Assembly: GCA_013204985.1 (NCBI GenBank)
Contig: JABMLG010000001.1
Location: 124,001 to 188,000 of the forward strand
Length of the DNA: 64,000 bases
Direction: 5' to 3'
From: Microbacteriaceae bacterium VKM Ac-2855
GTDB taxonomy: Bacteria; Actinomycetota; Actinomycetes; Actinomycetales; Microbacteriaceae
The position numbers and the translations under genes were made by a program. Positions 1 to 64,000 of the stretch are shown in pieces. A model generated the notes under the pieces. The model was not told the origin of the DNA, searched no databases, and saw nothing but the letters and a program-made list of their open reading frames with translations. The number at the start of each line of letters is the position of its first letter. The first letter of the stretch is position 1.

Positions 1-238
1 GGACTACCAAGAGCTCTGGGATCTCGCGCATTTCGTCGCGGTCAGCCGGCCGGGGCACGACTTGAGTATTTCGGGATTGCCGCAGCAGGACGTATCCTTG
101 TTGGAAGTTCCGGCGCTTGCGATTTCCTCGACTGATTGTCGGAGCCGCGTCAACCGGGGTCATCCGGTCTGGTATTTGGTTCCCGACGGTGTCGTCCAGT
201 ACATCTCCAAGCACCATCTGTATCGGAGTACGCCATGA
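1..238 (+). CDS. nadD: Nicotinate-nucleotide adenylyltransferase, C-terminal end (partial)
   Basis: This is the last 78 codons of a gene that begins before the window; the reading frame starts at base 2. The enzyme adenylylates nicotinate mononucleotide in NAD synthesis. The tail matches the family's C-terminal signature: an ISSTD motif followed by an R-x-x-V-x-x-G stretch, then [12 protein letters not shown] and a final HHLY. Its stop codon overlaps the ATG of the next gene (ATGA at 235-238), so the two are translationally coupled. NadE, a later enzyme of the same pathway, lies at 7790-9526 on the opposite strand. Confidence 0.9.
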
Positions 239-1362
239 CTGTTCAGCACGATGAGACGCCGCTCACCCGGCGGGAACTCCGCGAGCGCGAACGTTCCGCC
301 GCGGGTGCAGCCGCGCCCAGCGCCGCCCCTACGACCTCACGTCGTGCCGCGACGACGACGTCGACCGTCGCCGGAGACACTCCGGTGATCGCCGGCCCTC
401 CGGTGTCCCGTGCGGTACCGGTCGAACCGACGCCGTCCGAAGCGCCTGAGTTGCGTGACCCCGTTACGCCGGCTCGCGACTCCGACACGGCGCCGGAGCG
501 CACTCTCACACGGCGCGAATTGCGTGCGTTACTCGCGCAGCAGCAGGCGCAGCAGGTCGCAGCTCTTCCCGACGTCAACGAGAGCGCACCCGACGACGAC
601 GTCGCCGAGGATTCGATTCCCGGCGGCGATGAACGAGCCGATGACTCGACACCGCGGCCGGTCTCGGCTGCGATCCCGGTGATCACGCTCTTCGAGCGCC
701 CTCCGGGCGACGACCCGTCCGTCGCCGGGTCGACGGGTGAGACCGCGAGCGCGTCCACCGGGCCCGCTGAGGACGAACCGAAGCTGCACACGGCGCTGTT
801 CGCCAGCATCGGTTCGGGCGCTCTCGACGACGGCGAAGCGAAGCCGACCGAGATCACCGGATCGTTCACGGTTCCGATCGAGCACCTGCACATCACCGAA
901 GAACTCGACAACAAGGCGCGAGGCGACGCCGACGTCAGCTTCGACGCACTCATCGCCCAGGGCGTGGCATCGACGGCGGCCGTCACGACGACCAACGCGC
1001 TGATTCTCCCCACCATCACCTCGGCTCCGTCCGCGGGTGGGCCCGACACGGGCGAGGTGCTCGTGACCGGCACCATCGATCTGCCCCGAAGCCTCGGGTC
1101 CACGGGTCAGCATCCGAACCTGTACGACTCGCCCGACGTCGATCGGATGTTCGATCGAGTCGACCGCGATCAGGCGCCGGCCGACTCGGTGCCGGTGCGC
1201 GCCTCCAGCGCCATCTCGACGCACACCTCCACGCGCGGAGTGATCGCTCCGCAGCAGAAGAAGGGCGTCAGTCTGCCGGTGGTTCTCGCCATCACGGCGG
1301 CGGCCCTTCTCGTCGGCGTCGTTGTGCTGCTCGTCGGCGGCTTCGTCCTCAACATCTTCTGA
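235..1362 (+). CDS. Uncharacterised Pro/Asp-rich protein with a C-terminal membrane anchor
   Basis: Function unknown. The start at 235 is chosen because it overlaps the nadD stop (ATGA); an in-frame upstream start at 136 would overlap nadD extensively. The product is 375 aa. Residues 1 to about 340 are polar, acidic and low in complexity, with no recognisable fold; residues about 347-372 form one hydrophobic membrane segment, so the bulk probably sits on one side of the membrane as a tail-anchored domain. The motif LTRREL occurs twice, near residue 10 and near residue 97, each followed by charged or Gln-rich helix. It lies between nadD and rsfS, two genes often adjacent in bacteria, so it looks like a lineage-specific insertion into that pair. 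Confidence 0.75.
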
Positions 1363-1384
1363 ACCCGCAACCTCTGAGAGATTC

Positions 1385-1768
1385 ATGACTGCTACCGACC
1401 ACGCCCGTCACCTTCTGAACATCGCGGCGACCGCCGCCGACGCGAAGGGCGGGGAGGATCTGGTCGCGCTCGACGTCTCCGAGCCCTTGCCGCTCGTCGA
1501 CATCTTCCTGCTGGTCACGGGCCGCAGTGAGCGCAACGTCGTCGCGATCGCGAACGAGGTCGAGGACAAGCTCATCGAGTCGGGGGCGAAGCCGCTGCGT
1601 CGAGAAGGTCGCGCCGAGGGCCGGTGGATCCTCCTCGATTTCGGTGACGTCGTCGTGCACGTCTTCCACGAAGAGGATCGTCTGTACTACTCGCTGGAGC
1701 GGCTTTGGAAAGACTGCCCCGTCGTGCCGTTCACGATCGAGCGACCGGTGCCGGTCGAACAGGCCTGA
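1385..1768 (+). CDS. rsfS: Ribosome silencing factor RsfS
   Basis: RsfS (Iojap/DUF143 family) binds ribosomal protein uL14 on the large subunit and blocks subunit joining under nutrient limitation. The 127-aa product has the family hallmarks: an LVDIFLLVTG core strand-helix, the RNVVAIANEVEDKL helix, a GRWILLDFGDVVVHVF motif and a C-terminal RLYYSLERLW. Start at 1385 (ATG 22 bases after the preceding stop) gives the family's usual N-terminus; a longer frame from 1322 would run into the previous gene. Likely co-transcribed with nadD and the membrane protein. Confidence 0.93.
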   Translation: MTATDHARHLLNIAATAADAKGGEDLVALDVSEPLPLVDIFLLVTGRSERNVVAIANEVEDKLIESGAKPLRREGRAEGRWILLDFGDVVVHVFHEEDRLYYSLERLWKDCPVVPFTIERPVPVEQA

Positions 1769-1833
1769 ATCGTGTGACACGGAGGACGCGCCCGAGTTCG
1801 TCCCTCGATTTCATTTTCAGGTCGTCCGTGTTG

Positions 1834-1839
1834 TACATT
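1834..1839 (+). promoter_or_regulatory. Candidate -10 box for tRNA-Ala
   Basis: TACATT lies in an unusually AT-rich patch in the gap after rsfS, about 68 bases upstream of the tRNA. No convincing -35 box is visible, so the assignment is tentative. Confidence 0.35.
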
Positions 1840-1906
1840 ATTCGAGTTGCTTCCGCGAGGAAGCGGCGGGAAAGTTCAGACCGATGTGGTCGGAATGTTC
1901 CCAAAT

Positions 1907-1979
1907 GGGTCTGTGGCGCAGCTGGTAGCGCACCTGCATGGCATGCAGGGGGTCAGGGGTTCGAGTCCCCTCAGATCCA
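1907..1979 (+). tRNA. tRNA-Ala, anticodon GGC
   Basis: A 73-nt cloverleaf. The acceptor arm GGGTCTG pairs with CAGATCC, including a G3:T70 pair, the classical alanine identity element. The anticodon stem CCTGC/GCAGG closes a seven-base loop with T33 and anticodon GGC. The T-arm GGGG-TTCGAGT-CCCC is intact, and A is the discriminator base. The 3' CCA is not encoded (CCC follows), so it must be added by CCA-adding enzyme. Confidence 0.96.
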
Positions 1980-1986
1980 CCCCATC

Positions 1987-2022
1987 GGCCCCGGAGCATC
2001 GCTTCGGGGCCTCTCTCGTTCT
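1987..2022 (+). terminator. Hairpin terminator after tRNA-Ala
   Basis: GGCCCCGGA (1987-1995) pairs with TTCGGGGCC (2003-2011) across a seven-base loop with one G:T pair, followed by a pyrimidine-rich tail TCTCTCGTTCTT. It separates the tRNA from the ABC-F gene. Confidence 0.65.
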
Positions 2023-2035
2023 TCGGGGAGAAATC

Positions 2036-3694
<1,659 letters not shown>

Positions 3695-3709
3695 CGACGG
3701 CGTCCCCCG

Positions 3710-3715
3710 TAGTCT
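3710..3715 (+). promoter_or_regulatory. -10 box for the Nif3-like gene, leaderless geometry
   Basis: TAGTCT ends 6 nt before the ATG at 3722, so the transcript would start at or next to the start codon. No ribosome site is present. Confidence 0.6.
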
Positions 3716-3721
3716 GGGCGG

Positions 3722-4537
3722 ATGACCGGTTTGCGCGACGTCCACCGCATCATCGACGGCCTGTGGCCCGAGTCCGACGCCGAGTCCTGGGATGCGCCGG
3801 GGATGGTGACAGGAGATCCTGAGGCCGAGATCTCGCGTGTTCTGCTCGTCGTCGATGTGGTCGACGACACCGTCAGCGAAGCGATCGACGGCGGGTTCGA
3901 CCTGATCGTGGCGCACCATCCGCTGCTGCTTCGTGGAATAACCTCCGTCGCGGAGGACGGTTACAAGGGTCGTCTGCTCGCGAGACTCATCCGCGCTCGG
4001 TGCGCCGTGGTATCAGCGCACACGAACGCGGACATCGTCGCCGATGGCGTCTCGGACGTGATCGCGCAGCGCCTGGGCCTGCGGGGTGCGCTCCCGATCG
4101 TGCCGTCCGTCGATGCGGTGACAGGCCTCGGCCGGGTGGGGTCGTTGGCGGAGCCGACCACTCTCGGCCGGCTCGCCCGAGCGGTTGCGGATGTGCTCCC
4201 CGCCACGGCGGGCGGCGTGCGCGTCGCGGGCGAGTACGAACGGATCGTGCAGAGGGTCGCGCTCTGCGGCGGGGCGGGGGACTCGCTCCTGGGTGCAGAA
4301 CCCGTGTCGGCGAGCGACGTCTACATCACCGCCGACCTGCGACACCATCCGGCTTCCGAGGCGCGCGAGCAGGCCCGCTTCGGTAGCGGTCCCGCTCTCA
4401 TCGACGTGTCCCACTGGGCGAGCGAGTGGCTGTGGCTCGACGTCGCCGCCGTTCAACTGCGCGAGGCCTTACCGGGAATCGTCGTCGAGGTCAGCGAGAC
4501 GCGGACGGATCCGTGGGACTTCGCCATCGTGCACTGA
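3722..4537 (+). CDS. Nif3-like dinuclear metal centre protein
   Basis: Member of the Nif3/YbgI (DUF34) family, whose members form hexameric toroids with a two-metal site; some have been reported as GTP cyclohydrolase type or radical-SAM-partner proteins, but the role is unsettled. The 271-aa product shows the metal-ligand motifs: LIVAHHPLLL near residue 62 (His pair), SAHTNAD near residue 99, and a C-terminal DVSHWASEW helix near residue 225. N-terminal half SWDAPGM resembles the family's ENSDNPGL element. It sits before the coiled-coil zinc-ribbon gene, an arrangement also seen in other actinobacteria. ATG 3722 is supported by the -10 box at 3710. Confidence 0.9.
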   Translation: MTGLRDVHRIIDGLWPESDAESWDAPGMVTGDPEAEISRVLLVVDVVDDTVSEAIDGGFDLIVAHHPLLLRGITSVAEDGYKGRLLARLIRARCAVVSAHTNADIVADGVSDVIAQRLGLRGALPIVPSVDAVTGLGRVGSLAEPTTLGRLARAVADVLPATAGGVRVAGEYERIVQRVALCGGAGDSLLGAEPVSASDVYITADLRHHPASEAREQARFGSGPALIDVSHWASEWLWLDVAAVQLREALPGIVVEVSETRTDPWDFAIVH

Positions 4538-4609
4538 ACCCGCCCGCGGCGCGGGAGAATGGATGCGGTGCGCGGTCCCGTGCGCACCGAGAAGTGAGGT
4601 CACCCCACC

Positions 4610-5347
4610 GTGAAAGCCAGCCCCGCCCAGCAGCGCGAGCTGCTGACCCTGCAGTCGCTCGACACGCTCGTTCGACAGCTCGACCGCCAGGCGCAGACAC
4701 TGCCCCAGATCGCGCAGATCCAGGCGATGAAGGAAGGCGACGACACCAGCCGCCGCACTCTGGCCGGCCTGGTCGGTGAACTCGAGGACTCGCGGACAGA
4801 GCTGAAACGGATGGAGTCCGACGTCGAGGTGGTCGAGAAGCGGATGGCGCGCGACCAGGATCGACTCGCCAGCAGCTCCTCCACCAAGGACATCGCGGCG
4901 CTGGAAGGCGAGATCGCGGCGCTGCGGAAGCGCCGCGGCGACCTCGAGGACATCGAGCTCACGATCATGGAGCGAATCGAATCGCTCGAAGAGGCGGCTT
5001 CGGCGGCGCAGACCGCACGCGACGACATCGTCGCGGCGATCGCAGCGCTGGCCGAGGCGCGTGATGGCGAGCTCGTCGTTCTGGCCGACAAGAAGGCCGC
5101 ACTTGCTCGCGACCGTGAATCGCTCGTCGCGACTCTCGATCCCGAACTCGTCGCGCTCTACGAGAAGCAGCGCGCGCGGTACGGCATCGGAGCGGGTCTG
5201 CTCCGCGGCAAGGTGTCGGAGGGGAGCGGCATGGCGCTGACCGAATCCGACCTCTCCTGGATCCGTCGCGCCCCCTCGGAAGACGTCATCATCTGCCCTG
5301 ACAGTGGCTGCATCCTGGTGCGCACCGAGGAGTCGCAGCTCATCTGA
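4610..5347 (+). CDS. Coiled-coil protein with degenerate C4 zinc ribbon
   Basis: The product (245 aa, GTG start) is nearly all predicted coiled coil from residue 1 to about 190, followed by a short C-terminal domain matching the C4-type zinc-ribbon family (PF02591), whose function is poorly defined. In the family the ribbon carries two CxxC pairs, ending in a CGRILVRT-like strand. Here the first pair reads SEGS and the second reads CPDS, so three of the four zinc ligands are serine; GCILVRTEES follows. The fold is probably kept but zinc binding probably is not. It lies 72 bases downstream of the Nif3-like gene. Confidence 0.85.
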   Translation: MKASPAQQRELLTLQSLDTLVRQLDRQAQTLPQIAQIQAMKEGDDTSRRTLAGLVGELEDSRTELKRMESDVEVVEKRMARDQDRLASSSSTKDIAALEGEIAALRKRRGDLEDIELTIMERIESLEEAASAAQTARDDIVAAIAALAEARDGELVVLADKKAALARDRESLVATLDPELVALYEKQRARYGIGAGLLRGKVSEGSGMALTESDLSWIRRAPSEDVIICPDSGCILVRTEESQLI

Positions 5348-5367
5348 GCCTCCCGCCTCGCCCCGTC

Positions 5368-5418
5368 CTCCGCGCCCTGCCCCGTCCCGTCCCCTCCGCG
5401 CCCTGCCCCGTCCCGTCC
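5368..5418. repeat. 26-bp tandem duplication in spacer
   Basis: CTCCGCGCCCTGCCCCGTCC begins at 5368 and again at 5394. The 25-base units are identical and 26 bases apart. The stretch is almost pure C/T on the plus strand and lies just after the zinc-ribbon gene. No gene is supported here. Confidence 0.85.
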
Positions 5419-5447
5419 TGGCGCGCCGCCTGCCGGCCAGCCTTCTT

Positions 5448-5518
5448 GCGAGGGACCCCTCCTGTGAGCGAGGGACCCGCGCAGCGGGGGTCCGACGCGC
5501 ACAGGGCGGGTCCCTCGC
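5448..5518. repeat. Direct and inverted copies of GCGAGGGACCC
   Basis: The 11-mer GCGAGGGACCC occurs at 5448-5458 and 5468-5478, and its exact complement at 5508-5518. The second and third copies extend to a perfect 13-bp inverted repeat (5468-5480 with 5506-5518). It may be a terminator-like hairpin or a dispersed intergenic repeat. Confidence 0.8.
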
Positions 5519-5550
5519 GGGATGCCGTCGGATGCGGGGCCGCGGGAGGG

Positions 5551-5556
5551 TAGGCT
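5551..5556 (+). promoter_or_regulatory. -10 box of rnpB
   Basis: TAGGCT lies 8 bases before the first paired base of the RNase P RNA, the expected distance for a -10 element. A weak -35-like GTCGGA is about 18 bases further upstream. Confidence 0.6.
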
Positions 5557-5564
5557 CGACGGTG

Positions 5565-5947
5565 CGAATGGGTCGGCAAGACGACCGCGTCGTCGCGGCT
5601 TCGGCCGAGGCGCCGAGGAACGTCCGGGCTCCGCAGAGCAGGGCGGTGGGTAACACCCACCCGGGGAGACCCGCGAGACAGTGCCACAGAAAGTAGACCG
5701 CCACGGGTTCCGACCCGCGGTAAGGGTGAAACGGTGGTGTAAGAGACCACCAGAGGCCGGAGTGATCCGGTCGGCTCGGTAAACCTCGCCCGGAGCAAGG
5801 TCAGACAGAGAACGATACGGCTGCTCGTCGTGTTCTCGGGTGGACCGCTAGAGGGTCACGGCAACGTGGCCCCGAGAGAGATGGTCGTCCAGCGTGCCGC
5901 CGCGAGGCGCACGTGAACAGAACCCGGCGTATCAGCCGACCCATTCG
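5565..5947 (+). ncRNA. rnpB: RNase P RNA, bacterial type A
   Basis: Catalytic RNA of RNase P, which removes 5' leaders from pre-tRNA. Boundaries come from a perfect 13-bp terminal helix P1: CGAATGGGTCGGC at 5565-5577 pairs with GCCGACCCATTCG at 5935-5947. Universally conserved elements are present in order: GAGGAACGTCCGGGCT (about 5615), ACAGAAAGTAGACCGCC (about 5685), a GGTAA-containing tract, an AGAGAACGATA-like stretch and the 3' AGAACCCGGCGTATCAG (about 5919). The mature ends may differ by a few bases. It ends 12 bases before the stop of the convergent ppgK gene. Confidence 0.95.
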
Positions 5948-5959
5948 TGTCGACGCGGG

Positions 5960-6724
5960 TCAGTGGTGGACGCCACCGCCCGCAAGGGCCGCGGCGCCGA
6001 GGATGCCCGCGTTGTTGCGCAGCGTGGCGGGCACGATGGGCGTGCGGATGTCGAGCAGTGGCAGGAACTCCTGGTAGTTCTTCGAAACACCGCCGCCGAC
6101 GATGAAGAGGTCGGGCCACAGCAGCGCCTCCATCCGCGAATAGTACTTCTGCAGACGCTTGGCCCAGTGCTTCCAGTCGAGGTCTTCGCGCTCCTTGACG
6201 GCGAACGAGGCCTTCGTCTCCCAGTCGTGACCCTCGATCTCGAGGTGGCCGAGTTCGGCGTTGGGGATCAGGACGCCGTTGTAGATCTGAGCGGTGCCGA
6301 TTCCGGTGCCCAGGGTGGTCATGATGACCAGGCCGCTCTTGTCCTTCGCGGCCCCGAAGCGCGATTCGGCGTAGCCCGCCGCATCCGCATCGTTCACGAA
6401 GAAGATGTCGCGTCCGATCGCGTCCTCGAAGAGCTTCTCGGCCTCGAGGCCGATCCACTCGTCCGAGACGTTGGCGGCCGACATCGTGCGGCCGTGCACG
6501 ACCGCTGCGGGGAAGCAGATCCCGACGGGCGTCGACGAGTCGACGTCGGGCAGCATCGAGATGATCTGCGTGACCGCATCGACGATGTCCTTCGGCTTGC
6601 CGCCCTTGGGCGTCGGCACCTTCATCCGATCGCTCAGGAGCGAGCCGGTACCGAGGTCGACGAACGCGCCCTTGATCCCGGTTCCGCCGATGTCGATGCC
6701 GATGGCCGTCGTCGTCGAAGTCAT
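5960..6724 (-). CDS. ppgK: Polyphosphate glucokinase
   Basis: ROK-family kinase that phosphorylates glucose with inorganic polyphosphate (or ATP) in the cytoplasm. The 254-aa product opens with the phosphate-binding loop GIDIGGTGIKG, continues with a VNDADAAGYAE sugar-site motif and TLGTGIG, and has the short form typical of actinobacterial PPGK. Start at 6724 is preferred over ATG 6733 because a TAGCAT -10 box overlaps the upstream ATG and ends 7 nt before 6724, giving a leaderless transcript. In mycobacteria ppgK lies beside sigA; here it is about 22 kb away. Confidence 0.9.
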   Translation of the reverse strand: MTSTTTAIGIDIGGTGIKGAFVDLGTGSLLSDRMKVPTPKGGKPKDIVDAVTQIISMLPDVDSSTPVGICFPAAVVHGRTMSAANVSDEWIGLEAEKLFEDAIGRDIFFVNDADAAGYAESRFGAAKDKSGLVIMTTLGTGIGTAQIYNGVLIPNAELGHLEIEGHDWETKASFAVKEREDLDWKHWAKRLQKYYSRMEALLWPDLFIVGGGVSKNYQEFLPLLDIRTPIVPATLRNNAGILGAAALAGGGVHH

Positions 6725-6731
6725 AACGGCC

Positions 6732-6751
6732 ATGCTACCGGGGCGTAGGAT
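6732..6751. promoter_or_regulatory. Back-to-back leaderless promoters of ppgK and the small SPOR-like gene
   Basis: On the minus strand TAGCAT (6737 to 6732) ends 7 nt before the ppgK ATG at 6724. On the plus strand TAGGAT (6746-6751) ends 6 nt before the ATG at 6758. The two -10 boxes are only 8 bases apart, so polymerases bound at each would clash. Confidence 0.6.
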
Positions 6752-6757
6752 CGGCCC

Positions 6758-6946
6758 ATGAGCGACGACGGCGCGAACAAGTGGTGGTACAACCTCAAGA
6801 CCGGCGAGGTGGAGCAGGGCTTCGTATCGCCATCGGCTGACCGCGCGGGGCCCTTCGGTACCCGCGACGAGGCAGCGAACGCGATGGACACCCTCCACAA
6901 GAACGCACAGAAGTGGGCGGAGGAGGACGCGGCCGATAACCGCTAG
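6758..6946 (+). CDS. Small SPOR-like domain protein
   Basis: A 62-aa protein opening with WWYNLKTGEVEQG, then GPFGTRDEAANAM. This matches a short actinobacterial family usually annotated as SPOR domain-containing; true SPOR domains bind denuded glycan at division sites, but at this length that role is unproven. No signal peptide or membrane segment, so it is expected in the cytoplasm. Tryptophan-rich start, acidic tail. It ends 8 bases before the convergent panB stop. Confidence 0.75.
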   Translation: MSDDGANKWWYNLKTGEVEQGFVSPSADRAGPFGTRDEAANAMDTLHKNAQKWAEEDAADNR

Positions 6947-6954
6947 TCCCTCTC

Positions 6955-7767
6955 CTACTCGTACGAGTGCTCGGGTCCCGGGTACGAACCGGCATCGACG
7001 TCCGCGCGGTATTCCGTGACGGCGCGGGTGAGTTCACCGCGGAGATCGGCGTACTGGCGCACGAACTTGGGCACTCGACCGGTCGAGAAACCGGCGAAGT
7101 CCGTCCAGACGAGCAACTGACCGTCCACGTGCGGGCCCGCGCCGACACCGATGGTCGGGATGCGGATCGCCTCGGTGACCTGGCGCGCGGCATCCGCGGG
7201 CACCATCTCGAGCACAACGGCGAATGCCCCCGCCTCTTCGACGGCGTGCGCGTCCGCCAGTAGCTGGGCGAGCCCTTCGCCGCGGCCCTGGATGATGTGG
7301 CCACCGAGCCCGTGCTCGCTCTGCGGCGTGAAGCCGATGTGAGCCATCACCGGGATGCCGGCATCGACGATGCGTCGGATCTGATCGGCCGAGCGCACGC
7401 CACCCTCCAGCTTCACGGCGTGCGCGTGCGTCTCCTTCATGAACCGGAACGCGGTGTGCAGCGCGTCATCGGCGCCCGATTCGTACGAACCGAACGGCAT
7501 GTCGGCAACGACGAAGGCCCGTTTGACGGCTCCGGCTACGGCGCGGGCGAGCGGGATGAGCTCGTCGGTCGTCACGGGCAGCGTGGTGTCGTACCCGTAG
7601 ACGTTATTGCCGGCGGAGTCGCCGACGAGGAGGAAATCGATGCCCGCTTCGTCGAAGATCTGCGCGGAGAGCTGGTCGTAGCTCGTGAGTCCGGTGATCT
7701 TGATCCCGGCATCCTTCGCGTTCTGGAAGTGACGGGTACGAACGCGTTTCACCGGCTGCTCTGGCAT
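6955..7767 (-). CDS. panB: 3-methyl-2-oxobutanoate hydroxymethyltransferase
   Basis: First committed step of pantothenate (and so coenzyme A) synthesis: transfers a hydroxymethyl group from 5,10-methylene-tetrahydrofolate to 2-oxoisovalerate to give ketopantoate. The 270-aa product shows family motifs [19 protein letters not shown] (Mg ligand Asp), [22 protein letters not shown] and the catalytic-face EMVP and TIGVGAGP. Start ATG 7767 is fixed by a TAGACT -10 box 7 nt upstream. nadE ends 22 bases before this start, so read-through is also possible, giving two routes of expression. panB lies close to glnA2 in mycobacteria too. Confidence 0.95.
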
Positions 7768-7774
7768 ACCGGCG

Positions 7775-7780
7775 AGTCTA
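7775..7780 (-). promoter_or_regulatory. -10 box of panB, leaderless geometry
   Basis: On the minus strand TAGACT ends 7 nt before the panB ATG, just beyond the nadE stop codon. Any -35 contact would lie inside the 3' end of nadE. Confidence 0.6.
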
Positions 7781-7789
7781 CCGAGGGGC

Positions 7790-9526
7790 TCAGCTGGTCG
7801 AACGGTTCGTGATCGGTAGTCGCCGATCACGGCCGAAGGCCATGCCGGAGATCTTCGGGCCGATCGCGCTCTGGCGCCGCTTCCACTCCGCTCGGTCCAC
7901 GAGATTCGCGATCCGCAGGACCGTCTCGGCGTCGTAGCCCAGCGCGATGATCTCGTTCCGACCCATCCGCCGGTTCACGTAGGCGTCGAGGATCCCGTCG
8001 AGGACGTCGTACTCGGGCAGGGAGTCCTGATCCTCCTGGCTGGGCCGCAGCTCGGCCGATGGCGGCTTGGTGATCGAGTTCTCGGGGATCGGCGCGGTCG
8101 TTCCGCGCTCTGCCGCGTCGGCGTTGCGCCAGCGCGCCAGAGCCCAGACGAGCGTCTTCGGCACATCCTTCAAAGGCGCGAATCCGCCGACCGAGTCGCC
8201 GTAGATCGTCGAATAGCCGACCGCGAGCTCGCTCTTGTTCCCGGTCGTCAGCACCAGGTGGCCCTCCTGGTTGGAGAGTCCCATCAGGATCACGCCCCGC
8301 ACCCGGGCCTGCACGTTCTCGGCAGCGAGGTCTCGGAGGCCGAGCTGGTTCTCGAACGGCAGCACCATCTCAGCGATCGCCTCCGTGCGGTAGTGCAGCC
8401 CGGTGCGTTCGGCCAGATCGTCGGCATCCGAGCGCGAGTGGTCGGATGAGTAGCGGCTGGGCATCGAGACGCCGAACACGCGGTCCGCGCCGAGGGCGTC
8501 GGCGGCGAGTGCCGCGCAGACGGCCGAATCGATGCCGCCGGAGAGGCCCAGGATGACGGACGGGAAGCCGTTCTTCTCGACGTAGCCGCGCAGGCCCAGG
8601 ACGAGCGCGTTCCACACCTGTGCCAGATCCGTCGGCGGTACCGCGATGTCCACCTCGACCACCCCGCGGGCCGCCTCGTCCGGCGGCGACGGGATGTCGA
8701 CCACGCTGACGCCCGGGCCCGTATCGCCGAGGATCGATTCGCTCACCTCCAGGTCGGCGATCAGCAGGTGCTCGCGGAACTGAGGTGCACGTGCCCGTAT
8801 CCGCCCCTGCTCGTCGATGACGACGCTGTCGCCGTCGAAGACGAGGTCGTCCTGCCCGCCGACGAGATTGACGTACGCGACGGTGGCACCGGTCTCGGCC
8901 GCGCGTCGCGCGATGAGGGGGAGTCGCACGTCGGCCTTGTCGCGCTCGAACGGCGAGGCGTTGACGACGAGCAGAAGCCCGGCTCCGCTTCGCTTGACCG
9001 CCGCGACGGGCCCGCCGTCTCGCCAGAGGTCTTCGCAGATCACGACGGCCACATCCGCGCCCCGCACCCGCAGCAGGAGGAGATCCGATCCGGGGATGAA
9101 GACACGGAACTCGTCGAAGACGGAGTAGTTCGGCAGGTGGTGCTTGACGTAGCGACCCACGAGTTCGCCTCGGTAGAGCACGGCGGCGCAGTTCTCGGCG
9201 ATGGCCGTCGGAGCGTTGACTCGCCCCTCGAGGTGCGGCGCGAACGGCCCGTCGGGGAATCCGATCACGACGGGGACATGACCCAGTCCGGCCTCGTCGA
9301 GGCGCTCGGCCAGTCGGTGCAAGGCGGCGCGGCTCTCGAGGAGGAAAGCAGGTCGGGTGGCGAGATCCTCGATCGGATACCCCGAGAGCGCCATCTCGCC
9401 GAAAGCGCAGAGATCGGCTCCGGCCTCACTCGCCGCGCGGACGAAACCGAGGATCGTATCGGAGTTCGACGCGAATGCGCCGACGACCGGGTCGGTCTGG
9501 GCGAGCGCCACGCGCAGGGTCGGCAT
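7790..9526 (-). CDS. nadE: Glutamine-dependent NAD+ synthetase
   Basis: Final step of NAD synthesis: amidates nicotinate adenine dinucleotide using ammonia channelled from glutamine. The 578-aa product has two domains. The N-terminal nitrilase-like glutaminase (about 1-260) carries the Glu-Lys-Cys triad in [22 protein letters not shown] and VVICEDLW. The C-terminal synthetase domain has the PP-loop [11 protein letters not shown] and [12 protein letters not shown]. Length is somewhat shorter than the about 680-aa mycobacterial enzyme and fits the shorter two-domain form. Start ATG 9526 follows a TAGGCT box by 7 nt. It is divergent from glnA2, and panB follows downstream. Confidence 0.95.
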
Positions 9527-9533
9527 AGCCACT

Positions 9534-9539
9534 AGCCTA
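9534..9539 (-). promoter_or_regulatory. -10 box of nadE, leaderless geometry
   Basis: On the minus strand TAGGCT ends 7 nt before the nadE ATG. It lies in the 36-base gap shared with the divergent glnA2 gene. Confidence 0.6.
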
Positions 9540-9562
9540 TTAGGCGAGCAGGAAGGGCCTTG

Positions 9563-10900
9563 ATGGACAAGCAACGGGACTTCGTTCTTCGCACTATTGA
9601 AGAGCGAGGGATCAAATTCGTTCGCCTCTGGTTCACCGACGTCGTGGGCACGCTGAAATCGGTCGCGATCGCGCCGGCCGAGGTCGAAGGAGCGTTCGCG
9701 GAGGGCCTCGGTTTCGATGGTTCCGCGATCGAGGGTCTCACCCGTTCGTTCGAGGCCGACGTCCTGGCGCACCCGGATCCGTCGACCTTCCAGATCCTGC
9801 CCTGGCGGGGCGAGATCGACCCGACGGCGCGGATGTTCTGCGACATCACCACTCCCGATGGACAACCCGCCGTCGCCGACCCGCGCAACGTGCTCAAGCG
9901 CACTCTCGCGAAGGCGGCCGAGCGCGGCTTCACGTTCTACACGCACCCCGAGATCGAGTTCTACCTGCTCAAGTCATCGACGTTCGGCGCGGAGGGCCCT
10001 GAGCCCGTCGACTCGGCCGGCTACTTCGACAACGTGCCGGGTGGCACGGCGCACGATTTCCGTCGTCGCTCCGTACGGATGCTCGAGGATCTCGGCATCT
10101 CCGTGGAGTTCAGCCACCACGAGGCCGGGCCGGGTCAGAACGAGATCGACCTGCGTTACGCGGATGCGTTGACCACCGCCGACAACATCATGACGTTCCG
10201 AACGGTGATCAAGGAGGTGGCCATCGAGCAGGGCGTCTACGCGACGTTCATGCCCAAGCCGCTCTCCGGCCACCCGGGGTCCGGAATGCACACCCACTTG
10301 TCGCTCTTCGAGGGCGACGTGAACGCGTTCTACGAGGGCGGGGCGCAGTACCAGCTCTCCAAGCTCGGCCGCCAGTTCATCGCAGGCCTGCTCCGCCACG
10401 CTCCCGAGATCACCGCGGTGACGAACCAGTTCGTCAACTCGTACAAGCGGCTCTGGGGTGGCGACGAGGCGCCGAGCTACGTCTGCTGGGGCCACAACAA
10501 CCGCTCCGCCCTCGTTCGCGTGCCGCTGTACAAGCCCAACAAGGGCCAGTCCTCGCGCATCGAGTATCGGGCGATCGACTCGGCAGCGAACCCCTACCTC
10601 GCCTACTCGCTCATCCTCGCCGCGGGCCTGAAGGGCATCGAAGAGGGCTACGAGCTGCCGCCCGAGGCGGAAGACAATGTGTGGTCGCTCTCGGATGCAG
10701 AGCGTCGCGCCCTCGGCTACAGCCCGCTCCCCGCGAGTCTCGATCGCGCCATCTCACTGATGGAGGAATCGGAACTCGTCGCCGAGACGCTCGGCGAGCA
10801 CGTGTTCAACTACGTGCTGCTGAACAAGCGCAAGGACTGGGCCGAGTACCGCGCCCAGGTCACGCCGTACGAGCTGCGCAGCAACCTCGAGATGCTCTAG
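9563..10900 (+). CDS. glnA2: Type I glutamine synthetase, GlnA2-like (not adenylylatable)
   Basis: Glutamine synthetase fold joining glutamate and ammonia with ATP. The 445-aa product has the active-site motifs GFDGSAIEG, HPEIEFYL, HHEAGPGQNEIDLRY, GSGMHTH and a NRSALVRVP strand. The segment matching the GlnE target loop reads DNVWSL, so tryptophan replaces the adenylylated tyrosine and GlnE should not modify it. It sits directly upstream of glnE, as in mycobacteria. Function beyond glutamine synthesis is uncertain, since several actinobacterial paralogues act on other amines. ATG 9563 follows a GGAAGG ribosome site; a TTG one codon earlier (9560) is possible. Confidence 0.9.
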   Translation: MDKQRDFVLRTIEERGIKFVRLWFTDVVGTLKSVAIAPAEVEGAFAEGLGFDGSAIEGLTRSFEADVLAHPDPSTFQILPWRGEIDPTARMFCDITTPDGQPAVADPRNVLKRTLAKAAERGFTFYTHPEIEFYLLKSSTFGAEGPEPVDSAGYFDNVPGGTAHDFRRRSVRMLEDLGISVEFSHHEAGPGQNEIDLRYADALTTADNIMTFRTVIKEVAIEQGVYATFMPKPLSGHPGSGMHTHLSLFEGDVNAFYEGGAQYQLSKLGRQFIAGLLRHAPEITAVTNQFVNSYKRLWGGDEAPSYVCWGHNNRSALVRVPLYKPNKGQSSRIEYRAIDSAANPYLAYSLILAAGLKGIEEGYELPPEAEDNVWSLSDAERRALGYSPLPASLDRAISLMEESELVAETLGEHVFNYVLLNKRKDWAEYRAQVTPYELRSNLEML

Positions 10901-10922
10901 CTCCACGCTCTCGAACCGCCCG

Positions 10923-13900
10923 ATGCCCCGCGATACGACCAGCCTCAGCGAGTTCGCTCGACTGGGGTTCGTCGATCTCGGTGGCACGAGCGCTCGGCTC
11001 GATGAGGCGGAGAGCCTCGCGGGTCGCTCGCTCGACGGTGTACTTCCGGCGTTCGCGCGAGTCGCGGATCCGGACGCGGCTCTGACACGGCTCATCGACC
11101 TGTTGCGAGCTCATCGTGCTCGGATCGAACCGATCCTCCGCGACGACGCGTCGCTCGAGCGGCTCCTCCTCGTCGCCGGGGGATCCTCGGGGCTGGCCGA
11201 CTTCTTGCATCGGCGACCGAGCGAACTGACCGTGCTCCTCGAACAGTCTTCGACGCTGCCGAGCCGAAGCGAGATGCGCGAGTCCCTTCTCGATTCGGTG
11301 GATGCGCTCGACGGGTTCGCGCGGATCCGTGAAGAGAGCGGGTGGGTGGCCTTGCGCGTTCGGTATCGGCGACTGCTCACCCGCGTCGCGATCTACGACC
11401 TGACTCAGACGGATCCCGTCTCGGCGATCGATCGGGTCACGCGCGCGCTCGCCGATCTCGCCGCCGCGGCGCTGGAGGCCTCGCTCGCCGTCGCCCGCGC
11501 CGATCTCGTGGAGGGAGTCGGGCCCGGGCGCTTCGGCCGCGACGAGGTGGCGGGCACTCGGCTCGCGGTCATCGGGATGGGCAAGGCCGGAGCGTCCGAA
11601 CTGAACTATGTCAGCGACGTCGATGTCATCTTCGTCGCCGAGGGCGACGAAGAGAATGGTCTGTCGAACGCCAGGGCGCTCGATATAGCGACCCGTCTCG
11701 CCGTGATGCTGATGCGCGGGATCAGCGCACTGGCCACGGAGCCGGAGCTGTGGGAGGTCGATCCCAATCTGCGGCCAGAGGGCAAGCAGGGTGCACTGGT
11801 GCGAACGCTGTCGTCGCACATCGCCTATTACGACCGGTGGGCGAAGAGTTGGGAGTTCCAGGCGCTGCTGAAGGCGCGGCCGCTGGCGGGCGATCTCGAG
11901 CTGGGCCGCGCCTACGTCGATGCCGTAGCCCCGAAGGTGTGGACCAGCGCCTCGCGAGAGAACTTCGTCGAGTCGGTGCAGAAGATGCGGGAGCGCGTCA
12001 CCGAGAACATCCCGTCAGCCGATGTGCACTACCAGCTCAAACTCGGTCCGGGCGGCTTGCGCGACATCGAATTCACGGTGCAGCTGTTGCAACTCGTGCA
12101 CGGTCAACTCGACGACGAGATCCGGATGCCCGGCACGTTGCTGGCGCTCGGCGCTCTCGCCGAGCGAGGCTACATCGGTCGGATCGAGGCGGCCGAATTC
12201 GCTCAGGATTACCGGGCGCTCCGGTTGCTCGAGCATCGTCTGCAGCTGCGACAGTTGCGCCGCACGCACATGATGCCGCGCGATGAGCGCGAACTGCGCA
12301 CCCTGGCTCGAGCGAGCGGGCTCGCCGCCGGAGCCGATGAACTCCTCGAACGCTGGAACCGGATCAAGCACCGGGTGCGGGGATTGCACGAGCGGTTGTT
12401 CTACCGTCCGCTGCTGTCCGCGGTGGCGGCGCTCCAAGACGGAGGCGCCGAGCTCAGCAGTGCACAGGCAGAGGCGCGACTCGCGGCTATCGGTTTCACG
12501 GACCCCCGAGGCGCCCTCGGTCACATCGGCGCGATGACCTCCGGAGTGTCTCGGCGCGCCACGATCCAGCGTCATCTGTTGCCGGTCATGCTGCAGTGGT
12601 TCGCCGACGGAGCCGACCCTGACTACGGCTTGTTGGCCTTCCGTCGGTTAAGCGACACTCTGGGCGGAACGCACTGGTTCCTTCGGATGCTGCGCGACTC
12701 CACCGGCGCCGCGAAGAGGCTGACGACGGTGCTGGCCGGTTCGCGCTTCGTGGGCGAGCTGCTGGACCGGAGCCCGGAAGCCGCGGCGTGGCTGGAGAAC
12801 GACGAGGAACTGCGCCCGCGGACGCAGAGCCAACTGGAGGACGAGTCCCGCGCCGTACTGGCCCGGCACGAGGCTCCGGATTCGGTCGCTGCGGCGATGC
12901 GAGGAGCCCGGCGTCGCGAGGTGCTCCGATTGGCGATCGGTTCGATCGTCGGGCTGTGCACCATCCACGAGGTCGCCGTCGGGCTGACCGCCATCAACGA
13001 TGCGCTGCTGGACGGTGTGCTGACCGCGATCCGACGCGCCTCTGCGGATCGACCGGGCGCCGATCTCGAGTTCGCCGTGATCGGAATGGGGCGCTACGGG
13101 GGAGCCGAGCTCGGATTCGGATCCGACGCCGATGTGATGTACGTGTATCGCTCGGCCGGCGACCCGCAGGAGGCGCAGAACTACGCCAAATTCCTCGTGA
13201 CCGAACTGACTCGTCTCACGGAGGACGCTCGCCTGCCCATCGATCTCGATATCGGTCTGCGCCCCGAGGGAAAGAACGGCGCCGTCGTGCGGTCGCTCGA
13301 CTCCTACGCCGCGTACTACGCGCGCTGGTCGCTGACGTGGGAAGCGCAAGCGCTGCTGCGTGCGACCGGTGTGGCCGGCGACGTCGCCTTGCAGCACGAC
13401 TTCGAGGCGCTCGCCGACAGCACTCGATACCCCGCCGCGATCCCGGACCGCGACGTGCGTGAGGTGAAGCGGATCAAGGCGCGCGTCGAGAACGAACGTC
13501 TGCCCCAAGGCGCCGACCCCGCGCGTCACCTGAAGCTCGGGCGCGGGTCGCTCAGCGATGTCGAGTGGTTCGTGCAGTTGCTGCAGCTGCAGCACGGTCA
13601 TCGCCTACCGGATCTCCGCACGACTTCGACGCTGGTGGCGCTCGACGTCGCCGAACATGCGGGGCTCGTCGCGGCGTCGGATGCGGACAAACTGCGGGCG
13701 GCGTGGGTCTTCGCTTCACGGGCGCGCTCCGCGATCACGCTGTGGACCAACAAGACGCTCGATGTCCTGCCGACCGACAGGATGCAGCTCGAGGGTGTCG
13801 CCCGGCTGCTGGAGTATCCAGCGGGCTCGGCGAGCCGTCTGGAGGACGATTACCTCGGAGTCACCCGCCGTTCGCGATCCGTCTTCGAGCGCCTCTTCTA

Positions 13901-13937
13901 CGGCCCGCCCGAGCGCAGCGACCGCAGCTACCGCTAG
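10923..13937 (+). CDS. glnE: Bifunctional glutamine synthetase adenylyltransferase/deadenylylase
   Basis: Adds and removes AMP on a tyrosine of glutamine synthetase in response to nitrogen status. The 1004-aa protein has two nucleotidyltransferase domains in tandem: the N-terminal (removal) half has GMGKAGASELNYVSDVDVIF near residue 218 and the C-terminal (addition) half has GMGRYGGAELGFGSDADVMY near residue 720, each with the G-(G/A)-x-E-x-x-x-x-S-D-x-D metal motif. RPEGK and KLGPGGLRD / KLGRGSLSD elements repeat in both halves. It follows glnA2 by 22 bases. Its expected substrate is GlnA1 (17596-19020). Confidence 0.95.
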   Translation: MPRDTTSLSEFARLGFVDLGGTSARLDEAESLAGRSLDGVLPAFARVADPDAALTRLIDLLRAHRARIEPILRDDASLERLLLVAGGSSGLADFLHRRPSELTVLLEQSSTLPSRSEMRESLLDSVDALDGFARIREESGWVALRVRYRRLLTRVAIYDLTQTDPVSAIDRVTRALADLAAAALEASLAVARADLVEGVGPGRFGRDEVAGTRLAVIGMGKAGASELNYVSDVDVIFVAEGDEENGLSNARALDIATRLAVMLMRGISALATEPELWEVDPNLRPEGKQGALVRTLSSHIAYYDRWAKSWEFQALLKARPLAGDLELGRAYVDAVAPKVWTSASRENFVESVQKMRERVTENIPSADVHYQLKLGPGGLRDIEFTVQLLQLVHGQLDDEIRMPGTLLALGALAERGYIGRIEAAEFAQDYRALRLLEHRLQLRQLRRTHMMPRDERELRTLARASGLAAGADELLERWNRIKHRVRGLHERLFYRPLLSAVAALQDGGAELSSAQAEARLAAIGFTDPRGALGHIGAMTSGVSRRATIQRHLLPVMLQWFADGADPDYGLLAFRRLSDTLGGTHWFLRMLRDSTGAAKRLTTVLAGSRFVGELLDRSPEAAAWLENDEELRPRTQSQLEDESRAVLARHEAPDSVAAAMRGARRREVLRLAIGSIVGLCTIHEVAVGLTAINDALLDGVLTAIRRASADRPGADLEFAVIGMGRYGGAELGFGSDADVMYVYRSAGDPQEAQNYAKFLVTELTRLTEDARLPIDLDIGLRPEGKNGAVVRSLDSYAAYYARWSLTWEAQALLRATGVAGDVALQHDFEALADSTRYPAAIPDRDVREVKRIKARVENERLPQGADPARHLKLGRGSLSDVEWFVQLLQLQHGHRLPDLRTTSTLVALDVAEHAGLVAASDADKLRAAWVFASRARSAITLWTNKTLDVLPTDRMQLEGVARLLEYPAGSASRLEDDYLGVTRRSRSVFERLFYGPPERSDRSYR

Positions 13938-14068
13938 GTCCGGAGCCGGGCGCCGCACTTCTCAAGAGATCGACCACGAGATCGAGTGGGCTCGCCGCTG
14001 CGCGCACCGCGCCGTGATCAGTAAGCGTCTGAAAACGCCGCGGCGCGACCCGCGATCGCCCGAAAGCC

Positions 14069-14563
14069 TCAGCTTCCGCTCGAGGGGGATGGCGTTGCGG
14101 CCTCGTCGGGCGTGGGCGGGGTGGGTGCCGTGCCGTCGGTGTGCGGCGTGGGTGCCGTGCCGTCGGTGGGCGGGGCGGGTGGCATCGGTGCCGTGCCGTC
14201 GGTCGGCGGCGTGGGTGCCGTGCCGTCGGTGGGCGGGGCGGGCCGTGCGCCCGGGCCGTCGACGCCGGGAGCGGCGGGTCCGCACGCGGACGGCGCGGGT
14301 CCGGCCGGCGCAGGCGCATCCGTGCCGACGGCGGGCGGCTGTTGCGGTTCCGTCGGTTCGGAGGGCGCCGACGGCGCGGTCGGCGCTGCGCTCGGTGCGG
14401 TCGTCGTCGTCGTCGATGTCGACGACGGAGTGTCGGCTGCGAAGGCGGCCGTCGCGCCGATCGTAGCCAGGCTCAGCGCGCCTGCGGCGACGAGGACGGC
14501 CACACGGGTTCGGTTACGGGGCGCCGACTTCTTCTCGCCCTGTGTGTTGTTCTGCTCTGACAT
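14069..14563 (-). CDS. Secreted Pro/Thr-rich repeat protein
   Basis: Unknown function. The 164-aa product starts at ATG 14563 after a strong GAGGAAA ribosome site. A basic N-terminus is followed by a hydrophobic core (residues about 20-40) and an AFA-AD cleavage site, so it is probably exported by Sec with cleavage after residue 43. The mature part is unstructured: a Ser/Thr run, a Pro/Ala-rich stretch with one cysteine, then four copies of PTDGTAP. No sorting signal or second membrane segment is visible. It is divergent from the response regulator gene at 14722 and could be its target (inference from position). Confidence 0.75.
   Translation of the reverse strand: MSEQNNTQGEKKSAPRNRTRVAVLVAAGALSLATIGATAAFAADTPSSTSTTTTTAPSAAPTAPSAPSEPTEPQQPPAVGTDAPAPAGPAPSACGPAAPGVDGPGARPAPPTDGTAPTPPTDGTAPMPPAPPTDGTAPTPHTDGTAPTPPTPDEAATPSPSSGS
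14124..14230. repeat. In-gene repeats coding for PTDGTAP
   Basis: A 17-base core GGTGCCGTGCCGTCGGT (plus strand) occurs at 14124, 14151, 14187 and 14214. Spacings are 27, 36 and 27 bases, all multiples of three, so copy-number changes would keep the frame of the secreted protein. Confidence 0.85.
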
Positions 14564-14587
14564 GGTTTCCTCTTCGGTTCGGCCCGT

Positions 14588-14609
14588 GCCGAGCCCTGCT
14601 GGGCTCGGC
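14588..14609 (-). promoter_or_regulatory. Perfect hairpin in the leader of the secreted repeat protein
   Basis: GCCGAGCCC (14588-14596) and GGGCTCGGC (14601-14609) form a 9-bp inverted repeat with a TGCT loop, 24 bases upstream of the ATG at 14563. It could be an mRNA structure or a dyad operator in the shared control region. Confidence 0.5.
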
Positions 14610-14709
14610 TGCATCCGGGTTCCATGTCAGATTCGAAGACCGGTCTGAAGCGATGCTTAAGGTCAGGGAGTACCCAGACGCCGCATAGCTGCGGGCGAAG
14701 GCGGGCTCG

Positions 14710-14715
14710 TACAGT
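14710..14715 (+). promoter_or_regulatory. -10 box of the response regulator gene, leaderless geometry
   Basis: TACAGT ends 6 nt before the ATG at 14722. Confidence 0.5.
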
Positions 14716-14721
14716 GCTCGG

Positions 14722-15387
14722 ATGATCCCCGCCCGCATCCTGCTCGTCGAGGACGACGACGCCATCCGCACGTCGATCGAGACGGCCTTGCGTGCTGAAC
14801 ACTTCGTCACCCGTGCGCTCGCAGGCGGGGTCGATCTGAACCGCCATCTCGCCGAATTCGTGCCCGACCTCGTCCTTCTCGACTGGATGCTGCCGGGCCC
14901 GAGCGGAATCGCATTGGCGGAGAGGATCCGCCGCGGAAGCGATGCCGCCGTGATCATGGTGACCGCGCGCGACGCCGTCGATGACCGTCTGCGCGGGTTC
15001 GCGGAAGGCGTCGACGACTACGTGCTGAAGCCGTTCGTGCTCGCTGAGCTGATCGCTCGGGTGAGTGCCGTGTTACGGCGCCGCGGTCGTCTCCCCACCG
15101 TCATCGAGATCGGTGATCTGATCGTCGAACCGGATGCCGGTAGCGCTCGACGCAACGGCGTTTCGCTCGATCTGACCGCGACGGAGTTCCGCCTGCTGGC
15201 GTTCTTCGCCGCGAGTCGCGGACGCACGCTCAGCAAGACGCAGATCCTGACGCAGGTGTGGGGGTACGACTACCAGGATCCGAATCTGGTCGAGGTGCAC
15301 GTGAGTGCGCTGCGCAAGAAGCTGGAGGCCAACGGCGAGAGAGTGATCCACACGCTCCGGGGTATCGGCTACCGGGTCGACGCGTGA
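14722..15387 (+). CDS. OmpR/PhoB-family response regulator
   Basis: Cytoplasmic transcription regulator, 221 aa. The receiver domain has the acidic pocket VEDDD (residues 9-13), the phospho-acceptor Asp54 in LLDWMLPG, Thr81 and Lys103 in VLKPF. The C-terminal winged helix (about 128-221) has the LTATEFRLL, VWGYDY, VDVH-like VEVHVSALRKKLE and RGIGYRV elements of the PhoB class. Its stop overlaps the GTG of the sensor kinase gene (GTGA at 15384-15387), so the pair is translationally coupled. The stimulus is not evident. Confidence 0.93.
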   Translation: MIPARILLVEDDDAIRTSIETALRAEHFVTRALAGGVDLNRHLAEFVPDLVLLDWMLPGPSGIALAERIRRGSDAAVIMVTARDAVDDRLRGFAEGVDDYVLKPFVLAELIARVSAVLRRRGRLPTVIEIGDLIVEPDAGSARRNGVSLDLTATEFRLLAFFAASRGRTLSKTQILTQVWGYDYQDPNLVEVHVSALRKKLEANGERVIHTLRGIGYRVDA

Positions 15388-16940
15388 CCAGACGAGCGAC
15401 ACCGACTCCAATGATCGAGCGTCTCCAGACCGGTTCGTTGCGGCTGCGTACGGTACTCGCCGTGGTCGCTCTTCTCGCCGTGCTCCTGATCGCGCTGTCG
15501 GTGACCGTTGAGGCGGTGCTCGGAGCTCGCTTGCGCGCACAGATCGAGGAGCGCTTGGCGGATCGGGCGGCCGCTGCGGCGGCGCTCGTGGGAACCATCG
15601 CGGATGACGATCTCGCCTCGCGCCTCTCGGCTCAGGGCGTTGCGGTGATGATCACCAGCCCGGACGGCGAGGCCGTCGTCGCGGGACCGAGTCCGGACGA
15701 GTTGCGCGCGGGTCCCGCCGCCACCGATCGGCTGCAGGAACCGCCGGGACCGGCGGATCCCGAGGCGCCAACGGGGACGGCGATCCCCGCCCCGGAGGTC
15801 GGGGCGGCCACCGTGAGCGTCGCCTCGACCACCGTCACAGGTGACGACGAGGTGATCACGCTGTCCTCGACACTCAGTGACGGCACGCGGCTGGTTCTCA
15901 CCGCGGACGCGTCGTCGGTCGAGTCGACGCTCACGTCACTGCGGGCCATCATGCTCGCGGTCGGCGCCGCCTTCCTTCTCGCCGCGGCCGGCGCGCTGGT
16001 CTTCGTGGTCGGGCGTACGCTCCGCCCCCTGGAGCGGATGACCTCGGTGGCTCGGGACATCGGGCGAGGGGACCGCGGCCGCCGGTTGCATCCGTCGCGG
16101 CCCCAGACGGAGTTGGGCCGTGCGGCGACCGCGTTCGATGAGATGCTCGACGATCTCGAACGCGCCGAGCACACCGCGGTCGCGTCGGAACTCCGGATGC
16201 GAGCATTCGTCTCCGATGCGGCCCACGAACTGCGTACCCCCGTCGCCGGTATCCAGGCGGCCGCGGACGGGCTCATCCGCGCCGAGGGAACCGACATCGA
16301 ACGGGACCGACTCGCCGTGCACGTCGTTCGTGAGTCGTTGCGCGCCGGGCGCCTCATCCAGGACCTTCTCCTGATGGCGCGACTCGATGAGGGGCTGAGC
16401 CTGCGGCTGCACGCCGTCGATGTGGACGCCGCCGCACGTGTTGCCGTCGAGCGTCAGTCGATGCGGGGGTCGGGCGTCATCATCGACCTCCGCAGCGATG
16501 CAGCTGCGCCGCCGGTCTCCGCGGACTCGGATCGTCTCGACCAGATACTCGGAAACCTGCTCGACAACGCCGCGCGCTTCGCCGCGACCCGGATCGATGT
16601 CACGGTCAGCGTCGACCCGCGTGATGTGCTCGTTCTGGTGGAGGATGACGGCCCGGGGATCCCCGAGGCCGAACGCGACCGCATCTTCGATCGCCTCGTC
16701 CGCCTCGACTCGGCGCGGAACAGATCCGGCGGCGGATCGGGACTGGGCCTTCCCATCGCCCGCGGTCTCGCGCGCGCGATGGGCGGAGAACTGGAATGCC
16801 TTCCAGGCTCGGTTGGAGCGCGGTTCCGCATGGTTCTGCCGCGCGTCGACAACATCGCGCTGGCGGATGCAGATCATTCGATTCACCCCTCCAGCATCCC
16901 CACTGACCCGCAGCACGAGCCGCGAGGCCGCGGACGATGA
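15384..16940 (+). CDS. Membrane sensor histidine kinase
   Basis: Partner of the preceding response regulator; GTG start 15384 overlaps its stop. The 518-aa protein has a first membrane segment (about residues 23-43), an extracellular part of about 145 residues that is rich in Ala, Pro and Thr, a second membrane segment (about 192-212), HAMP, then a HisKA domain with phospho-acceptor His281 in AAHELRTP, and a HATPase domain with N-box NLLDNAARFA, DDGPGIP and GGGSGLGLPIA. A second in-frame start (ATG 15411) exists. The ligand is unknown. Confidence 0.92.
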   Translation: MTRRATPTPMIERLQTGSLRLRTVLAVVALLAVLLIALSVTVEAVLGARLRAQIEERLADRAAAAAALVGTIADDDLASRLSAQGVAVMITSPDGEAVVAGPSPDELRAGPAATDRLQEPPGPADPEAPTGTAIPAPEVGAATVSVASTTVTGDDEVITLSSTLSDGTRLVLTADASSVESTLTSLRAIMLAVGAAFLLAAAGALVFVVGRTLRPLERMTSVARDIGRGDRGRRLHPSRPQTELGRAATAFDEMLDDLERAEHTAVASELRMRAFVSDAAHELRTPVAGIQAAADGLIRAEGTDIERDRLAVHVVRESLRAGRLIQDLLLMARLDEGLSLRLHAVDVDAAARVAVERQSMRGSGVIIDLRSDAAAPPVSADSDRLDQILGNLLDNAARFAATRIDVTVSVDPRDVLVLVEDDGPGIPEAERDRIFDRLVRLDSARNRSGGGSGLGLPIARGLARAMGGELECLPGSVGARFRMVLPRVDNIALADADHSIHPSSIPTDPQHEPRGRGR

Positions 16941-16952
16941 CAACCGGCCGGA

Positions 16953-17420
16953 TCAGTAGGTGTACGACTCGCCGACCGGGGCGGGTACGCCGGCTTCGGC
17001 GCACACACGATCGATCTGCATTCCGGCGATCGCTTCCGCCTGTCCGATGGGCACATCCGAGGGAATTCCGTCGAGGGCGTTCGCGAAACTCGTCAGCTGA
17101 CCGGCCATGAATTCGTCGGCCTGCGGCACCACCGCCCGCAGATCGATCGCGTACTGGACGAGGTCGCCTGAGTCGTACCAGCGGTCGGTCAGCGCGTAGT
17201 AGTCCAGACACGCCGTGTTGTTCACCACGGCGGCGTCCGTCGTCGTCGGCAGGGGCGACGGCGCCACGTTCGGCCGCGACCACGCGGGTGCTGCGGATGC
17301 GGTCGGCGAGGTCGGGATCGACGGCGACGGGGCAGCGGGCTCGCCGCCGGTGCATCCGCTGGTCGTGAGCGCGACGGCGGCAACGAGAACCCAGCCAGAC
17401 CGACGCAGAAGAACCTCCAT
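16953..17420 (-). CDS. Putative lipoprotein
   Basis: Unknown function. From ATG 17420 the 155-aa product begins with a short basic stretch, a hydrophobic core and a TSGC lipobox, so Cys23 is the likely lipidated residue. A Pro/Ser/Thr linker (about 26-60) leads to a small helical domain with conserved-looking ACLDYYALTDRWYDSGD and three cysteines overall in the mature protein. An in-frame ATG 66 bases upstream is possible but would bury the signal peptide. It is convergent with the sensor kinase (12-base gap). Confidence 0.75.
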   Translation of the reverse strand: MEVLLRRSGWVLVAAVALTTSGCTGGEPAAPSPSIPTSPTASAAPAWSRPNVAPSPLPTTTDAAVVNNTACLDYYALTDRWYDSGDLVQYAIDLRAVVPQADEFMAGQLTSFANALDGIPSDVPIGQAEAIAGMQIDRVCAEAGVPAPVGESYTY

Positions 17421-17507
17421 CTGCGCCTGGGCGCTCCTCGCCTGTCGAAGCCGGTCGGCCCGGACGTCCTGCGGCGGGTGGATCACGCATTCGCGGGGCC
17501 CGGAACG

Positions 17508-17562
17508 AACGAATCCGCACGAGCTGCTGCTGCGAAGACGCGGCTGCTCGTGCGGATTCGTT
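17508..17562 (-). terminator. Long hairpin after glnA1
   Basis: A perfect 17-bp inverted repeat: AACGAATCCGCACGAGC at 17508-17524 pairs with 17546-17562 around a 21-base loop, 34 bases after the glnA1 stop. There is no T tract, so it may work as a 3' mRNA-stabilising hairpin or a Rho-independent site of the high-GC kind. Confidence 0.6.
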
Positions 17563-17595
17563 GCGGATCGATGCCGCTAGATCGCCCGGATCTCG

Positions 17596-19020
17596 TTACA
17601 CGCCGTAGTAGAGCTCGAACTCGAACGGGTGCGGACGCTGCGCGAGGGGCTTGATCTCCTTCTCGCGCTTGTAGTCGATCCAGGTGTCGATGAGCTCCTG
17701 CGTGAACACGCCACCGGCGAGCAGGTACTCGTGGTCGGCCTCGAGCGCGTCGAGAGCCGCACCCAGGTCGGCGGGAACCTGGGGGATGTTCTTCGCCTCC
17801 TCGGGCGGGAGCTCGTAGAGGTCCTTGTCGACCGGCTCGTGGGGCTCGATGCGGTTCTTGATGCCGTCGATGCCGGCCATCAGCTGGGCCGCGAATGCGA
17901 GGTACGGGTTGCCGGAGGCGTCGGGCGCGCGGAACTCGATGCGCTTGGCCTTCGGGTTGGTGCCCGTGATCGGGATGCGGATCGAAGCCGAACGGTTGCC
18001 GGCCGAGTAGACCAGGTTCACGGGGGCTTCGAAGCCCGGAACCAGTCGGTGGTAGGAGTTCACCGTCGGGTTCGTGAAGGCGAGTACCGACGGAGCGTGC
18101 TTGAGCAGGCCACCGATGTACCAGCGGGCGAGGTCGGACAGGCCGCCGTAGCCGTTCTCGTCGTAGAACAGCGGCTTGCCGTCGTTCCAGAGCGACTGGT
18201 GGGTGTGCATGCCCGAGCCGTTGTCGCCGAAGAGCGGCTTCGGCATGAACGTGGCGGTCTTGCCCCACTGCTCAGCCGTGTTCTTCACGATGTACTTGAA
18301 CTTCAGGATGTCATCGGCCGCGTGCACCATGGTGTCGAAGCGGTAGTTGATCTCGGCCTGGCCGCCGGTGCCCACCTCGTGGTGCGCGCGCTCCAGGATC
18401 AGGCCGGCGTCGATGAGCTTGAGCGAGATGTCGTCGCGCAGGTCGGCCTGCTTGTCGACGGGGCTGACCGGGAAGTAGCCGCCCTTGTAGGGCGTCTTGT
18501 TGCCGAGGTTGCCGCCCTCTTCCTTGCGGCCCGAGTTCCAGGCGCCCTCCTCGGAGTCGACGGAGTAGAAGCTGGAGTACTGGTTCACCTCGTAACGAAC
18601 GTCGTCGAAGATGTAGAACTCGGCCTCGGGAGCGAAGAACGCGGTGTCCGCGATGCCGGTGGAGGCGAGGTACTTCTCGGCCTTCTTGGCGACCTGACGC
18701 GGGTCCTTCGAGTAGATCTCGCCGTTGCGCGGGTTGTAGATGTCGAAGACGAGGATGAGGGTGCGCTCGACGCGGAACGGGTCCACGTATGCAGTGGTCA
18801 CATCCGGGATGAGCTGCATGTCCGACTCGTGGATGTTGGCGAAGCCACGGATCGACGAACCGTCGAACAGCTGGCCGACGGAGAAGAACTCTTCGTCAAC
18901 AGTCGAGGCGGGGATATTGAAGTGCTGCTGCACACCGGGAAGATCGGTGAATCGGATGTCGAGGAACTTGACGTCCGTGTCCTTGATGAACTTGAGCACC
19001 TCGGAAGAATCTTTAAACAT
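17596..19020 (-). CDS. glnA: Type I glutamine synthetase GlnA1 (adenylylatable)
   Basis: Main ammonia-assimilating enzyme, forming a dodecamer that makes glutamine from glutamate, ammonia and ATP. The 474-aa length is standard for GSI-beta. Motifs include [44 protein letters not shown] and NRSASIRIP. The adenylylation loop reads DLYELPPEE with the target at Tyr402, the expected substrate of GlnE at 10923-13937. Start ATG 19020 follows GGAGACC. Upstream lie a recognisable sigma promoter and a GlnR-type operator, so nitrogen control acts on both transcription and enzyme activity. Confidence 0.97.
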
Positions 19021-19074
19021 GCAAAGGTCTCCAAATGGCCTGAAACGTGCGACTGCACAGCGCAGCCGCACTTC

Positions 19075-19103
19075 AGGGTAGTCAGGCGGGATTAATGTGT
19101 CAT
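19075..19103 (-). promoter_or_regulatory. glnA1 promoter
   Basis: On the minus strand ATGACA (19103 to 19098, five of six matches to TTGACA), a 17-base spacer, then TACCCT (19080 to 19075) as -10. The expected transcript start gives a leader of roughly 48 bases with a GGAGACC ribosome site. Confidence 0.6.
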
Positions 19104-19128
19104 GTCCCGGATGTTTCCGGAATGTTAC
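19091..19128 (-). promoter_or_regulatory. GlnR-type operator upstream of glnA1
   Basis: On the minus strand GTAAC (19128 to 19124), six bases, GAAAC (19117 to 19113), six bases, GACAT (19106 to 19102), six bases, TTAAT (19095 to 19091). The known actinobacterial GlnR box is gTnAC-n6-GaAAC repeated; the first half is perfect and the second weak. It abuts the -35 element, as expected for an activator. Confidence 0.7.
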
Positions 19129-19201
19129 GGACAATCGCACGCTGCCACCCTCGTGGTGACGAGAAACCCGCCATCACAGGGATCCGGGCACCTCGACGAC
19201 C

Positions 19202-19207
19202 TAGAAT
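19202..19207 (+). promoter_or_regulatory. -10 box of the RDD gene, leaderless geometry
   Basis: TAGAAT ends 6 nt before GTG 19214. Confidence 0.6.
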
Positions 19208-19213
19208 CGAGCG

Positions 19214-19642
19214 GTGGAACCCGCGAAGAAGAAACCGATGACGTACGCCGATATGGCGCCGAGCACCTGGCCGGGGGAGCGTCTAGGACTTCCGGACTCC
19301 GGCCCGATGTCCGTCGCCCGAGTCGGTCGCCGGTTCGCCGCTCTCGCCATCGATGTCACGGTGCCCGCTCTGTTCTCGCTGGTCTTCTTCGGCTACGACC
19401 GCTGGGCGAGTCTGATCCTGTTCGTGATCCTTCAGTCCGTGTTCATCCCGACCATCGGCGGCAGCATCGGTCACCGTCTGCTCGGAATGCGCGTCGTCGC
19501 GCTCCGAGGCGGGTGGGTCGGTCTATGGCGACCGGTCGTGCGAACGGTACTGCTGGCGGTGTTGATTCCCGCCCTCGTCTGGGATTCGGATCAACGCGGC
19601 TTCCACGACAAGGTCGCCGGCACCGTGCTCGTGAGACTCTGA
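19214..19642 (+). CDS. RDD family membrane protein
   Basis: A 142-aa integral membrane protein of the RDD family (named for conserved Arg and two Asp), whose function is mostly unknown. A soluble N-terminus of about 30 residues precedes RRFAALAIDVTVPAL, the family's Arg and Asp signature, then three hydrophobic segments (about 42-60, 65-85, 108-125) with a GHRLLGMRVV loop and a C-terminal DQRGFHDKVAGT, the second signature. GTG 19214 is chosen from the -10 spacing; ATG 19238 is an alternative. It is divergent from glnA1 and convergent with DUF4191, the same trio seen in mycobacteria. Confidence 0.88.
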   Translation: MEPAKKKPMTYADMAPSTWPGERLGLPDSGPMSVARVGRRFAALAIDVTVPALFSLVFFGYDRWASLILFVILQSVFIPTIGGSIGHRLLGMRVVALRGGWVGLWRPVVRTVLLAVLIPALVWDSDQRGFHDKVAGTVLVRL

Positions 19643-19676
19643 GGGGCGTTCGACCGCCCTGCACACCGGTGCAGAC

Positions 19677-19712
19677 ACGAACGGCCCGGAACCGAGGTTC
19701 CGGGCCGTTCGT
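19677..19712. terminator. Bidirectional terminator between RDD and DUF4191 genes
   Basis: ACGAACGGCCCGGAAC (19677-19692) pairs perfectly with GTTCCGGGCCGTTCGT (19697-19712) around CGAG. A 16-bp stem between two convergent genes serves both. Confidence 0.8.
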
Positions 19713-19722
19713 TCAACGGTGA

Positions 19723-20433
19723 TCAGCGCGAGCGCTGAGGGCGGACCTTGAACGGGTCGACACCCTTGGGGATCGGCAGGGAGGTGTTCAGCGACGAGAG
19801 CCGGTTCTGCACGGCGATGACCTCGGCTTTGGTCAGCACGTTCTTCGTCTTCGAAAGCGTTCGGGGGAGTTTGTACAGCGGAACCATCTCGGCATCGGTA
19901 CCGACGTTCACGAACGTGATCGGGACGTTGGGCAGAATGCGCGTCACCTTCTTGCGCTCGTCGTCGAGCATCCGCTTGGTGCGCGTGGCCGGACCTTCGG
20001 CGATCAGCACGACACCGCCGCGACCGACCGCACGGTACACGGCGTCCTGGGTCTTGCCGTTGACGGCGATCGGCATCTCGCCGCCTGTCCAGGTTCCGCG
20101 CAGACCGCTCCGGAGTACCGCTCCTACCGCTCCGGGCTGGCCCTCGATCTGGCCGTAGGCAGCGCGCTCGGCCCGACGCGACAGCACGGCGAGGCCCGCG
20201 ACGATACCGCCCATGACGCCGACGATGATCCACAGGGCGATACCGAATCCGTTTCCCCCGCTCAGCAGGAGAGCCAGCACGAGTCCCACGAGGATCGGGA
20301 CGACGAACGCCAGCGCGATGAACCACACCGCGTTCGAGTCGTAGCGGCGGGTCATCTGGAAGACCTGCCACATCTGCTTGAGCCGACCGGGCTCCTTGGG
20401 TGCCTTCGTCGTCGAATCCGTGCTGCGTGCCAT
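19723..20433 (-). CDS. DUF4191 membrane protein
   Basis: A 236-aa actinobacterial protein of unknown function. After a basic N-terminus with KQMWQVFQMTRRYD, two hydrophobic segments (about 37-58 and 62-85) form a hairpin in the membrane; the C-terminal cytoplasmic region has GQPGAVGAVL, the RGTWTGGEMPIAVNGK stretch and a VLIAEGPATR motif characteristic of the family. ATG 20433 lies 7 nt after a TATCCT box. Conserved next to RDD and glnA1 in many actinobacteria, so a link to envelope or nitrogen physiology is possible but unproven. Confidence 0.9.
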   Translation of the reverse strand: MARSTDSTTKAPKEPGRLKQMWQVFQMTRRYDSNAVWFIALAFVVPILVGLVLALLLSGGNGFGIALWIIVGVMGGIVAGLAVLSRRAERAAYGQIEGQPGAVGAVLRSGLRGTWTGGEMPIAVNGKTQDAVYRAVGRGGVVLIAEGPATRTKRMLDDERKKVTRILPNVPITFVNVGTDAEMVPLYKLPRTLSKTKNVLTKAEVIAVQNRLSSLNTSLPIPKGVDPFKVRPQRSR

Positions 20434-20440
20434 GGACTCT

Positions 20441-20446
20441 AGGATA
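20441..20446 (-). promoter_or_regulatory. -10 box of DUF4191 gene, leaderless geometry
   Basis: On the minus strand TATCCT ends 7 nt before the ATG at 20433. Confidence 0.6.
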
Positions 20447-20586
20447 CCGACCGGTGCGCCATCCGGCGGACCGTGAGCGCGATCATCTCGAGTTCGGCTC
20501 CTCCACAGGTCCGGATATCGTGCTCATCGTCGAAGAGGACGCCCATCGTCCTCGACGAGGCTCTCTGCCGGAGCACTGTGGACGGT

Positions 20587-21942
20587 ATGAGACGAACGCG
20601 GAGAGAACGTGACCGCACAGGACGGTCCGAGCCATTCGATGACGCCGACGATGCTCTCCTCCCGCAGCCTCGGTTCGACGCCGGGTTCCGCCCACTGCGG
20701 CGCCTGCCGGATGACATCGGGGGATACCTCGCCCTGGATGCCAGTGGCCGGTCGGTGCTGGTGGAGGTGATCGACGCCGCCGACGGGGATGAACAGGACG
20801 GCCTCTCGCGCGCTCTGCGGTCCCTGGACCGACTGGAGCATCCGCACATCCAACGGATCATGGACCTGGGCGACAGTCGGTCCGGCAGTCTCGTGCTGGC
20901 GACCGTCCCCGCTCCGAGCCGCACGATGGCCGGGCTGCTCGCTCGCCGGCGGGCGCTGGATCCGGGCGAGATCGTCACACTGATCGCTCCGCTCGTCTCC
21001 GCACTGAGACACTGCCACGAGCACGGGGTCGCCCACGGTGCGATCTCGGCGGTGAACGTCGCGCTGACCGAGGAGGGACTCCCGTTCCTTCGCGGCTTCT
21101 CGCAGTCCACATTGCTGCTCGGGCGTCGTGATCGGCGCACTCTCGAGCACGCCGACCTCGACGCGCTGTGCACCCTGGCCCGACGCTGCCTCGGAGAGGA
21201 CGTCCCAGCGCTGCAGCGCCCGAACGACCTCGATGACTTCGAGCGCGCGCTCTTCGCGATCGCGACACCGGTACCCGTGCGAGAGGACGACGCCGAGCCG
21301 AGGCGACGGAATCCCGATGTGCGTTCCGCCTTCGATCCGGCGCCGATTCGGGCGGAACCGGTCGATACGGCCGTTCGTCGTCGTTCGCGCGGGCGCCGAG
21401 GCCGCCGAGCCGAGCGGACGGAACCCGAGTGGCCGGTTCGTGTCGCAGCCGTTCTAGCGAAGCGCCGCGGTCCGATCCTCGTGGGCGTGTGCGTGGTGAT
21501 CGCCGGCGGGATCGCACTCGCGGCGGTTCCGAGCGGGGTCGCGGCAGAAGGGGGCTCACGATCGCATCCGACCGCGTCCCGGCCGGCATCGGAGGCGGCG
21601 GCGCCGCCGGACTCCGAACGGGCGTCAGCCGCACCGCACGTGCCGAGCACCTCGGATGATCCGGCTCACGCTGTGCTCGAACTCCGATCGGCGTTACTGG
21701 CGTGCGCCGGCCAAGAACCCGACTGCGTCGATGCTCTCCTCACCGCCGATTCTCCCCAGCGTGGGACCGGTATCACGGAGTGGGGGGACGTGCTCTCTGC
21801 GGCCCCGGACCAGATCCGCGTCGTCGATCGATCCGGCGACGCCGCGGTCGTCGCCATCGGGCCGCCGGAGGAGTCGTCGTCGATAGTGATGATCCACTCG
21901 GAGGGGAGTTGGCTGTTCCGCGACCGGTTCGAGCGGAGTTGA
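20587..21942 (+). CDS. Membrane-anchored pseudokinase-like protein
   Basis: The 451-aa product looks like a Ser/Thr kinase of the PknB type that has lost catalysis. Residues about 20-230 align in layout with a kinase fold: a VLVEV strand where the ATP lysine is expected (Glu instead), HPHIQRIMDLG, then HEHGVAHGAISAVNV in place of the HGD-I-x-P-x-N catalytic loop (Ala instead of Asp), and LRGFS in place of DFG. A Arg-rich linker, one membrane segment (about 291-313) and an extracellular Ser/Pro/Glu-rich domain with two cysteines follow. Start is uncertain; ATG 20587 is chosen, with GTG 20578 and 20473 possible. It may be a signalling scaffold. Confidence 0.7.
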   Translation: MRRTRRERDRTGRSEPFDDADDALLPQPRFDAGFRPLRRLPDDIGGYLALDASGRSVLVEVIDAADGDEQDGLSRALRSLDRLEHPHIQRIMDLGDSRSGSLVLATVPAPSRTMAGLLARRRALDPGEIVTLIAPLVSALRHCHEHGVAHGAISAVNVALTEEGLPFLRGFSQSTLLLGRRDRRTLEHADLDALCTLARRCLGEDVPALQRPNDLDDFERALFAIATPVPVREDDAEPRRRNPDVRSAFDPAPIRAEPVDTAVRRRSRGRRGRRAERTEPEWPVRVAAVLAKRRGPILVGVCVVIAGGIALAAVPSGVAAEGGSRSHPTASRPASEAAAPPDSERASAAPHVPSTSDDPAHAVLELRSALLACAGQEPDCVDALLTADSPQRGTGITEWGDVLSAAPDQIRVVDRSGDAAVVAIGPPEESSSIVMIHSEGSWLFRDRFERS

Positions 21943-21959
21943 CGTCGCCGTCCAACGCC

Positions 21960-21997
21960 GACGGCCCCCGCCCTCTCGACGAGGAACGGGGGCCGTC
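21960..21997. terminator. Bidirectional terminator between pseudokinase and sucB
   Basis: GACGGCCCCCG (21960-21970) pairs with CGGGGGCCGTC (21987-21997) between two convergent genes. Confidence 0.75.
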
Positions 21998-22016
21998 AGT
22001 GACCGGAGTGGTGTGC

Positions 22017-23468
22017 TCAGATTCCGAGGACGCTGGTGAAGTCGCCCTTCTCGAGGCGGTTCTTCACCGCCACGAGGAACCGCGACGCATCCGCGCCGTC
22101 GACCGTGCGGTGGTCGTAGGACAGTGCGAGGTAGACGGTCGACCGGATGGCGATCGCGTCGGCGCCATCGACCGAGACGACGGCCGGCTTCTTGGTGACG
22201 ATGCCGGTACCGAGGATCGCGGTCTGCGGCAGGAACACCACCGGGGTGTCGAACAGCGCACCGCGCGAGCCCGTGTTGGTCAGCGTGAACGTTCCGCCGC
22301 CCAGCTCGTCCGGCTTCAGCTTGTTGTTGCGGGTGCGGTCGGCCAGGTCAGCGATCGTGGTCGCGATCTGCGCCAGGTTGAGTTCGCTCGCGTTCTTCAG
22401 GACCGGCGTGAGCAGGCCGCGCTCGGTGTCGACCGCGATGCTGATGTTCTCGTGGTCGGGGTAGACGATCGAGTCGCCGTCCAACGTCGAGTTGATGACC
22501 GGGTAGGCCTTGAGGGCCTCGGCGGCGGCGAGGGCGAAGAACGGCAGGAAGGAGAGCTTGGCGCCCGTCTTCTCGGCGAACTGCGCCTTGACCGAGTCGC
22601 GGAACTTCGCGACGGCGGTGACGTCGACCTCGACGACCGAGGTGAGCTGTGCCGTGGAGACCATCGACTCGACCGCGCGCTGGGCGAGGACCTTGCGCAG
22701 TCGAGACATCGGCTGCGTGGTTCCGCGCAGAGGCGACGTCTCGGGCGCCGTGTACGACGAAGCGACGGCGGCGGGAGCGGCTGGGGCCGACACGGCGGGA
22801 GCAGCAGCGGCCGCGGCAGCGGCGTCCAGCACGTCCTGCTTGCGGATGCGCCCACCGACACCGGACCCGGTCAGGGTGGCGAGGTCGACGCCGTGCTCGT
22901 TGGCGAGTTTGCGCACCAGCGGAGTCACGTATCCGGGATTGCTCTCCGCATCGGCCGCGGGCGCAGCGGGTGCAGTCGCGGCGGGTGCCGGAGCCGCGGG
23001 CGCCGGAGCGGCGGGCGCCGGAGCGGCGGGCGCCGCAGCGGCGGGTGCCGGAGCGGCGGGTGCAGCAGGGGCGGGAGCAGGGGGTGCCGGTGCGGAGGCG
23101 GCGGGTGCCGGCTCGGGCTCGGCCGGCGCCGGAGCTTCTTCCTCGGTCTCCGCCTCCGTCGACGGTACCTCGGGTTCGGGCTCCGGCTCGGCGGCGGGGG
23201 CCTCGGGCTCTGCGGCGGCGGGAGCGGAGGATCCGTCCCCGATCCGGACCAACTCGGCGCCGACCTCGACGGTCTCGTCCTCCTGGACGAGGATCTCCTC
23301 GATGACGCCCGCCACGGGCGACGGGATCTCGGTGTCGACCTTGTCGGTCGAGACCTCGAGCAGGGGCTCGTCGACCTCGACGCGATCCCCGACGTTCTTC
23401 AGCCAGCGGGTGACCGTTCCTTCCGTGACACTCTCTCCGAGTGCCGGGAGGCTGACGGATTCGCTCAT
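22017..23468 (-). CDS. sucB: Dihydrolipoamide acyltransferase (E2 of 2-oxoacid dehydrogenase)
   Basis: E2 core of a 2-oxoacid dehydrogenase complex, probably serving pyruvate and/or 2-oxoglutarate dehydrogenase as in other actinobacteria. The 483-aa protein has one lipoyl domain (about 1-76, lipoylated Lys in STDKVDTE), a long Ala/Pro/Glu hinge (about 80-175), a peripheral subunit-binding domain (VTPLVRKLANEHGVDL, about 180-215), a second Ala-rich hinge and the acetyltransferase core with catalytic HRTVDG near the C-terminus. One lipoyl domain is fewer than the two or three common in actinobacterial E2. It follows lpd on the same strand after 81 bases. Confidence 0.9.
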   Translation of the reverse strand: MSESVSLPALGESVTEGTVTRWLKNVGDRVEVDEPLLEVSTDKVDTEIPSPVAGVIEEILVQEDETVEVGAELVRIGDGSSAPAAAEPEAPAAEPEPEPEVPSTEAETEEEAPAPAEPEPAPAASAPAPPAPAPAAPAAPAPAAAAPAAPAPAAPAPAAPAPAATAPAAPAADAESNPGYVTPLVRKLANEHGVDLATLTGSGVGGRIRKQDVLDAAAAAAAAPAVSAPAAPAAVASSYTAPETSPLRGTTQPMSRLRKVLAQRAVESMVSTAQLTSVVEVDVTAVAKFRDSVKAQFAEKTGAKLSFLPFFALAAAEALKAYPVINSTLDGDSIVYPDHENISIAVDTERGLLTPVLKNASELNLAQIATTIADLADRTRNNKLKPDELGGGTFTLTNTGSRGALFDTPVVFLPQTAILGTGIVTKKPAVVSVDGADAIAIRSTVYLALSYDHRTVDGADASRFLVAVKNRLEKGDFTSVLGI

Positions 23469-23549
23469 GATCCTGTCTCCTTTTAGACGCGTTATTTCGG
23501 TTGTCAGCTTAGTGCGCGTGCGGCGACCGGAGCCGTCGAACGCAGGTGT

Positions 23550-24923
23550 TCACAGTGCGTGCAGGGGCTTACCGGCGAGCGCGAGATGCGCTTCACCGAG
23601 AGCCTCGTTCTGGGTGGGATGTGCGTGCACGAGTCCGGCGACGTCCTCGGGATACGCCTCCCAGTTCACGATCAATTGCGCCTCACCGATCAGCTCGCCC
23701 ACTCGGGCGCCGATCATGTGGATCCCGACAACGGGTCCGTCGACGACGCGGACGACCTTGACGGATCCGCTGGTGCCGATGATGTGGCTCTTACCGTTGC
23801 CGGCGAGGTTGTAGTCGTAGCTCGTCACGCGGTCCGCGCCGTACTCGTCGACGGCTCGAGCGGAGGTGAGACCGACCGATGCGACCTCGGGGTCGGAGTA
23901 CGTGACCTTCGGGATGTTCACGTCCGCGACGGGCTGAGGCGCGAGTCCGGCGATCTCCTCCGCGACGAAGATGCCCTGCTGGAATCCGCGGTGCGCGAGC
24001 TGGAGCCCGGGCACGATGTCGCCGACGGCGTATACGCCGGGCACGCTCGTCTCGAGGCGCTCGTTGGTGAGGACGAAGCCGCGATCGATAGCGACCCCGG
24101 TCTCCTCGAATCCCAATCCGGACGTCGAGGGACCGCGTCCGACGGCGACGAGAAGCAGGTCGGCGTCGTAGGCGGTGCCGTTCTCGAGTGTGACGTGAAC
24201 GCCCGTCTCGTTCTGCTCGACTCCAGCGAAACGGACACCGAGCGAGAAGTCGATGCCCCGTTTGCGGAACGCACGCTCGAGCTGCTTGCTCACCGATTCG
24301 TCCTCATTGGGCACGAGGTGGGGGAGGGCTTCGACGATCGTCACGTCGGCTCCGAACGACTTCCAGATGCTGGCGAACTCCACGCCGATCACACCGCCGC
24401 CGAGAACTACGACCCTGTCGGGCACGGCGTCGAGTTCGAGGGCCTGCTCGCTCGTGATCACGCGTCCGCCGATCTCCAGACCGGGGAGGGACCGCGAGTA
24501 CGAGCCGGTCGCGAGGACGATCGAGCCGCCGGTGATGACGGTGTCAGCCACCTGCACGGTGTTCGGGGATGTCAGGCGGCCGGCGCCTGCGACGACGTCG
24601 ATGCCGCGCGCCTTGATCAGGCCCTGCAGACCCTTGTACTTGCTCGAGACGATGCTCTCGCGATACCCGGTGACGGCGGCCATATCGATCCCGCCGAACT
24701 GAGCCGTGACGCCGTATTTCAGCGCCTCGCGAGTGACGTCGGCGACCTCGGCCGAGTGCAGTAGCGCCTTCGTGGGGATGCAGCCGCGATGCAGGCAGGT
24801 ACCGCCGAGTTTGTCCTTCTCCACGATCACGACCGTGAGTCCGAGCTGACTGGCGCGCAGAGCGGCGGCGTAGCCGCCACTGCCCCCGCCCAGGACGACG
24901 ACGTCATAGCTCAGTTCCGACAC
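23550..24923 (-). CDS. lpdA: Dihydrolipoyl dehydrogenase (E3)
   Basis: Flavoenzyme that reoxidises lipoyl groups of 2-oxoacid dehydrogenases with NAD. The 457-aa product begins with the FAD-binding VVVLGGGSGGYAAA, then the redox disulphide GGTCLHRGCIPTK (Cys44 and Cys49 region), the NAD motif VVLGGGVIGVEFAS and a C-terminal HAHPT motif with the catalytic His and Glu. Gene order pepA-lpd-sucB on the minus strand suggests that E3 and E2 are expressed together. Confidence 0.95.
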   Translation of the reverse strand: MSELSYDVVVLGGGSGGYAAALRASQLGLTVVIVEKDKLGGTCLHRGCIPTKALLHSAEVADVTREALKYGVTAQFGGIDMAAVTGYRESIVSSKYKGLQGLIKARGIDVVAGAGRLTSPNTVQVADTVITGGSIVLATGSYSRSLPGLEIGGRVITSEQALELDAVPDRVVVLGGGVIGVEFASIWKSFGADVTIVEALPHLVPNEDESVSKQLERAFRKRGIDFSLGVRFAGVEQNETGVHVTLENGTAYDADLLLVAVGRGPSTSGLGFEETGVAIDRGFVLTNERLETSVPGVYAVGDIVPGLQLAHRGFQQGIFVAEEIAGLAPQPVADVNIPKVTYSDPEVASVGLTSARAVDEYGADRVTSYDYNLAGNGKSHIIGTSGSVKVVRVVDGPVVGIHMIGARVGELIGEAQLIVNWEAYPEDVAGLVHAHPTQNEALGEAHLALAGKPLHAL

Positions 24924-25013
24924 TCAGCAACTCCTCGTGCGTCAGGCTTGGGGTTCGCGCGGATCCCGTGAACGGTGTCCGTGCCGGCAACGGCAGCTGC
25001 CCCTACGACCCTA

Positions 25014-26507
25014 CTACGCGTGTGCGAAGTGCTCGGCCAGCGTGAGGAGTGCACGAACCGAGACGCCCGTCGGACCCGATCCCGTGAATCCGTACGCTGC
25101 GCCGGAGTTCTGAGCGGGGCCGGCGATGTCCAGGTGGGCCCACGGGATGCGCTTCGCATCATCACCCTCACCGCGAGAGCCGACGAAGTCGCGGAGGAAC
25201 TGGGCTGCGATGAGCATGCCGCCCGCGGTGTTTCCGGGCTTGATGTTGGCGATATCGGCGACGTCGCTATTGAGGAGGGGACGCAGCTCCGCGGGCAGCG
25301 GCATGTGCCAGAAGAGCTCGTCGCTCGCGCGTGCGGCCTCCAGCACTCCGGCGACGACATCTCCCTCACCCATCACGCCGGTGTAACGATTGCCGAGCGC
25401 GACGACGGCCGCCCCGGTCAGCGTCGCGACGTCGACGATCGCATCCGGCTCCTCCTCGCTGGCAGCGACCAGTCCGTCGGCGAGAACGAGGCGGCCCTCG
25501 GCGTCCGTGTTCAGCACCTCGACGGTCGTGCCGCCGCGGATGGTCAGGACGTCGTTCGGGCGGGTCGCGGTGCCGGAGGGCATGTTCTCAGCGATGCAGA
25601 GCCAGGCCGTGAGTCGCACCGGGAGCGACAGCTCGGCGGCGGCCTTGACGACCGCGTACACGGTCGCGGCGCCGGTCATGTCGTACTTCATACCGATCAT
25701 CGAGGTCGGCGGCTTGAGCGAGAGTCCGCCGCTGTCGAAGGTGATCCCCTTGCCGACCAGCGCGAGGTGCTTCGTCGCTCCCTCCGGCGCGTACGACACC
25801 TTGACCAGGCGCGGCGGCCTGGAGGAACCGCTGCCGACGCCGAGGATGCCGCCGAAGCCGTCCTGCGCGAGTCTGTGCTCGTCCCAGACGGTCACCTCGA
25901 GCGGCAGGCCGGCTGCCCCGGCGATGACGGCGTCCGCGAGGGTCTCGGGGTAGAGGTGCGACGGCGGAGCGTTGACGAGGTCCTTCACGACGGCCACGGC
26001 CGAAGCGATGGCCAGAGCGCGGTCCGCGATCGCGTCGTCGGCGTCGCCGGCTGTGACGACCGTGACGTTCGACACGGGAGCCTTGACCGTCGCTTTCGTG
26101 CTGGAGCGGTACTCGGAGTACGCGTACGAGCCGAGAGCGGCGCCCTCGGCGACGGCGGCGAGCTCTGCATCCGATCCGGCGGGCAGAGCCATCGCGATGG
26201 AATCGTGACCCGTCAGGGTCCGGACGGCCAGCCCCGCCGCGCCGCGCAGAACAGCGGAGGTGGGCTCGGCGCTGCCGAGGCCCACCAGAACGATGACGCG
26301 AGCGGCGCCGACGAGGGCCGGCACCCGCTGGATCGTCTCGACGTTGCCGGTGACACCGAGAGCGACCAGCTGTGCGGCGACCGGAGCGAACTCGTCACCA
26401 GCGAGCAGCCGCGGACCATCGGGGCCGGCGGCGACGCCGAGCACGAGGGCATCGGCATCGATCCGGGTGGCGGGCGCGGTGGAGAAGACGAGAGACGAAA
26501 GCGGCAT
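25014..26507 (-). CDS. pepA: Leucyl aminopeptidase (M17)
   Basis: Cytoplasmic two-metal aminopeptidase removing N-terminal residues from peptides. The 497-aa protein has a variable N-terminal domain and a C-terminal catalytic domain with VGKGITFDSGG, MKYDMTGAA and the signature NTDAEGRLVLAD. The start is set at ATG 26507 because TACGAT, which itself overlaps an upstream ATG (26516), ends exactly 7 nt before it. In mycobacteria pepB likewise neighbours the E2 gene. Confidence 0.93.
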   Translation of the reverse strand: MPLSSLVFSTAPATRIDADALVLGVAAGPDGPRLLAGDEFAPVAAQLVALGVTGNVETIQRVPALVGAARVIVLVGLGSAEPTSAVLRGAAGLAVRTLTGHDSIAMALPAGSDAELAAVAEGAALGSYAYSEYRSSTKATVKAPVSNVTVVTAGDADDAIADRALAIASAVAVVKDLVNAPPSHLYPETLADAVIAGAAGLPLEVTVWDEHRLAQDGFGGILGVGSGSSRPPRLVKVSYAPEGATKHLALVGKGITFDSGGLSLKPPTSMIGMKYDMTGAATVYAVVKAAAELSLPVRLTAWLCIAENMPSGTATRPNDVLTIRGGTTVEVLNTDAEGRLVLADGLVAASEEEPDAIVDVATLTGAAVVALGNRYTGVMGEGDVVAGVLEAARASDELFWHMPLPAELRPLLNSDVADIANIKPGNTAGGMLIAAQFLRDFVGSRGEGDDAKRIPWAHLDIAGPAQNSGAAYGFTGSGPTGVSVRALLTLAEHFAHA

Positions 26508-26514
26508 ACGGGCC

Positions 26515-26520
26515 ATCGTA
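26515..26520 (-). promoter_or_regulatory. -10 box of pepA, leaderless geometry
   Basis: On the minus strand TACGAT ends 7 nt before ATG 26507. Confidence 0.55.
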
Positions 26521-26662
26521 ATTCGCATCCGTCGGGTCGTTCGCCCGCATCCGACGGACTGAACGCCCGCACCCTCCCGGCTGTTCGCCTGCACCATGCG
26601 GCTGTTCGCTCAGGGCGATGCCGCGAGCGCACCCGCCCGCCCGGGCGCCGGTGAGCCCCGTC

Positions 26663-26668
26663 TAGAGT
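26663..26668 (+). promoter_or_regulatory. -10 box of the PAC2 gene, leaderless geometry
   Basis: TAGAGT ends 7 nt before ATG 26676. Confidence 0.6.
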
Positions 26669-26675
26669 TGACGCC

Positions 26676-27599
26676 ATGCGTGATCCCGAAGAGTTGTACG
26701 AGATGAGCGCCGAGATCGCTGACGTTCCTCGCGGTCTGCACCTGGTGGCGGGCTTGACGGGATTCGCCGATGCCGGCACCGCCGTGGGTCAGCTCAACGA
26801 GTACCTCCTCGACACCCTCCAGCACCAAGTCGTCGCGCGTTTCGATGCGGACCAGCTCCTCGATTACCGCGCCCGTCGCCCGATCATCTCCTTCGACGCC
26901 GACCACCTCGCCGACTACCGCCCGCTCAAGCTGCAGCTCGCTCTCGCCTACGACGAACTGCACCAGCCGTTCCTCCTCTTGACCGGCTACGAGCCGGACT
27001 TCCAGTGGCAGAGATTCACCGACGCGATCGTTCAACTGGTGGAACGGTTCGAGGTGACGGGAACGACCTGGGTCCACGCCATCCCGATGCCGGTGCCTCA
27101 CACCCGGGCCATCAGCGTCACGGTGAGCGGCAACCGCGAGGACCTCATCGAGTCGATGTCGGTCTGGCGCCCGCACACGCAGGTGCCCTCGAACGTCCTC
27201 CACCTGCTCGAATACCGGTTGTTCAACGCGGGTCAGACGGTTGTGGGCTTCGCTCTCCTGATCCCGCACTACCTCTCCGACACGGAGTTCCCGAACGCCG
27301 CGGTCGCCGCACTGGAAAGCATCTCCGCCTCGACGGGCTTGATCTTCCCGACGGATCGTCTCCGGGCCGATGGCCGCGAGTTCATCGGCAAGGTCGACGA
27401 GCAGGTCGCGGGAAACGATGAGCTGCAGAAGCTGGTGGCGACGCTGGAGACGCGGCACGACACCTACATGGAGGGCACGACCCTCCGCTCGCCGCTCACC
27501 GACGAAGACGGCTTCGTTCCCAGCGCAGACGCCATCGCGGCGGAACTCGAGAAGTTCCTGGCGATCCGCAAACCCGGCGACGACAAGCCGGGCACCTAG
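26676..27599 (+). CDS. PAC2 family protein
   Basis: Belongs to the PAC2 (proteasome assembly chaperone-like) family, common in actinobacteria. The 307-aa product shows LVAGLTGFADAG near the N-terminus, DYRARRP and a LLTGYEPDFQW strand, VTGTTWVHAIPMPVPHTR, then a NREDLIESMSVWRPHTQVPS segment. No signal peptide; cytoplasmic. The biochemical role is unknown; archaeal and eukaryotic relatives assist proteasome assembly, but no proteasome gene is in view and Microbacteriaceae need not have one. Confidence 0.88.
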   Translation: MRDPEELYEMSAEIADVPRGLHLVAGLTGFADAGTAVGQLNEYLLDTLQHQVVARFDADQLLDYRARRPIISFDADHLADYRPLKLQLALAYDELHQPFLLLTGYEPDFQWQRFTDAIVQLVERFEVTGTTWVHAIPMPVPHTRAISVTVSGNREDLIESMSVWRPHTQVPSNVLHLLEYRLFNAGQTVVGFALLIPHYLSDTEFPNAAVAALESISASTGLIFPTDRLRADGREFIGKVDEQVAGNDELQKLVATLETRHDTYMEGTTLRSPLTDEDGFVPSADAIAAELEKFLAIRKPGDDKPGT

Positions 27600-27653
27600 A
27601 CACGGGCGGTCGGACCCGGGCGACCGAAGCCGTGCGGCCGAACCCCGGCCAAC

Positions 27654-27659
27654 TAGACT
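27654..27659 (+). promoter_or_regulatory. -10 box of the MFS gene, leaderless geometry
   Basis: TAGACT ends 7 nt before GTG 27667. Confidence 0.6.
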
Positions 27660-27666
27660 CAGACGA

Positions 27667-28992
27667 GTGCAATCGCGTCGAGCCTGGGTGATCTTCGGAG
27701 TCGGGGCGTTCGCGTACCTCGTCGCCGTTCTGCAGCGATCGACGCTCGGCGTCGCGGGAGTGGATGCCGCTGCGAGGTTCGACTCGTCGGCCGCTCTCCT
27801 GTCCACGCTCGCGGTGGTGCAGCTGATCGTGTATGCAGGGATGCAGATCCCGGTCGGTCTGATGATCGACCGCTTCGGTCCGCGTGCGCTGCTACTCGGG
27901 GGCACGGCTCTGATGGTCATCGGACAACTCGCCCTCGCCTTCGCGCCCTCGATCGGTGTCGCCATCGCAGGGCGCATCCTGGTCGGCGCCGGAGACGCGG
28001 CGATCTTCACGTCGGTCATCCGACTGACCGTGACCTGGTTCCCCGGCTCGCTGGCGCCGCAGCTCTCGCAATGGATCGGCAACATCGGACAACTCGGCCA
28101 GATCCTGTCGGCACTACCGTTCGCCATGATTCTGCACACCGCGGGTTGGACCCCGGCTTTCGTCGCCGCCGCGGGACTCGGGGCGGTCGCCTTCCTCGCG
28201 ATCCTGCTCGGGATCATCGATCGGGCACCCGGCACGGCCGCGACGCTCGAGGTGCCGACCTTCCGCGAGACCCTGACGCAGTTGGGCGCGAGTCTGCGCC
28301 GGCCCGGTACACAGCTCGGGTTCTGGTCGCACTTCGTGACGCAGTCCTCCGGCACGGTGTTCGCGCTGCTGTGGGGCTACCCCTTCCTGGTCTACGCCAT
28401 CGGTGTCGCCCCGGCCGTGGCGGCGCCGACCATGACGATCCTGGTGATCGCGGGTGTCGTCTCGGGCCCGATCATCGGCGTCCTGACGGCCCGGCACCCG
28501 ATGCGGCGCAGCAATCTGGTGCTCGGTGTGGTGACCGCCATGGCGATCGCGTGGACCATCGTGCTGTTGTGGCCGGGGGTGCCGCCGTACGGCGTCGTCG
28601 TCGCGCTGCTGATCGTCGTCGGTATCGGCGGCCCGGGCTCGATGATCGGCTTCGATTTCGCCCGGACCTTCAACCCCGCTCGAAGTCTGGGCGCGGCCAA
28701 CGGAGTCGTCAACATCGGCGGGTTCCTGGCCACGTTCGTGATGATGTTCGCGATCGGCGCGATTCTCGACGGCCTCGCAGGCGGCGCCTCGGCACCCGCC
28801 GAGCTCTACTCCTGGGAGAACTTCCGCATCGCGTGGTGCGTGCAGTACGTCGTGGTCGGCGCCGGCGTCATCGGGTTGGTACTCGCGCGTCGGCGGACAC
28901 GCCGCGTTTTGGCCGAAGACGAAGGAATAACGGTGGCCCCTTTGTGGGTTGTACTCAGTGCGCGATTGCGGCGCGGAAGAAATGGGGCCTGA
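27667..28992 (+). CDS. MFS transporter
   Basis: A 441-aa major facilitator permease with about twelve hydrophobic segments and the family's loop motif between segments 2 and 3 (GLMIDRFGPRALL). The start at GTG 27667 rests on the -10 box spacing and gives a first membrane segment immediately (WVIFGVGAFAYLVAVL); a frame open from 27370 would overlap the PAC2 gene. The substrate cannot be told; the general nitrate/sugar-phosphate-like layout is common to many unassigned actinobacterial members. A charged C-terminal tail of about 30 residues follows the last helix. Confidence 0.88.
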   Translation: MQSRRAWVIFGVGAFAYLVAVLQRSTLGVAGVDAAARFDSSAALLSTLAVVQLIVYAGMQIPVGLMIDRFGPRALLLGGTALMVIGQLALAFAPSIGVAIAGRILVGAGDAAIFTSVIRLTVTWFPGSLAPQLSQWIGNIGQLGQILSALPFAMILHTAGWTPAFVAAAGLGAVAFLAILLGIIDRAPGTAATLEVPTFRETLTQLGASLRRPGTQLGFWSHFVTQSSGTVFALLWGYPFLVYAIGVAPAVAAPTMTILVIAGVVSGPIIGVLTARHPMRRSNLVLGVVTAMAIAWTIVLLWPGVPPYGVVVALLIVVGIGGPGSMIGFDFARTFNPARSLGAANGVVNIGGFLATFVMMFAIGAILDGLAGGASAPAELYSWENFRIAWCVQYVVVGAGVIGLVLARRRTRRVLAEDEGITVAPLWVVLSARLRRGRNGA

Positions 28993-29218
28993 GGCTCGGC
29001 ACGACGGGAATCGCCTCGGAGGCCGACCGTTGGACGGGCTCTCTACTCATCCGTGCAATAATTGTCAATAGGACCCGTTCGGGTCGAGGAGCGACGGCAT
29101 TCGGCTGGTCGCGGCACTCCCTCGACTTGACATGGGTCCTCGTAATGCCCACCGATCGGCAATCCTTGAACAGGGACGTCGGCCGACGGGACGCGACGGA
29201 TGGAGAGGTGCCCGGATC

Positions 29219-30505
29219 ATGGCTGCCAGAGCAACGAAGACCGCGACGGTCGAGGCCGTCGACGAGGACGTCACGACGCCCGCGAAGACGACGACGCGCA
29301 AGACCGCAACAGGGGCGGCCAAGGCTCCCCGCGGCCGCGCCGCAGCGAAGAAGTCGACCGATGTCGACGAAGAAGAGACCGTCGACGAGGCCGCCGAGCC
29401 CGATGACGCCGACGTCGAGGAGGTCGTCGAGGACGACACCGAGACGGCGACCGACGAGGTGAAGGACGAGTCGGCCGACGACGAGGTCGTGCCCGCGGTC
29501 GTGAAGCCCGAGGAGCCCCTGCCCACGGGTGCCATGGTTCTCTCCTTCGGCGGCGATGACGACGAGGTGCCGGTCTACTCGACCGCCATCACGGGCGCGA
29601 CCGCCGACCCGGTGAAGGACTACCTGAAGCAGATCGGTAAGGTCGCTCTGCTGAACGCGGCCGAAGAGGTCGAGCTCGCGATGCGTATCGAGGCCGGTCT
29701 GTTCGCCGAGGATAAGCTCGCCAACTCCCGCGATCTCAGCCCCGAGTTGACCCGTGAGCTCAAGTGGGTCGCGAAGGACGGCCAGCGGGCGAAGAGCCAC
29801 CTCCTCGGGGCGAACCTCCGACTCGTGGTCAGCCTCGCGAAGCGCTACACGGGCCGTGGGATGCAGTTCCTCGACCTGATCCAGGAAGGCAACCTGGGCC
29901 TGATCCGCGCTGTCGAGAAGTTCGACTACACCAAGGGCTTCAAGTTCTCGACCTACGCCACGTGGTGGATCCGTCAGGCGATCACCCGGGCCATGGCCGA
30001 CCAGGCGCGCACCATCCGTATTCCGGTGCACATGGTCGAGGTCATCAACAAGCTCGCCCGCGTGCAGCGGCAGATGCTGCAGGACCTGGGCCGTGAGCCC
30101 ACGCCCGAGGAGCTCTCGCGCGAGCTCGACATGACCCCCGAGAAGGTCATCGAGGTACAGAAGTACGGTCGCGAGCCGATCTCGCTGCACACGCCCTTGG
30201 GCGAGGACGGCGACAGCGAGTTCGGTGACCTCATCGAGGACACCGAGGCCGTGGTCCCGGCCGACGCGGTCGGTTTCACGATGCTGCAGAAGCAGCTCGA
30301 GTCGCTCCTCGACTCCCTCTCGGAGCGTGAGGCGGGCGTGATCCGGATGCGCTTCGGACTCGGCGACGGCATGCCCAAGACGCTCGATCAGATCGGCGAC
30401 ACGTTCGGCGTGACCCGCGAGCGGATCCGGCAGATCGAGTCGAAGACGATGGCGAAGCTTCGCCACCCCTCCCGCTCGCAGTCGCTGCGCGACTATCTCG
30501 AGTAG
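29219..30505 (+). CDS. sigA: Primary RNA polymerase sigma factor (SigA/HrdB type)
   Basis: Housekeeping sigma factor directing RNA polymerase to most promoters, including the -10 boxes listed here. The 428-aa product has a Lys/Thr-rich then highly acidic N-terminal 110 residues, region 1.2 ([16 protein letters not shown]), region 2 with the -10-reading helix ([20 protein letters not shown]), region 3 and region 4 with the -35-binding helix-turn-helix ([20 protein letters not shown]). ATG 29219 follows GGAGAGG. murT and gatD follow within 5 bases, so they may share its transcript. Confidence 0.96.
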
Positions 30506-30509
30506 GCCG

Positions 30510-31778
30510 TTGATCCGCTATGCACCGGCCGTCCTCCTCGGGAGGGCGGTCAGGGTCGCCGCGCGGATCCGCAAGCCCGGGGGCGGTTCCGCCGTGCCCG
30601 GGCTCGTGGTCAATCGCGTCGCACCGGGGTTCCTGCCGTCGGCGCTGGACGGGTTCCCGGACGGTCTCGTGATCGTCAGCGGTTCCAGCGGCAAGTCGAC
30701 CACCACGAAGATGCTGGTAGCGGTCCTGCGTGCGCACGGTCTCCGGGTGTTCACCAACCCGTCGACGGCCAACATCGCGCAAGGTCTGACGTCCGCGCTC
30801 CTCGAACGTGCCTCCGTGTTCGGTCGGATCGATGCCGATATCGCGGTACTCGAGATGGACGAAGGCCACGGCGCGCGTCTGGCGCCCCGCATCCGGCCCC
30901 GTGTCGTGGCGCTGACCAATGTGATGGTCGATCAGATCGACCGGTTCTTCGATCCGCAGATGGTCGCGCGCATGCTCGGAGTCATCGCCGAGCGAGCGAC
31001 GGAGGCCGTCGTCCTGAACGCGGACGACCGCTCGGTCGCCGACCTGGCGAATGCTCTGGGCGAGTCCGTACCGCGCTGGTACGGCGTCTCGGCCGACGTG
31101 CTCGCGCAGGCGACGCAGGGCCTCGGCTACGCCGAGACGGCTGAGGATGGCGCTGATCGCGCGACGACCGTGGTTGTGGCGACGTCGGCGGCGCAGGCGT
31201 TGATCCGCTCGGATTCGGACGACCTCCAGATCAGGCTCCCGGCGAAGGGAGTGCACTACGCCGTCGATGCCGCCGCCGCTGTCTCCACCGCCCGTGCGGT
31301 TCTGGGGGAGCGCTTCGACGCCGCCACCACCGCTTCGGCCCTCTCGGCGATCGACCCGGTCTTCGGTCGCGGAGAGATCGTGACCGTTCGCGGACACGAA
31401 GTCGAATTCGTACTGGTGCAGAACCCGGCCAGCTACCAGCTCAACATCGACGAGATCGAGGCGGGTTCCGAGCAGATCATGCTCGCGATCGGCTCCGACG
31501 TCCGCGACCCCTCCTACTTCTGGCCGGTCGACACCTCGGGGCTCGAACGCGTGCGGATCGTCTCCGGCTCGAAGGCGCAGGAGGCCGCGCTGCAGCTGCG
31601 GTACGACGGCGTGCAGATCGACGCGGTCGACGAGGATCTCGGTCGGGCGCTCGATACCTTCCTGGCGTTGCCTGCACCTGAGCGCGGACGCAAGACGATC
31701 GTCTTCTCCGCCGACTCGATGCGGCGCACCCGCGCGCATCTCGAACTGACGACGAACCGCGAGGATTCAGCCACGTGA
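30510..31778 (+). CDS. murT: MurT-like Mur ligase lacking the cysteine zinc ribbon
   Basis: Homologue of MurT, the Mur-ligase subunit that activates the alpha-carboxyl of D-Glu in lipid II with ATP so that GatD-derived ammonia can amidate it. The 422-aa product has the ATP loop VSGSSGKSTTTK (about 57-68), the TNVMVDQIDRF segment matching the canonical TNLxRDQLDRY, and a C-terminal domain with NPASYQ (usually NPAGFN) and RDPSYFWPVD, matching the canonical catalytic RDVSW-x-WD. The four-cysteine ribbon inserted in canonical MurT is missing; there is no cysteine anywhere. TTG 30510 gives the normal N-terminus. Its stop overlaps the gatD start (GTGA). Confidence 0.85.
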   Translation: MIRYAPAVLLGRAVRVAARIRKPGGGSAVPGLVVNRVAPGFLPSALDGFPDGLVIVSGSSGKSTTTKMLVAVLRAHGLRVFTNPSTANIAQGLTSALLERASVFGRIDADIAVLEMDEGHGARLAPRIRPRVVALTNVMVDQIDRFFDPQMVARMLGVIAERATEAVVLNADDRSVADLANALGESVPRWYGVSADVLAQATQGLGYAETAEDGADRATTVVVATSAAQALIRSDSDDLQIRLPAKGVHYAVDAAAAVSTARAVLGERFDAATTASALSAIDPVFGRGEIVTVRGHEVEFVLVQNPASYQLNIDEIEAGSEQIMLAIGSDVRDPSYFWPVDTSGLERVRIVSGSKAQEAALQLRYDGVQIDAVDEDLGRALDTFLALPAPERGRKTIVFSADSMRRTRAHLELTTNREDSAT

Positions 31779-32512
31779 CCGCTCAGGTGACCATCGCCGC
31801 CGTGCTGCCCGACCTTCTCGACAGCAACGGAGACGCAGCCAATGCCCGGGTGTTGAGGGCTCGCCTGGTGTGGGCCGGCGTCGAAGGCGTCGAACTCGTG
31901 GCGCTCGCGCGCGCCGAGGACTGGGCCTCTGCCGCGCCGCCCGCGGCGCTCATCGTGGGTACCGGAGCGTCCCACGATCTTCCGACGGCGCGGGAAGCCC
32001 TGCTCGCCCATGGAGACCTGCTCAGCGGCTGGCACGCCGACGGTACGGAGATCGTCGCGATCGGCGGCGGCTGGGAACTGCTCAGCGAGGGTACGCAGAC
32101 GCCTGACGGTTTCGTCGGCGGAGTCGGCCTCTTTCCCGGACACGCGGTGATGGGAGCCGATCGAGTGACGGATGACGTCGTCGTGGAGTCGGCCTTCGGT
32201 ACGCTCGTCGGATTCGAGAACCATCTGCGGCGCTTCGCCGATCTACCCGCCGGCAGTGCGCTCGGAACGGTGCGCTACGGCGTGGGCAACGGTGACGGAA
32301 CCGAGGGTTTCGTGAGCGGCCGACTACTCGGATCGCATCTGCACGGACCGCTACTGGCGAAGAATCCCGCGCTCGCCGATGCGATTCTCGGTCGGATCGC
32401 CGGACGGTCGGGGTTCGGTTACTCCAACCAGAACAGTGACGCGCGATCCGCGGATGAAACAGCGCGAGCCGCCCGCGATGTGATCGCGAGGCGGCTCGGC
32501 CTTCAGAAGTAG
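31775..32512 (+). CDS. gatD: GatD-like glutamine amidotransferase fold without catalytic cysteine
   Basis: Homologue of GatD, the class I glutaminase partner of MurT. The 245-aa product keeps the fold and landmarks: DRVTDDVVVE, AFGTLVGFENH, a GNGDGTEG loop and LLGSHLHGPLLAKNP with the catalytic-type His. But the nucleophile elbow that reads ICGGYQ in canonical GatD reads IGGGWE here: Gly97 replaces cysteine, and the protein has no cysteine at all. Glutamine hydrolysis by the normal mechanism is therefore not possible. GTG 31775 overlaps the murT stop. Either the pair no longer amidates or it uses another amine donor. Confidence 0.85.
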   Translation: MTAQVTIAAVLPDLLDSNGDAANARVLRARLVWAGVEGVELVALARAEDWASAAPPAALIVGTGASHDLPTAREALLAHGDLLSGWHADGTEIVAIGGGWELLSEGTQTPDGFVGGVGLFPGHAVMGADRVTDDVVVESAFGTLVGFENHLRRFADLPAGSALGTVRYGVGNGDGTEGFVSGRLLGSHLHGPLLAKNPALADAILGRIAGRSGFGYSNQNSDARSADETARAARDVIARRLGLQK

Positions 32513-32534
32513 GAACGCCCGAGGGCGGAGGGGA

Positions 32535-32771
32535 TCAGGGGCGCTGCTCTTCGAAGAGTCGCGCCGACTCGTCGTGCCAGGTCTTCGCGATGGTGGACAG
32601 CTTCTCCTGGTACTTCTTGCCGTGGTGGGCGCAGAAGAGGAGTTCGCCGTTGTTCACGACGACACGGATGTACGCCTGAGCGCCGCAGCTGTCGCAGCGG
32701 TCGGCGGCGGAGAGCTGGTGGGCACCCGCGAGCTCGTCCACGGCGCCGTTCTCGGTTGCGATGGTCGACAT
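32535..32771 (-). CDS. DUF7455 small zinc-ribbon protein
   Basis: A 78-aa actinobacterial protein of unknown function. The core reads LSAADRCDSCGAQAYIRV then ELLFCAHHGKKY, giving a C-x-x-C and a C-x-H-H set that can bind one zinc. ATG 32771 follows a strong AGGAGG ribosome site. Convergent with gatD (22-base gap) and divergent from parE. Small size and zinc site suggest a nucleic-acid or ribosome-associated role, but nothing shows this directly. Confidence 0.88.
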   Translation of the reverse strand: MSTIATENGAVDELAGAHQLSAADRCDSCGAQAYIRVVVNNGELLFCAHHGKKYQEKLSTIAKTWHDESARLFEEQRP

Positions 32772-32942
32772 GTCTTGGCCTCCTGACTCAAGTCTTCACG
32801 TTCTGTGATGTACAAGCCATCAAAGCACGCGTTTGTTTCGTCCCGGAGACGATTCGGCGGCATTTCGCCCTGCGCGTAGTCGGCCATCCGATTTCGTCTC
32901 CGCCTCGGGGGAGTCGCGCCGTTCGCGGTCGGTACCGGAACG

Positions 32943-32948
32943 TAGGCT
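32943..32948 (+). promoter_or_regulatory. -10 box of parE, leaderless geometry
   Basis: TAGGCT ends 7 nt before ATG 32956. Confidence 0.6.
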
Positions 32949-32955
32949 TGACGGC

Positions 32956-35037
32956 ATGGCATCCTCGGACTATTCGGCGCGTCACCTCTCCGTTCTCGAG
33001 GGGCTCGAGGCCGTTCGCAAACGTCCCGGTATGTACATCGGATCCACCGACTCGCGGGGTCTGATGCACTGCCTGTGGGAGATCATCGACAACTCCGTCG
33101 ACGAAGCGCTCGCCGGGCACGGTTCCGAGATCGGCGTGATCCTGCATCGCGACGGCAGCGTCGAGGTCCGTGACAAGGCCCGCGGCGTCCCCGTCGACAT
33201 CGAGCCGAAGACCGGTCTCTCGGGTGTCGAGGTCGTCTACACGAAGCTCCACGCCGGCGGCAAGTTCGGATCCGGCTCGTACGCCGCGTCCGGCGGGCTC
33301 CACGGTGTGGGCGCCTCCGTCGTGAACGCACTCTCCGAGCGGCTCGACGTCGAGGTCGACCGCGACGGCAAGACCTGGGCGATGTCGTTCCATCGTGGTG
33401 AGCCGGGCGTGTTCGACGACTCCGGCGCCCCCAGCCCCGACGCGCCGTTCACACCTTACGAGAACGGCAGCGAGCTCCGAGTGGTGGGAAAGGTCGCGCG
33501 AGCGAAGACCGGCACCCGGGTCCGGTACTGGGCCGATCGTCAGATCTTCACGAAGGGGGCGGCGTTCCAGACCGACGAACTGGTCAACCGCGCACGTCAG
33601 ACCGCCTTCCTCGTTCCGGGTCTCACCATCGACATCCGTGACGACCGCGGCGAGGAGAGCACCTCGGAGGTCTTCCGCTACGACGGTGGCATCGCGGAAT
33701 TCGTCGAGTTCCTGGCGCCCGACGCCGGGGTGACCGACATCATCCGACTCACCGGTACCGGCAGTTTCACCGAGACGGTTCCGGTGCTCTCGCCGACGGG
33801 AGCCATGGTCGCGACGGAGGTCGAGCGCACCTGTGAGGTCGACATCGCGCTTCGGTGGGGCACGGGCTACGAGACGGTGATGCGCAGTTTCGTGAACATC
33901 ATCGCCACGCCGAAGGGCGGCACCCACCAATCCGGCTTCGAGCAGGGGTTGATGCGGCTGCTCCGAGCGCAGGTGGAAGCGAACGCGCGGCGGCTCAAAG
34001 CGGGAACGGACAAATTGGAGAAGGACGACATCATGGCCGGCCTGACGGCCGTGCTCACCGTGCGTCTGCCCGAGCCGCAGTTCGAGGGCCAGACGAAGGA
34101 GATCCTCGGTACGCCGGCGGTACGGAACATCGTCGCCCAGACCGTCGCCCGCTCGTTCGGAGAGGTCTTCGCCTCGCCCAAGCGCGACGACAAGACGCAG
34201 ATGTCCGCGCTGCTCGACAAGCTGGTGGCCGAAATGAAGTCGCGCCTGTCGGCCCGGGCCCACAAGGAGACGCAGCGACGCAAGAACGCCCTCGAGAGCT
34301 CATCGCTGCCGTCGAAGCTCGTGGACTGCCGCAGCAACGAGGTCGAGCACAGTGAGCTGTTCATCGTCGAGGGCGATTCGGCGCTCGGCACCGCCAAGCT
34401 GGCGCGCAACAGCGAGTACCAGGCGTTGCTGCCGATCCGCGGCAAGATCCTGAACGTGCAGAAGGCCTCCGTCGCCGACATGCTCTCGAACGCGGAATGC
34501 GCCTCGATGATCCAGGTGATCGGTGCGGGTTCCGGTCGATCCTTCGATCTCGAGGCGGCGCGTTACGGAAAGATCATCCTGATGAGCGACGCCGACGTCG
34601 ATGGCGCGCACATCCGCACCCTGCTGCTGACGCTGTTCTTCCGGTACATGCGCCCTCTCGTCGAGGCGGGTCGTGTGTTCGCCGCCGTGCCACCGCTGCA
34701 CCGAGTGATCGTGATGAACCCAGGTAAGAAGCCGAACGAGACGATCTACACCTACTCCGAGCAGGAGCTGCAGGGTGTTCTCGGAGCGCTGAAGAAGTCC
34801 AATCGCAAGTACCAGGATCCGATCCAGCGTTACAAGGGTCTCGGCGAGATGGATGCGGAGCAGCTCGCCATCACGACGATGGACCGATCCAAGCGCACCC
34901 TGCGCCGAGTACGCGTATCGGACGCCGAGAACGCGGGTCGCGTCTTCGAACTGCTGATGGGCAACGACGTCGCGCCCCGCAAGGACTTCATCGTGCGCGG
35001 CTCGGAGAAACTCTCGCGCGACCGCATCGACGTATAG
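32956..35037 (+). CDS. parE: Type IIA topoisomerase subunit B (topoisomerase IV ParE-like)
   Basis: ATPase subunit of a type IIA topoisomerase that decatenates daughter chromosomes. The 693-aa protein has the GHKL ATPase domain (RKRPGMYIG, EIIDNSVDEA, GGLHGVGASVVNALS), a transducer domain, the Toprim motif EGDSALGTAK (GyrB normally has EGDSAGG) and the metal Asp set in SDADVDGAHIRTL, then a C-terminal GLGEMDAEQL. This favours ParE over GyrB. Start ATG 32956 is placed by its -10 box; a longer frame from 32833 is not needed. Its partner parC is convergent, 277 bases beyond, not in an operon. Confidence 0.92.
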   Translation: MASSDYSARHLSVLEGLEAVRKRPGMYIGSTDSRGLMHCLWEIIDNSVDEALAGHGSEIGVILHRDGSVEVRDKARGVPVDIEPKTGLSGVEVVYTKLHAGGKFGSGSYAASGGLHGVGASVVNALSERLDVEVDRDGKTWAMSFHRGEPGVFDDSGAPSPDAPFTPYENGSELRVVGKVARAKTGTRVRYWADRQIFTKGAAFQTDELVNRARQTAFLVPGLTIDIRDDRGEESTSEVFRYDGGIAEFVEFLAPDAGVTDIIRLTGTGSFTETVPVLSPTGAMVATEVERTCEVDIALRWGTGYETVMRSFVNIIATPKGGTHQSGFEQGLMRLLRAQVEANARRLKAGTDKLEKDDIMAGLTAVLTVRLPEPQFEGQTKEILGTPAVRNIVAQTVARSFGEVFASPKRDDKTQMSALLDKLVAEMKSRLSARAHKETQRRKNALESSSLPSKLVDCRSNEVEHSELFIVEGDSALGTAKLARNSEYQALLPIRGKILNVQKASVADMLSNAECASMIQVIGAGSGRSFDLEAARYGKIILMSDADVDGAHIRTLLLTLFFRYMRPLVEAGRVFAAVPPLHRVIVMNPGKKPNETIYTYSEQELQGVLGALKKSNRKYQDPIQRYKGLGEMDAEQLAITTMDRSKRTLRRVRVSDAENAGRVFELLMGNDVAPRKDFIVRGSEKLSRDRIDV

Positions 35038-35314
35038 CAGCGCGCGTCCCTCTCGCGTGTCCGTCTGCCGTTACCGGACGGGGATGCGCCGTCGTCGGCT
35101 CCGCTCTACGGTGTTCCACGGTCGGTCCCCGCGCCGAGGCTGAGGACCGGTGCCGCCGAAGGCCGAGCCCGACGCGACCCGAGCATCCGCGTGATCTGGA
35201 GGGTCCGAGCGTTCACCGAGGCGGTGGCCCTCGGTTGCATCGGTCCTGGGTCCCGTCGAGCGAGGCGTAACACCGTCGCTGAACGACTCCGGTCGGAGGA
35301 ATGCGTCGTGCGGC
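35038..35314. other. Gap between convergent parE and parC, no gene recognised
   Basis: 277 bases of ordinary GC content. Short frames are open on both strands but none has a plausible start, ribosome site or recognisable product. No strong hairpin with a T tract is visible. Confidence 0.6.
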
Positions 35315-37795
35315 CTACGGAGCAATCGCCGCGCGGCCGATGGCGGCGACGGTGCTCGTCAAGGCGACACCCGAGCCGTCGCGGCGCATTCCGGAGTCGG
35401 GCAGCGTCGCGACCGAGCCGTTCGGGCCGAGTGCGAGAGCCGGATCGGGACCGACCCACGCGACGGACAGAGCCGTCTCGCCCTTCAGGAATCGCTGTGC
35501 CCGCACGCCGCCCGTCGCCCGGCCCTTCGCCGGGAACTCCGAGAAGGCCGAGACCTTCGCGCTGCCGGAATCGGTTCCCGTGAGAGCCCAGCTGTCGATG
35601 GCCACTGTCGCGACGACGGTTTGCGCCTCCGCATCCGCCGGCACTACGGCGAATGCGATCGCCATGTCGGTCTCGCCCAGTTTGATGCCGGCCATACCGC
35701 CGGCGGTGCGGCCTTGCGGACGTACCGAGGATGCGGCGAAGCGCAGCAGCTGAGCCTCGCCGGTGACGAAGACGAGTTCGTCGTCGTCGGCCGAAGCTGC
35801 GGCTCCGACGACGGTGTCCTTCGGCTTCAGCGCGATCAGCTCGAACTCCGGCTTGTTCGGCAGTTCGAGCATGACCACCCGCTTCACAACACCCTGCTGC
35901 GTACCGAGCGCGATGGGGCGCGGGTCATCGAGCAGCACCAGCGCGATCACGGTCTCGTCCTTCGCCAGCTGGCCGAGGTATTCGGCGATGCGGACGCCGG
36001 CTCCCAGCTGGATGGACGAGGCGGGAACGGCGGGCACATCGACGGCGGAGAAGCGGATGAGTCGCCCTGCGGAGGTGACCGCGCCGATCTCGGTCCGCGT
36101 CGTCGTGTCGACCCAGCCGAGAACCGCGTCGTGCTTGCTGCGTCGCGTCGCGCGCGCGGGCGCCTCGACGGACAAGGCGTCGAGTGTCGTGTCGACGCGG
36201 ATCATCCGCCCTGTCGCGCTCAGATAGACCCGGCACGGAACGTCCGCCAGTTCCAGCACCGCAGCGGCGGCCTTGCTGCGGCCCGTCGTCGCGACGCTCG
36301 CCGGCGCCTCCGTGAGCAGGGTCCGCCTCGGCGTTCCCAGACGTTCTGCGACCGCATCGAGCTCGTCGGAGACCAGCGTTTCGATGGCCGCGCGACTGCC
36401 GAGCAGAGCGATCAACTCCTCGATCTCCGCCTGCAGCTTGTCGCGCTCCGCCTCGAGTTCGATCAGGGAGAACTTGGTCAACCGGCGCAGTTGCAGTTCG
36501 AGGATGTAGTCGGCCTGGAGCACGCTGAGGTCGAACACCTCGATGAGTCGGCTGCGCGCGGTCGCGGTGTCGTCGCTCGTGCGGATCAGCTGGATGACCT
36601 CGTCGATGTCGAGGATCGCGATCAGGAGACCCTCGACGAGGTGCAGGCGGTCTTGGCGCTTCTTCAGCCGGAACTGCGAGCGGCGCGTGACGACGGAGAC
36701 CCGGTGCGCGATATAGACCTGCAGCAGCTCACGGAGTCCGAGAGTACGCGGACCGCCGTCGACGAGTGCGACGTTGTTGATCGCGAACGTGTCCTCGAGC
36801 GGCGTGAAGCGGTAGAGCTGCTCGAGCACGGCATCGGGGCTGAACCCCGTCTTGATGCCGATGACGAGGCGAAGCCCGTTGTCGCGGTCGGTCAGATCGG
36901 TGACGTCGGCGATCCCGCTGAGCTTCTTGCTCTGCACACCGTCCTTGATCTTGTCGATCACCTTCTCGGCGCCCACCATGTACGGCAGCTCTGTAACGAC
37001 GAGTCCTGACTTCCGCGCCGTGATCGCCTCGATCGAGACGCGGGCACGGGTCTTGAAGCTGCCACGTCCGCTGGCGTAGGCGTCGCGGATCCCGGCCATT
37101 CCGACGATGGTGCCGCCGCTGGGGAAGTCCGGGCCGGGCACGAACGTCATCAGCTCGTCGAGGGTGGCGTCCGGGTGCGCGATCAAGTGCCGCGCCGCGC
37201 CGACGACCTCGATCAGGTTGTGCGGCGCCATGTTCGTGGCCATGCCGACGGCGATTCCGCTGGCGCCGTTGACGAGCAGGCTCGGGAAGGCGGCCGGTAG
37301 GACCTCGGGTTGCTGCAACTGGTTGTCGTAGTTGGGCACGAAGTCGACGACGTCCTCGTCGAGGTCCTCGGTCATGGCGACGGAGGCGGGGGCGAGGCGT
37401 GCCTCGGTGTAGCGCGAAGCCGCCGGGCCGTCGTCGAGCGAACCGAAGTTGCCGTGGCCGTCGACGAGCGCAACGCGCATCACCCAGGGCTGGGCCAGGC
37501 GCACGAGCGCGTCGTAGATCGACGCGTCGCCGTGCGGATGCAGCTTGCCCATCACCTCGCCGACGACGCGTGCCGATTTCACATGGCCGCGATCGGGCCA
37601 GAGACTCATGTCCGCCATCTGGAAGAGGATCCGCCGCTGGACGGGCTTGAGCCCGTCACGCGCATCCGGCAAGGCGCGCGCGTAGATGACCGAGTACGCG
37701 TACTCGAGGAAGGACCCCTCCATCTCGGTGGAGACATCGACGTCCTCGATGCGTTCGGTCACGGAACCGCCGGAGGACGAGGAGGATGCGTTCAT
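35315..37795 (-). CDS. parC: Type IIA topoisomerase subunit A (topoisomerase IV ParC-like)
   Basis: DNA breakage-reunion subunit pairing with ParE. The 826-aa product has the winged-helix and tower region with YARALPDARDGLKPVQRRIL, the quinolone-region GKLHPHGDASIYDALVRLAQPW, the catalytic tyrosine in SRYTEARL, a coiled-coil tower (about 420-480) and a six-bladed C-terminal DNA-wrapping domain (about 520-826). The C-terminal domain lacks a perfect GyrA-box (QRRGGKG-like) sequence, which agrees with ParC. No ribosome site is strong; ATG 37795 is the first start of the frame. Confidence 0.92.
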   Translation of the reverse strand: MNASSSSSGGSVTERIEDVDVSTEMEGSFLEYAYSVIYARALPDARDGLKPVQRRILFQMADMSLWPDRGHVKSARVVGEVMGKLHPHGDASIYDALVRLAQPWVMRVALVDGHGNFGSLDDGPAASRYTEARLAPASVAMTEDLDEDVVDFVPNYDNQLQQPEVLPAAFPSLLVNGASGIAVGMATNMAPHNLIEVVGAARHLIAHPDATLDELMTFVPGPDFPSGGTIVGMAGIRDAYASGRGSFKTRARVSIEAITARKSGLVVTELPYMVGAEKVIDKIKDGVQSKKLSGIADVTDLTDRDNGLRLVIGIKTGFSPDAVLEQLYRFTPLEDTFAINNVALVDGGPRTLGLRELLQVYIAHRVSVVTRRSQFRLKKRQDRLHLVEGLLIAILDIDEVIQLIRTSDDTATARSRLIEVFDLSVLQADYILELQLRRLTKFSLIELEAERDKLQAEIEELIALLGSRAAIETLVSDELDAVAERLGTPRRTLLTEAPASVATTGRSKAAAAVLELADVPCRVYLSATGRMIRVDTTLDALSVEAPARATRRSKHDAVLGWVDTTTRTEIGAVTSAGRLIRFSAVDVPAVPASSIQLGAGVRIAEYLGQLAKDETVIALVLLDDPRPIALGTQQGVVKRVVMLELPNKPEFELIALKPKDTVVGAAASADDDELVFVTGEAQLLRFAASSVRPQGRTAGGMAGIKLGETDMAIAFAVVPADAEAQTVVATVAIDSWALTGTDSGSAKVSAFSEFPAKGRATGGVRAQRFLKGETALSVAWVGPDPALALGPNGSVATLPDSGMRRDGSGVALTSTVAAIGRAAIAP

Positions 37796-37839
37796 AACTC
37801 ACTTCGGGTCGCGGCGCGCACGGTGTCGGAGCGCTGTGT

Positions 37840-37845
37840 CAGACT
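37840..37845 (+). promoter_or_regulatory. Possible -10 box of the phosphodiesterase-like gene
   Basis: CAGACT ends 7 nt before ATG 37853, the same geometry as the other leaderless starts but with C in place of the first T. Confidence 0.4.
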
Positions 37846-37852
37846 GGGCGCA

Positions 37853-38983
37853 ATGACCCATATGGTACCCGGCGCGCCCGCTCGGCGACGGAGCCTGGCC
37901 GACGTGCTGACCAGTTCCCTCGACGCCGTGCACGGGGCCGCGAACCCGTTGGGCCTGCGTCCCGCCGAGCGGATGCTGGTCGTGCTGGTCGATGGATTGG
38001 GGTCCGCCGCACTGCGCGGCCGGGCCGGTCACGCTCGCACCCTTGCGTCGCGGCTCACCAAGGCGACGTCCCTCACTTCCGGCTTCCCGACCACGACGGC
38101 CGCCGCCCTCGCATCGTTGACGACCGGCGTGCTGCCGGGTGAGCACGGCTTCGTCGGTTATCGCGTGTTCGACGCGGCGAACGATCGTGCGGTCAATCAG
38201 CTCTCCGGGTGGGATTCCCGGATGCGTCCTGGCGACTGGCAGCAGGTCCCGACCGTGTTCGAGCGCGCCGCGGCGGCCGGCATCGGCGCCACGGTCATCG
38301 GTCCGTCGCGTTATGCGCACTCCGGTCTCACCGAGGCGATCCTGCGCGGGGCCGATTACCGGGTGGCAGCCACCATCGCCGAGAGGTTCCGAGCGGCGCG
38401 AGAAGTCTTCGACGGCGGCGGGCCGCAGATCGCGTACCTCTACATCCCCGAGCTCGACCAGACGGCGCACGCACGAGGGTGGGAATCGCCCGAGTGGACC
38501 GCCCACCTCGAAACGGTCGACGCCGAAGTGGCCGCGTTCGAGCGGACGCTCCGCGGCACGGAGGGCATGCTCGTGACCGCCGACCACGGCGTCCTGGACA
38601 TCCCGAGTCACCAGCACGTGCTCATCGACGAGGGCCCTCTGCTGGACGGGGTGCGGTTCGTCGCAGGAGAACCGCGCTGCCTGCAGCTCCACCTCGAAAC
38701 CGGCGCCGACGTGGATCGCCTGGCAGCTGCGTGGATCGCCGCTGAAGGCGGGCGGGCGTGGGTGGCCACCCGCGCCGAGATCGCCGCAAGCGGCTGGTTC
38801 GGCGAAACCGGCGCAGCGGCCCGAAGCCGGATGGGCGACCTCTTCATCGCGGCCCGGAAGGCCATCGCCTATTACGACGCGCGGATACCAGCGGACTCCG
38901 GCAGATCCATGATCGGACAGCACGGCTCGCTCACGCCCGAGGAACTCCTGGTTCCGCTCATCGGTTTCGGCACCGCGGCGTAG
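37853..38983 (+). CDS. Alkaline phosphatase superfamily protein (nucleotide pyrophosphatase/phosphodiesterase type)
   Basis: A 376-aa protein of the type I phosphodiesterase/nucleotide pyrophosphatase family. Metal-site motifs visible: VVLVDGLG near residue 46 (Asp), a nucleophile in SGFPTTTAAALASL near residue 82 (Thr), YIPELDQTAHARG near residue 200 (Asp/His) and VTADHGVLDIP near residue 243 (Asp-His), with GQHGSLTPEELLVPLI at the C-terminus. No signal peptide, so it is likely cytoplasmic. Substrate unknown. It sits between parC and sepH, a conserved spot in related actinobacteria. Confidence 0.87.
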   Translation: MTHMVPGAPARRRSLADVLTSSLDAVHGAANPLGLRPAERMLVVLVDGLGSAALRGRAGHARTLASRLTKATSLTSGFPTTTAAALASLTTGVLPGEHGFVGYRVFDAANDRAVNQLSGWDSRMRPGDWQQVPTVFERAAAAGIGATVIGPSRYAHSGLTEAILRGADYRVAATIAERFRAAREVFDGGGPQIAYLYIPELDQTAHARGWESPEWTAHLETVDAEVAAFERTLRGTEGMLVTADHGVLDIPSHQHVLIDEGPLLDGVRFVAGEPRCLQLHLETGADVDRLAAAWIAAEGGRAWVATRAEIAASGWFGETGAAARSRMGDLFIAARKAIAYYDARIPADSGRSMIGQHGSLTPEELLVPLIGFGTAA

Positions 38984-39060
38984 CCGAGCGGCTTCGGCAC
39001 TGCGGCGTAGCCGAGCGGCGTCATCCGAACGGGCTACCCGTCCCGAACGGGCTACTCGTC
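38966..39060. repeat. Two nested tandem duplications at convergent gene ends
   Basis: TTCGGCAC(C/T)GCGGCGTAGC at 38966 recurs at 38993 (period 27), duplicating the stop region of the phosphodiesterase gene. CCGAACGGGCTAC(C/T)CGTC at 39025 recurs at 39043 (period 18); the second copy contains the sepH stop codon. Confidence 0.85.
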
Positions 39061-40110
39061 CGAACGGGCGCCGAAGACGATCTCGTCCCAGCTCGGCATC
39101 GAGGTGCGGCCGCGGCGCTGCGCGGAGCCGGTGCTGCGCTGGGGGGCGCTGTGATCGCGGTTCGACGGATGATCGGCTGCTGCGCTCGGTGCGGGCTCGA
39201 GTGTCGGCAGCGTCACCTCGGTCGGCTGGAACTCCTCGCGAACGGGGGAGAAGGACGTGTGCTCGCGTTCGCCGCGACGGCGACGCAGTGCGTCGAGCAG
39301 GTCGGAGGTGTTGGCGAGGTCGCGCTCGCGCTGCTCCGGGTTCTGCACAGTCGCGGCACGCTGGAAGGGGGCCTGCGTTCGCACCGACTCAGCGGCAGCC
39401 GGCTGCGGCGCCGTGTCGTGCGCATCCGGCACGGGGGCCGGCTTGGGCGCCGTGGGCGCTGCCGCGAACGCATCCGTGTCGAACCGCGTCGCACGCTCGT
39501 CGACCGCAGCGGGGATGACGGCGCGCAGACGCGGGATCAGGGTCGGTCGGATCTCGCCCTGCTGCGAGAGCGTGGTCGCCTCCGGAGTGATCGGGGCCAG
39601 CGTCGACTTCTTCGGGTCGAAGCTCCAGCGCGCGTCGTGGTCGATGCGGTCGGAGGTGAAGAGCAGCTTGACGATCCAGCCCTGCTCCTCGTCCTTCCAG
39701 CTCGACCACTGCTCGCCGTCGGCGCTCAGGGACGCGAGGCGATCGCGGATCACGTCGCCGAAGGCGGTGCCCTCCTCGAGCGGATCAGGATCGGACGTCG
39801 CGTACACGCGCACACCGAGGGCGGAGGCGACGATGTGCTCGCGCTCCGCTGTGACCGGTCCTTCGAAGCGAGCGATGTAGTCGAGTGCGGCGCCCGTGAG
39901 TTCGGCGACCTCGTCCGCCGAGAGCCCCGCGCGGATGTGCGCCTGGATCTCCCGGGGTGAGACCCGCTTCTCGCGGTTGGCCACCGGATGCAGCGGCGGA
40001 CGCAGAGTCGTCTGCAGCGTGTCGTCGATCGCGACGGCATAGCGGTCGCCCTCGTCGGAGACGAGAACGAGCGACCCGCTTTCGACGCCGATCACCTTCA
40101 GTTCCTTCAT
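39052..40110 (-). CDS. sepH: Cell division protein SepH
   Basis: Actinobacterial division protein that binds FtsZ and promotes its assembly. The 352-aa product starts MKELKVIGVESGSLVLVSDEG, then LSPREIQ-like SPREIQAHIRAGLSADEVAELTG, the DUF3071 helix-turn-helix core, and GWIVKLLFTSDRIDHDARWSFDPKKSTLAP; the rest (about 190-352) is disordered and Pro/Ala-rich with a conserved end RTSMPSWDEIVFG. ATG 40110 follows a near-perfect AAGGAGGT ribosome site. It is divergent from the DUF4193 gene, as in many actinobacteria. Confidence 0.93.
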   Translation of the reverse strand: MKELKVIGVESGSLVLVSDEGDRYAVAIDDTLQTTLRPPLHPVANREKRVSPREIQAHIRAGLSADEVAELTGAALDYIARFEGPVTAEREHIVASALGVRVYATSDPDPLEEGTAFGDVIRDRLASLSADGEQWSSWKDEEQGWIVKLLFTSDRIDHDARWSFDPKKSTLAPITPEATTLSQQGEIRPTLIPRLRAVIPAAVDERATRFDTDAFAAAPTAPKPAPVPDAHDTAPQPAAAESVRTQAPFQRAATVQNPEQRERDLANTSDLLDALRRRRGEREHTSFSPVREEFQPTEVTLPTLEPAPSAAADHPSNRDHSAPQRSTGSAQRRGRTSMPSWDEIVFGARSDE

Positions 40111-40311
40111 CGCTCGGACCTCCTTCTGGCACGGTGCCTCGTAAGGATCGCACGAGGTCGGTGCGCATCCCGGGAATACCGCGGGCGGGTCGAAAGTTGC
40201 TGCGGAATGACGGCGTTCAGCGCGCACTCGGGTTGGTTTGCGATTCGAAACTCCATGGTGCACACTGTCCCCGCCGATTTGTTGAACAGCTGAATACAGA
40301 AGTGGATGGGA

Positions 40312-40605
40312 ATGGCAACCGACTACGACGCCCCCCGCAAGACCGACGACGACTCAGACTCGATCGAGGCCTTGAAGGAGCGTGTCCCCGACAAGATGTC
40401 CGGGGTGGTGGACGTCGATGACGCCGACAACCCCGGCGGCTTCGAGCTTCCCGGCGCCGATCTCTCCGACCTCGACCTCGATGTCGTCGTCCTGCCCCCG
40501 CAGGCCGACGAATTCACCTGCGTGAGCTGCTTCCTCGTGAAGCACCGCTCGCAGATCGACCACGAGGAGAAGCTCGGACCGATCTGCCTGGAGTGTGCTG
40601 CGTAA
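40312..40605 (+). CDS. DUF4193 family protein
   Basis: A 97-aa acidic actinobacterial protein of unknown function. It opens MATDYDAPRKTDDD, continues with an Asp/Glu-rich middle and ends with CVSCFLVKHRSQ and CLECAA, a four-cysteine set suited to one zinc ion. ATG 40312 gives the conserved family N-terminus; an ATG two codons earlier is possible. In mycobacteria this gene also lies beside the DUF3093 and dut genes. Confidence 0.92.
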   Translation: MATDYDAPRKTDDDSDSIEALKERVPDKMSGVVDVDDADNPGGFELPGADLSDLDLDVVVLPPQADEFTCVSCFLVKHRSQIDHEEKLGPICLECAA

Positions 40606-40627
40606 GTACGTAGGCACCGAGGCTCGA

Positions 40628-40648
40628 GCGGCGACCTGGTGTCGCCGC
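40628..40648. terminator. Hairpin between DUF4193 and DUF3093 genes
   Basis: GCGGCGAC (40628-40635) pairs with GTCGCCGC (40641-40648) around CTGGT, between convergent genes. Confidence 0.6.
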
Positions 40649-40665
40649 CTCGCTCGACAGAATGA

Positions 40666-41109
40666 CTAACGTCGCCGTGATCCTTGGATCGCGGCGACGA
40701 CGTCGTTGGGGCGCCTGCTCGAGATCAGCCAGTACGGCGTCGGGTCCTCCGGATCCTCGAGGGGCACGCGCACCACGTCCTTCACCCATCCGCGCAGCAC
40801 GAGATACGCGCGTGCATCGAGGACCGGACCCCGCTGGGCGAACGCGCGCTCCCCGGTGAAGCTCTCGGGCTCGCCGACGAGCTCGAGGGGGATGTGCGCC
40901 TTCCCGGCGCGCAGTTCGTCCTCCGTGACTTCGAGCACGGGAGACAATCCGATGAGGGTCAGCACCGCCGCCGCGAAGAGACCGAGGGCCACGAAGACGC
41001 CCGCGGTGAAGTTGATCGGGGCGAAGACCAGAATGCTGGCGGGGATGACCAGAGCGGTGGCGACGAACACCCAAGGGGTCGGCCAGAGCTTCTCGCGGTA
41101 GAGCTGCAT
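40666..41109 (-). CDS. DUF3093 membrane protein
   Basis: A 147-aa actinobacterial membrane protein of unknown function. Two hydrophobic segments near the N-terminus (about 13-31 and 35-57) are followed by a soluble domain with FAQRGPVLDARAYLVLRGWVK and a terminal WLISSRRPNDVVAAI, both conserved in the family. It is divergent from dut and convergent with DUF4193. Confidence 0.9.
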   Translation of the reverse strand: MQLYREKLWPTPWVFVATALVIPASILVFAPINFTAGVFVALGLFAAAVLTLIGLSPVLEVTEDELRAGKAHIPLELVGEPESFTGERAFAQRGPVLDARAYLVLRGWVKDVVRVPLEDPEDPTPYWLISSRRPNDVVAAIQGSRRR

Positions 41110-41135
41110 TGCTCTATTGGATCAGACAACTGGAC

Positions 41136-41141
41136 TACCCT
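41136..41141 (+). promoter_or_regulatory. -10 box of dut, leaderless geometry
   Basis: TACCCT ends 6 nt before GTG 41148. Confidence 0.5.
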
Positions 41142-41147
41142 CGTCAC

Positions 41148-41636
41148 GTGAACCAATCCGTCGACGTCTCGATCTCGGCCGACTACCTCCCCGAGTACGC
41201 GCACCCCGGCGACGCCGGAGCGGATCTGCGCTCCTCCGAGGATCTCGTGCTGGGCCCGGGCCAGCGGGCGAGCGTGGGCACCGGAGTATCGGTCGCTCTT
41301 CCCGATGGATACGTCGGATTCGTGGTTCCGCGCTCCGGTCTCGCCTTCAAGCACGGAATCACCATCGTGAACGCTCCCGGCACGATCGACGCGGGTTACC
41401 GCGGCGAGATCCGTGTCGCCCTCCTGAACACGGATGCGTCCACTCCCTACACGATCACCGCCGGCGACCGGATCGCCCAGCTGATCCTGGTGCCGATCGC
41501 CCGCGCCAGGTTCAGTCCGGTCGAGGTCCTGCCCGATTCCGTGCGCGGCGAGGGCGGCTTCGGTTCGACCGGGTCGTCCACGCTCACGACATCCGGAGCC
41601 ACGCAGGCCGCCACCACCCAGAAAGGCATCGCATGA
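41148..41636 (+). CDS. dut: dUTP diphosphatase
   Basis: Trimeric dUTPase that splits dUTP to dUMP and pyrophosphate, keeping uracil out of DNA and feeding thymidylate synthesis. The 162-aa product has all five family motifs: DAGADLRS, PRSGLAFKHGI, NAPGTIDAGYRGEI, DRIAQLILVP and RGEGGFGSTG. GTG 41148 is placed by the -10 box; a frame start at 41109 would overlap the divergent gene. The stop overlaps the next ATG (ATGA), so dut, DUF3710 and DUF3159 form an operon. Confidence 0.96.
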   Translation: MNQSVDVSISADYLPEYAHPGDAGADLRSSEDLVLGPGQRASVGTGVSVALPDGYVGFVVPRSGLAFKHGITIVNAPGTIDAGYRGEIRVALLNTDASTPYTITAGDRIAQLILVPIARARFSPVEVLPDSVRGEGGFGSTGSSTLTTSGATQAATTQKGIA

Positions 41637-42274
41637 GCGACATCCAGCCCATCGGCACTCCCGCCGCGACCGACGAGAGCCAGATCGTCCCGGTCGACTT
41701 CGAGAAGTCGGCTCCGGAGGATCGTGAGACCGAGGGCCCGTTGGACGAGCTCGAGGCGAATCCGGTGCGGCCCTACATCGACCTGGGCGGCATCAAGATC
41801 CTGCCGCGCGAGGGTCTGCATCTGCGGCTCGAGGTGGAGGAGGGTACGCAGCGCGTCATCGCGGTGGGTCTCGACTACGCGGGTTCCACCTTGCAGGTGC
41901 AGCCGTTCGCCGCGCCGCGCTCCTCCGGCCTCTGGCACGAGATCCGCGATCAGATCGCCGACCAGATCTCGAAGCAGGGCGGGCGGACGACGGAGCGAGA
42001 CGGTGTCTTCGGCCCCGAGCTCGTCGCCGAGTTGCCCGTCGCCGGACCGGAGGCGGGCGCGACCCGCATCGCTCGGTTCATCGGGGTGGACGGTCCGCGC
42101 TGGTTCCTCCGTGGTGTGATCGCGGGTGCCGGTGCTCTCGACGCCGCCGCGGCCGAGAAGGTCGAAGAGCTGTTCCGCAGCGTCGTCGTGGTGCGCGGTT
42201 CCGGGCCTATGCCGCCGCGTGATCTGATTCCGCTGAAGGTGCCGGCCGGCGGCCAGGCGCAGAGCGCGAGCTGA
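41633..42274 (+). CDS. DUF3710 family protein
   Basis: A 213-aa actinobacterial protein of unknown function, coupled to dut by an ATGA overlap. After an acidic N-terminus it has PYIDLGGIKILPREGLHLRLE, VQPFAAPRSSGLWHEIRDQI and RFIGVDGPRWFLRGV, the family's conserved blocks. No signal or membrane segment. Conserved next to dut across actinobacteria; role unproven. Confidence 0.92.
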   Translation: MSDIQPIGTPAATDESQIVPVDFEKSAPEDRETEGPLDELEANPVRPYIDLGGIKILPREGLHLRLEVEEGTQRVIAVGLDYAGSTLQVQPFAAPRSSGLWHEIRDQIADQISKQGGRTTERDGVFGPELVAELPVAGPEAGATRIARFIGVDGPRWFLRGVIAGAGALDAAAAEKVEELFRSVVVVRGSGPMPPRDLIPLKVPAGGQAQSAS

Positions 42275-42278
42275 ATCC

Positions 42279-43013
42279 ATGACGGAGGAGCGCCCCGAGA
42301 ACTCGCCGCTCGGCGACGCCATCGCCGATGCCGCTCGACGAGCGGGACTCGGCTCTGTCAAAGACGGTCGCCCGTTCGACGGACGTGCTCTCTTGACCAC
42401 GATGGGCGGGATCCGCGGCATCGTCGAGGCGGTGCTGCCCGGTCTGCTCTTCGTGCTCGTCTTCACCGTCGGAGCCGGGCTCCCGGTGGCGCTCGGCGTC
42501 TCGGTGGGAGTCGCCGTCATCTTCACGATCGTGCGGCTCGCGACCCGCACCCCGGTGGCTCAGGCGCTCGGCGGGCTCGTCGGTGTCGTCGCATCCGCCG
42601 CCCTCTCCCTCTGGACCGGTCGTGGCCAGGACAACTATCTCCTCGGCCTCTGGCTCAACGCGGGTTACGGCGCAGCCTTCCTGGTCTCGATCCTCGTGCG
42701 CTGGCCGTTGATCGGAGTCGCCGTGGGGTTGCTGCTCGGCGACGGAACGGCCTGGCGCACCGACAAACGCAAGTTCCGGGTACTCACGGTGCTCAGCCTG
42801 TGCTGGGCCGCGCTCTTCATCCTGCGCTTGGCGATCCAGCTTCCTCTCTACCTCGCGGGTGACGTCGTGCTGCTGGGTACCTTCAAGCTCGTGCTCGGCA
42901 TCCCGCTCTACGCCCCGCTGCTCGTGCTGACCGTGCTGACCGTCCGCTCCCTCTATGCCGGCGCATCCGCCCCCGATGCGGGTGCAGCCGAAGACACCAC
43001 GGAATCGCGCTAG
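42279..43013 (+). CDS. DUF3159 membrane protein
   Basis: A 244-aa membrane protein with about six hydrophobic segments (about 48-68, 70-88, 98-115, 124-145, 165-186, 195-222) and the family signatures GGIRGIVEAVLP and KRKFRVLTVLSLCWA. Function unknown. ATG 42279 is 4 bases after the DUF3710 stop, so it is the last gene of the dut operon; its stop is 3 bases before the palindrome that controls or separates acnA. Confidence 0.92.
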   Translation: MTEERPENSPLGDAIADAARRAGLGSVKDGRPFDGRALLTTMGGIRGIVEAVLPGLLFVLVFTVGAGLPVALGVSVGVAVIFTIVRLATRTPVAQALGGLVGVVASAALSLWTGRGQDNYLLGLWLNAGYGAAFLVSILVRWPLIGVAVGLLLGDGTAWRTDKRKFRVLTVLSLCWAALFILRLAIQLPLYLAGDVVLLGTFKLVLGIPLYAPLLVLTVLTVRSLYAGASAPDAGAAEDTTESR

Positions 43014-43016
43014 AGT

Positions 43017-43034
43017 TATCTCGACGTCGAGATA
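43017..43034. promoter_or_regulatory. Perfect 18-bp palindrome upstream of acnA
   Basis: TATCTCGACGTCGAGATA is its own complement over all 18 bases. It lies between the dut operon and acnA and has the size and symmetry of a site for a dimeric MarR- or TetR-type regulator. The regulator is not in the window. Confidence 0.7.
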
Positions 43035-43105
43035 CTTCTCTGCGCAGGTGTAAGGCTGGCCTTGCTGGCAGGCACCGTCGCGCGGGAAGGATGATGGACG
43101 GGTAT

Positions 43106-43145
43106 CTGTGCAATTCAGAACAGCAGCTGTGCATTTCGGAACAGC
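43106..43145 (+). promoter_or_regulatory. Tandem 19-bp repeats in the acnA control region
   Basis: CTGTGCAWTTCRGAACAGC occurs at 43106-43124 and 43127-43145: 17 of 19 bases identical, start-to-start distance 21 bp (two helical turns). Each copy is bracketed by CTGT and ACAG. It looks like a pair of operator sites on one DNA face, just upstream of the acnA ribosome site. Confidence 0.6.
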
Positions 43146-43167
43146 GTCGGCGAAGGAGAGGGCGAAC

Positions 43168-45978
<2,811 letters not shown>

Positions 45979-46011
45979 GGGCCCACGCACTCGACGGGTC
46001 GATACCGCAGA

Positions 46012-46046
46012 ACGGCGACCGCATCCACCCCGGGTGCGGTCGCCGT
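46012..46046 (+). terminator. Terminator after acnA
   Basis: ACGGCGACCGCA (46012-46023) pairs perfectly with TGCGGTCGCCGT (46035-46046), followed by CCTCGTCC. Confidence 0.75.
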
Positions 46047-46117
46047 CCTCGTCCCGGCGTCTGCGTACACTCGAAGCAGCGCACGCCTGCGCACGCACGC
46101 ATCCGGAAGGCGGTCGT

Positions 46118-48061
46118 ATGGCCATTCTCGAGACCATCAACGGGCCTCGTGACCTCGACAGGTTGTCCGGGCCTCAGCTCGCCGTTCTCGCGCGTGAGAT
46201 CCGGGAGTTCCTCGTCCGCGAAGTCTCCAAGACGGGTGGTCACCTCGGCCCGAACCTCGGTGTCGTCGAGACGACGATCGCGATCCACCGGGTCTTCGAC
46301 TCGCCTCGCGATCCGATCATCTTCGACACAGGACATCAGTCGTACGTGCACAAGCTGCTCACCGGTCGGCAGGACTTCTCGCGTCTGCGTGAACGCGGAG
46401 GGCTCGCGGGTTACCCCCAACGCTCGGAGTCCGAGCACGACATCGTCGAGTCGTCGCATGCCTCGAGTTCGCTGTCGTGGGCGGACGGCATCTCGCGCGC
46501 CTTCACGATGACGCACCAGTTCGACCGGCACGTCGTCGCCGTGGTGGGCGATGGCGCGCTCACCGGTGGTATGACGTGGGAGGCGCTGAACAACATCAGC
46601 GACGACAACGCGCGAAGCCTGATCATCGTGGTGAACGACAACGGCCGCTCCTACGCACCGACGATCGGCGGCATGGCGCGGTTCCTCAACGGCGTTCGTA
46701 CGAAGCAGGCGTATCGCGAGCTGCACCAGTCCTCTCGAGCGGCGTTCGAACGTCTCGGCGGCCCGGCTCGCGCGGTGTACCGCGGTCTCCGCGGCGGCAC
46801 CCACGGTTTCCTCAGTCGGTTCACGAATAACGAGGCGCTCTACTCGAACCTCGACATCAAGTACCTCGGGCCGATCGACGGCCACGACCTCGCGGCGATG
46901 GAAGAGGCTCTCGAGCAGGCCAAGGACTACGGCCAGCCGGTGATCGTGCACGCGATCACGCAGAAGGGGCGCGGCTACCAACCCGCGCTGCAGGACGCGG
47001 CCGACCAGTTCCACGCGGTCGGGCAGATCGATCCGGAGACGGGGGAGTCCCTCGCACCGTCCGGCCGAACGTCGTGGACCTCGGTCTTCGCCGACGAGAT
47101 CGTGCGGCTGGCGGATGCGGATCCGAGCCTCGTCGGCATCACCGCGGCGATGCTGCGTCCGGTCGGTCTGGACCGTTTCGCCGAGAAGTACCCGCAGCGC
47201 GTCTTCGACGTCGGTATCGCCGAACAGCATGCGGTCACTTCGGCGGCCGGCCTCGCCTTCGGCGGGCTGCATCCGGTCGTCGCTCTGTACGCCACGTTCA
47301 TCAACCGCGCCTTCGATCAGGTCTTGATGGATGTCGCTCTGCACCGGGCGGGGGTCACCTTCGTGCTCGACCGCGCCGGTGTGACGGGACCCGACGGCCC
47401 GAGTCATCACGGCATGTGGGACCTCGCCATGTTGCAGATCATCCCGAACATTCGCTTGAGCGCCCCGCGTGACGCGGCGCGGCTGCGCGAAGAACTCGGC
47501 GAGGCCGTGCGTGTGACCGATGCGCCGACCGTGGTCCGTTTCTCGAAGGGCAGCGTAGGAGACGAGATCAGAGCCGTTGAGCGCTTGGCCGACGGCGTGG
47601 ACGTGCTGGTGCGCGACGAGCGAGCCGACGTGCTGATCGTGACGGTCGGACCGATGGCCGCTGTCGGTCTCGAGGTGGCAGAGCGTCTGGCGGCCCAGGG
47701 GATCGGAGCGACGGTCGTCGATCCCCGCTGGGTCGTGCCGGTGCCGACGAGCGTCATCGAACTCGCGCGTGGTCACCGTCTGCTGGTGTCGATCGAGGAC
47801 GGCATCCGGGTGGGAGGGATCGGCACGCGCATCCGACAGGACCTGCGCGAGGCCGGTGTCGACACCGCCGTGACCGAGCTCGGCCTCCCCGATCAGTTCC
47901 TGGATCACGCCACTCGCGAGCAGATCCTGGAGGACGTCGGACTGACTCCGCAGCACATCGCCCGCGACGTGGTGGCGCAGGTGCTGGGGTCGAAGATCCC
48001 CGTCGCCCGACCACTGCCGGTCGACGCCGACGACAACGTCGGAGCGCGTGGCTCCGAGTAG
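46118..48061 (+). CDS. dxs: 1-deoxy-D-xylulose-5-phosphate synthase
   Basis: First enzyme of the MEP isoprenoid pathway: condenses pyruvate and glyceraldehyde 3-phosphate using thiamine diphosphate. The 647-aa product has SKTGGHLGPNLGVVE, FDTGHQSYVHK, the TPP motif GDGALTGGM...NDN, FGIAEQHAV-like VGIAEQHAVTSAAG with the catalytic Glu, and HHGMWDL. ATG 46118 follows GGAAGG. A TACACT box at 46065 is a candidate -10. Convergent with the DHFR-like gene. Confidence 0.96.
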   Translation: MAILETINGPRDLDRLSGPQLAVLAREIREFLVREVSKTGGHLGPNLGVVETTIAIHRVFDSPRDPIIFDTGHQSYVHKLLTGRQDFSRLRERGGLAGYPQRSESEHDIVESSHASSSLSWADGISRAFTMTHQFDRHVVAVVGDGALTGGMTWEALNNISDDNARSLIIVVNDNGRSYAPTIGGMARFLNGVRTKQAYRELHQSSRAAFERLGGPARAVYRGLRGGTHGFLSRFTNNEALYSNLDIKYLGPIDGHDLAAMEEALEQAKDYGQPVIVHAITQKGRGYQPALQDAADQFHAVGQIDPETGESLAPSGRTSWTSVFADEIVRLADADPSLVGITAAMLRPVGLDRFAEKYPQRVFDVGIAEQHAVTSAAGLAFGGLHPVVALYATFINRAFDQVLMDVALHRAGVTFVLDRAGVTGPDGPSHHGMWDLAMLQIIPNIRLSAPRDAARLREELGEAVRVTDAPTVVRFSKGSVGDEIRAVERLADGVDVLVRDERADVLIVTVGPMAAVGLEVAERLAAQGIGATVVDPRWVVPVPTSVIELARGHRLLVSIEDGIRVGGIGTRIRQDLREAGVDTAVTELGLPDQFLDHATREQILEDVGLTPQHIARDVVAQVLGSKIPVARPLPVDADDNVGARGSE

Positions 48062-48085
48062 GCGATCGGCGGCCCGGAGCGGTCG

Positions 48086-48628
48086 TCAGGGGCGGGGGAC
48101 CGCGTAGCGCAGTTCGACGGCTCCGCCGGTGAACGGCGTTACGGCGAGGAGCTCGAGCACGGGCGAGATGTCGTTGAGCGGGAGCAGCGGCCGGCCGCTG
48201 CCGAGAGCGATGGGCATCACGGTGAGCCAGATCTCGTCGAGGAGCCCCGCGTCAGCGAACTGTGCCACGACGTTGCCTCCGCCGACGAGCCAGACATGGG
48301 CTGAGCCCGCCGCGGCAGTGGCGGCCTCATGAACGGCGGCGACGTCGCCTTCGACGACGTGCAGGACGGCGCCGGGAGCCGCGGGCAGCTCGTGATGCGA
48401 GAGCACCCAGCAGGGAGTCTCTCCGTACGGCCACGCCTCGGTACCGTCATCGCCGAAGATCGAGTCGTAGGTGTCGGCGCCCATCACGATGGCGCCGACT
48501 CCGGCCAGGAAGCTGTTGTAGTGCTCCTCGTACGCCTCGAAACCGAAAGCGAGGAGCCAGTCGATACCGCCCGCACTGTCGGCGATGAAACCATCGAGGC
48601 TGCCTGCTACGTAGTACTGGGTGCTCAT
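48086..48628 (-). CDS. Dihydrofolate reductase-family (RibD C-terminal-like) protein
   Basis: A 180-aa protein with the DHFR/RibD reductase fold: YYVAGSLDGFIADSAGGIDWLL at the N-terminus, IVMGADTYDSI, then VWLVGGGNVVAQF, where the GGG loop binds NADPH, and DEIWLTVMPIALGSG. Such stand-alone proteins reduce unknown substrates and are not proven in folate or riboflavin synthesis. ATG 48628 lies 6 nt after a TAGGGT box. Confidence 0.87.
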   Translation of the reverse strand: MSTQYYVAGSLDGFIADSAGGIDWLLAFGFEAYEEHYNSFLAGVGAIVMGADTYDSIFGDDGTEAWPYGETPCWVLSHHELPAAPGAVLHVVEGDVAAVHEAATAAAGSAHVWLVGGGNVVAQFADAGLLDEIWLTVMPIALGSGRPLLPLNDISPVLELLAVTPFTGGAVELRYAVPRP

Positions 48629-48634
48629 GGTCGC

Positions 48635-48640
48635 ACCCTA
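48635..48640 (-). promoter_or_regulatory. -10 box of the DHFR-like gene, leaderless geometry
   Basis: On the minus strand TAGGGT ends 6 nt before ATG 48628. Confidence 0.55.
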
Positions 48641-48643
48641 GAC

Positions 48644-48677
48644 GAAGCCCCCGACACCGAGTGGTGCCGGGGGCTTC
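48644..48677 (-). terminator. Terminator after the fadA-fadB operon
   Basis: GAAGCCCCC (48644-48652) pairs with GGGGGCTTC (48669-48677), and the inner ACACC/GGTG lengthens the stem. It lies 18 bases after the fadB stop. Confidence 0.7.
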
Positions 48678-48694
48678 GGGAGCGACGGAACCGG

Positions 48695-50818
48695 TCAGCC
48701 CACGCCCTGGATAGGCGGATGATGGAACGTGTCCCCGAACGCCTTCTCGCTCGCCCCGACGCGGTCGAGGTACGGCGTCAGGCCGCCCATCTGGAACGGG
48801 TAGCCGGCTCCGAGGATGAGACAGAGATCGATGTCCTCCGCGGCGTGCACGACATCGTCGTCGAGCATCCGCTTGACCTCGTCCGCGAGACCCAGCTCGA
48901 CGCGGATGCGCAGCTGTTCGGCGGTCATCGGATCCGTGCCGCCGGCGACGATCGCGACGGCCTTCTTATCGACGCCCTTGATCTTCCCCTTGGCGTCTCG
49001 CTCGAAGATGTGGCCCAACTCGGCGAGAGCGTGCAGGTTCGCACTGGCGAAGAACCGCTCCGGGAAGGCGGCGTGGTGGGTGTCGAGCACGTGCGCACCG
49101 ACCTTGAGCCCGACCAGTTCGAGCAACTCGAACGGGGTCATCGGCAGACCGAACGGCTGGAGCGAGGCCTCGACGACCTCGAAGGGCGTACCCGTGTCGA
49201 CGGCGTGCATGGCCTCACCGAGCACCTTCGCCAGGATGCGGTTGACCACGAAGCCGGAGGTGTCGCGGGTGATCACCGCGTTCTTACGCAGCTTCGCCGC
49301 GGTGACCATCGCTGTGGACAGCGTCGCCTCGTCCGTGTGCGGGGTGCGCACGACCTCGATCAACGGCATGACGGCGACCGGATTGAAGAAGTGGAAACCG
49401 ACGAGCCGCTCCGGATGCGCGAGCTTGGCCCCGATCTTCTCCACCGAGAGCGATGAGGTGTTCGTCGCGAGGATCGCGGTAGGAGAGACGTGCTGCTCGA
49501 ACTCGGCGAACACGTCCTGCTTCACCGTGAGCTCCTCGAACACCGCCTCGATCACCCAGTCGGCGTCGGCGAACTGCGAACGATCGGTCGTACCCGTGAC
49601 CAAAGCCTTCAGCCGGTTCGATTCGTCGGGCGAGATGCGGCCCTTCTCGCGCAGGGTATCGATCTCACCGCCGATGTAGGCGACGCCTTTGTCCACGCGC
49701 GCCTGATCGAGGTCGGTGATCACGACGGGCACTTGCAGACGGCGCACGAAGAGCAGGGCGAACTGGCTCGCCATCAGCCCGGCGCCGATGACGCCGACCT
49801 TGGTGATCGGTTTCGCGAGTGCCTTGTCGGGGGCGCCTGCCGGGCGTTTGGCCCGTTTCTGTACCAGATTGAAGGCGTAGATGCTGGCGCGGAACTGGTC
49901 ACCCGAGATCAGATCGGCCAGCGCCTCGTCCTCCGCCGCGAACCCCTGCGCCTTGGTCGTGTTCTTCGCCGCCTTGAGCAGGTCGAGCGCCCGGTAGGGC
50001 GAGAGCGCCACCGTGCCGATCTTCGACTCCAGAGATTTTCGCGCGATGCCGATCGCCGCATCCCATTTGACCAGGCGCTCGAGCTTGCCGGGCTCGTTCG
50101 GGCGCTTCACCGCGATCGCACCCGTGAGGACGCCGTCGGCCCAGCGGATGGAGTCCTCGAGGAAGTTCGCGGGCGCGAAGATCGCATCCGCGATCCCGAG
50201 GTCGAAGACCTCTTGACCCTTCAGAGTCCGGTTGTTCTTCAGCGGGTTCTCGACGACCACCTTGAGCGCGTTCTCGATGCCGATCAGGTTGGGCAGCAGC
50301 CACGCTCCGCCCCACCCCGGGATGATGCCGAGGAAGACCTCGGGCAGCGCGAGAGCCGGGATCGCGGCGTCGACGGTGCGGTAGGTAGCGTTCAAGCCGA
50401 TCTCGGTGCCGCCGCCGAGCGCGAGGCCGTTGATGAAGGCGAACGAGGGCACTCCGAGTTCGCCGAGCTTGCCGAGGGTGGCGTGGCCGAGCTGCGCCAT
50501 CTGCTTGCCGACCTCGCGGCTCGGGATCTCGCTGACTTTCGACAGGTCGGCTCCGGCCGCCAGGATGAACGGCTTGCCCGTGATCGCCACGCCGACGATC
50601 TCGCCGCGGGCGGCGCGCTCAGCGAGAGAGTCGAGAACTCCGGAGAGCTCCAGCAGCGTCGCCGGGCCCAGCGTATTGGGCCGGGTGTGGTCGCGCCCGT
50701 TATCGAGAGTGATCAGCGCGAGCGTGGCACCGCTGGGAAGGGGGATGTCGCGGACGAAGGAGTGGGTGACGACCTCGTCGGGGTCGAGCGCCGCGAGGGC
50801 GGCGTATCGGTCTCTCAT
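48695..50818 (-). CDS. fadB: Fatty-acid oxidation multifunctional enzyme (enoyl-CoA hydratase / 3-hydroxyacyl-CoA dehydrogenase)
   Basis: Catalyses hydration of enoyl-CoA and oxidation of 3-hydroxyacyl-CoA in beta-oxidation. The 707-aa product has an N-terminal crotonase domain (oxyanion loop AAGADLS and GLALGGGTEIGL with acid residues in LPEVFLGIIPGWGG), then an NAD-binding domain from GVIGAGLMASQFA, FEELTVKQDVF, NTSSLS and HFFNPVAVMPLIEVV, and C-terminal dehydrogenase repeats with SGFVVNRIL. It follows fadA after 6 bases, forming the usual two-subunit thiolase complex. Confidence 0.94.
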   Translation of the reverse strand: MRDRYAALAALDPDEVVTHSFVRDIPLPSGATLALITLDNGRDHTRPNTLGPATLLELSGVLDSLAERAARGEIVGVAITGKPFILAAGADLSKVSEIPSREVGKQMAQLGHATLGKLGELGVPSFAFINGLALGGGTEIGLNATYRTVDAAIPALALPEVFLGIIPGWGGAWLLPNLIGIENALKVVVENPLKNNRTLKGQEVFDLGIADAIFAPANFLEDSIRWADGVLTGAIAVKRPNEPGKLERLVKWDAAIGIARKSLESKIGTVALSPYRALDLLKAAKNTTKAQGFAAEDEALADLISGDQFRASIYAFNLVQKRAKRPAGAPDKALAKPITKVGVIGAGLMASQFALLFVRRLQVPVVITDLDQARVDKGVAYIGGEIDTLREKGRISPDESNRLKALVTGTTDRSQFADADWVIEAVFEELTVKQDVFAEFEQHVSPTAILATNTSSLSVEKIGAKLAHPERLVGFHFFNPVAVMPLIEVVRTPHTDEATLSTAMVTAAKLRKNAVITRDTSGFVVNRILAKVLGEAMHAVDTGTPFEVVEASLQPFGLPMTPFELLELVGLKVGAHVLDTHHAAFPERFFASANLHALAELGHIFERDAKGKIKGVDKKAVAIVAGGTDPMTAEQLRIRVELGLADEVKRMLDDDVVHAAEDIDLCLILGAGYPFQMGGLTPYLDRVGASEKAFGDTFHHPPIQGVG

Positions 50819-50824
50819 GGCGCT

Positions 50825-52030
50825 CTACTTCCTCTTCTTCTTGCCGTCGAAGTGCGGGTTCTCCCAGATCACGGAACCGCCCTGCCCGAGCCCGATGCAC
50901 ATCGCCGTGAGCCCGTAGCGGACCTCCGGGTGCTCCTCGAACTGTCGCGCGAGCTGGATCATCAGCCGAACGCCCGACGACGCGAGCGGATGCCCCAGCG
51001 CGATCGCGCCGCCGTACTCGTTGACGCGCGGGTCGTCGTCGTCGATGCCGAAGTGATCCAGGAGCGAGAGCACCTGGATCGCGAACGCCTCGTTCAGCTC
51101 GAACAGCCCGATGTCGTCGATCGTCAGTCCGGCCTTACGCAAAGCCTTCTCCGTCGACGGGACGGGGCCGATACCCATGATCTCGGGTTCGACACCGGCG
51201 AACGCGAAGCTCACCAGCCGCATCTTCGCGCTCAGCCCGAGCTCTTTCGCCACGGCGTCGCTCGCAAGGATGGACGCCGTCGCGCCGTCGTTCAGTCCCG
51301 AGGAGTTGCCCGCGGTGACCCTCCCGTGCGGTCGGAAGGGTGTGCGCAGGCCGGCGAGGCCCTCCAGGGTGGTCTCCGGGCGCGGCGCCTCGTCCCGAGT
51401 CGCGAGACCCCAGCCATCGGCGCTGCGCGTCGCCACCGGCACGAGGTCGGGCTGGATCTTGCCGGCCGCGTAGGCCGCTGCGACCTTCTGCTGGCTGCGC
51501 AGAGCGTAGTGGTCCGCGCGCTCTTTCGTGAGGTGCGGGAAGCGATCGTGGATACGCTCCGCGGTCTTGCCCATGTTCAGGGCGTCCTCACCCACCAGGC
51601 GCTCCGAGAGGAAGCGGGGATTGGGATCGGCGCCGAAGCCCATCGGATGCCGACCCATGTGCTCGACTCCACCCGCGATGACGATGTCATAGGCGCCGAA
51701 TGCGATGCCGCCGGCGGTCGCCGTCACGGCTGTCATGGCCCCCGCGCACATCCGGTCGATCGCGTAGCCGGGCACGGAACGCGGCAGCCCGGCCAGGAGC
51801 GCGGCGGTGCGACCGAGCGTGAGACCCTGATCGCCTTGCTGGGTCGTCGCCGCGATCGCCACGTCATCGAAGCGGTCCTTCGGGATCTCCGGATTGCGCT
51901 CGAGCAGGCCGATCATCGCCTTGACGACGAGGTCATCGGCGCGGGTCTGCCAGAACATCCCCTTCTCGCCCGCACGACCGAATGGTGTGCGGACCCCGTC
52001 CACGAATACGACTTCCGATCTTTCGGCCAC
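50825..52030 (-). CDS. fadA: Acetyl-CoA acyltransferase (3-ketoacyl-CoA thiolase)
   Basis: Last step of beta-oxidation, cleaving 3-ketoacyl-CoA with CoA. The 401-aa product has the nucleophile cysteine in DRMCAGAMTAV (about residue 88), the GNSSGLNDGA loop, NEAFA, GGAIALGHPLASSG with the active His and a second catalytic Cys in TAMCIGLGQGG. GTG 52030 follows a strong GGAGG site; the longer frame from 52156 overlaps rnd. FadB downstream completes the operon. Confidence 0.95.
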   Translation of the reverse strand: MAERSEVVFVDGVRTPFGRAGEKGMFWQTRADDLVVKAMIGLLERNPEIPKDRFDDVAIAATTQQGDQGLTLGRTAALLAGLPRSVPGYAIDRMCAGAMTAVTATAGGIAFGAYDIVIAGGVEHMGRHPMGFGADPNPRFLSERLVGEDALNMGKTAERIHDRFPHLTKERADHYALRSQQKVAAAYAAGKIQPDLVPVATRSADGWGLATRDEAPRPETTLEGLAGLRTPFRPHGRVTAGNSSGLNDGATASILASDAVAKELGLSAKMRLVSFAFAGVEPEIMGIGPVPSTEKALRKAGLTIDDIGLFELNEAFAIQVLSLLDHFGIDDDDPRVNEYGGAIALGHPLASSGVRLMIQLARQFEEHPEVRYGLTAMCIGLGQGGSVIWENPHFDGKKKRK

Positions 52031-52106
52031 GTTGCCTCCATAGAACTCAGGACCAGATCCCGATCCTAAGAAGCGCGTCCGACGGCGCGGAATCCTTTGC
52101 TTCTTC

Positions 52107-53399
52107 CTACGAAGCGCTTTCCCGGACCTGCGCGGTCGATTGGGCACCATCGACAATGGCTTCGTTCTCAGCGGAGGGCGGCTCCGACGACGTCGCGTCG
52201 CCGTCGTCCGTCGCCGGCTCCGCTGGGTCGGGCTCGGCGGGTCCGGCGATGAAAGCGGCCGCGATCGCGTCGGCGGTCGCCTGGATCTGCCAGTGGCGCG
52301 CTCCGTTCTCCGCCAGCGCGGCCCCGACCGATTCGCCGTCGATCACGGCCGGGGGTGTCCACGCGATCCGGCGCAGGACCTCCGGAGTCAGAACGTTCTC
52401 GAGCGGGATGTCGAGATCGTCCGCGATCGTCGTGACCGCAGCCTTGGCCGCCTTCAGTCGCGCATCCGCCTCGGGGTTGCGGTCGGCCCACGCCCGCGGC
52501 GGGGGAAGCGTCTCGCCGTTGCCGCGCAGCACCGGGAGGTCCTCCGTGGTGCTGCCGCGCTCGATGGCGGCCCACCAGCGCTCCACCTCACCGCGGCTGG
52601 CGCGGCCGGTGAAGTCGCGGCGCCCGGAGAGCTGGCGCACGTTCGAGGGGATGTTGCGGGCGACCGCGATGATCGACGCGTCCGGGATGAGTCGGCCGGG
52701 CGAGATGTCGCGCTCGCGAGCGAACGCGTCGCGCGCGAGCCAGAGTTCGCGGGCGACCGCGAGGGCGCGGATGCCGCGGAGGGAATGGATTCCCGAGAGT
52801 CGACGCCACGGATCGGTGCGGACCGCCTTGGGCTCGCGGGCCAGGGTCGCGGAGAACTCTTCGTCGGCGATCGTCGTCTTGTCCGCGGCCTCCAGCATCT
52901 CGACCATGCGGTCGCGCACGTCGACCAGGAGCTCGACGTCTTTCGCGGCATAGACCAACCAGCTCTGCGGCAGCGGACGCGTCGACCAGTCCGCGGCGGA
53001 GTGCTCCTTCGCGAGATGGATACCGAGCAACTCCTCGACGACCGCACCGAGACCGACCCGCGGCATCCCGAGCAATCGCGCGGCGAGTTCGGTGTCGAAG
53101 ATCCGGCTCGGATCCAGACCGACCTCGCGCAGGCAGGCCAGGTCTTGGCTCGCGGCGTGCAGGATCCACTCCTCGTCGTCGATCGCTTCGCCGAGTGCGT
53201 CCATCGGGCCGACGGCGGGGGGATCGAAGAGGAAGGTGCCGGCACCCCGACGGTAGAGCTGGATGAGGTACGCCCGCTGCGAGTAGGTGAAGCCGGAGGC
53301 GCGCTCGGCGTCGACGGCGATCGGCCCCTCGCCACCGCGGATGATCTCCACCGCGCGCAAGAAATCCTCCGGGGTGGCGATGACGTCGTATTCGATCAC
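52107..53399 (-). CDS. rnd: Ribonuclease D-like 3'-5' exonuclease
   Basis: DEDD-type exonuclease trimming the 3' ends of tRNAs or other small RNAs. The 430-aa product shows AVDAERASG (first Asp/Glu), HAASQDLACL (second Asp), FDTELAARLLG (third Asp) and VYAAKDVELLVDVRDRM (Tyr/Asp of the DEDDy class), followed by an HRDC domain (about 205-290) and a second helical domain. Disordered acidic tail. It is 12 bases after DUF3000 and shares that conserved pairing. Confidence 0.92.
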   Translation of the reverse strand: MIEYDVIATPEDFLRAVEIIRGGEGPIAVDAERASGFTYSQRAYLIQLYRRGAGTFLFDPPAVGPMDALGEAIDDEEWILHAASQDLACLREVGLDPSRIFDTELAARLLGMPRVGLGAVVEELLGIHLAKEHSAADWSTRPLPQSWLVYAAKDVELLVDVRDRMVEMLEAADKTTIADEEFSATLAREPKAVRTDPWRRLSGIHSLRGIRALAVARELWLARDAFARERDISPGRLIPDASIIAVARNIPSNVRQLSGRRDFTGRASRGEVERWWAAIERGSTTEDLPVLRGNGETLPPPRAWADRNPEADARLKAAKAAVTTIADDLDIPLENVLTPEVLRRIAWTPPAVIDGESVGAALAENGARHWQIQATADAIAAAFIAGPAEPDPAEPATDDGDATSSEPPSAENEAIVDGAQSTAQVRESAS

Positions 53400-53411
53400 G
53401 ATGAGGCCGTT

Positions 53412-54011
53412 TCAGTCACGTTGATTCCGTCTGAGTGCGAGTGATGTGACACCCTCTCCGGAATGCGGTGGCAGACCGGCGAGCATGCAGAGCAGTTCCC
53501 CCCAGCCTTCCACGTGCGCGGACAGTTCGGCGTCTCGAGGGCTCCAGGACGCCCGGATCTCGATCTGGGCGCCGTCGCCCTGGGCCGCGAGCTCACCGAA
53601 GCCGGTCGAGAGCACCTTGGTCGCCGTCCCCGACGCGGCGGTGTAGTCGGCTTCGCGGGTGTCGAGTGCGTCGATCAGCCATGACCAGGCGACCTGCGCG
53701 AGGAACGGGTCGGTGCCGATCTCGACCTCGAGCGGTGCCTGCGCGAAGCACACGACGCGGAACGGACCACCCCACTGCTCAGGCTCCTCGGGGTCGTACA
53801 GCAAGATGAAGCGCCCGGTGCCCAGGTCCGAGTCGCTGCCCTGTCGGCTCGGTGCCACGTCGCCCGACAGGGCGACGGCGTACGGGGCCAAGCCACTCGG
53901 CGACGGGATTTCGGAGACGATCAGTTCCTCGCGGACACGGGCGGAGCGGATCGACGCCAGGGCGGCGGCGAACTCCTCCGGTTGCGGGGAGTGGGCGGAG
54001 AAGTCGGACAC
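53412..54011 (-). CDS. DUF3000 family protein
   Basis: A 199-aa actinobacterial protein of unknown function. Conserved blocks visible: RVREELIVSEIPSPSGLAPYA, GRFILLYDPEEPEQWGGPFR, VAWSWLIDALDTREA and EGWGELLCMLAGLPP. No signal or membrane part. Start GTG 54011. The pairing with rnd is conserved across actinobacteria and suggests a role in RNA metabolism, though only by association. Confidence 0.92.
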   Translation of the reverse strand: MSDFSAHSPQPEEFAAALASIRSARVREELIVSEIPSPSGLAPYAVALSGDVAPSRQGSDSDLGTGRFILLYDPEEPEQWGGPFRVVCFAQAPLEVEIGTDPFLAQVAWSWLIDALDTREADYTAASGTATKVLSTGFGELAAQGDGAQIEIRASWSPRDAELSAHVEGWGELLCMLAGLPPHSGEGVTSLALRRNQRD

Positions 54012-54017
54012 CCTCGC

Positions 54018-54027
54018 AGACTAGAGT
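54018..54027. promoter_or_regulatory. Overlapping divergent -10 boxes (DUF3000 and hydrolase)
   Basis: AGACTAGAGT contains TAGTCT on the minus strand (54023 to 54018, 6 bases before a GTG cluster and 8 before the DUF3000 start) and TAGAGT on the plus strand (54022-54027, 6 nt before ATG 54034). The two boxes share the bases at 54022-54023. Confidence 0.6.
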
Positions 54028-54033
54028 TTCGGG

Positions 54034-55230
54034 ATGACCGCGCCTCGAAGCCACGCCGCGAACGGCGCGGTCGCCGGTGCGGGCATCGCACTCGGCCTCG
54101 CCACCGGGGCGGCCGTCGGCGTCGCAGCGCTTACAGCGGCCTTCGCTCGAGGCGTCGTCACACCTCCCCACTCGCGAACGGAATCGGAACGCGTCCTGGC
54201 CGTTCGACCCGATGCTCGCGAGATCGTTCTCGCCACCTCACGAGATGCGCGGATGCCGGGCGAGTACAGCCTCTGGTTCGATCACGGCGCCGGACACGCC
54301 CGGGTCGGCCGGGTGCTCGCGGAGGGCAACGGTCGCGTCACGCGCGAGCTCGGGCTCGTCAGCGGGGGCGTGCTCCGCGCCGGATCCCGCGCGCGGTTCA
54401 ACGGCTGGGTGATGACCTCTCCGCGAGATGTCGGACTCCCGTTCGATGCCGTCCGCGTGCCGACGCAGTTCGGCGACGCACCCGGGTGGCTGTTCCCGGC
54501 GTCGGCATCGGGCGATCACTGGGCGATCCACATCCACGGTCGGGCGACGCGGCGCGAGGAGACCCTGCGCGGCGTGCCCGCTCTGCACCGTGCCGGGTAC
54601 ACCTCGCTCGTGATCTCCTACCGCAACGACGGCGACGCGCCCACGAGTCCGGACGGGCGCTACGCACTCGGTGCGACCGAGTGGCGCGATGTGGATGCGG
54701 CGATCCGATACGCCCAGGCGCACGGCGCGCGCTCCGTGCTGCTCGTCGGCTGGTCCATGGGTGGCGCGATCGCTCTGCAGACGGTGATCCGGTCCACCCG
54801 GCGCGGTCTGATCAGCGGGGTGGTCCTCGACTCGCCCGTCATCGACTGGCGGGCGACCCTCCGATTCCAGGCGCGCCTGATGGGATTCCCGACGTGGATC
54901 GGCGCCGCCGTGATCACGACGCTGCAGCAGCGGTGGTCGACGAGGATCACCGGGCAGAGTTCCGTGTACGACCTCGGCACCTTCGACTTCGTGCACCGAG
55001 CCGCCGAACTGACGGTTCCGGTTCTGCTGCTGCACAGCGTGGACGACGGCTACGTGCCGAGCGGCCCGTCCGTCGCGCTCGCGGAGACCCGGCCCGATCT
55101 GATCACGCTGGTGAAGTACGAGACGGCGCGGCACACCAAGCTCTGGAACGTCGCTCCCGCGCGCTGGGAGTCTGCGGTCAGCGACTGGCTCGCGGAACGG
55201 GCTCGTCCCGCAGCCAGCGCGCGTAGCTGA
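54034..55230 (+). CDS. Membrane-anchored alpha/beta hydrolase
   Basis: A 398-aa protein with an N-terminal hydrophobic segment (about 10-38) anchoring an alpha/beta hydrolase domain. Catalytic set visible: nucleophile elbow LLVGWSMGGA (Ser), acid in LLLHSVDDGYVPS (Asp) and His in YETARHTKLWN; oxyanion HIHGRATRREET. Family resembles the prolyl oligopeptidase-like/BAAT hydrolases. Substrate unknown. The coding end overlaps the convergent reductase gene by 53 bases. Confidence 0.88.
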   Translation: MTAPRSHAANGAVAGAGIALGLATGAAVGVAALTAAFARGVVTPPHSRTESERVLAVRPDAREIVLATSRDARMPGEYSLWFDHGAGHARVGRVLAEGNGRVTRELGLVSGGVLRAGSRARFNGWVMTSPRDVGLPFDAVRVPTQFGDAPGWLFPASASGDHWAIHIHGRATRREETLRGVPALHRAGYTSLVISYRNDGDAPTSPDGRYALGATEWRDVDAAIRYAQAHGARSVLLVGWSMGGAIALQTVIRSTRRGLISGVVLDSPVIDWRATLRFQARLMGFPTWIGAAVITTLQQRWSTRITGQSSVYDLGTFDFVHRAAELTVPVLLLHSVDDGYVPSGPSVALAETRPDLITLVKYETARHTKLWNVAPARWESAVSDWLAERARPAASARS

Positions 55231-55906
55231 AGCCGCTGTCGTCGAGCGCGAACTGCTGCAGGCGGAAGGCGGCGGATGCGGCGGTACCACCGGACATCAC
55301 CGGCAGGCCCGGGAGGAACACCTGCGGTGCCGTCGTGAGGCAGATCTCGTCGACGACGCCCGCAGCGACGAACTGTGCGGTGAGCGACGGTCCGCCTTCG
55401 CAGACGACCCGATGCATTCCATGACTCGCGAGCACCGCGAGCAGAGCGGGCACGCTCATCCGCCCGCCGCTGGAAGGTACGGCGATCACGTCGACCCCCT
55501 GGGCCGGCGGGCGGACGCGCCCGAAGCGGTCATCGGGAACGAGCAGGAGCACGCGAGCGCCGGGACGCAGCTGCAATCGGTGCCCGGTGAGGTCGCCGGA
55601 GGCTGACACGATCGCCAGCGGTGCGCTTCGAGGCACGACGTACCCCTCGGCCCGGACGCTCGCCGCGCCGACCACGACCGCATCCGCCTGCGAACGGATC
55701 ACGCCGAGGATCGCACGGTCGACGCGATTCGAGAGCGACTCGCTGGTTCCGTCCGCGCCGATGCTCGAGCCGTTGATGCTCGCGATCATGTTCACGCGCA
55801 CCCGATGCTCGGGCACCGGGCGATAGAGCTCCGCCAGGCGTTCGCGATCGACCGCGTCGTCGAGATCGAGTTCCGACGACTCCGGAACGATCGTCCGCAG
55901 CCTCAC
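55178..55906 (-). CDS. Pyrimidine reductase-family (RibD C-terminal domain) protein
   Basis: A 242-aa stand-alone RibD C-terminal (riboflavin-specific reductase-like) protein. It shows VRVNMIASINGSSIG, GVIRSQADAVVVGAASVRAEGY, GVDVIAVPS and VVCEGGPSLTAQFVAAGVVDEICLT, where GGP-S is the NADPH loop. A RibD2-like gene near zapE is also seen in mycobacteria; whether it acts in riboflavin synthesis is open. GTG 55906 overlaps the sufE stop (GTGA), so it is the third gene of an operon with sseA and sufE. Confidence 0.87.
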   Translation of the reverse strand: MRLRTIVPESSELDLDDAVDRERLAELYRPVPEHRVRVNMIASINGSSIGADGTSESLSNRVDRAILGVIRSQADAVVVGAASVRAEGYVVPRSAPLAIVSASGDLTGHRLQLRPGARVLLLVPDDRFGRVRPPAQGVDVIAVPSSGGRMSVPALLAVLASHGMHRVVCEGGPSLTAQFVAAGVVDEICLTTAPQVFLPGLPVMSGGTAASAAFRLQQFALDDSGFSYARWLRDEPVPRASR

Positions 55907-56349
55907 GCGGCTGCGAGCCTGCTACGGATCTGCCGCTTCGTGCGACCGAGCAACGCACTCATCCCACGCAGCCGAAGGGGCGACACGGCCTCGCTCAGAC
56001 CGACCATCTGGGGGAAGTCGTCGGGCACATCGAGCACCTCCTGCGCCGTCAGCCCGGCCAGGCCCTGCGCCAGGATCGATGCGAAGCCGCGGGTCGTCGG
56101 GGCTTCCTTCGGCGCCGTCGCGTGCAGGTGCACGATGCCGTCATCGTCGAACTCCACAACGATGAAGACCGGTGACTGGCACTCCTCGACGCGCTCGAAC
56201 AGGTCGGGGTGGTCACGGAAGCGCTCCGGGAGTTCGGGCAGTTCGTTGGAGAACTCCAGCAGCAGTTGCAGCCGGTCACGCAATTCGAGGGCGAGGAACT
56301 CTTCGCGGATCTCGGCGAGCTTCGCGGGGAGCTGATCGGGGTTCGACAC
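55903..56349 (-). CDS. sufE: SufE family protein
   Basis: SufE accepts persulphide sulphur from a cysteine desulphurase for Fe-S cluster assembly. The 148-aa product has the sulphur-accepting Cys57 in EECQSPVFI, the characteristic HLHATAPKEAPTTRGFA block and the C-terminal LRGMSALL helix. Start GTG 56349 is directly next to the sseA stop, so the genes are co-translated. The rhodanese neighbour suggests sulphur relay from mercaptopyruvate or thiosulphate (inference). Confidence 0.93.
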   Translation of the reverse strand: MSNPDQLPAKLAEIREEFLALELRDRLQLLLEFSNELPELPERFRDHPDLFERVEECQSPVFIVVEFDDDGIVHLHATAPKEAPTTRGFASILAQGLAGLTAQEVLDVPDDFPQMVGLSEAVSPLRLRGMSALLGRTKRQIRSRLAAA

Positions 56350-57267
56350 TCAGCGAGCCTCCGGCGCCGTACCGGGCTCCGACCCCTTCACGATGGGGAC
56401 GCGCACGGCGGAGCCCCACTCGGTCCAGGAGCCGTCGTAGTTGCGCACGCCCTCGAAGCCGAGCAGGTGCGTGAGCACGAACCAGGTGTGCGAAGAGCGT
56501 TCGCCGATGCGGCAGTAGGCGATCACGTCGTCGCCGTCCTGCAGGCCGGCGCCGTCGCGGTAGATCGCGTTCAGCTCGTCGAGCGAGCGGAACGTGCCGT
56601 TCTCGGCCGCGGCCTTGCCCCACGGCACGTTCTGAGCCGACGGGATGTGGCCGGCGCGCAGGGTGCCCTCCTCGGGGTAGGCGGGCGCGGTGGTGCGCTC
56701 GCCGGAGAACTCCTCGGGGGAGCGGACGTCGATCAGCGGGTTTCCGAAGTGTGCGAGGACGTCCTCCTTGAACGCGCGGATCGGCGCGTCCTCGCGCTCG
56801 ACGACCGGGTACTCGACCGCGGTCGGGCTGGACGCCTCCGTGGTGATCGGCCGACCGTCGGCGATCCACTTGTCGCGGCCTCCGTCGAGCAGACGGACGT
56901 CCTCGTGACCGAAGAGCGTGAAGACCCAGAGGGCGTAGGCGGCCCACCAGTTGTTCTTGTCGCCGTAGATCACGACGGTGCTGTCGCGGGTGATGCCCTT
57001 GCCGCCAAGCAGCGCGGCGAAGGCGGCGCCGTCGATGTAGTCGCGCTGCACCGGGTCGTTGAGGTCGGTGTGCCAGTCGATCTTGACCGAGCCGGGGATG
57101 TGACCGGTCTCGTAGAGCAGGACGTCTTCGTCGGACTCGACCACCACGAGGCCCGAACCGGCGGCACCGACCTGGCCGAGTCGCTCCTCCAGCCAATCGG
57201 CGCTGACGAGACGTTCGGGGTGCGCGTACGCGGTGAACGAGGGCGAGGGGTCGAGTTCGACGGTCAC
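56350..57267 (-). CDS. sseA: Sulfurtransferase (rhodanese, SseA type)
   Basis: Two rhodanese domains in 305 aa; transfers sulphur from thiosulphate or 3-mercaptopyruvate to an acceptor. The active Cys in the C-terminal domain is in [13 protein letters not shown]; the N-terminal domain is catalytically dead, as usual. GTG 57267 is chosen because a GGAGGT ribosome site sits 5 bases upstream; in-frame ATGs at 57279 and 57297 are less favoured. sseA-sufE pairing is conserved in mycobacteria. Confidence 0.93.
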
Positions 57268-57442
57268 GTAAACCTCCATGGGAGCGTGCGTGAGCACGCG
57301 GGCGTGGTTCCTGGGGGGCCGACTCGCGCCGGCCGCTGCGGGCTACTGTTGGAAGCAGCTTCCCCAGCGACAGTACGCGAGTGCGCGTGCCCCTGCACGG
57401 GGTTCGTAAGACGACGACACACGCCACGAAAGGCAGCCGCGA

Positions 57443-58486
57443 GTGATCCCCGAGGACGTCCGAGCCACGAGCAGCCTCACGGCGCGTTCGCCCCAGATCA
57501 CCGGCCAGGAGATCGCCGCGTCGCTGGTGCCACCGCGCCAGTTCGAGGGCGCCACCTTCGACAGCTACCGGCCCGATCCGAATTTCCCCACCCAGGTGGA
57601 GGCCGTGGCGACACTGCGCGCGTTCGCGGCGGGCGGCTCCGGTGGCGGTAAAGGCGGCTTCCTGGGCTTCGGCCGCAAGAAGGGGCCGGTCGTGAAACCG
57701 GGCGTCTACCTCGACGGCGGATTCGGTGTCGGCAAGACCCACTTGCTCGCCGCGATCTGGCACGCGGTGCCCGGTCGTACCTACTTCGGCACCTTCATCG
57801 AATACACCGCGTTGGTCGGTGCTCTGGGGTACGCCGCGACGGTCTCCCTCTTGAAAGGCTCGGCGCTGCTGTGCATCGACGAGTTCGAGCTCGACGATCC
57901 CGGCGACACCATGTTGATGACCCGGCTGATCGGCGAGCTCGTGGCCTCGGGCACCCGCATCGCCGCGACATCGAACACTCCGCCGAACGCCCTCGGTGAA
58001 GGCCGCTTCGCAGCGGCCGACTTCATGCGCGAGATCCACGCGATGGGCGAGCACTTCGAGACCATGCGGATCGACGGCACCGACTACCGTCGCCGTGACA
58101 TCGAGGGGCACGCCGTCACACGAGCCGATTCGGAGATCGACGCAGCGATCGAAGCGCTGCCCGCATCCGCGGTGGTGACGGACGATGGTTTCCGCGCCGT
58201 CATCGATCACCTGAGCAGCGTGCATCCTTCGCGGTACATCAAGGTGATCGACGGCATCGACACCATCGTGCTGCGCGACGTGGTCGAACTCACCGACCAG
58301 ACGGACGCGCTCCGGCTCGTCGCCTTCATCGACCGCGTCTATGACGCGCAGATCCCGATCCTCGCGTCGGGCGTCGAACTCGACGAGGTCTTCGGCGGCG
58401 GGATGCTCAGCGGCGGGTACCGCAAGAAGTACCTGCGTTCGATGTCGCGCCTGATCGCGTTGACGAACATGAACGCGGCCGACTGA
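57443..58486 (+). CDS. zapE: Cell division protein ZapE (AFG1-like ATPase)
   Basis: ATPase associated with the division ring under stress. The 347-aa product has FEGATFDSYRPDP near the N-terminus, Walker A DGGFGVGKTHLLAA (about 92-105), Walker B LLCIDEFELDDPGD (about 142-155), sensor RIAATSNTPP and C-terminal LSGGYRKKYLRSMSRL. A poly-Gly/Lys insertion (about 64-82) precedes the Walker A. GTG 57443. Divergent from sseA, convergent with nothing; the amt control region follows. Confidence 0.92.
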   Translation: MIPEDVRATSSLTARSPQITGQEIAASLVPPRQFEGATFDSYRPDPNFPTQVEAVATLRAFAAGGSGGGKGGFLGFGRKKGPVVKPGVYLDGGFGVGKTHLLAAIWHAVPGRTYFGTFIEYTALVGALGYAATVSLLKGSALLCIDEFELDDPGDTMLMTRLIGELVASGTRIAATSNTPPNALGEGRFAAADFMREIHAMGEHFETMRIDGTDYRRRDIEGHAVTRADSEIDAAIEALPASAVVTDDGFRAVIDHLSSVHPSRYIKVIDGIDTIVLRDVVELTDQTDALRLVAFIDRVYDAQIPILASGVELDEVFGGGMLSGGYRKKYLRSMSRLIALTNMNAAD

Positions 58487-58584
58487 CTGCACATCGCTTT
58501 CGTCCGATCCGTCGGATTCGAGGGTTCGATCGAGTGCTTTCTCCGGCGGACCGGCCCCCGCTCGGGGTGGATCCCGGGCGCTCC

Positions 58585-58653
58585 GTAACGTGCTTTTTAC
58601 ATGAACCCCTTTCCCGTAACGTGCTGGAAACCTTCGTTCGCACGGTTCGAAAC
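58585..58653 (+). promoter_or_regulatory. GlnR-type operators upstream of amt
   Basis: GTAAC (58616-58620), six bases, GAAAC (58627-58631), six bases, TCGCA (58638-58642), six bases, GAAAC (58649-58653) matches the GlnR box GTnAC-n6-GaAAC repeated, with three of four pentamers perfect. An extra GTAACGTGCT at 58585-58594 repeats the start of the site 31 bases upstream. Confidence 0.75.
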
Positions 58654-58769
58654 GTCGCGCCGACAGACTGTGCGGCGTACTCAAGTGACCCGACCTCCCT
58701 TGTGCGTACCCCCTCAGCGCGGATCCGTACGTTCGGGTTGCTTCCTGCACACCCGAAGAGAGGTTTCAC

Positions 58770-60032
58770 ATGGATCAAGGCAATACCGCCTTCGTTCTGA
58801 TCGCAGCGGCACTCGTGTTGCTGATGACCCCAGGACTCGCGTTCTTCTACGGCGGACTCGTCCGCGCGAAGAGCGTCATCAGCATGATGATGCTGAGCTT
58901 CGGAGCGATGGGTCTGATCGGGGTCCTCTGGGTTCTGTACGGCTACGCCATCACGTTCTCGAACGCCGGGGTGGGCAACTTCGTCGGTATCGACGGCGTC
59001 CTCGGCATCGACCTCGACCAGCTCGGTCTGCAGGGTCTGTACGTGGACGCGCTGGGTGAGCAGACCGCCGCGTTCCCGGGCCTCGCGTTCGCCGCCTTCC
59101 AGGCGACCTTCGCGATCATCACCGTCGCGCTGATCTCCGGCGCGATCGCGGACCGTGCGAAGTTCGGCGCCTGGATGGTCTTCGCCGGCGTCTGGGCGAC
59201 CATCGTCTACTTCCCGGTCGCCTCGTGGGTGTTCAACTTCACCATCACGGATGGTGCGATCACCGACGGCGGCTGGATCGCCTACACGATCGGCGCGAAC
59301 GACTTCGCCGGTGGTACTGCGGTGCACATCAACGCCGGTGCGGCGGCCCTCGCCCTCGCTCTGGTCCTGGGTAAGCGCGTGAACTTCACCAAGGGCGCGC
59401 ACCAGCCGCACAACCCGCCGTTCGTGCTCCTCGGCGCCGGACTCCTGTGGTTCGGCTGGTTCGGCTTCAACGCCGGCTCCGAACTCGCCGCCGACGGTGT
59501 CGCCGCGATCGCGTTCTTGAACACCATCGCCGCTCCCGCCGCCGCCATCCTCGGTTGGCTGATCGTCGAGAAGATCAAGGACGGCAAGCCCACCTCCATC
59601 GGTGCAGCGTCCGGCGCCGTCGCGGGTCTGGTCGCGATCACCCCCGCCTGTAACATCCTCACGCCGTTCTGGGCGATCGTGCTCGGTATCGTCACCGGCG
59701 CCATCTGCGCACTGGCGATCGACCTCAAGTACAAGCTCGGCTTCGACGACTCGCTCGACGTCGTGGGCGTCCACCTGGTCGGTGGCCTCGTCGGTACCCT
59801 CGCCATCGGCTTCATCGGCAACAACGTCGGTCTGCTCTTCGGCTTCGGCTTCGACCAGCTCGGCAAGCAGGCTGTCGCCGCGTTCGCCGTTCTCATCTAC
59901 TCCTTCGTGCTCACCTACGCGATCGGCTGGGTCATCCAGAAGACCATGGGCTTCCGCGTGAAGAACGAGGACGAGATCGCCGGCATCGACACCGCCATCC
60001 ACGGCGAGGAGGGCTACGTCCTCGCGGACTAG
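58770..60032 (+). CDS. amt: Ammonium transporter
   Basis: Trimeric Amt/MEP ammonium channel in the plasma membrane. The 420-aa protein has about eleven hydrophobic segments and the family motifs FYGGLVRAKS, a DFAGGTAVHINAGAAAL signature with the first pore His, GAGLLWFGWFGFNAGS, and DVVGVHLVGGLVGTL with the second pore His. ATG 58770 follows AGAGAGG. The upstream GlnR-type box points to induction under nitrogen limitation. No glnB/glnK gene follows in this window. Confidence 0.95.
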   Translation: MDQGNTAFVLIAAALVLLMTPGLAFFYGGLVRAKSVISMMMLSFGAMGLIGVLWVLYGYAITFSNAGVGNFVGIDGVLGIDLDQLGLQGLYVDALGEQTAAFPGLAFAAFQATFAIITVALISGAIADRAKFGAWMVFAGVWATIVYFPVASWVFNFTITDGAITDGGWIAYTIGANDFAGGTAVHINAGAAALALALVLGKRVNFTKGAHQPHNPPFVLLGAGLLWFGWFGFNAGSELAADGVAAIAFLNTIAAPAAAILGWLIVEKIKDGKPTSIGAASGAVAGLVAITPACNILTPFWAIVLGIVTGAICALAIDLKYKLGFDDSLDVVGVHLVGGLVGTLAIGFIGNNVGLLFGFGFDQLGKQAVAAFAVLIYSFVLTYAIGWVIQKTMGFRVKNEDEIAGIDTAIHGEEGYVLAD

Positions 60033-60054
60033 TCCCACTCGCTGACACAGCACC

Positions 60055-60092
60055 GAACGGGGTGCCGGCTCTTCGGAGTCGGCACCCCGTTC
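60055..60092 (+). terminator. Terminator after amt
   Basis: GAACGGGGTGCCG (60055-60067) pairs perfectly with CGGCACCCCGTTC (60080-60092). Confidence 0.8.
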
Positions 60093-60101
60093 GCGTCCCG
60101 G

Positions 60102-60107
60102 TAGGGT
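60102..60107 (+). promoter_or_regulatory. -10 box of the PemK/MazF-like gene, leaderless geometry
   Basis: TAGGGT ends 6 nt before ATG 60114. Confidence 0.55.
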
Positions 60108-60113
60108 TCCCTG

Positions 60114-60710
60114 ATGGCGAAAGACGGCGGAATCCTCACCCTGCTCCTGCGGCTGCTCGGTGGTTCGCGCACCCCGGCTCCGCGCCGGACGCCACCCGCG
60201 CCGACTCCGAAGCGCAGCGCATCGACGCCGAAGGGCAGCGCATCGCCTCCGAAGGCATCGAGCCCGACGTCGTCGACGGCGTCGGTCCCGTTCGACGCGT
60301 CACCGGGGCGCGACGGCGCCGCAGCGACGCGGGAGGTGGACCCGCACGCGGTGCGAGGCATCCGGATGAGCTACTCGCCGTCCACGGACGGAGCGCCGGA
60401 TCCGGGCGAGATCGTGTGGACCTGGGTGCCGTACGAAGAGAACGACGGGCGCGGCAAGGATCGCCCGGTGCTGGTCGTCGCGACGGAGAAGTCCGGTGCG
60501 GTGCTGGCCGTGCAGCTCACGACGAAGCAGCACCAGGGCTTCGTGCCTTTGGGCGCCGGTGCGTGGGATGCGGAGAACCGCCCGAGCTACGTCAACCTCG
60601 ACCGGGTCTTCCGGGTGCAGCCCTCGGGCATGCGGCGCGAGGCGACCGCGCTCGACCGCGTTCGCTACGCGACGGTCGCCGCCGCTCTTTCGACACGCTA
60701 CGGCTGGTGA
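60114..60710 (+). CDS. PemK/MazF-like protein with long disordered N-terminus
   Basis: The C-terminal part (about residues 95-198) matches the PemK/MazF barrel: PGEIVWTWVPYEENDGRGKDRPVLVV, then VLAVQLTTK and SYVNLDRVFRV. Canonical members are mRNA-cutting toxins. Residues 1-80 are a short hydrophobic start and a Ser/Pro/Lys-rich linker with the repeated element PKGSAS. No antitoxin gene is adjacent on either side, so a toxin role is doubtful; it may be a domesticated nucleic-acid-binding protein. Confidence 0.78.
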   Translation: MAKDGGILTLLLRLLGGSRTPAPRRTPPAPTPKRSASTPKGSASPPKASSPTSSTASVPFDASPGRDGAAATREVDPHAVRGIRMSYSPSTDGAPDPGEIVWTWVPYEENDGRGKDRPVLVVATEKSGAVLAVQLTTKQHQGFVPLGAGAWDAENRPSYVNLDRVFRVQPSGMRREATALDRVRYATVAAALSTRYGW

Positions 60711-60719
60711 TACCGAAAA

Positions 60720-60750
60720 GTTGCAGGAGTGGGGCACCCACTCCTGCAAC
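60720..60750. terminator. Bidirectional terminator between PemK-like and citrate transporter genes
   Basis: GTTGCAGGAGTGGG (60720-60733) pairs perfectly with CCCACTCCTGCAAC (60737-60750), then TCTT. A 14-bp stem between convergent genes. Confidence 0.85.
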
Positions 60751-60767
60751 TCTTCGGACGGGGTTCG

Positions 60768-62231
60768 TCAGCCGAACGGGACCGCGCCCACGAGGACGCC
60801 CACCAGGAGCATCACGATCGAGACGACGACGGCTCGCCACAGTACCTTCTTGTGGTGGTCGCCGAGGTTCACTCCCGCGAGGGATACCAGCAGCAGGATG
60901 GCCGGCACCAGCGGGCTCTGCAGGTGGACGGGCTGACCGGTGATCGACGCCCTCGCCATCTCGACCGGGCTGATGCCGTAGTTCGCGGCGCTCTCCGACA
61001 GGATCGGCAGGATGCCGTAGTAGAACGCGTCGTTCGACATGAAGAACGTCATCGGGATCGACAGCAGGCCGGTGATCACCGCGAGGAACGGCCCCATCGC
61101 GGCGGGCACCACGTCGACGACCCACTCCGCCATCGCCGTGACCATCCCCGTGCCGTTGAGTACACCGACGAGCACGCCGGCTGCCAGGACCATCGAGACG
61201 ACGCCGACGATGCTCGGTGCGTGCGCCACGATCTCGTCGGCCTGGCTCTTGAGCTTCGGGAAGTTGATGATCAGGGCGATCGCGGAGCCGACCATGAAGA
61301 CGTAGGGCAGCGGCATCACGTCCATAACGAGCAGCACCATCACCGCGATCGTGAGGACGAGGTTCACCCAGATCAGCTTCGGGCGGAGGGTAGGCCGGTT
61401 CGGGTCGAGCATCGTGTCGGCCATTGCCGTGTCGCCGTCGTCGGGGACCACATCGCCGCCGACCGTGACGATGCCCTGGGTCGAGAGATTGCCGCGGGCG
61501 CCGACCGCCGCCTGCGAGCCGCGAGTGAGCTTGGGCCCCTGGAACACCGAGAAGCGGCGGCCCGACTCGGCGCCGACGAGTTCGCGCTCTTCGAGGATCG
61601 GCGTGGCGAAGGCGAGGGAGCCGAGGCGCTTGCGCTCCGAGAGGCCGAGCAGCCAGGCGAAGCCGAGGGCGACGACGATGCCGACGCCGAGGGACGGCAG
61701 CATGGGCACGAAGATGTCGGTCGGCGAGACCTGGAGGGCCGAGGCCGCGCGCACCGTCGGGCCGCCCCACGGCACGATGTTGAGCGTCCCGTTGATCAGA
61801 CCGGCGACGCAGGTGAGCACGACGGGGCTCATGCCGAGGCGGAGGTAGATCGGCAGCATCGCCGAGGTGGCGATGATGAAGGTCGTCGACCCGTCGCCGT
61901 CGAGTGAGACGGCACCGGCCAGCAGGGCCGTGCCCAGCACGACCTTCGCCGGGTCGTTGCCGAGGAAGCGGACGATGAACCGGATCAGCGGATCGAACAG
62001 TCCGACGTCGATCATCAGCCCGAAGTACATGATCGCGAACATCAGCAGGGCGGCCGTCGGCGCGAGGTCGCCGATCGCCTCGATGATCATGTCGCCCAGG
62101 CCCAGCCCTGCGCCGGCGAAAAGACCGAAGATCGTGGGGACGATGATGAGGGCGACCATCGGCGTGAGCCGTTTGGTCATGATCAGCACCATGAATGTGA
62201 GGATCATCGCGAATCCCAGAATGACGAGCAC
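60768..62231 (-). CDS. CitMHS family citrate transporter
   Basis: Membrane symporter of the citrate-Mg2+:H+ (CitMHS) family. The 487-aa protein has about twelve hydrophobic segments, the family blocks LDGDGSTTFIIATSAMLPIY, INGTLNIVPWGGPT and MTFFMSNDAFYYGILPI, and a polar cytoplasmic loop (about 205-290). GTG 62231 follows GGAGTCGG. It is divergent from a CitA-type sensor kinase, the usual arrangement for citrate-inducible uptake. Confidence 0.92.
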   Translation of the reverse strand: MLVILGFAMILTFMVLIMTKRLTPMVALIIVPTIFGLFAGAGLGLGDMIIEAIGDLAPTAALLMFAIMYFGLMIDVGLFDPLIRFIVRFLGNDPAKVVLGTALLAGAVSLDGDGSTTFIIATSAMLPIYLRLGMSPVVLTCVAGLINGTLNIVPWGGPTVRAASALQVSPTDIFVPMLPSLGVGIVVALGFAWLLGLSERKRLGSLAFATPILEERELVGAESGRRFSVFQGPKLTRGSQAAVGARGNLSTQGIVTVGGDVVPDDGDTAMADTMLDPNRPTLRPKLIWVNLVLTIAVMVLLVMDVMPLPYVFMVGSAIALIINFPKLKSQADEIVAHAPSIVGVVSMVLAAGVLVGVLNGTGMVTAMAEWVVDVVPAAMGPFLAVITGLLSIPMTFFMSNDAFYYGILPILSESAANYGISPVEMARASITGQPVHLQSPLVPAILLLVSLAGVNLGDHHKKVLWRAVVVSIVMLLVGVLVGAVPFG

Positions 62232-62410
62232 ACCGACTCCTTCGTCGTGGATGTTTTCGGGTCGAGCGACCTCGCGGCCACGATAGGTCCGGCGCGGAGC
62301 AACACCGGGTTATCGCTCGTTCCCGCATGATCTGCGCGTTACGGTGGTTCTGCGCATTCTGCTCGCAGGCAGCGCGCGCGAGGACGGAACAGGCGTGAGG
62401 AGGCGGTCGG

Positions 62411-64000
62411 ATGCGGTTCGCCACACGTGTACTCGTGCTGCAGCTCGCGACGGTGCTCGCCGTCCTCTCCGTCTGCGTCGCGGTCTTCCTCGCCTTCGGT
62501 GTCGACCGCCTGCGTGAGGAGGCACAGGGAACCGCGCTCGCGATCGCCCGCACGCTCGCCGAGGATCCCGATGTCCGAGCCCAGGTCGCCGAAGTGGCCG
62601 CTCAGGACCCGGCGCCGTCGGGAGCTCTGTTGCGCGACACTGCACTGGCCCGACACGCGGCGACGGTCGGAGAGCGCACGGGTGCGCTGTTCGTGGTGAT
62701 CACCGATGAGGAGGGCATCCGGCTCGCGCATCCCGATCCCGAGCGGATCGGCGAGCCGGTGAGCACCAGCCCTGACGCCGCGCTGCGCGGTGAGGAGGTC
62801 GTCTCGTGGGAGACGGGCACGCTGGGCGAGTCCGCCCGCGCCAAGGTACCGGTCACCGCACCCGACGGCAGCGCGGTGGTCGGTGAGGTGAGTATCGGAT
62901 TCGCGCGCTCGAGCGTCTTCGCCAATACGCCGGACGTCGTGGCAGCCGTTCTCGCCGCCGCCGGTCTCGCGCTCGCCCTTGGCGTGATCGCCTCCGTACT
63001 GCTCCGGCGTCACCTGGCGCGCCTGACGTTGGGTCTGCAGCCGGAGCAGCTCCGTGCTCTCGTGCAGGATCAGGCTGCGGTCCTGGACGGGGTCGGCGAG
63101 GGCGTCTTCGCCCTCGGCCGCGACGGACGTGTCACGGTCTGCAACGCTCCGGCGGTCGAGCTGCTGGGCTTGTCCGATCCGGTCGGCCGTCGGTGGAGCG
63201 AGCTGGGTCTCCCGCATCCGCTGGCCGACGCCCTCGCTCAGCAGATGCGCTCAGGGGCGGAGTCGGAACCGGTGACGGCGGTCGTCGGCGAGCGGATCGT
63301 GTTCGTGGAGGTGCGGCCCGTGCAGCACGGAGCGATCGATCTCGGCGCGGTCGTGATCGTGCGCGACCGAACCGACGTCGCAGCACTGACGCGTCGCCTG
63401 GATGCCGTCGAAACGATGTCGCGCGCGATGAGGGTGCAGCGGCACGAGTTCGCGAACCGTTTGCACGTGGTCGAGGGAATGCTCGCGGCTCAGCGAGTGG
63501 ACGATGCCCGCGGATATCTGGCCGAGGTCTTGGCGCGGGGTCCGCTGAAGTATCCCGTGCAGCACGCCGATCGACTCGCCGAGCCGTACCTGCAGGCGTT
63601 CGTTGGCGCGAAGGGGATCGAGGCGGCGGAGCGCGGCGTCCTGCTGACATTGGGGGAGGAGACGCTGGTGCGCGGTGTCGTGACGGATCCGGAGGATGTG
63701 GCGACGGTGCTGGGTAATCTGGTGGACAACGCGATCCGGGCGGCGGTGCTGAGTGGACGCGAGCCGGCCTGGGTAGAGCTGGAGCTGCTCGATGACGGCA
63801 CGGAGCTGTACCTGACGGTCGCGGATTCGGGTGACGGCGTCGTGGATCCGGTCGCGCTGTTCGATCGCAGCGGGCGAGCGGAGGGCGGTGCGGATCAGGT
63901 GCACGGTCTCGGCTTCGGTCTGCCCCTCTCGCGCGACATCGCGCGCAGACGCGGCGGTGACCTGTGGCTGGCGGATGCCGGTGGCGGCGAGCACGGCGCC
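62411..64000 (+). CDS. CitA/DcuS-type sensor histidine kinase (partial, 3' end missing)
   Basis: The gene starts at ATG 62411 and is open to the window end (530 codons seen). Segments: membrane helix (about 9-29), an extracellular PAS-like sensor (about 35-172), second helix (about 176-198), a cytoplasmic PAS domain (about 210-320), a SpoOB-type dimerisation helix with phospho-acceptor His345 in QRHEFANRLH, and a HATPase domain with NLVDNAIRAA and GFGLPLSRDIA. In the sensor, GIRLAHPDPERIG and SARAKVP match the citrate-binding pattern of Klebsiella CitA (Arg104, His107, Arg143, Lys145 correspond to the Arg/His/Arg/Lys ligands). A response regulator gene probably follows. Confidence 0.9.
   Translation, partial: MRFATRVLVLQLATVLAVLSVCVAVFLAFGVDRLREEAQGTALAIARTLAEDPDVRAQVAEVAAQDPAPSGALLRDTALARHAATVGERTGALFVVITDEEGIRLAHPDPERIGEPVSTSPDAALRGEEVVSWETGTLGESARAKVPVTAPDGSAVVGEVSIGFARSSVFANTPDVVAAVLAAAGLALALGVIASVLLRRHLARLTLGLQPEQLRALVQDQAAVLDGVGEGVFALGRDGRVTVCNAPAVELLGLSDPVGRRWSELGLPHPLADALAQQMRSGAESEPVTAVVGERIVFVEVRPVQHGAIDLGAVVIVRDRTDVAALTRRLDAVETMSRAMRVQRHEFANRLHVVEGMLAAQRVDDARGYLAEVLARGPLKYPVQHADRLAEPYLQAFVGAKGIEAAERGVLLTLGEETLVRGVVTDPEDVATVLGNLVDNAIRAAVLSGREPAWVELELLDDGTELYLTVADSGDGVVDPVALFDRSGRAEGGADQVHGLGFGLPLSRDIARRRGGDLWLADAGGGEHGA

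Follow-up and report, generated by a model that had tools for sequence, protein, structure and literature searches.

Introduction

What can a MurT/GatD pair still do when its glutaminase subunit lacks the nucleophile cysteine? This question is raised by two overlapping genes in a 64,000-nucleotide stretch of the genome of Microbacteriaceae bacterium VKM Ac-2855, referred to below as the window. Microbacteriaceae are known for group B peptidoglycan, in which an amino acid is carried on the alpha-carboxyl of D-Glu, a linkage that requires a carboxyl-activating ligase, and this type of cross-linking has long served as a taxonomic mark. Among the matches listed for the open PMC literature, outside which most subscription journals lie, no enzyme is named for placing the first bridge residue on D-Glu, and neither MurT/GatD nor a CofE-like protein is linked to group B walls.

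A cysteine-free pair behind sigA

The two genes follow sigA at a distance of 4 bases and share a GTGA overlap (Table 1). The translations agree with what the initial annotation had read from the letters, namely that both proteins are free of cysteine (a count of 0 in MurT and 0 in GatD), that the genes overlap behind sigA, and that the glycine codon GGC stands where GatD should have its nucleophile; they also uphold the ATP loop and the RDxSxxW-type motif claimed for MurT. Within the latter, Asp333 aligns with the conserved MurT aspartate that is D349 in Staphylococcus aureus, and the best solved relatives of both the MurT and the GatD profiles are the MurT/GatD chains of S. aureus and Streptococcus pneumoniae.

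Table 1. Features of the sigA-linked MurT/GatD locus, in window coordinates
Feature	Position	Strand	Basis or remark
sigA (primary sigma factor)	29132..30505	+	Translation; upstream neighbour marking the slot
MurT-like ligase of 422 aa without Cys or zinc ribbon	30510..31778	+	TTG start, TGA stop
P-loop GSSGKS (MurT residues 58-63; canonical GTNGKT)	30681..30698	+	Alignment
RDPSYFW (MurT 332-338), includes Asp333	31503..31523	+	Alignment
GatD-like subunit, 245 aa, no Cys	31775..32512	+	GTG start
Gly97 codon GGC, at GatD nucleophile Cys position (IGGGWE)	32063..32065	+	GatD alignment
His190 codon (LHGP), catalytic histidine position	32342..32344	+	GatD alignment; kept here, variable in class

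Pfam recognizes Mur_ligase_M (49.9 bits, cut-off 24) and MurT_C (28.3 bits, cut-off 25) in the window MurT, with no match to Mur_ligase_C or to the N-terminal Mur_ligase domain, and GATase_3 (54.3 bits, cut-off 27) in the window GatD. The NCBIfam equivalog models give scores far below their thresholds, with 83.9 and 83.6 bits against a cut-off of 800 for MurT, and 81.9 and 47.1 bits against cut-offs of 450 and 400 for GatD. A profile built from the window's class of MurT (A1) scores the window protein at 610 bits, the window being the first row of that profile. A search of the source genome (26 contigs totalling 4.7 Mb, with a completeness of 100%) for a second MurT/GatD, which the initial annotation had seen as a way to test its reading, found a single MurT_C match, the window's own, and three other GATase_3 matches that are partial, at 24-32 bits, two of them above the cut-off of 27. 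A contig search with the window GatD returned one relative, a metagenome-assembled genome (MAG) carrying a canonical pair.

Fate of the GatD cysteine

Is the missing cysteine peculiar to this strain? A MurT_C search of 249 Microbacteriaceae genomes gave matches in 171, and the GatD alignment was built from 70 loci of these 249 genomes together with one MAG locus and the window. The rows fall into the window's own class, a second cysteine-free class (class II), and two cysteine-positive classes ('can' and 'cys4'). The nucleophile is absent from the window, from 32 further window-class pairs and from 10 class II pairs, the odd locus L058 included, and it is replaced by Gly, Ala or Thr in the window class, by His and once by Gln in class II, and by Gly in L058; sigA lies upstream in all 43 of these rows except L058. 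Cysteine and histidine are both present in all 29 'can' and 'cys4' rows, and sigA in none of the 29 loci. Extra loci supplied 32 further cysteine-free GatDs, one with Ser at the cysteine position (35 loci were read, of which the misframed L170 was dropped and two belonged to genomes already counted), and a last batch, from which four wrong-frame rows were left out, added seven more: five named carriers and G123, all with Gly, and G005, which has Asn and no sigA in its locus.

Aligning the family against its neighbours, as the initial annotation had suggested, gave the following counts: the cysteine is found in 0 of the 82 loci of the cysteine-free classes (43 + 32 + 7), and both cysteine and histidine in all 48 other pairs, 29 from the family and 19 of 19 from other families. 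The window's congeners in the sample, four genomes (L158-L161), all have Gly at this position and keep the histidine. The loss of the cysteine is fixed clade-wide and is no local oddity. The statement that the LHGP histidine remains holds for the window itself (His190), but does not extend to the class, where it is kept in 19 of 33 aligned window-class rows and is Gln in all 21 window-class genomes of one large genus (genus label g85).

Two observations may be recorded on their own account. The class II GatDs of L035, L036, L041, L046, L047, L050-L052 and L054 lack both Cys and His, and their pairs sit behind sigA. In G015, a strongly reduced genome (locus L169, on a 927,303-base contig), the pair is still present and linked to sigA, and its GatD has Ser where the cysteine would be.

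What MurT has kept and what it has lost

K62, E115, D117, E118, N137, N170, D173, R287 and D333 are retained in all 43 window-class MurT rows, K62 being the P-loop lysine, E115 the counterpart of the Mg-contacting glutamate of S. aureus, and D333 the aspartate of the triad. The P-loop reads GS[NS]GKS in the class, its two threonines having become serine in 98% and 91% of the rows, and alterations also affect the canonical ADGRDxSWLWD segment. When the window is compared with four congeners, dN/dS is 0.154-0.212 for MurT and 0.339-0.431 for GatD. The pair is under purifying selection, and the description of these genes as conserved and not decaying stands, with dN/dS below 1 in both and the ATP-site residues of MurT in place. 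A pseudogene reading was rejected on the same dN/dS values.

The absence of the four-cysteine zinc ribbon, which had been taken as a sign of new function, did not survive comparison: CxxC is missing as well from the MurT of 23 'can' pairs read in the family and of 19 pairs outside it, so that cysteine-positive pairs of the order also do without the ribbon, whereas the MurT consensus of class II, whose GatD has lost the cysteine, has four cysteines, two of them invariant. The missing ribbon is not diagnostic. The class II MurT keeps GTNGKT and mostly the four cysteines, has largely lost the ADGRDxSWLWD segment and has no RDxS motif, and it may act otherwise. In S. aureus, MurT D349 completes the GatD triad, and GatD C94S, GatD C94G and MurT D349N are each reported to abolish amidation (PMC6113224). 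Since the corresponding S. pneumoniae substitution, D355A, is reported as merely reducing activity (PMC6085368), the retention of the triad aspartate in the window class counts as weak evidence.

Distribution of the clade

The A1 profile matched 205 of the 249 family genomes at E <=1e-12 and 156 at <=1e-130, with the next match at 6.4e-123. In an order-wide sample of 258 genomes it exceeded 550 bits in 11 of the 19 own-family genomes and in none of the 239 others, whose best score, 415 bits, is at the level of canonical pairs, and in a phylum-wide sample of 296 genomes four own-family genomes reached more than 550 bits and the best other genome 396 bits. The family and order searches scored the best 6-7 candidates in most genomes, which leaves absences there less firm than in the MurT search of genus g85, where all candidates were scored.

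Phylogeny agrees with this division, as the window clade (43 rows, two genomes being represented twice) is monophyletic with a support of 0.998 on MurT and 0.926 on both proteins, and class II together with L058 forms a separate clade (0.993 and 0.997, respectively). The canonical pairs of the family intermingle in the tree with those of other families. The window class, class II and class III are joined only at a support of 0.137 on both proteins and are not joined on MurT alone. A class II profile (A2) gave 15 strong matches in the 249 genomes, and the nine that were fetched, L058 aside, all have sigA upstream. Named members of the family sample are Clavibacter, Herbiconiux, Microbacterium, Agreia and Mycetocola. 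In the genomes sampled, the cysteine-free clade is confined to Microbacteriaceae.

Sorted by gene content, 156 of the 249 genomes reach window level (G247 by profile score alone, and G220, which is 5% contaminated, with a class II pair as well), 14 have class II only, 37 a CofE-like gene, 22 a cysteine-positive pair only, and 20 something else. Among these 20 are ten with no window-class, class II, cysteine-positive or CofE-like gene (G019, G022, G049, G051, G062, G119, G121, G146, G174 and G223), the A1 match near 1e-13 in G119, G174 and G223 being probably another Mur ligase; four with low or split scores behind sigA (G015, G018, G068, G222); three that are divergent (G005, G053, G123); and three left unsorted (G038, G099, G184). 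The simple equation of group B walls with the cysteine-free pair fails: carriers include group B genera, but 37 genomes have the CofE-like gene, 22 only a cysteine-positive pair and 10 neither. Should the species behind those 22 and 10 genomes have group B walls, their bridge would need a different starting enzyme.

The slot behind sigA and its other occupant

The last 119 residues of sigA were present in all 30 family genomes searched, and the gene following sigA was read in 30 chosen genomes of the family. In ten of the 16 without a real A1 match, sigA is immediately followed by a gene for a 230-aa member of the F420_ligase family; of the remaining six, one (G020) has the CofE-like gene behind ectB and five show neither arrangement. 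None of ten genomes with only a cysteine-positive pair has either kind of gene in the slot, G015, G018 and G222 have a divergent MurT resembling that of the window class, and G053 has none of these gene kinds there. One of the ten genomes with only a cysteine-positive pair (G151, locus L104) has instead, after sigA, a full Mur ligase in which each of the three Mur_ligase domains is present.

A profile of the CofE-like protein (A4) gives strong matches (>356 bits) in 37 of the 249 family genomes, and a MurT match occurs in none of these 37, as against the 205 genomes with an A1 match; the hypergeometric chance of zero overlap, ignoring kinship, is 2e-37. Directly upstream of the CofE-like gene lies sigA in 59 of 60 loci (L078-L080, L082, L083, L085-L089 and 50 further), and in the sixtieth (G020, L167:445-2499) the order is sigA, ectB, encoding a diaminobutyrate transaminase, and then the CofE-like gene. 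This ectB is above its equivalog cut-off (601.8 against 552.2 bits), and no ectB stands between the two genes in G100, G161 or G211, which share the genus label of G020. Three of the slot proteins match PF01996 at 50.1, 55.9 and 47.7 bits (cut-off 25), while the protein, with 31.4 bits where 180.65 are required, is not a CofE equivalog; no solved structure is matched by its sequence, and it has no Pfam family in common with MurT/GatD.

Both the window-class pair and the CofE-like gene occur within each of the genus labels g7, g9, g13, g53, g57, g74, g76, g79, g84 and g85, and exchanges are therefore frequent. The CofE-like gene is present in 98 of the 119 genomes of g85 (one as a partial match), a window-class MurT in all 21 genomes without it, and a MurT in none of four CofE-like controls. 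The pair and the CofE-like ligase, at the same slot, are in near-complete mutual exclusion. The two gene kinds need not exclude each other, because G053 and G123 have both: a weaker CofE-like gene (153-156 bits) directly precedes a divergent MurT and a GatD without cysteine, behind sigA in G123 (Gryllotalpicola protaetiae, L284) and away from sigA in G053 (L058, L168). In other families of the order, 21 of 239 genomes have a CofE-like domain of lower score (150-196 bits), lying within frames of 809-1016 aa; three of these frames (L252-L254) have an apparent asparagine-synthase part, and Pfam scored one of them at 236.5 bits for Asn_synthase and at 19 bits, below the cut-off, for F420_ligase. 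The 73 outside genomes that have an A1 match at 1e-30 include none of these 21.

It is conceivable, though slightly less likely than not, that the slot behind sigA is an exchangeable wall-type cassette, in which sequence-distinct enzymes each attach their own first bridge residue to the alpha-carboxyl of D-Glu, so that swaps between species change the genus-defining peptidoglycan type. These enzymes would be the cysteine-free MurT/GatD, the cysteine- and histidine-free MurT/GatD, and the CofE-like ligase, which in one case is accompanied by a diaminobutyrate transaminase and in one by a third MurT/GatD.

Wall types of the carriers

The window-class pair, with Gly in GatD, is found in Clavibacter californiensis (G109), Mycetocola zhujimingii (G149) and Agreia sp. 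COWG (G238). The CofE-like side of genus g85 includes Microbacterium sediminis (G579) and one further genome that I take to be M. testaceum StLB037. Two CofE-like genomes tentatively fit Paramicrobacterium, whose wall is reported as type B2 with D-ornithine, and the same source gives D-ornithine, L-lysine or diaminobutyrate for Microbacterium species, varying inside some clades (PMC10757982). Such variation is the pattern that would be expected if the slot decides the bridge residue, a predicted link with few named genomes behind it. On the side of the pair, a genome matched to Rhodoluna lacicola (G010) carries it, and the wall of that species is reported as B2beta with diaminobutyrate (PMC4156110); so do G132 and G205, whose plasmids equal Herbiconiux plasmids in length and over the first 4000 bases, the genus being described as B2gamma with D- and L-diaminobutyrate (PMC10011130). 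Intrasporangium calvum, which has a group A wall, is reported to carry glycine on the D-Glu alpha-carboxyl (PMC3035309), and this counts against the argument, an amino acid at that site being found in group A too.

Proposed function

On balance, the pair is probably an amino-acid ligase that acts on the alpha-carboxyl of D-Glu, starts the group B bridge and no longer uses glutamine. Its kept residues suggest that MurT would bind ATP and, in the manner of Mur ligases, phosphorylate the alpha-carboxyl of the position-2 D-Glu in the peptidoglycan precursor. The attacking amine would then be an amino acid and not ammonia, namely the residue with which the group B bridge begins, and in the carriers with a published wall type presumably a diaminobutyrate, while GatD, devoid of its nucleophile, would stay as the structural subunit that MurT needs for activity, a need that has been shown in S. 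aureus. For this species I infer the substrate, the amine, the order of steps and the role in group B walls. Two observations point to an amino-acid ligase, the alternation with an unrelated amide ligase and the single case of an adjacent diaminobutyrate transaminase, and the permanent loss of the cysteine, together with this trading of places, suggests the attachment of a bridge-starting amino acid.

Experiments on S. aureus bear directly on this proposal, since MurT without GatD is reported as inactive, and MurT with GatD C94G as having lost activity with glutamine, retaining unaffected activity with ammonia at pH 8.5, and being inactive at pH 7.5 whatever the donor (PMC3266927). From this behaviour, a natural Cys-to-Gly GatD would be expected to be the structural partner of a MurT that uses an outside amine. 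Might that amine be ammonia, the pair still making D-isoglutamine with GatD as a dead glutaminase? The activity of the mutant at pH 8.5 is what such an ammonia-dependent amidase would display, but its inactivity at pH 7.5 is not. Amidation would moreover block the D-Glu alpha-carboxyl of group B walls, the very site of the bridge, and the replacement by a CofE-like gene, once beside a diaminobutyrate transaminase, is easier to reconcile with an amino acid than with ammonia, all of which makes the ammonia reading unlikely.

I consider it similarly improbable that the pair works on a different carboxyl, such as that of the residue at position 3, of hydroxyglutamate or of a wall polymer, and attaches an amino acid or amine there. 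In favour of this, the ADGRDxSWLWD segment, near which contact with the stem peptide has been proposed (PMC6113224), is altered in the window class and largely lost in class II, but the MurT/GatD complexes described in the papers cited here act on the D-Glu alpha-carboxyl, and the core of MurT is kept in the window class. That the pair is a decaying or moonlighting pseudoenzyme, without ligase activity and serving complex stability or regulation, is very unlikely, for although GatD evolves faster than MurT and its histidine varies, MurT is under purifying selection with its nucleotide-site residues kept, and relatives replace the gene pair instead of simply losing it.

If the amino-acid ligase reading is true, an amidotransferase has been turned into an amino-acid ligase through the loss of its glutaminase. 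A candidate pair, an unrelated candidate substitute and an either-or pattern within one large genus make the question of what starts the bridge directly testable.

Comparison with known systems

The closest known system is the MurT/GatD lipid II isoglutaminyl synthase (S. aureus 6GS2, S. pneumoniae 6FQB), with which the window pair has in common two domains in each protein, adjacent genes, the ATP site and the triad aspartate of MurT, and from which it differs in having no nucleophile cysteine in GatD, a P-loop of GS[NS]GKS and not GTNGKT, a changed segment before the triad aspartate, scores far below the equivalog cut-offs, and a place behind sigA. MurC-F and the archaeal pMur ligases give weak profile matches to the window MurT, which unlike them matches MurT_C, has neither Mur_ligase_C nor the N-terminal Mur_ligase domain, and comes with a GatD partner. 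In Mur ligases, an amino acid is the amine that attacks the ATP-activated carboxyl. The likeness to CofE, the F420-0:gamma-glutamyl ligase (PF01996), belongs to the alternative gene of the slot, which lies above the Pfam cut-off and is not a CofE equivalog. The S. aureus GatD C94G mutant resembles the window GatD in having Gly at the same position and in needing the MurT complex to use an external amine (PMC3266927); however, it is a single made mutation, whereas the change in Microbacteriaceae is clade-wide and accompanied by changes in MurT.
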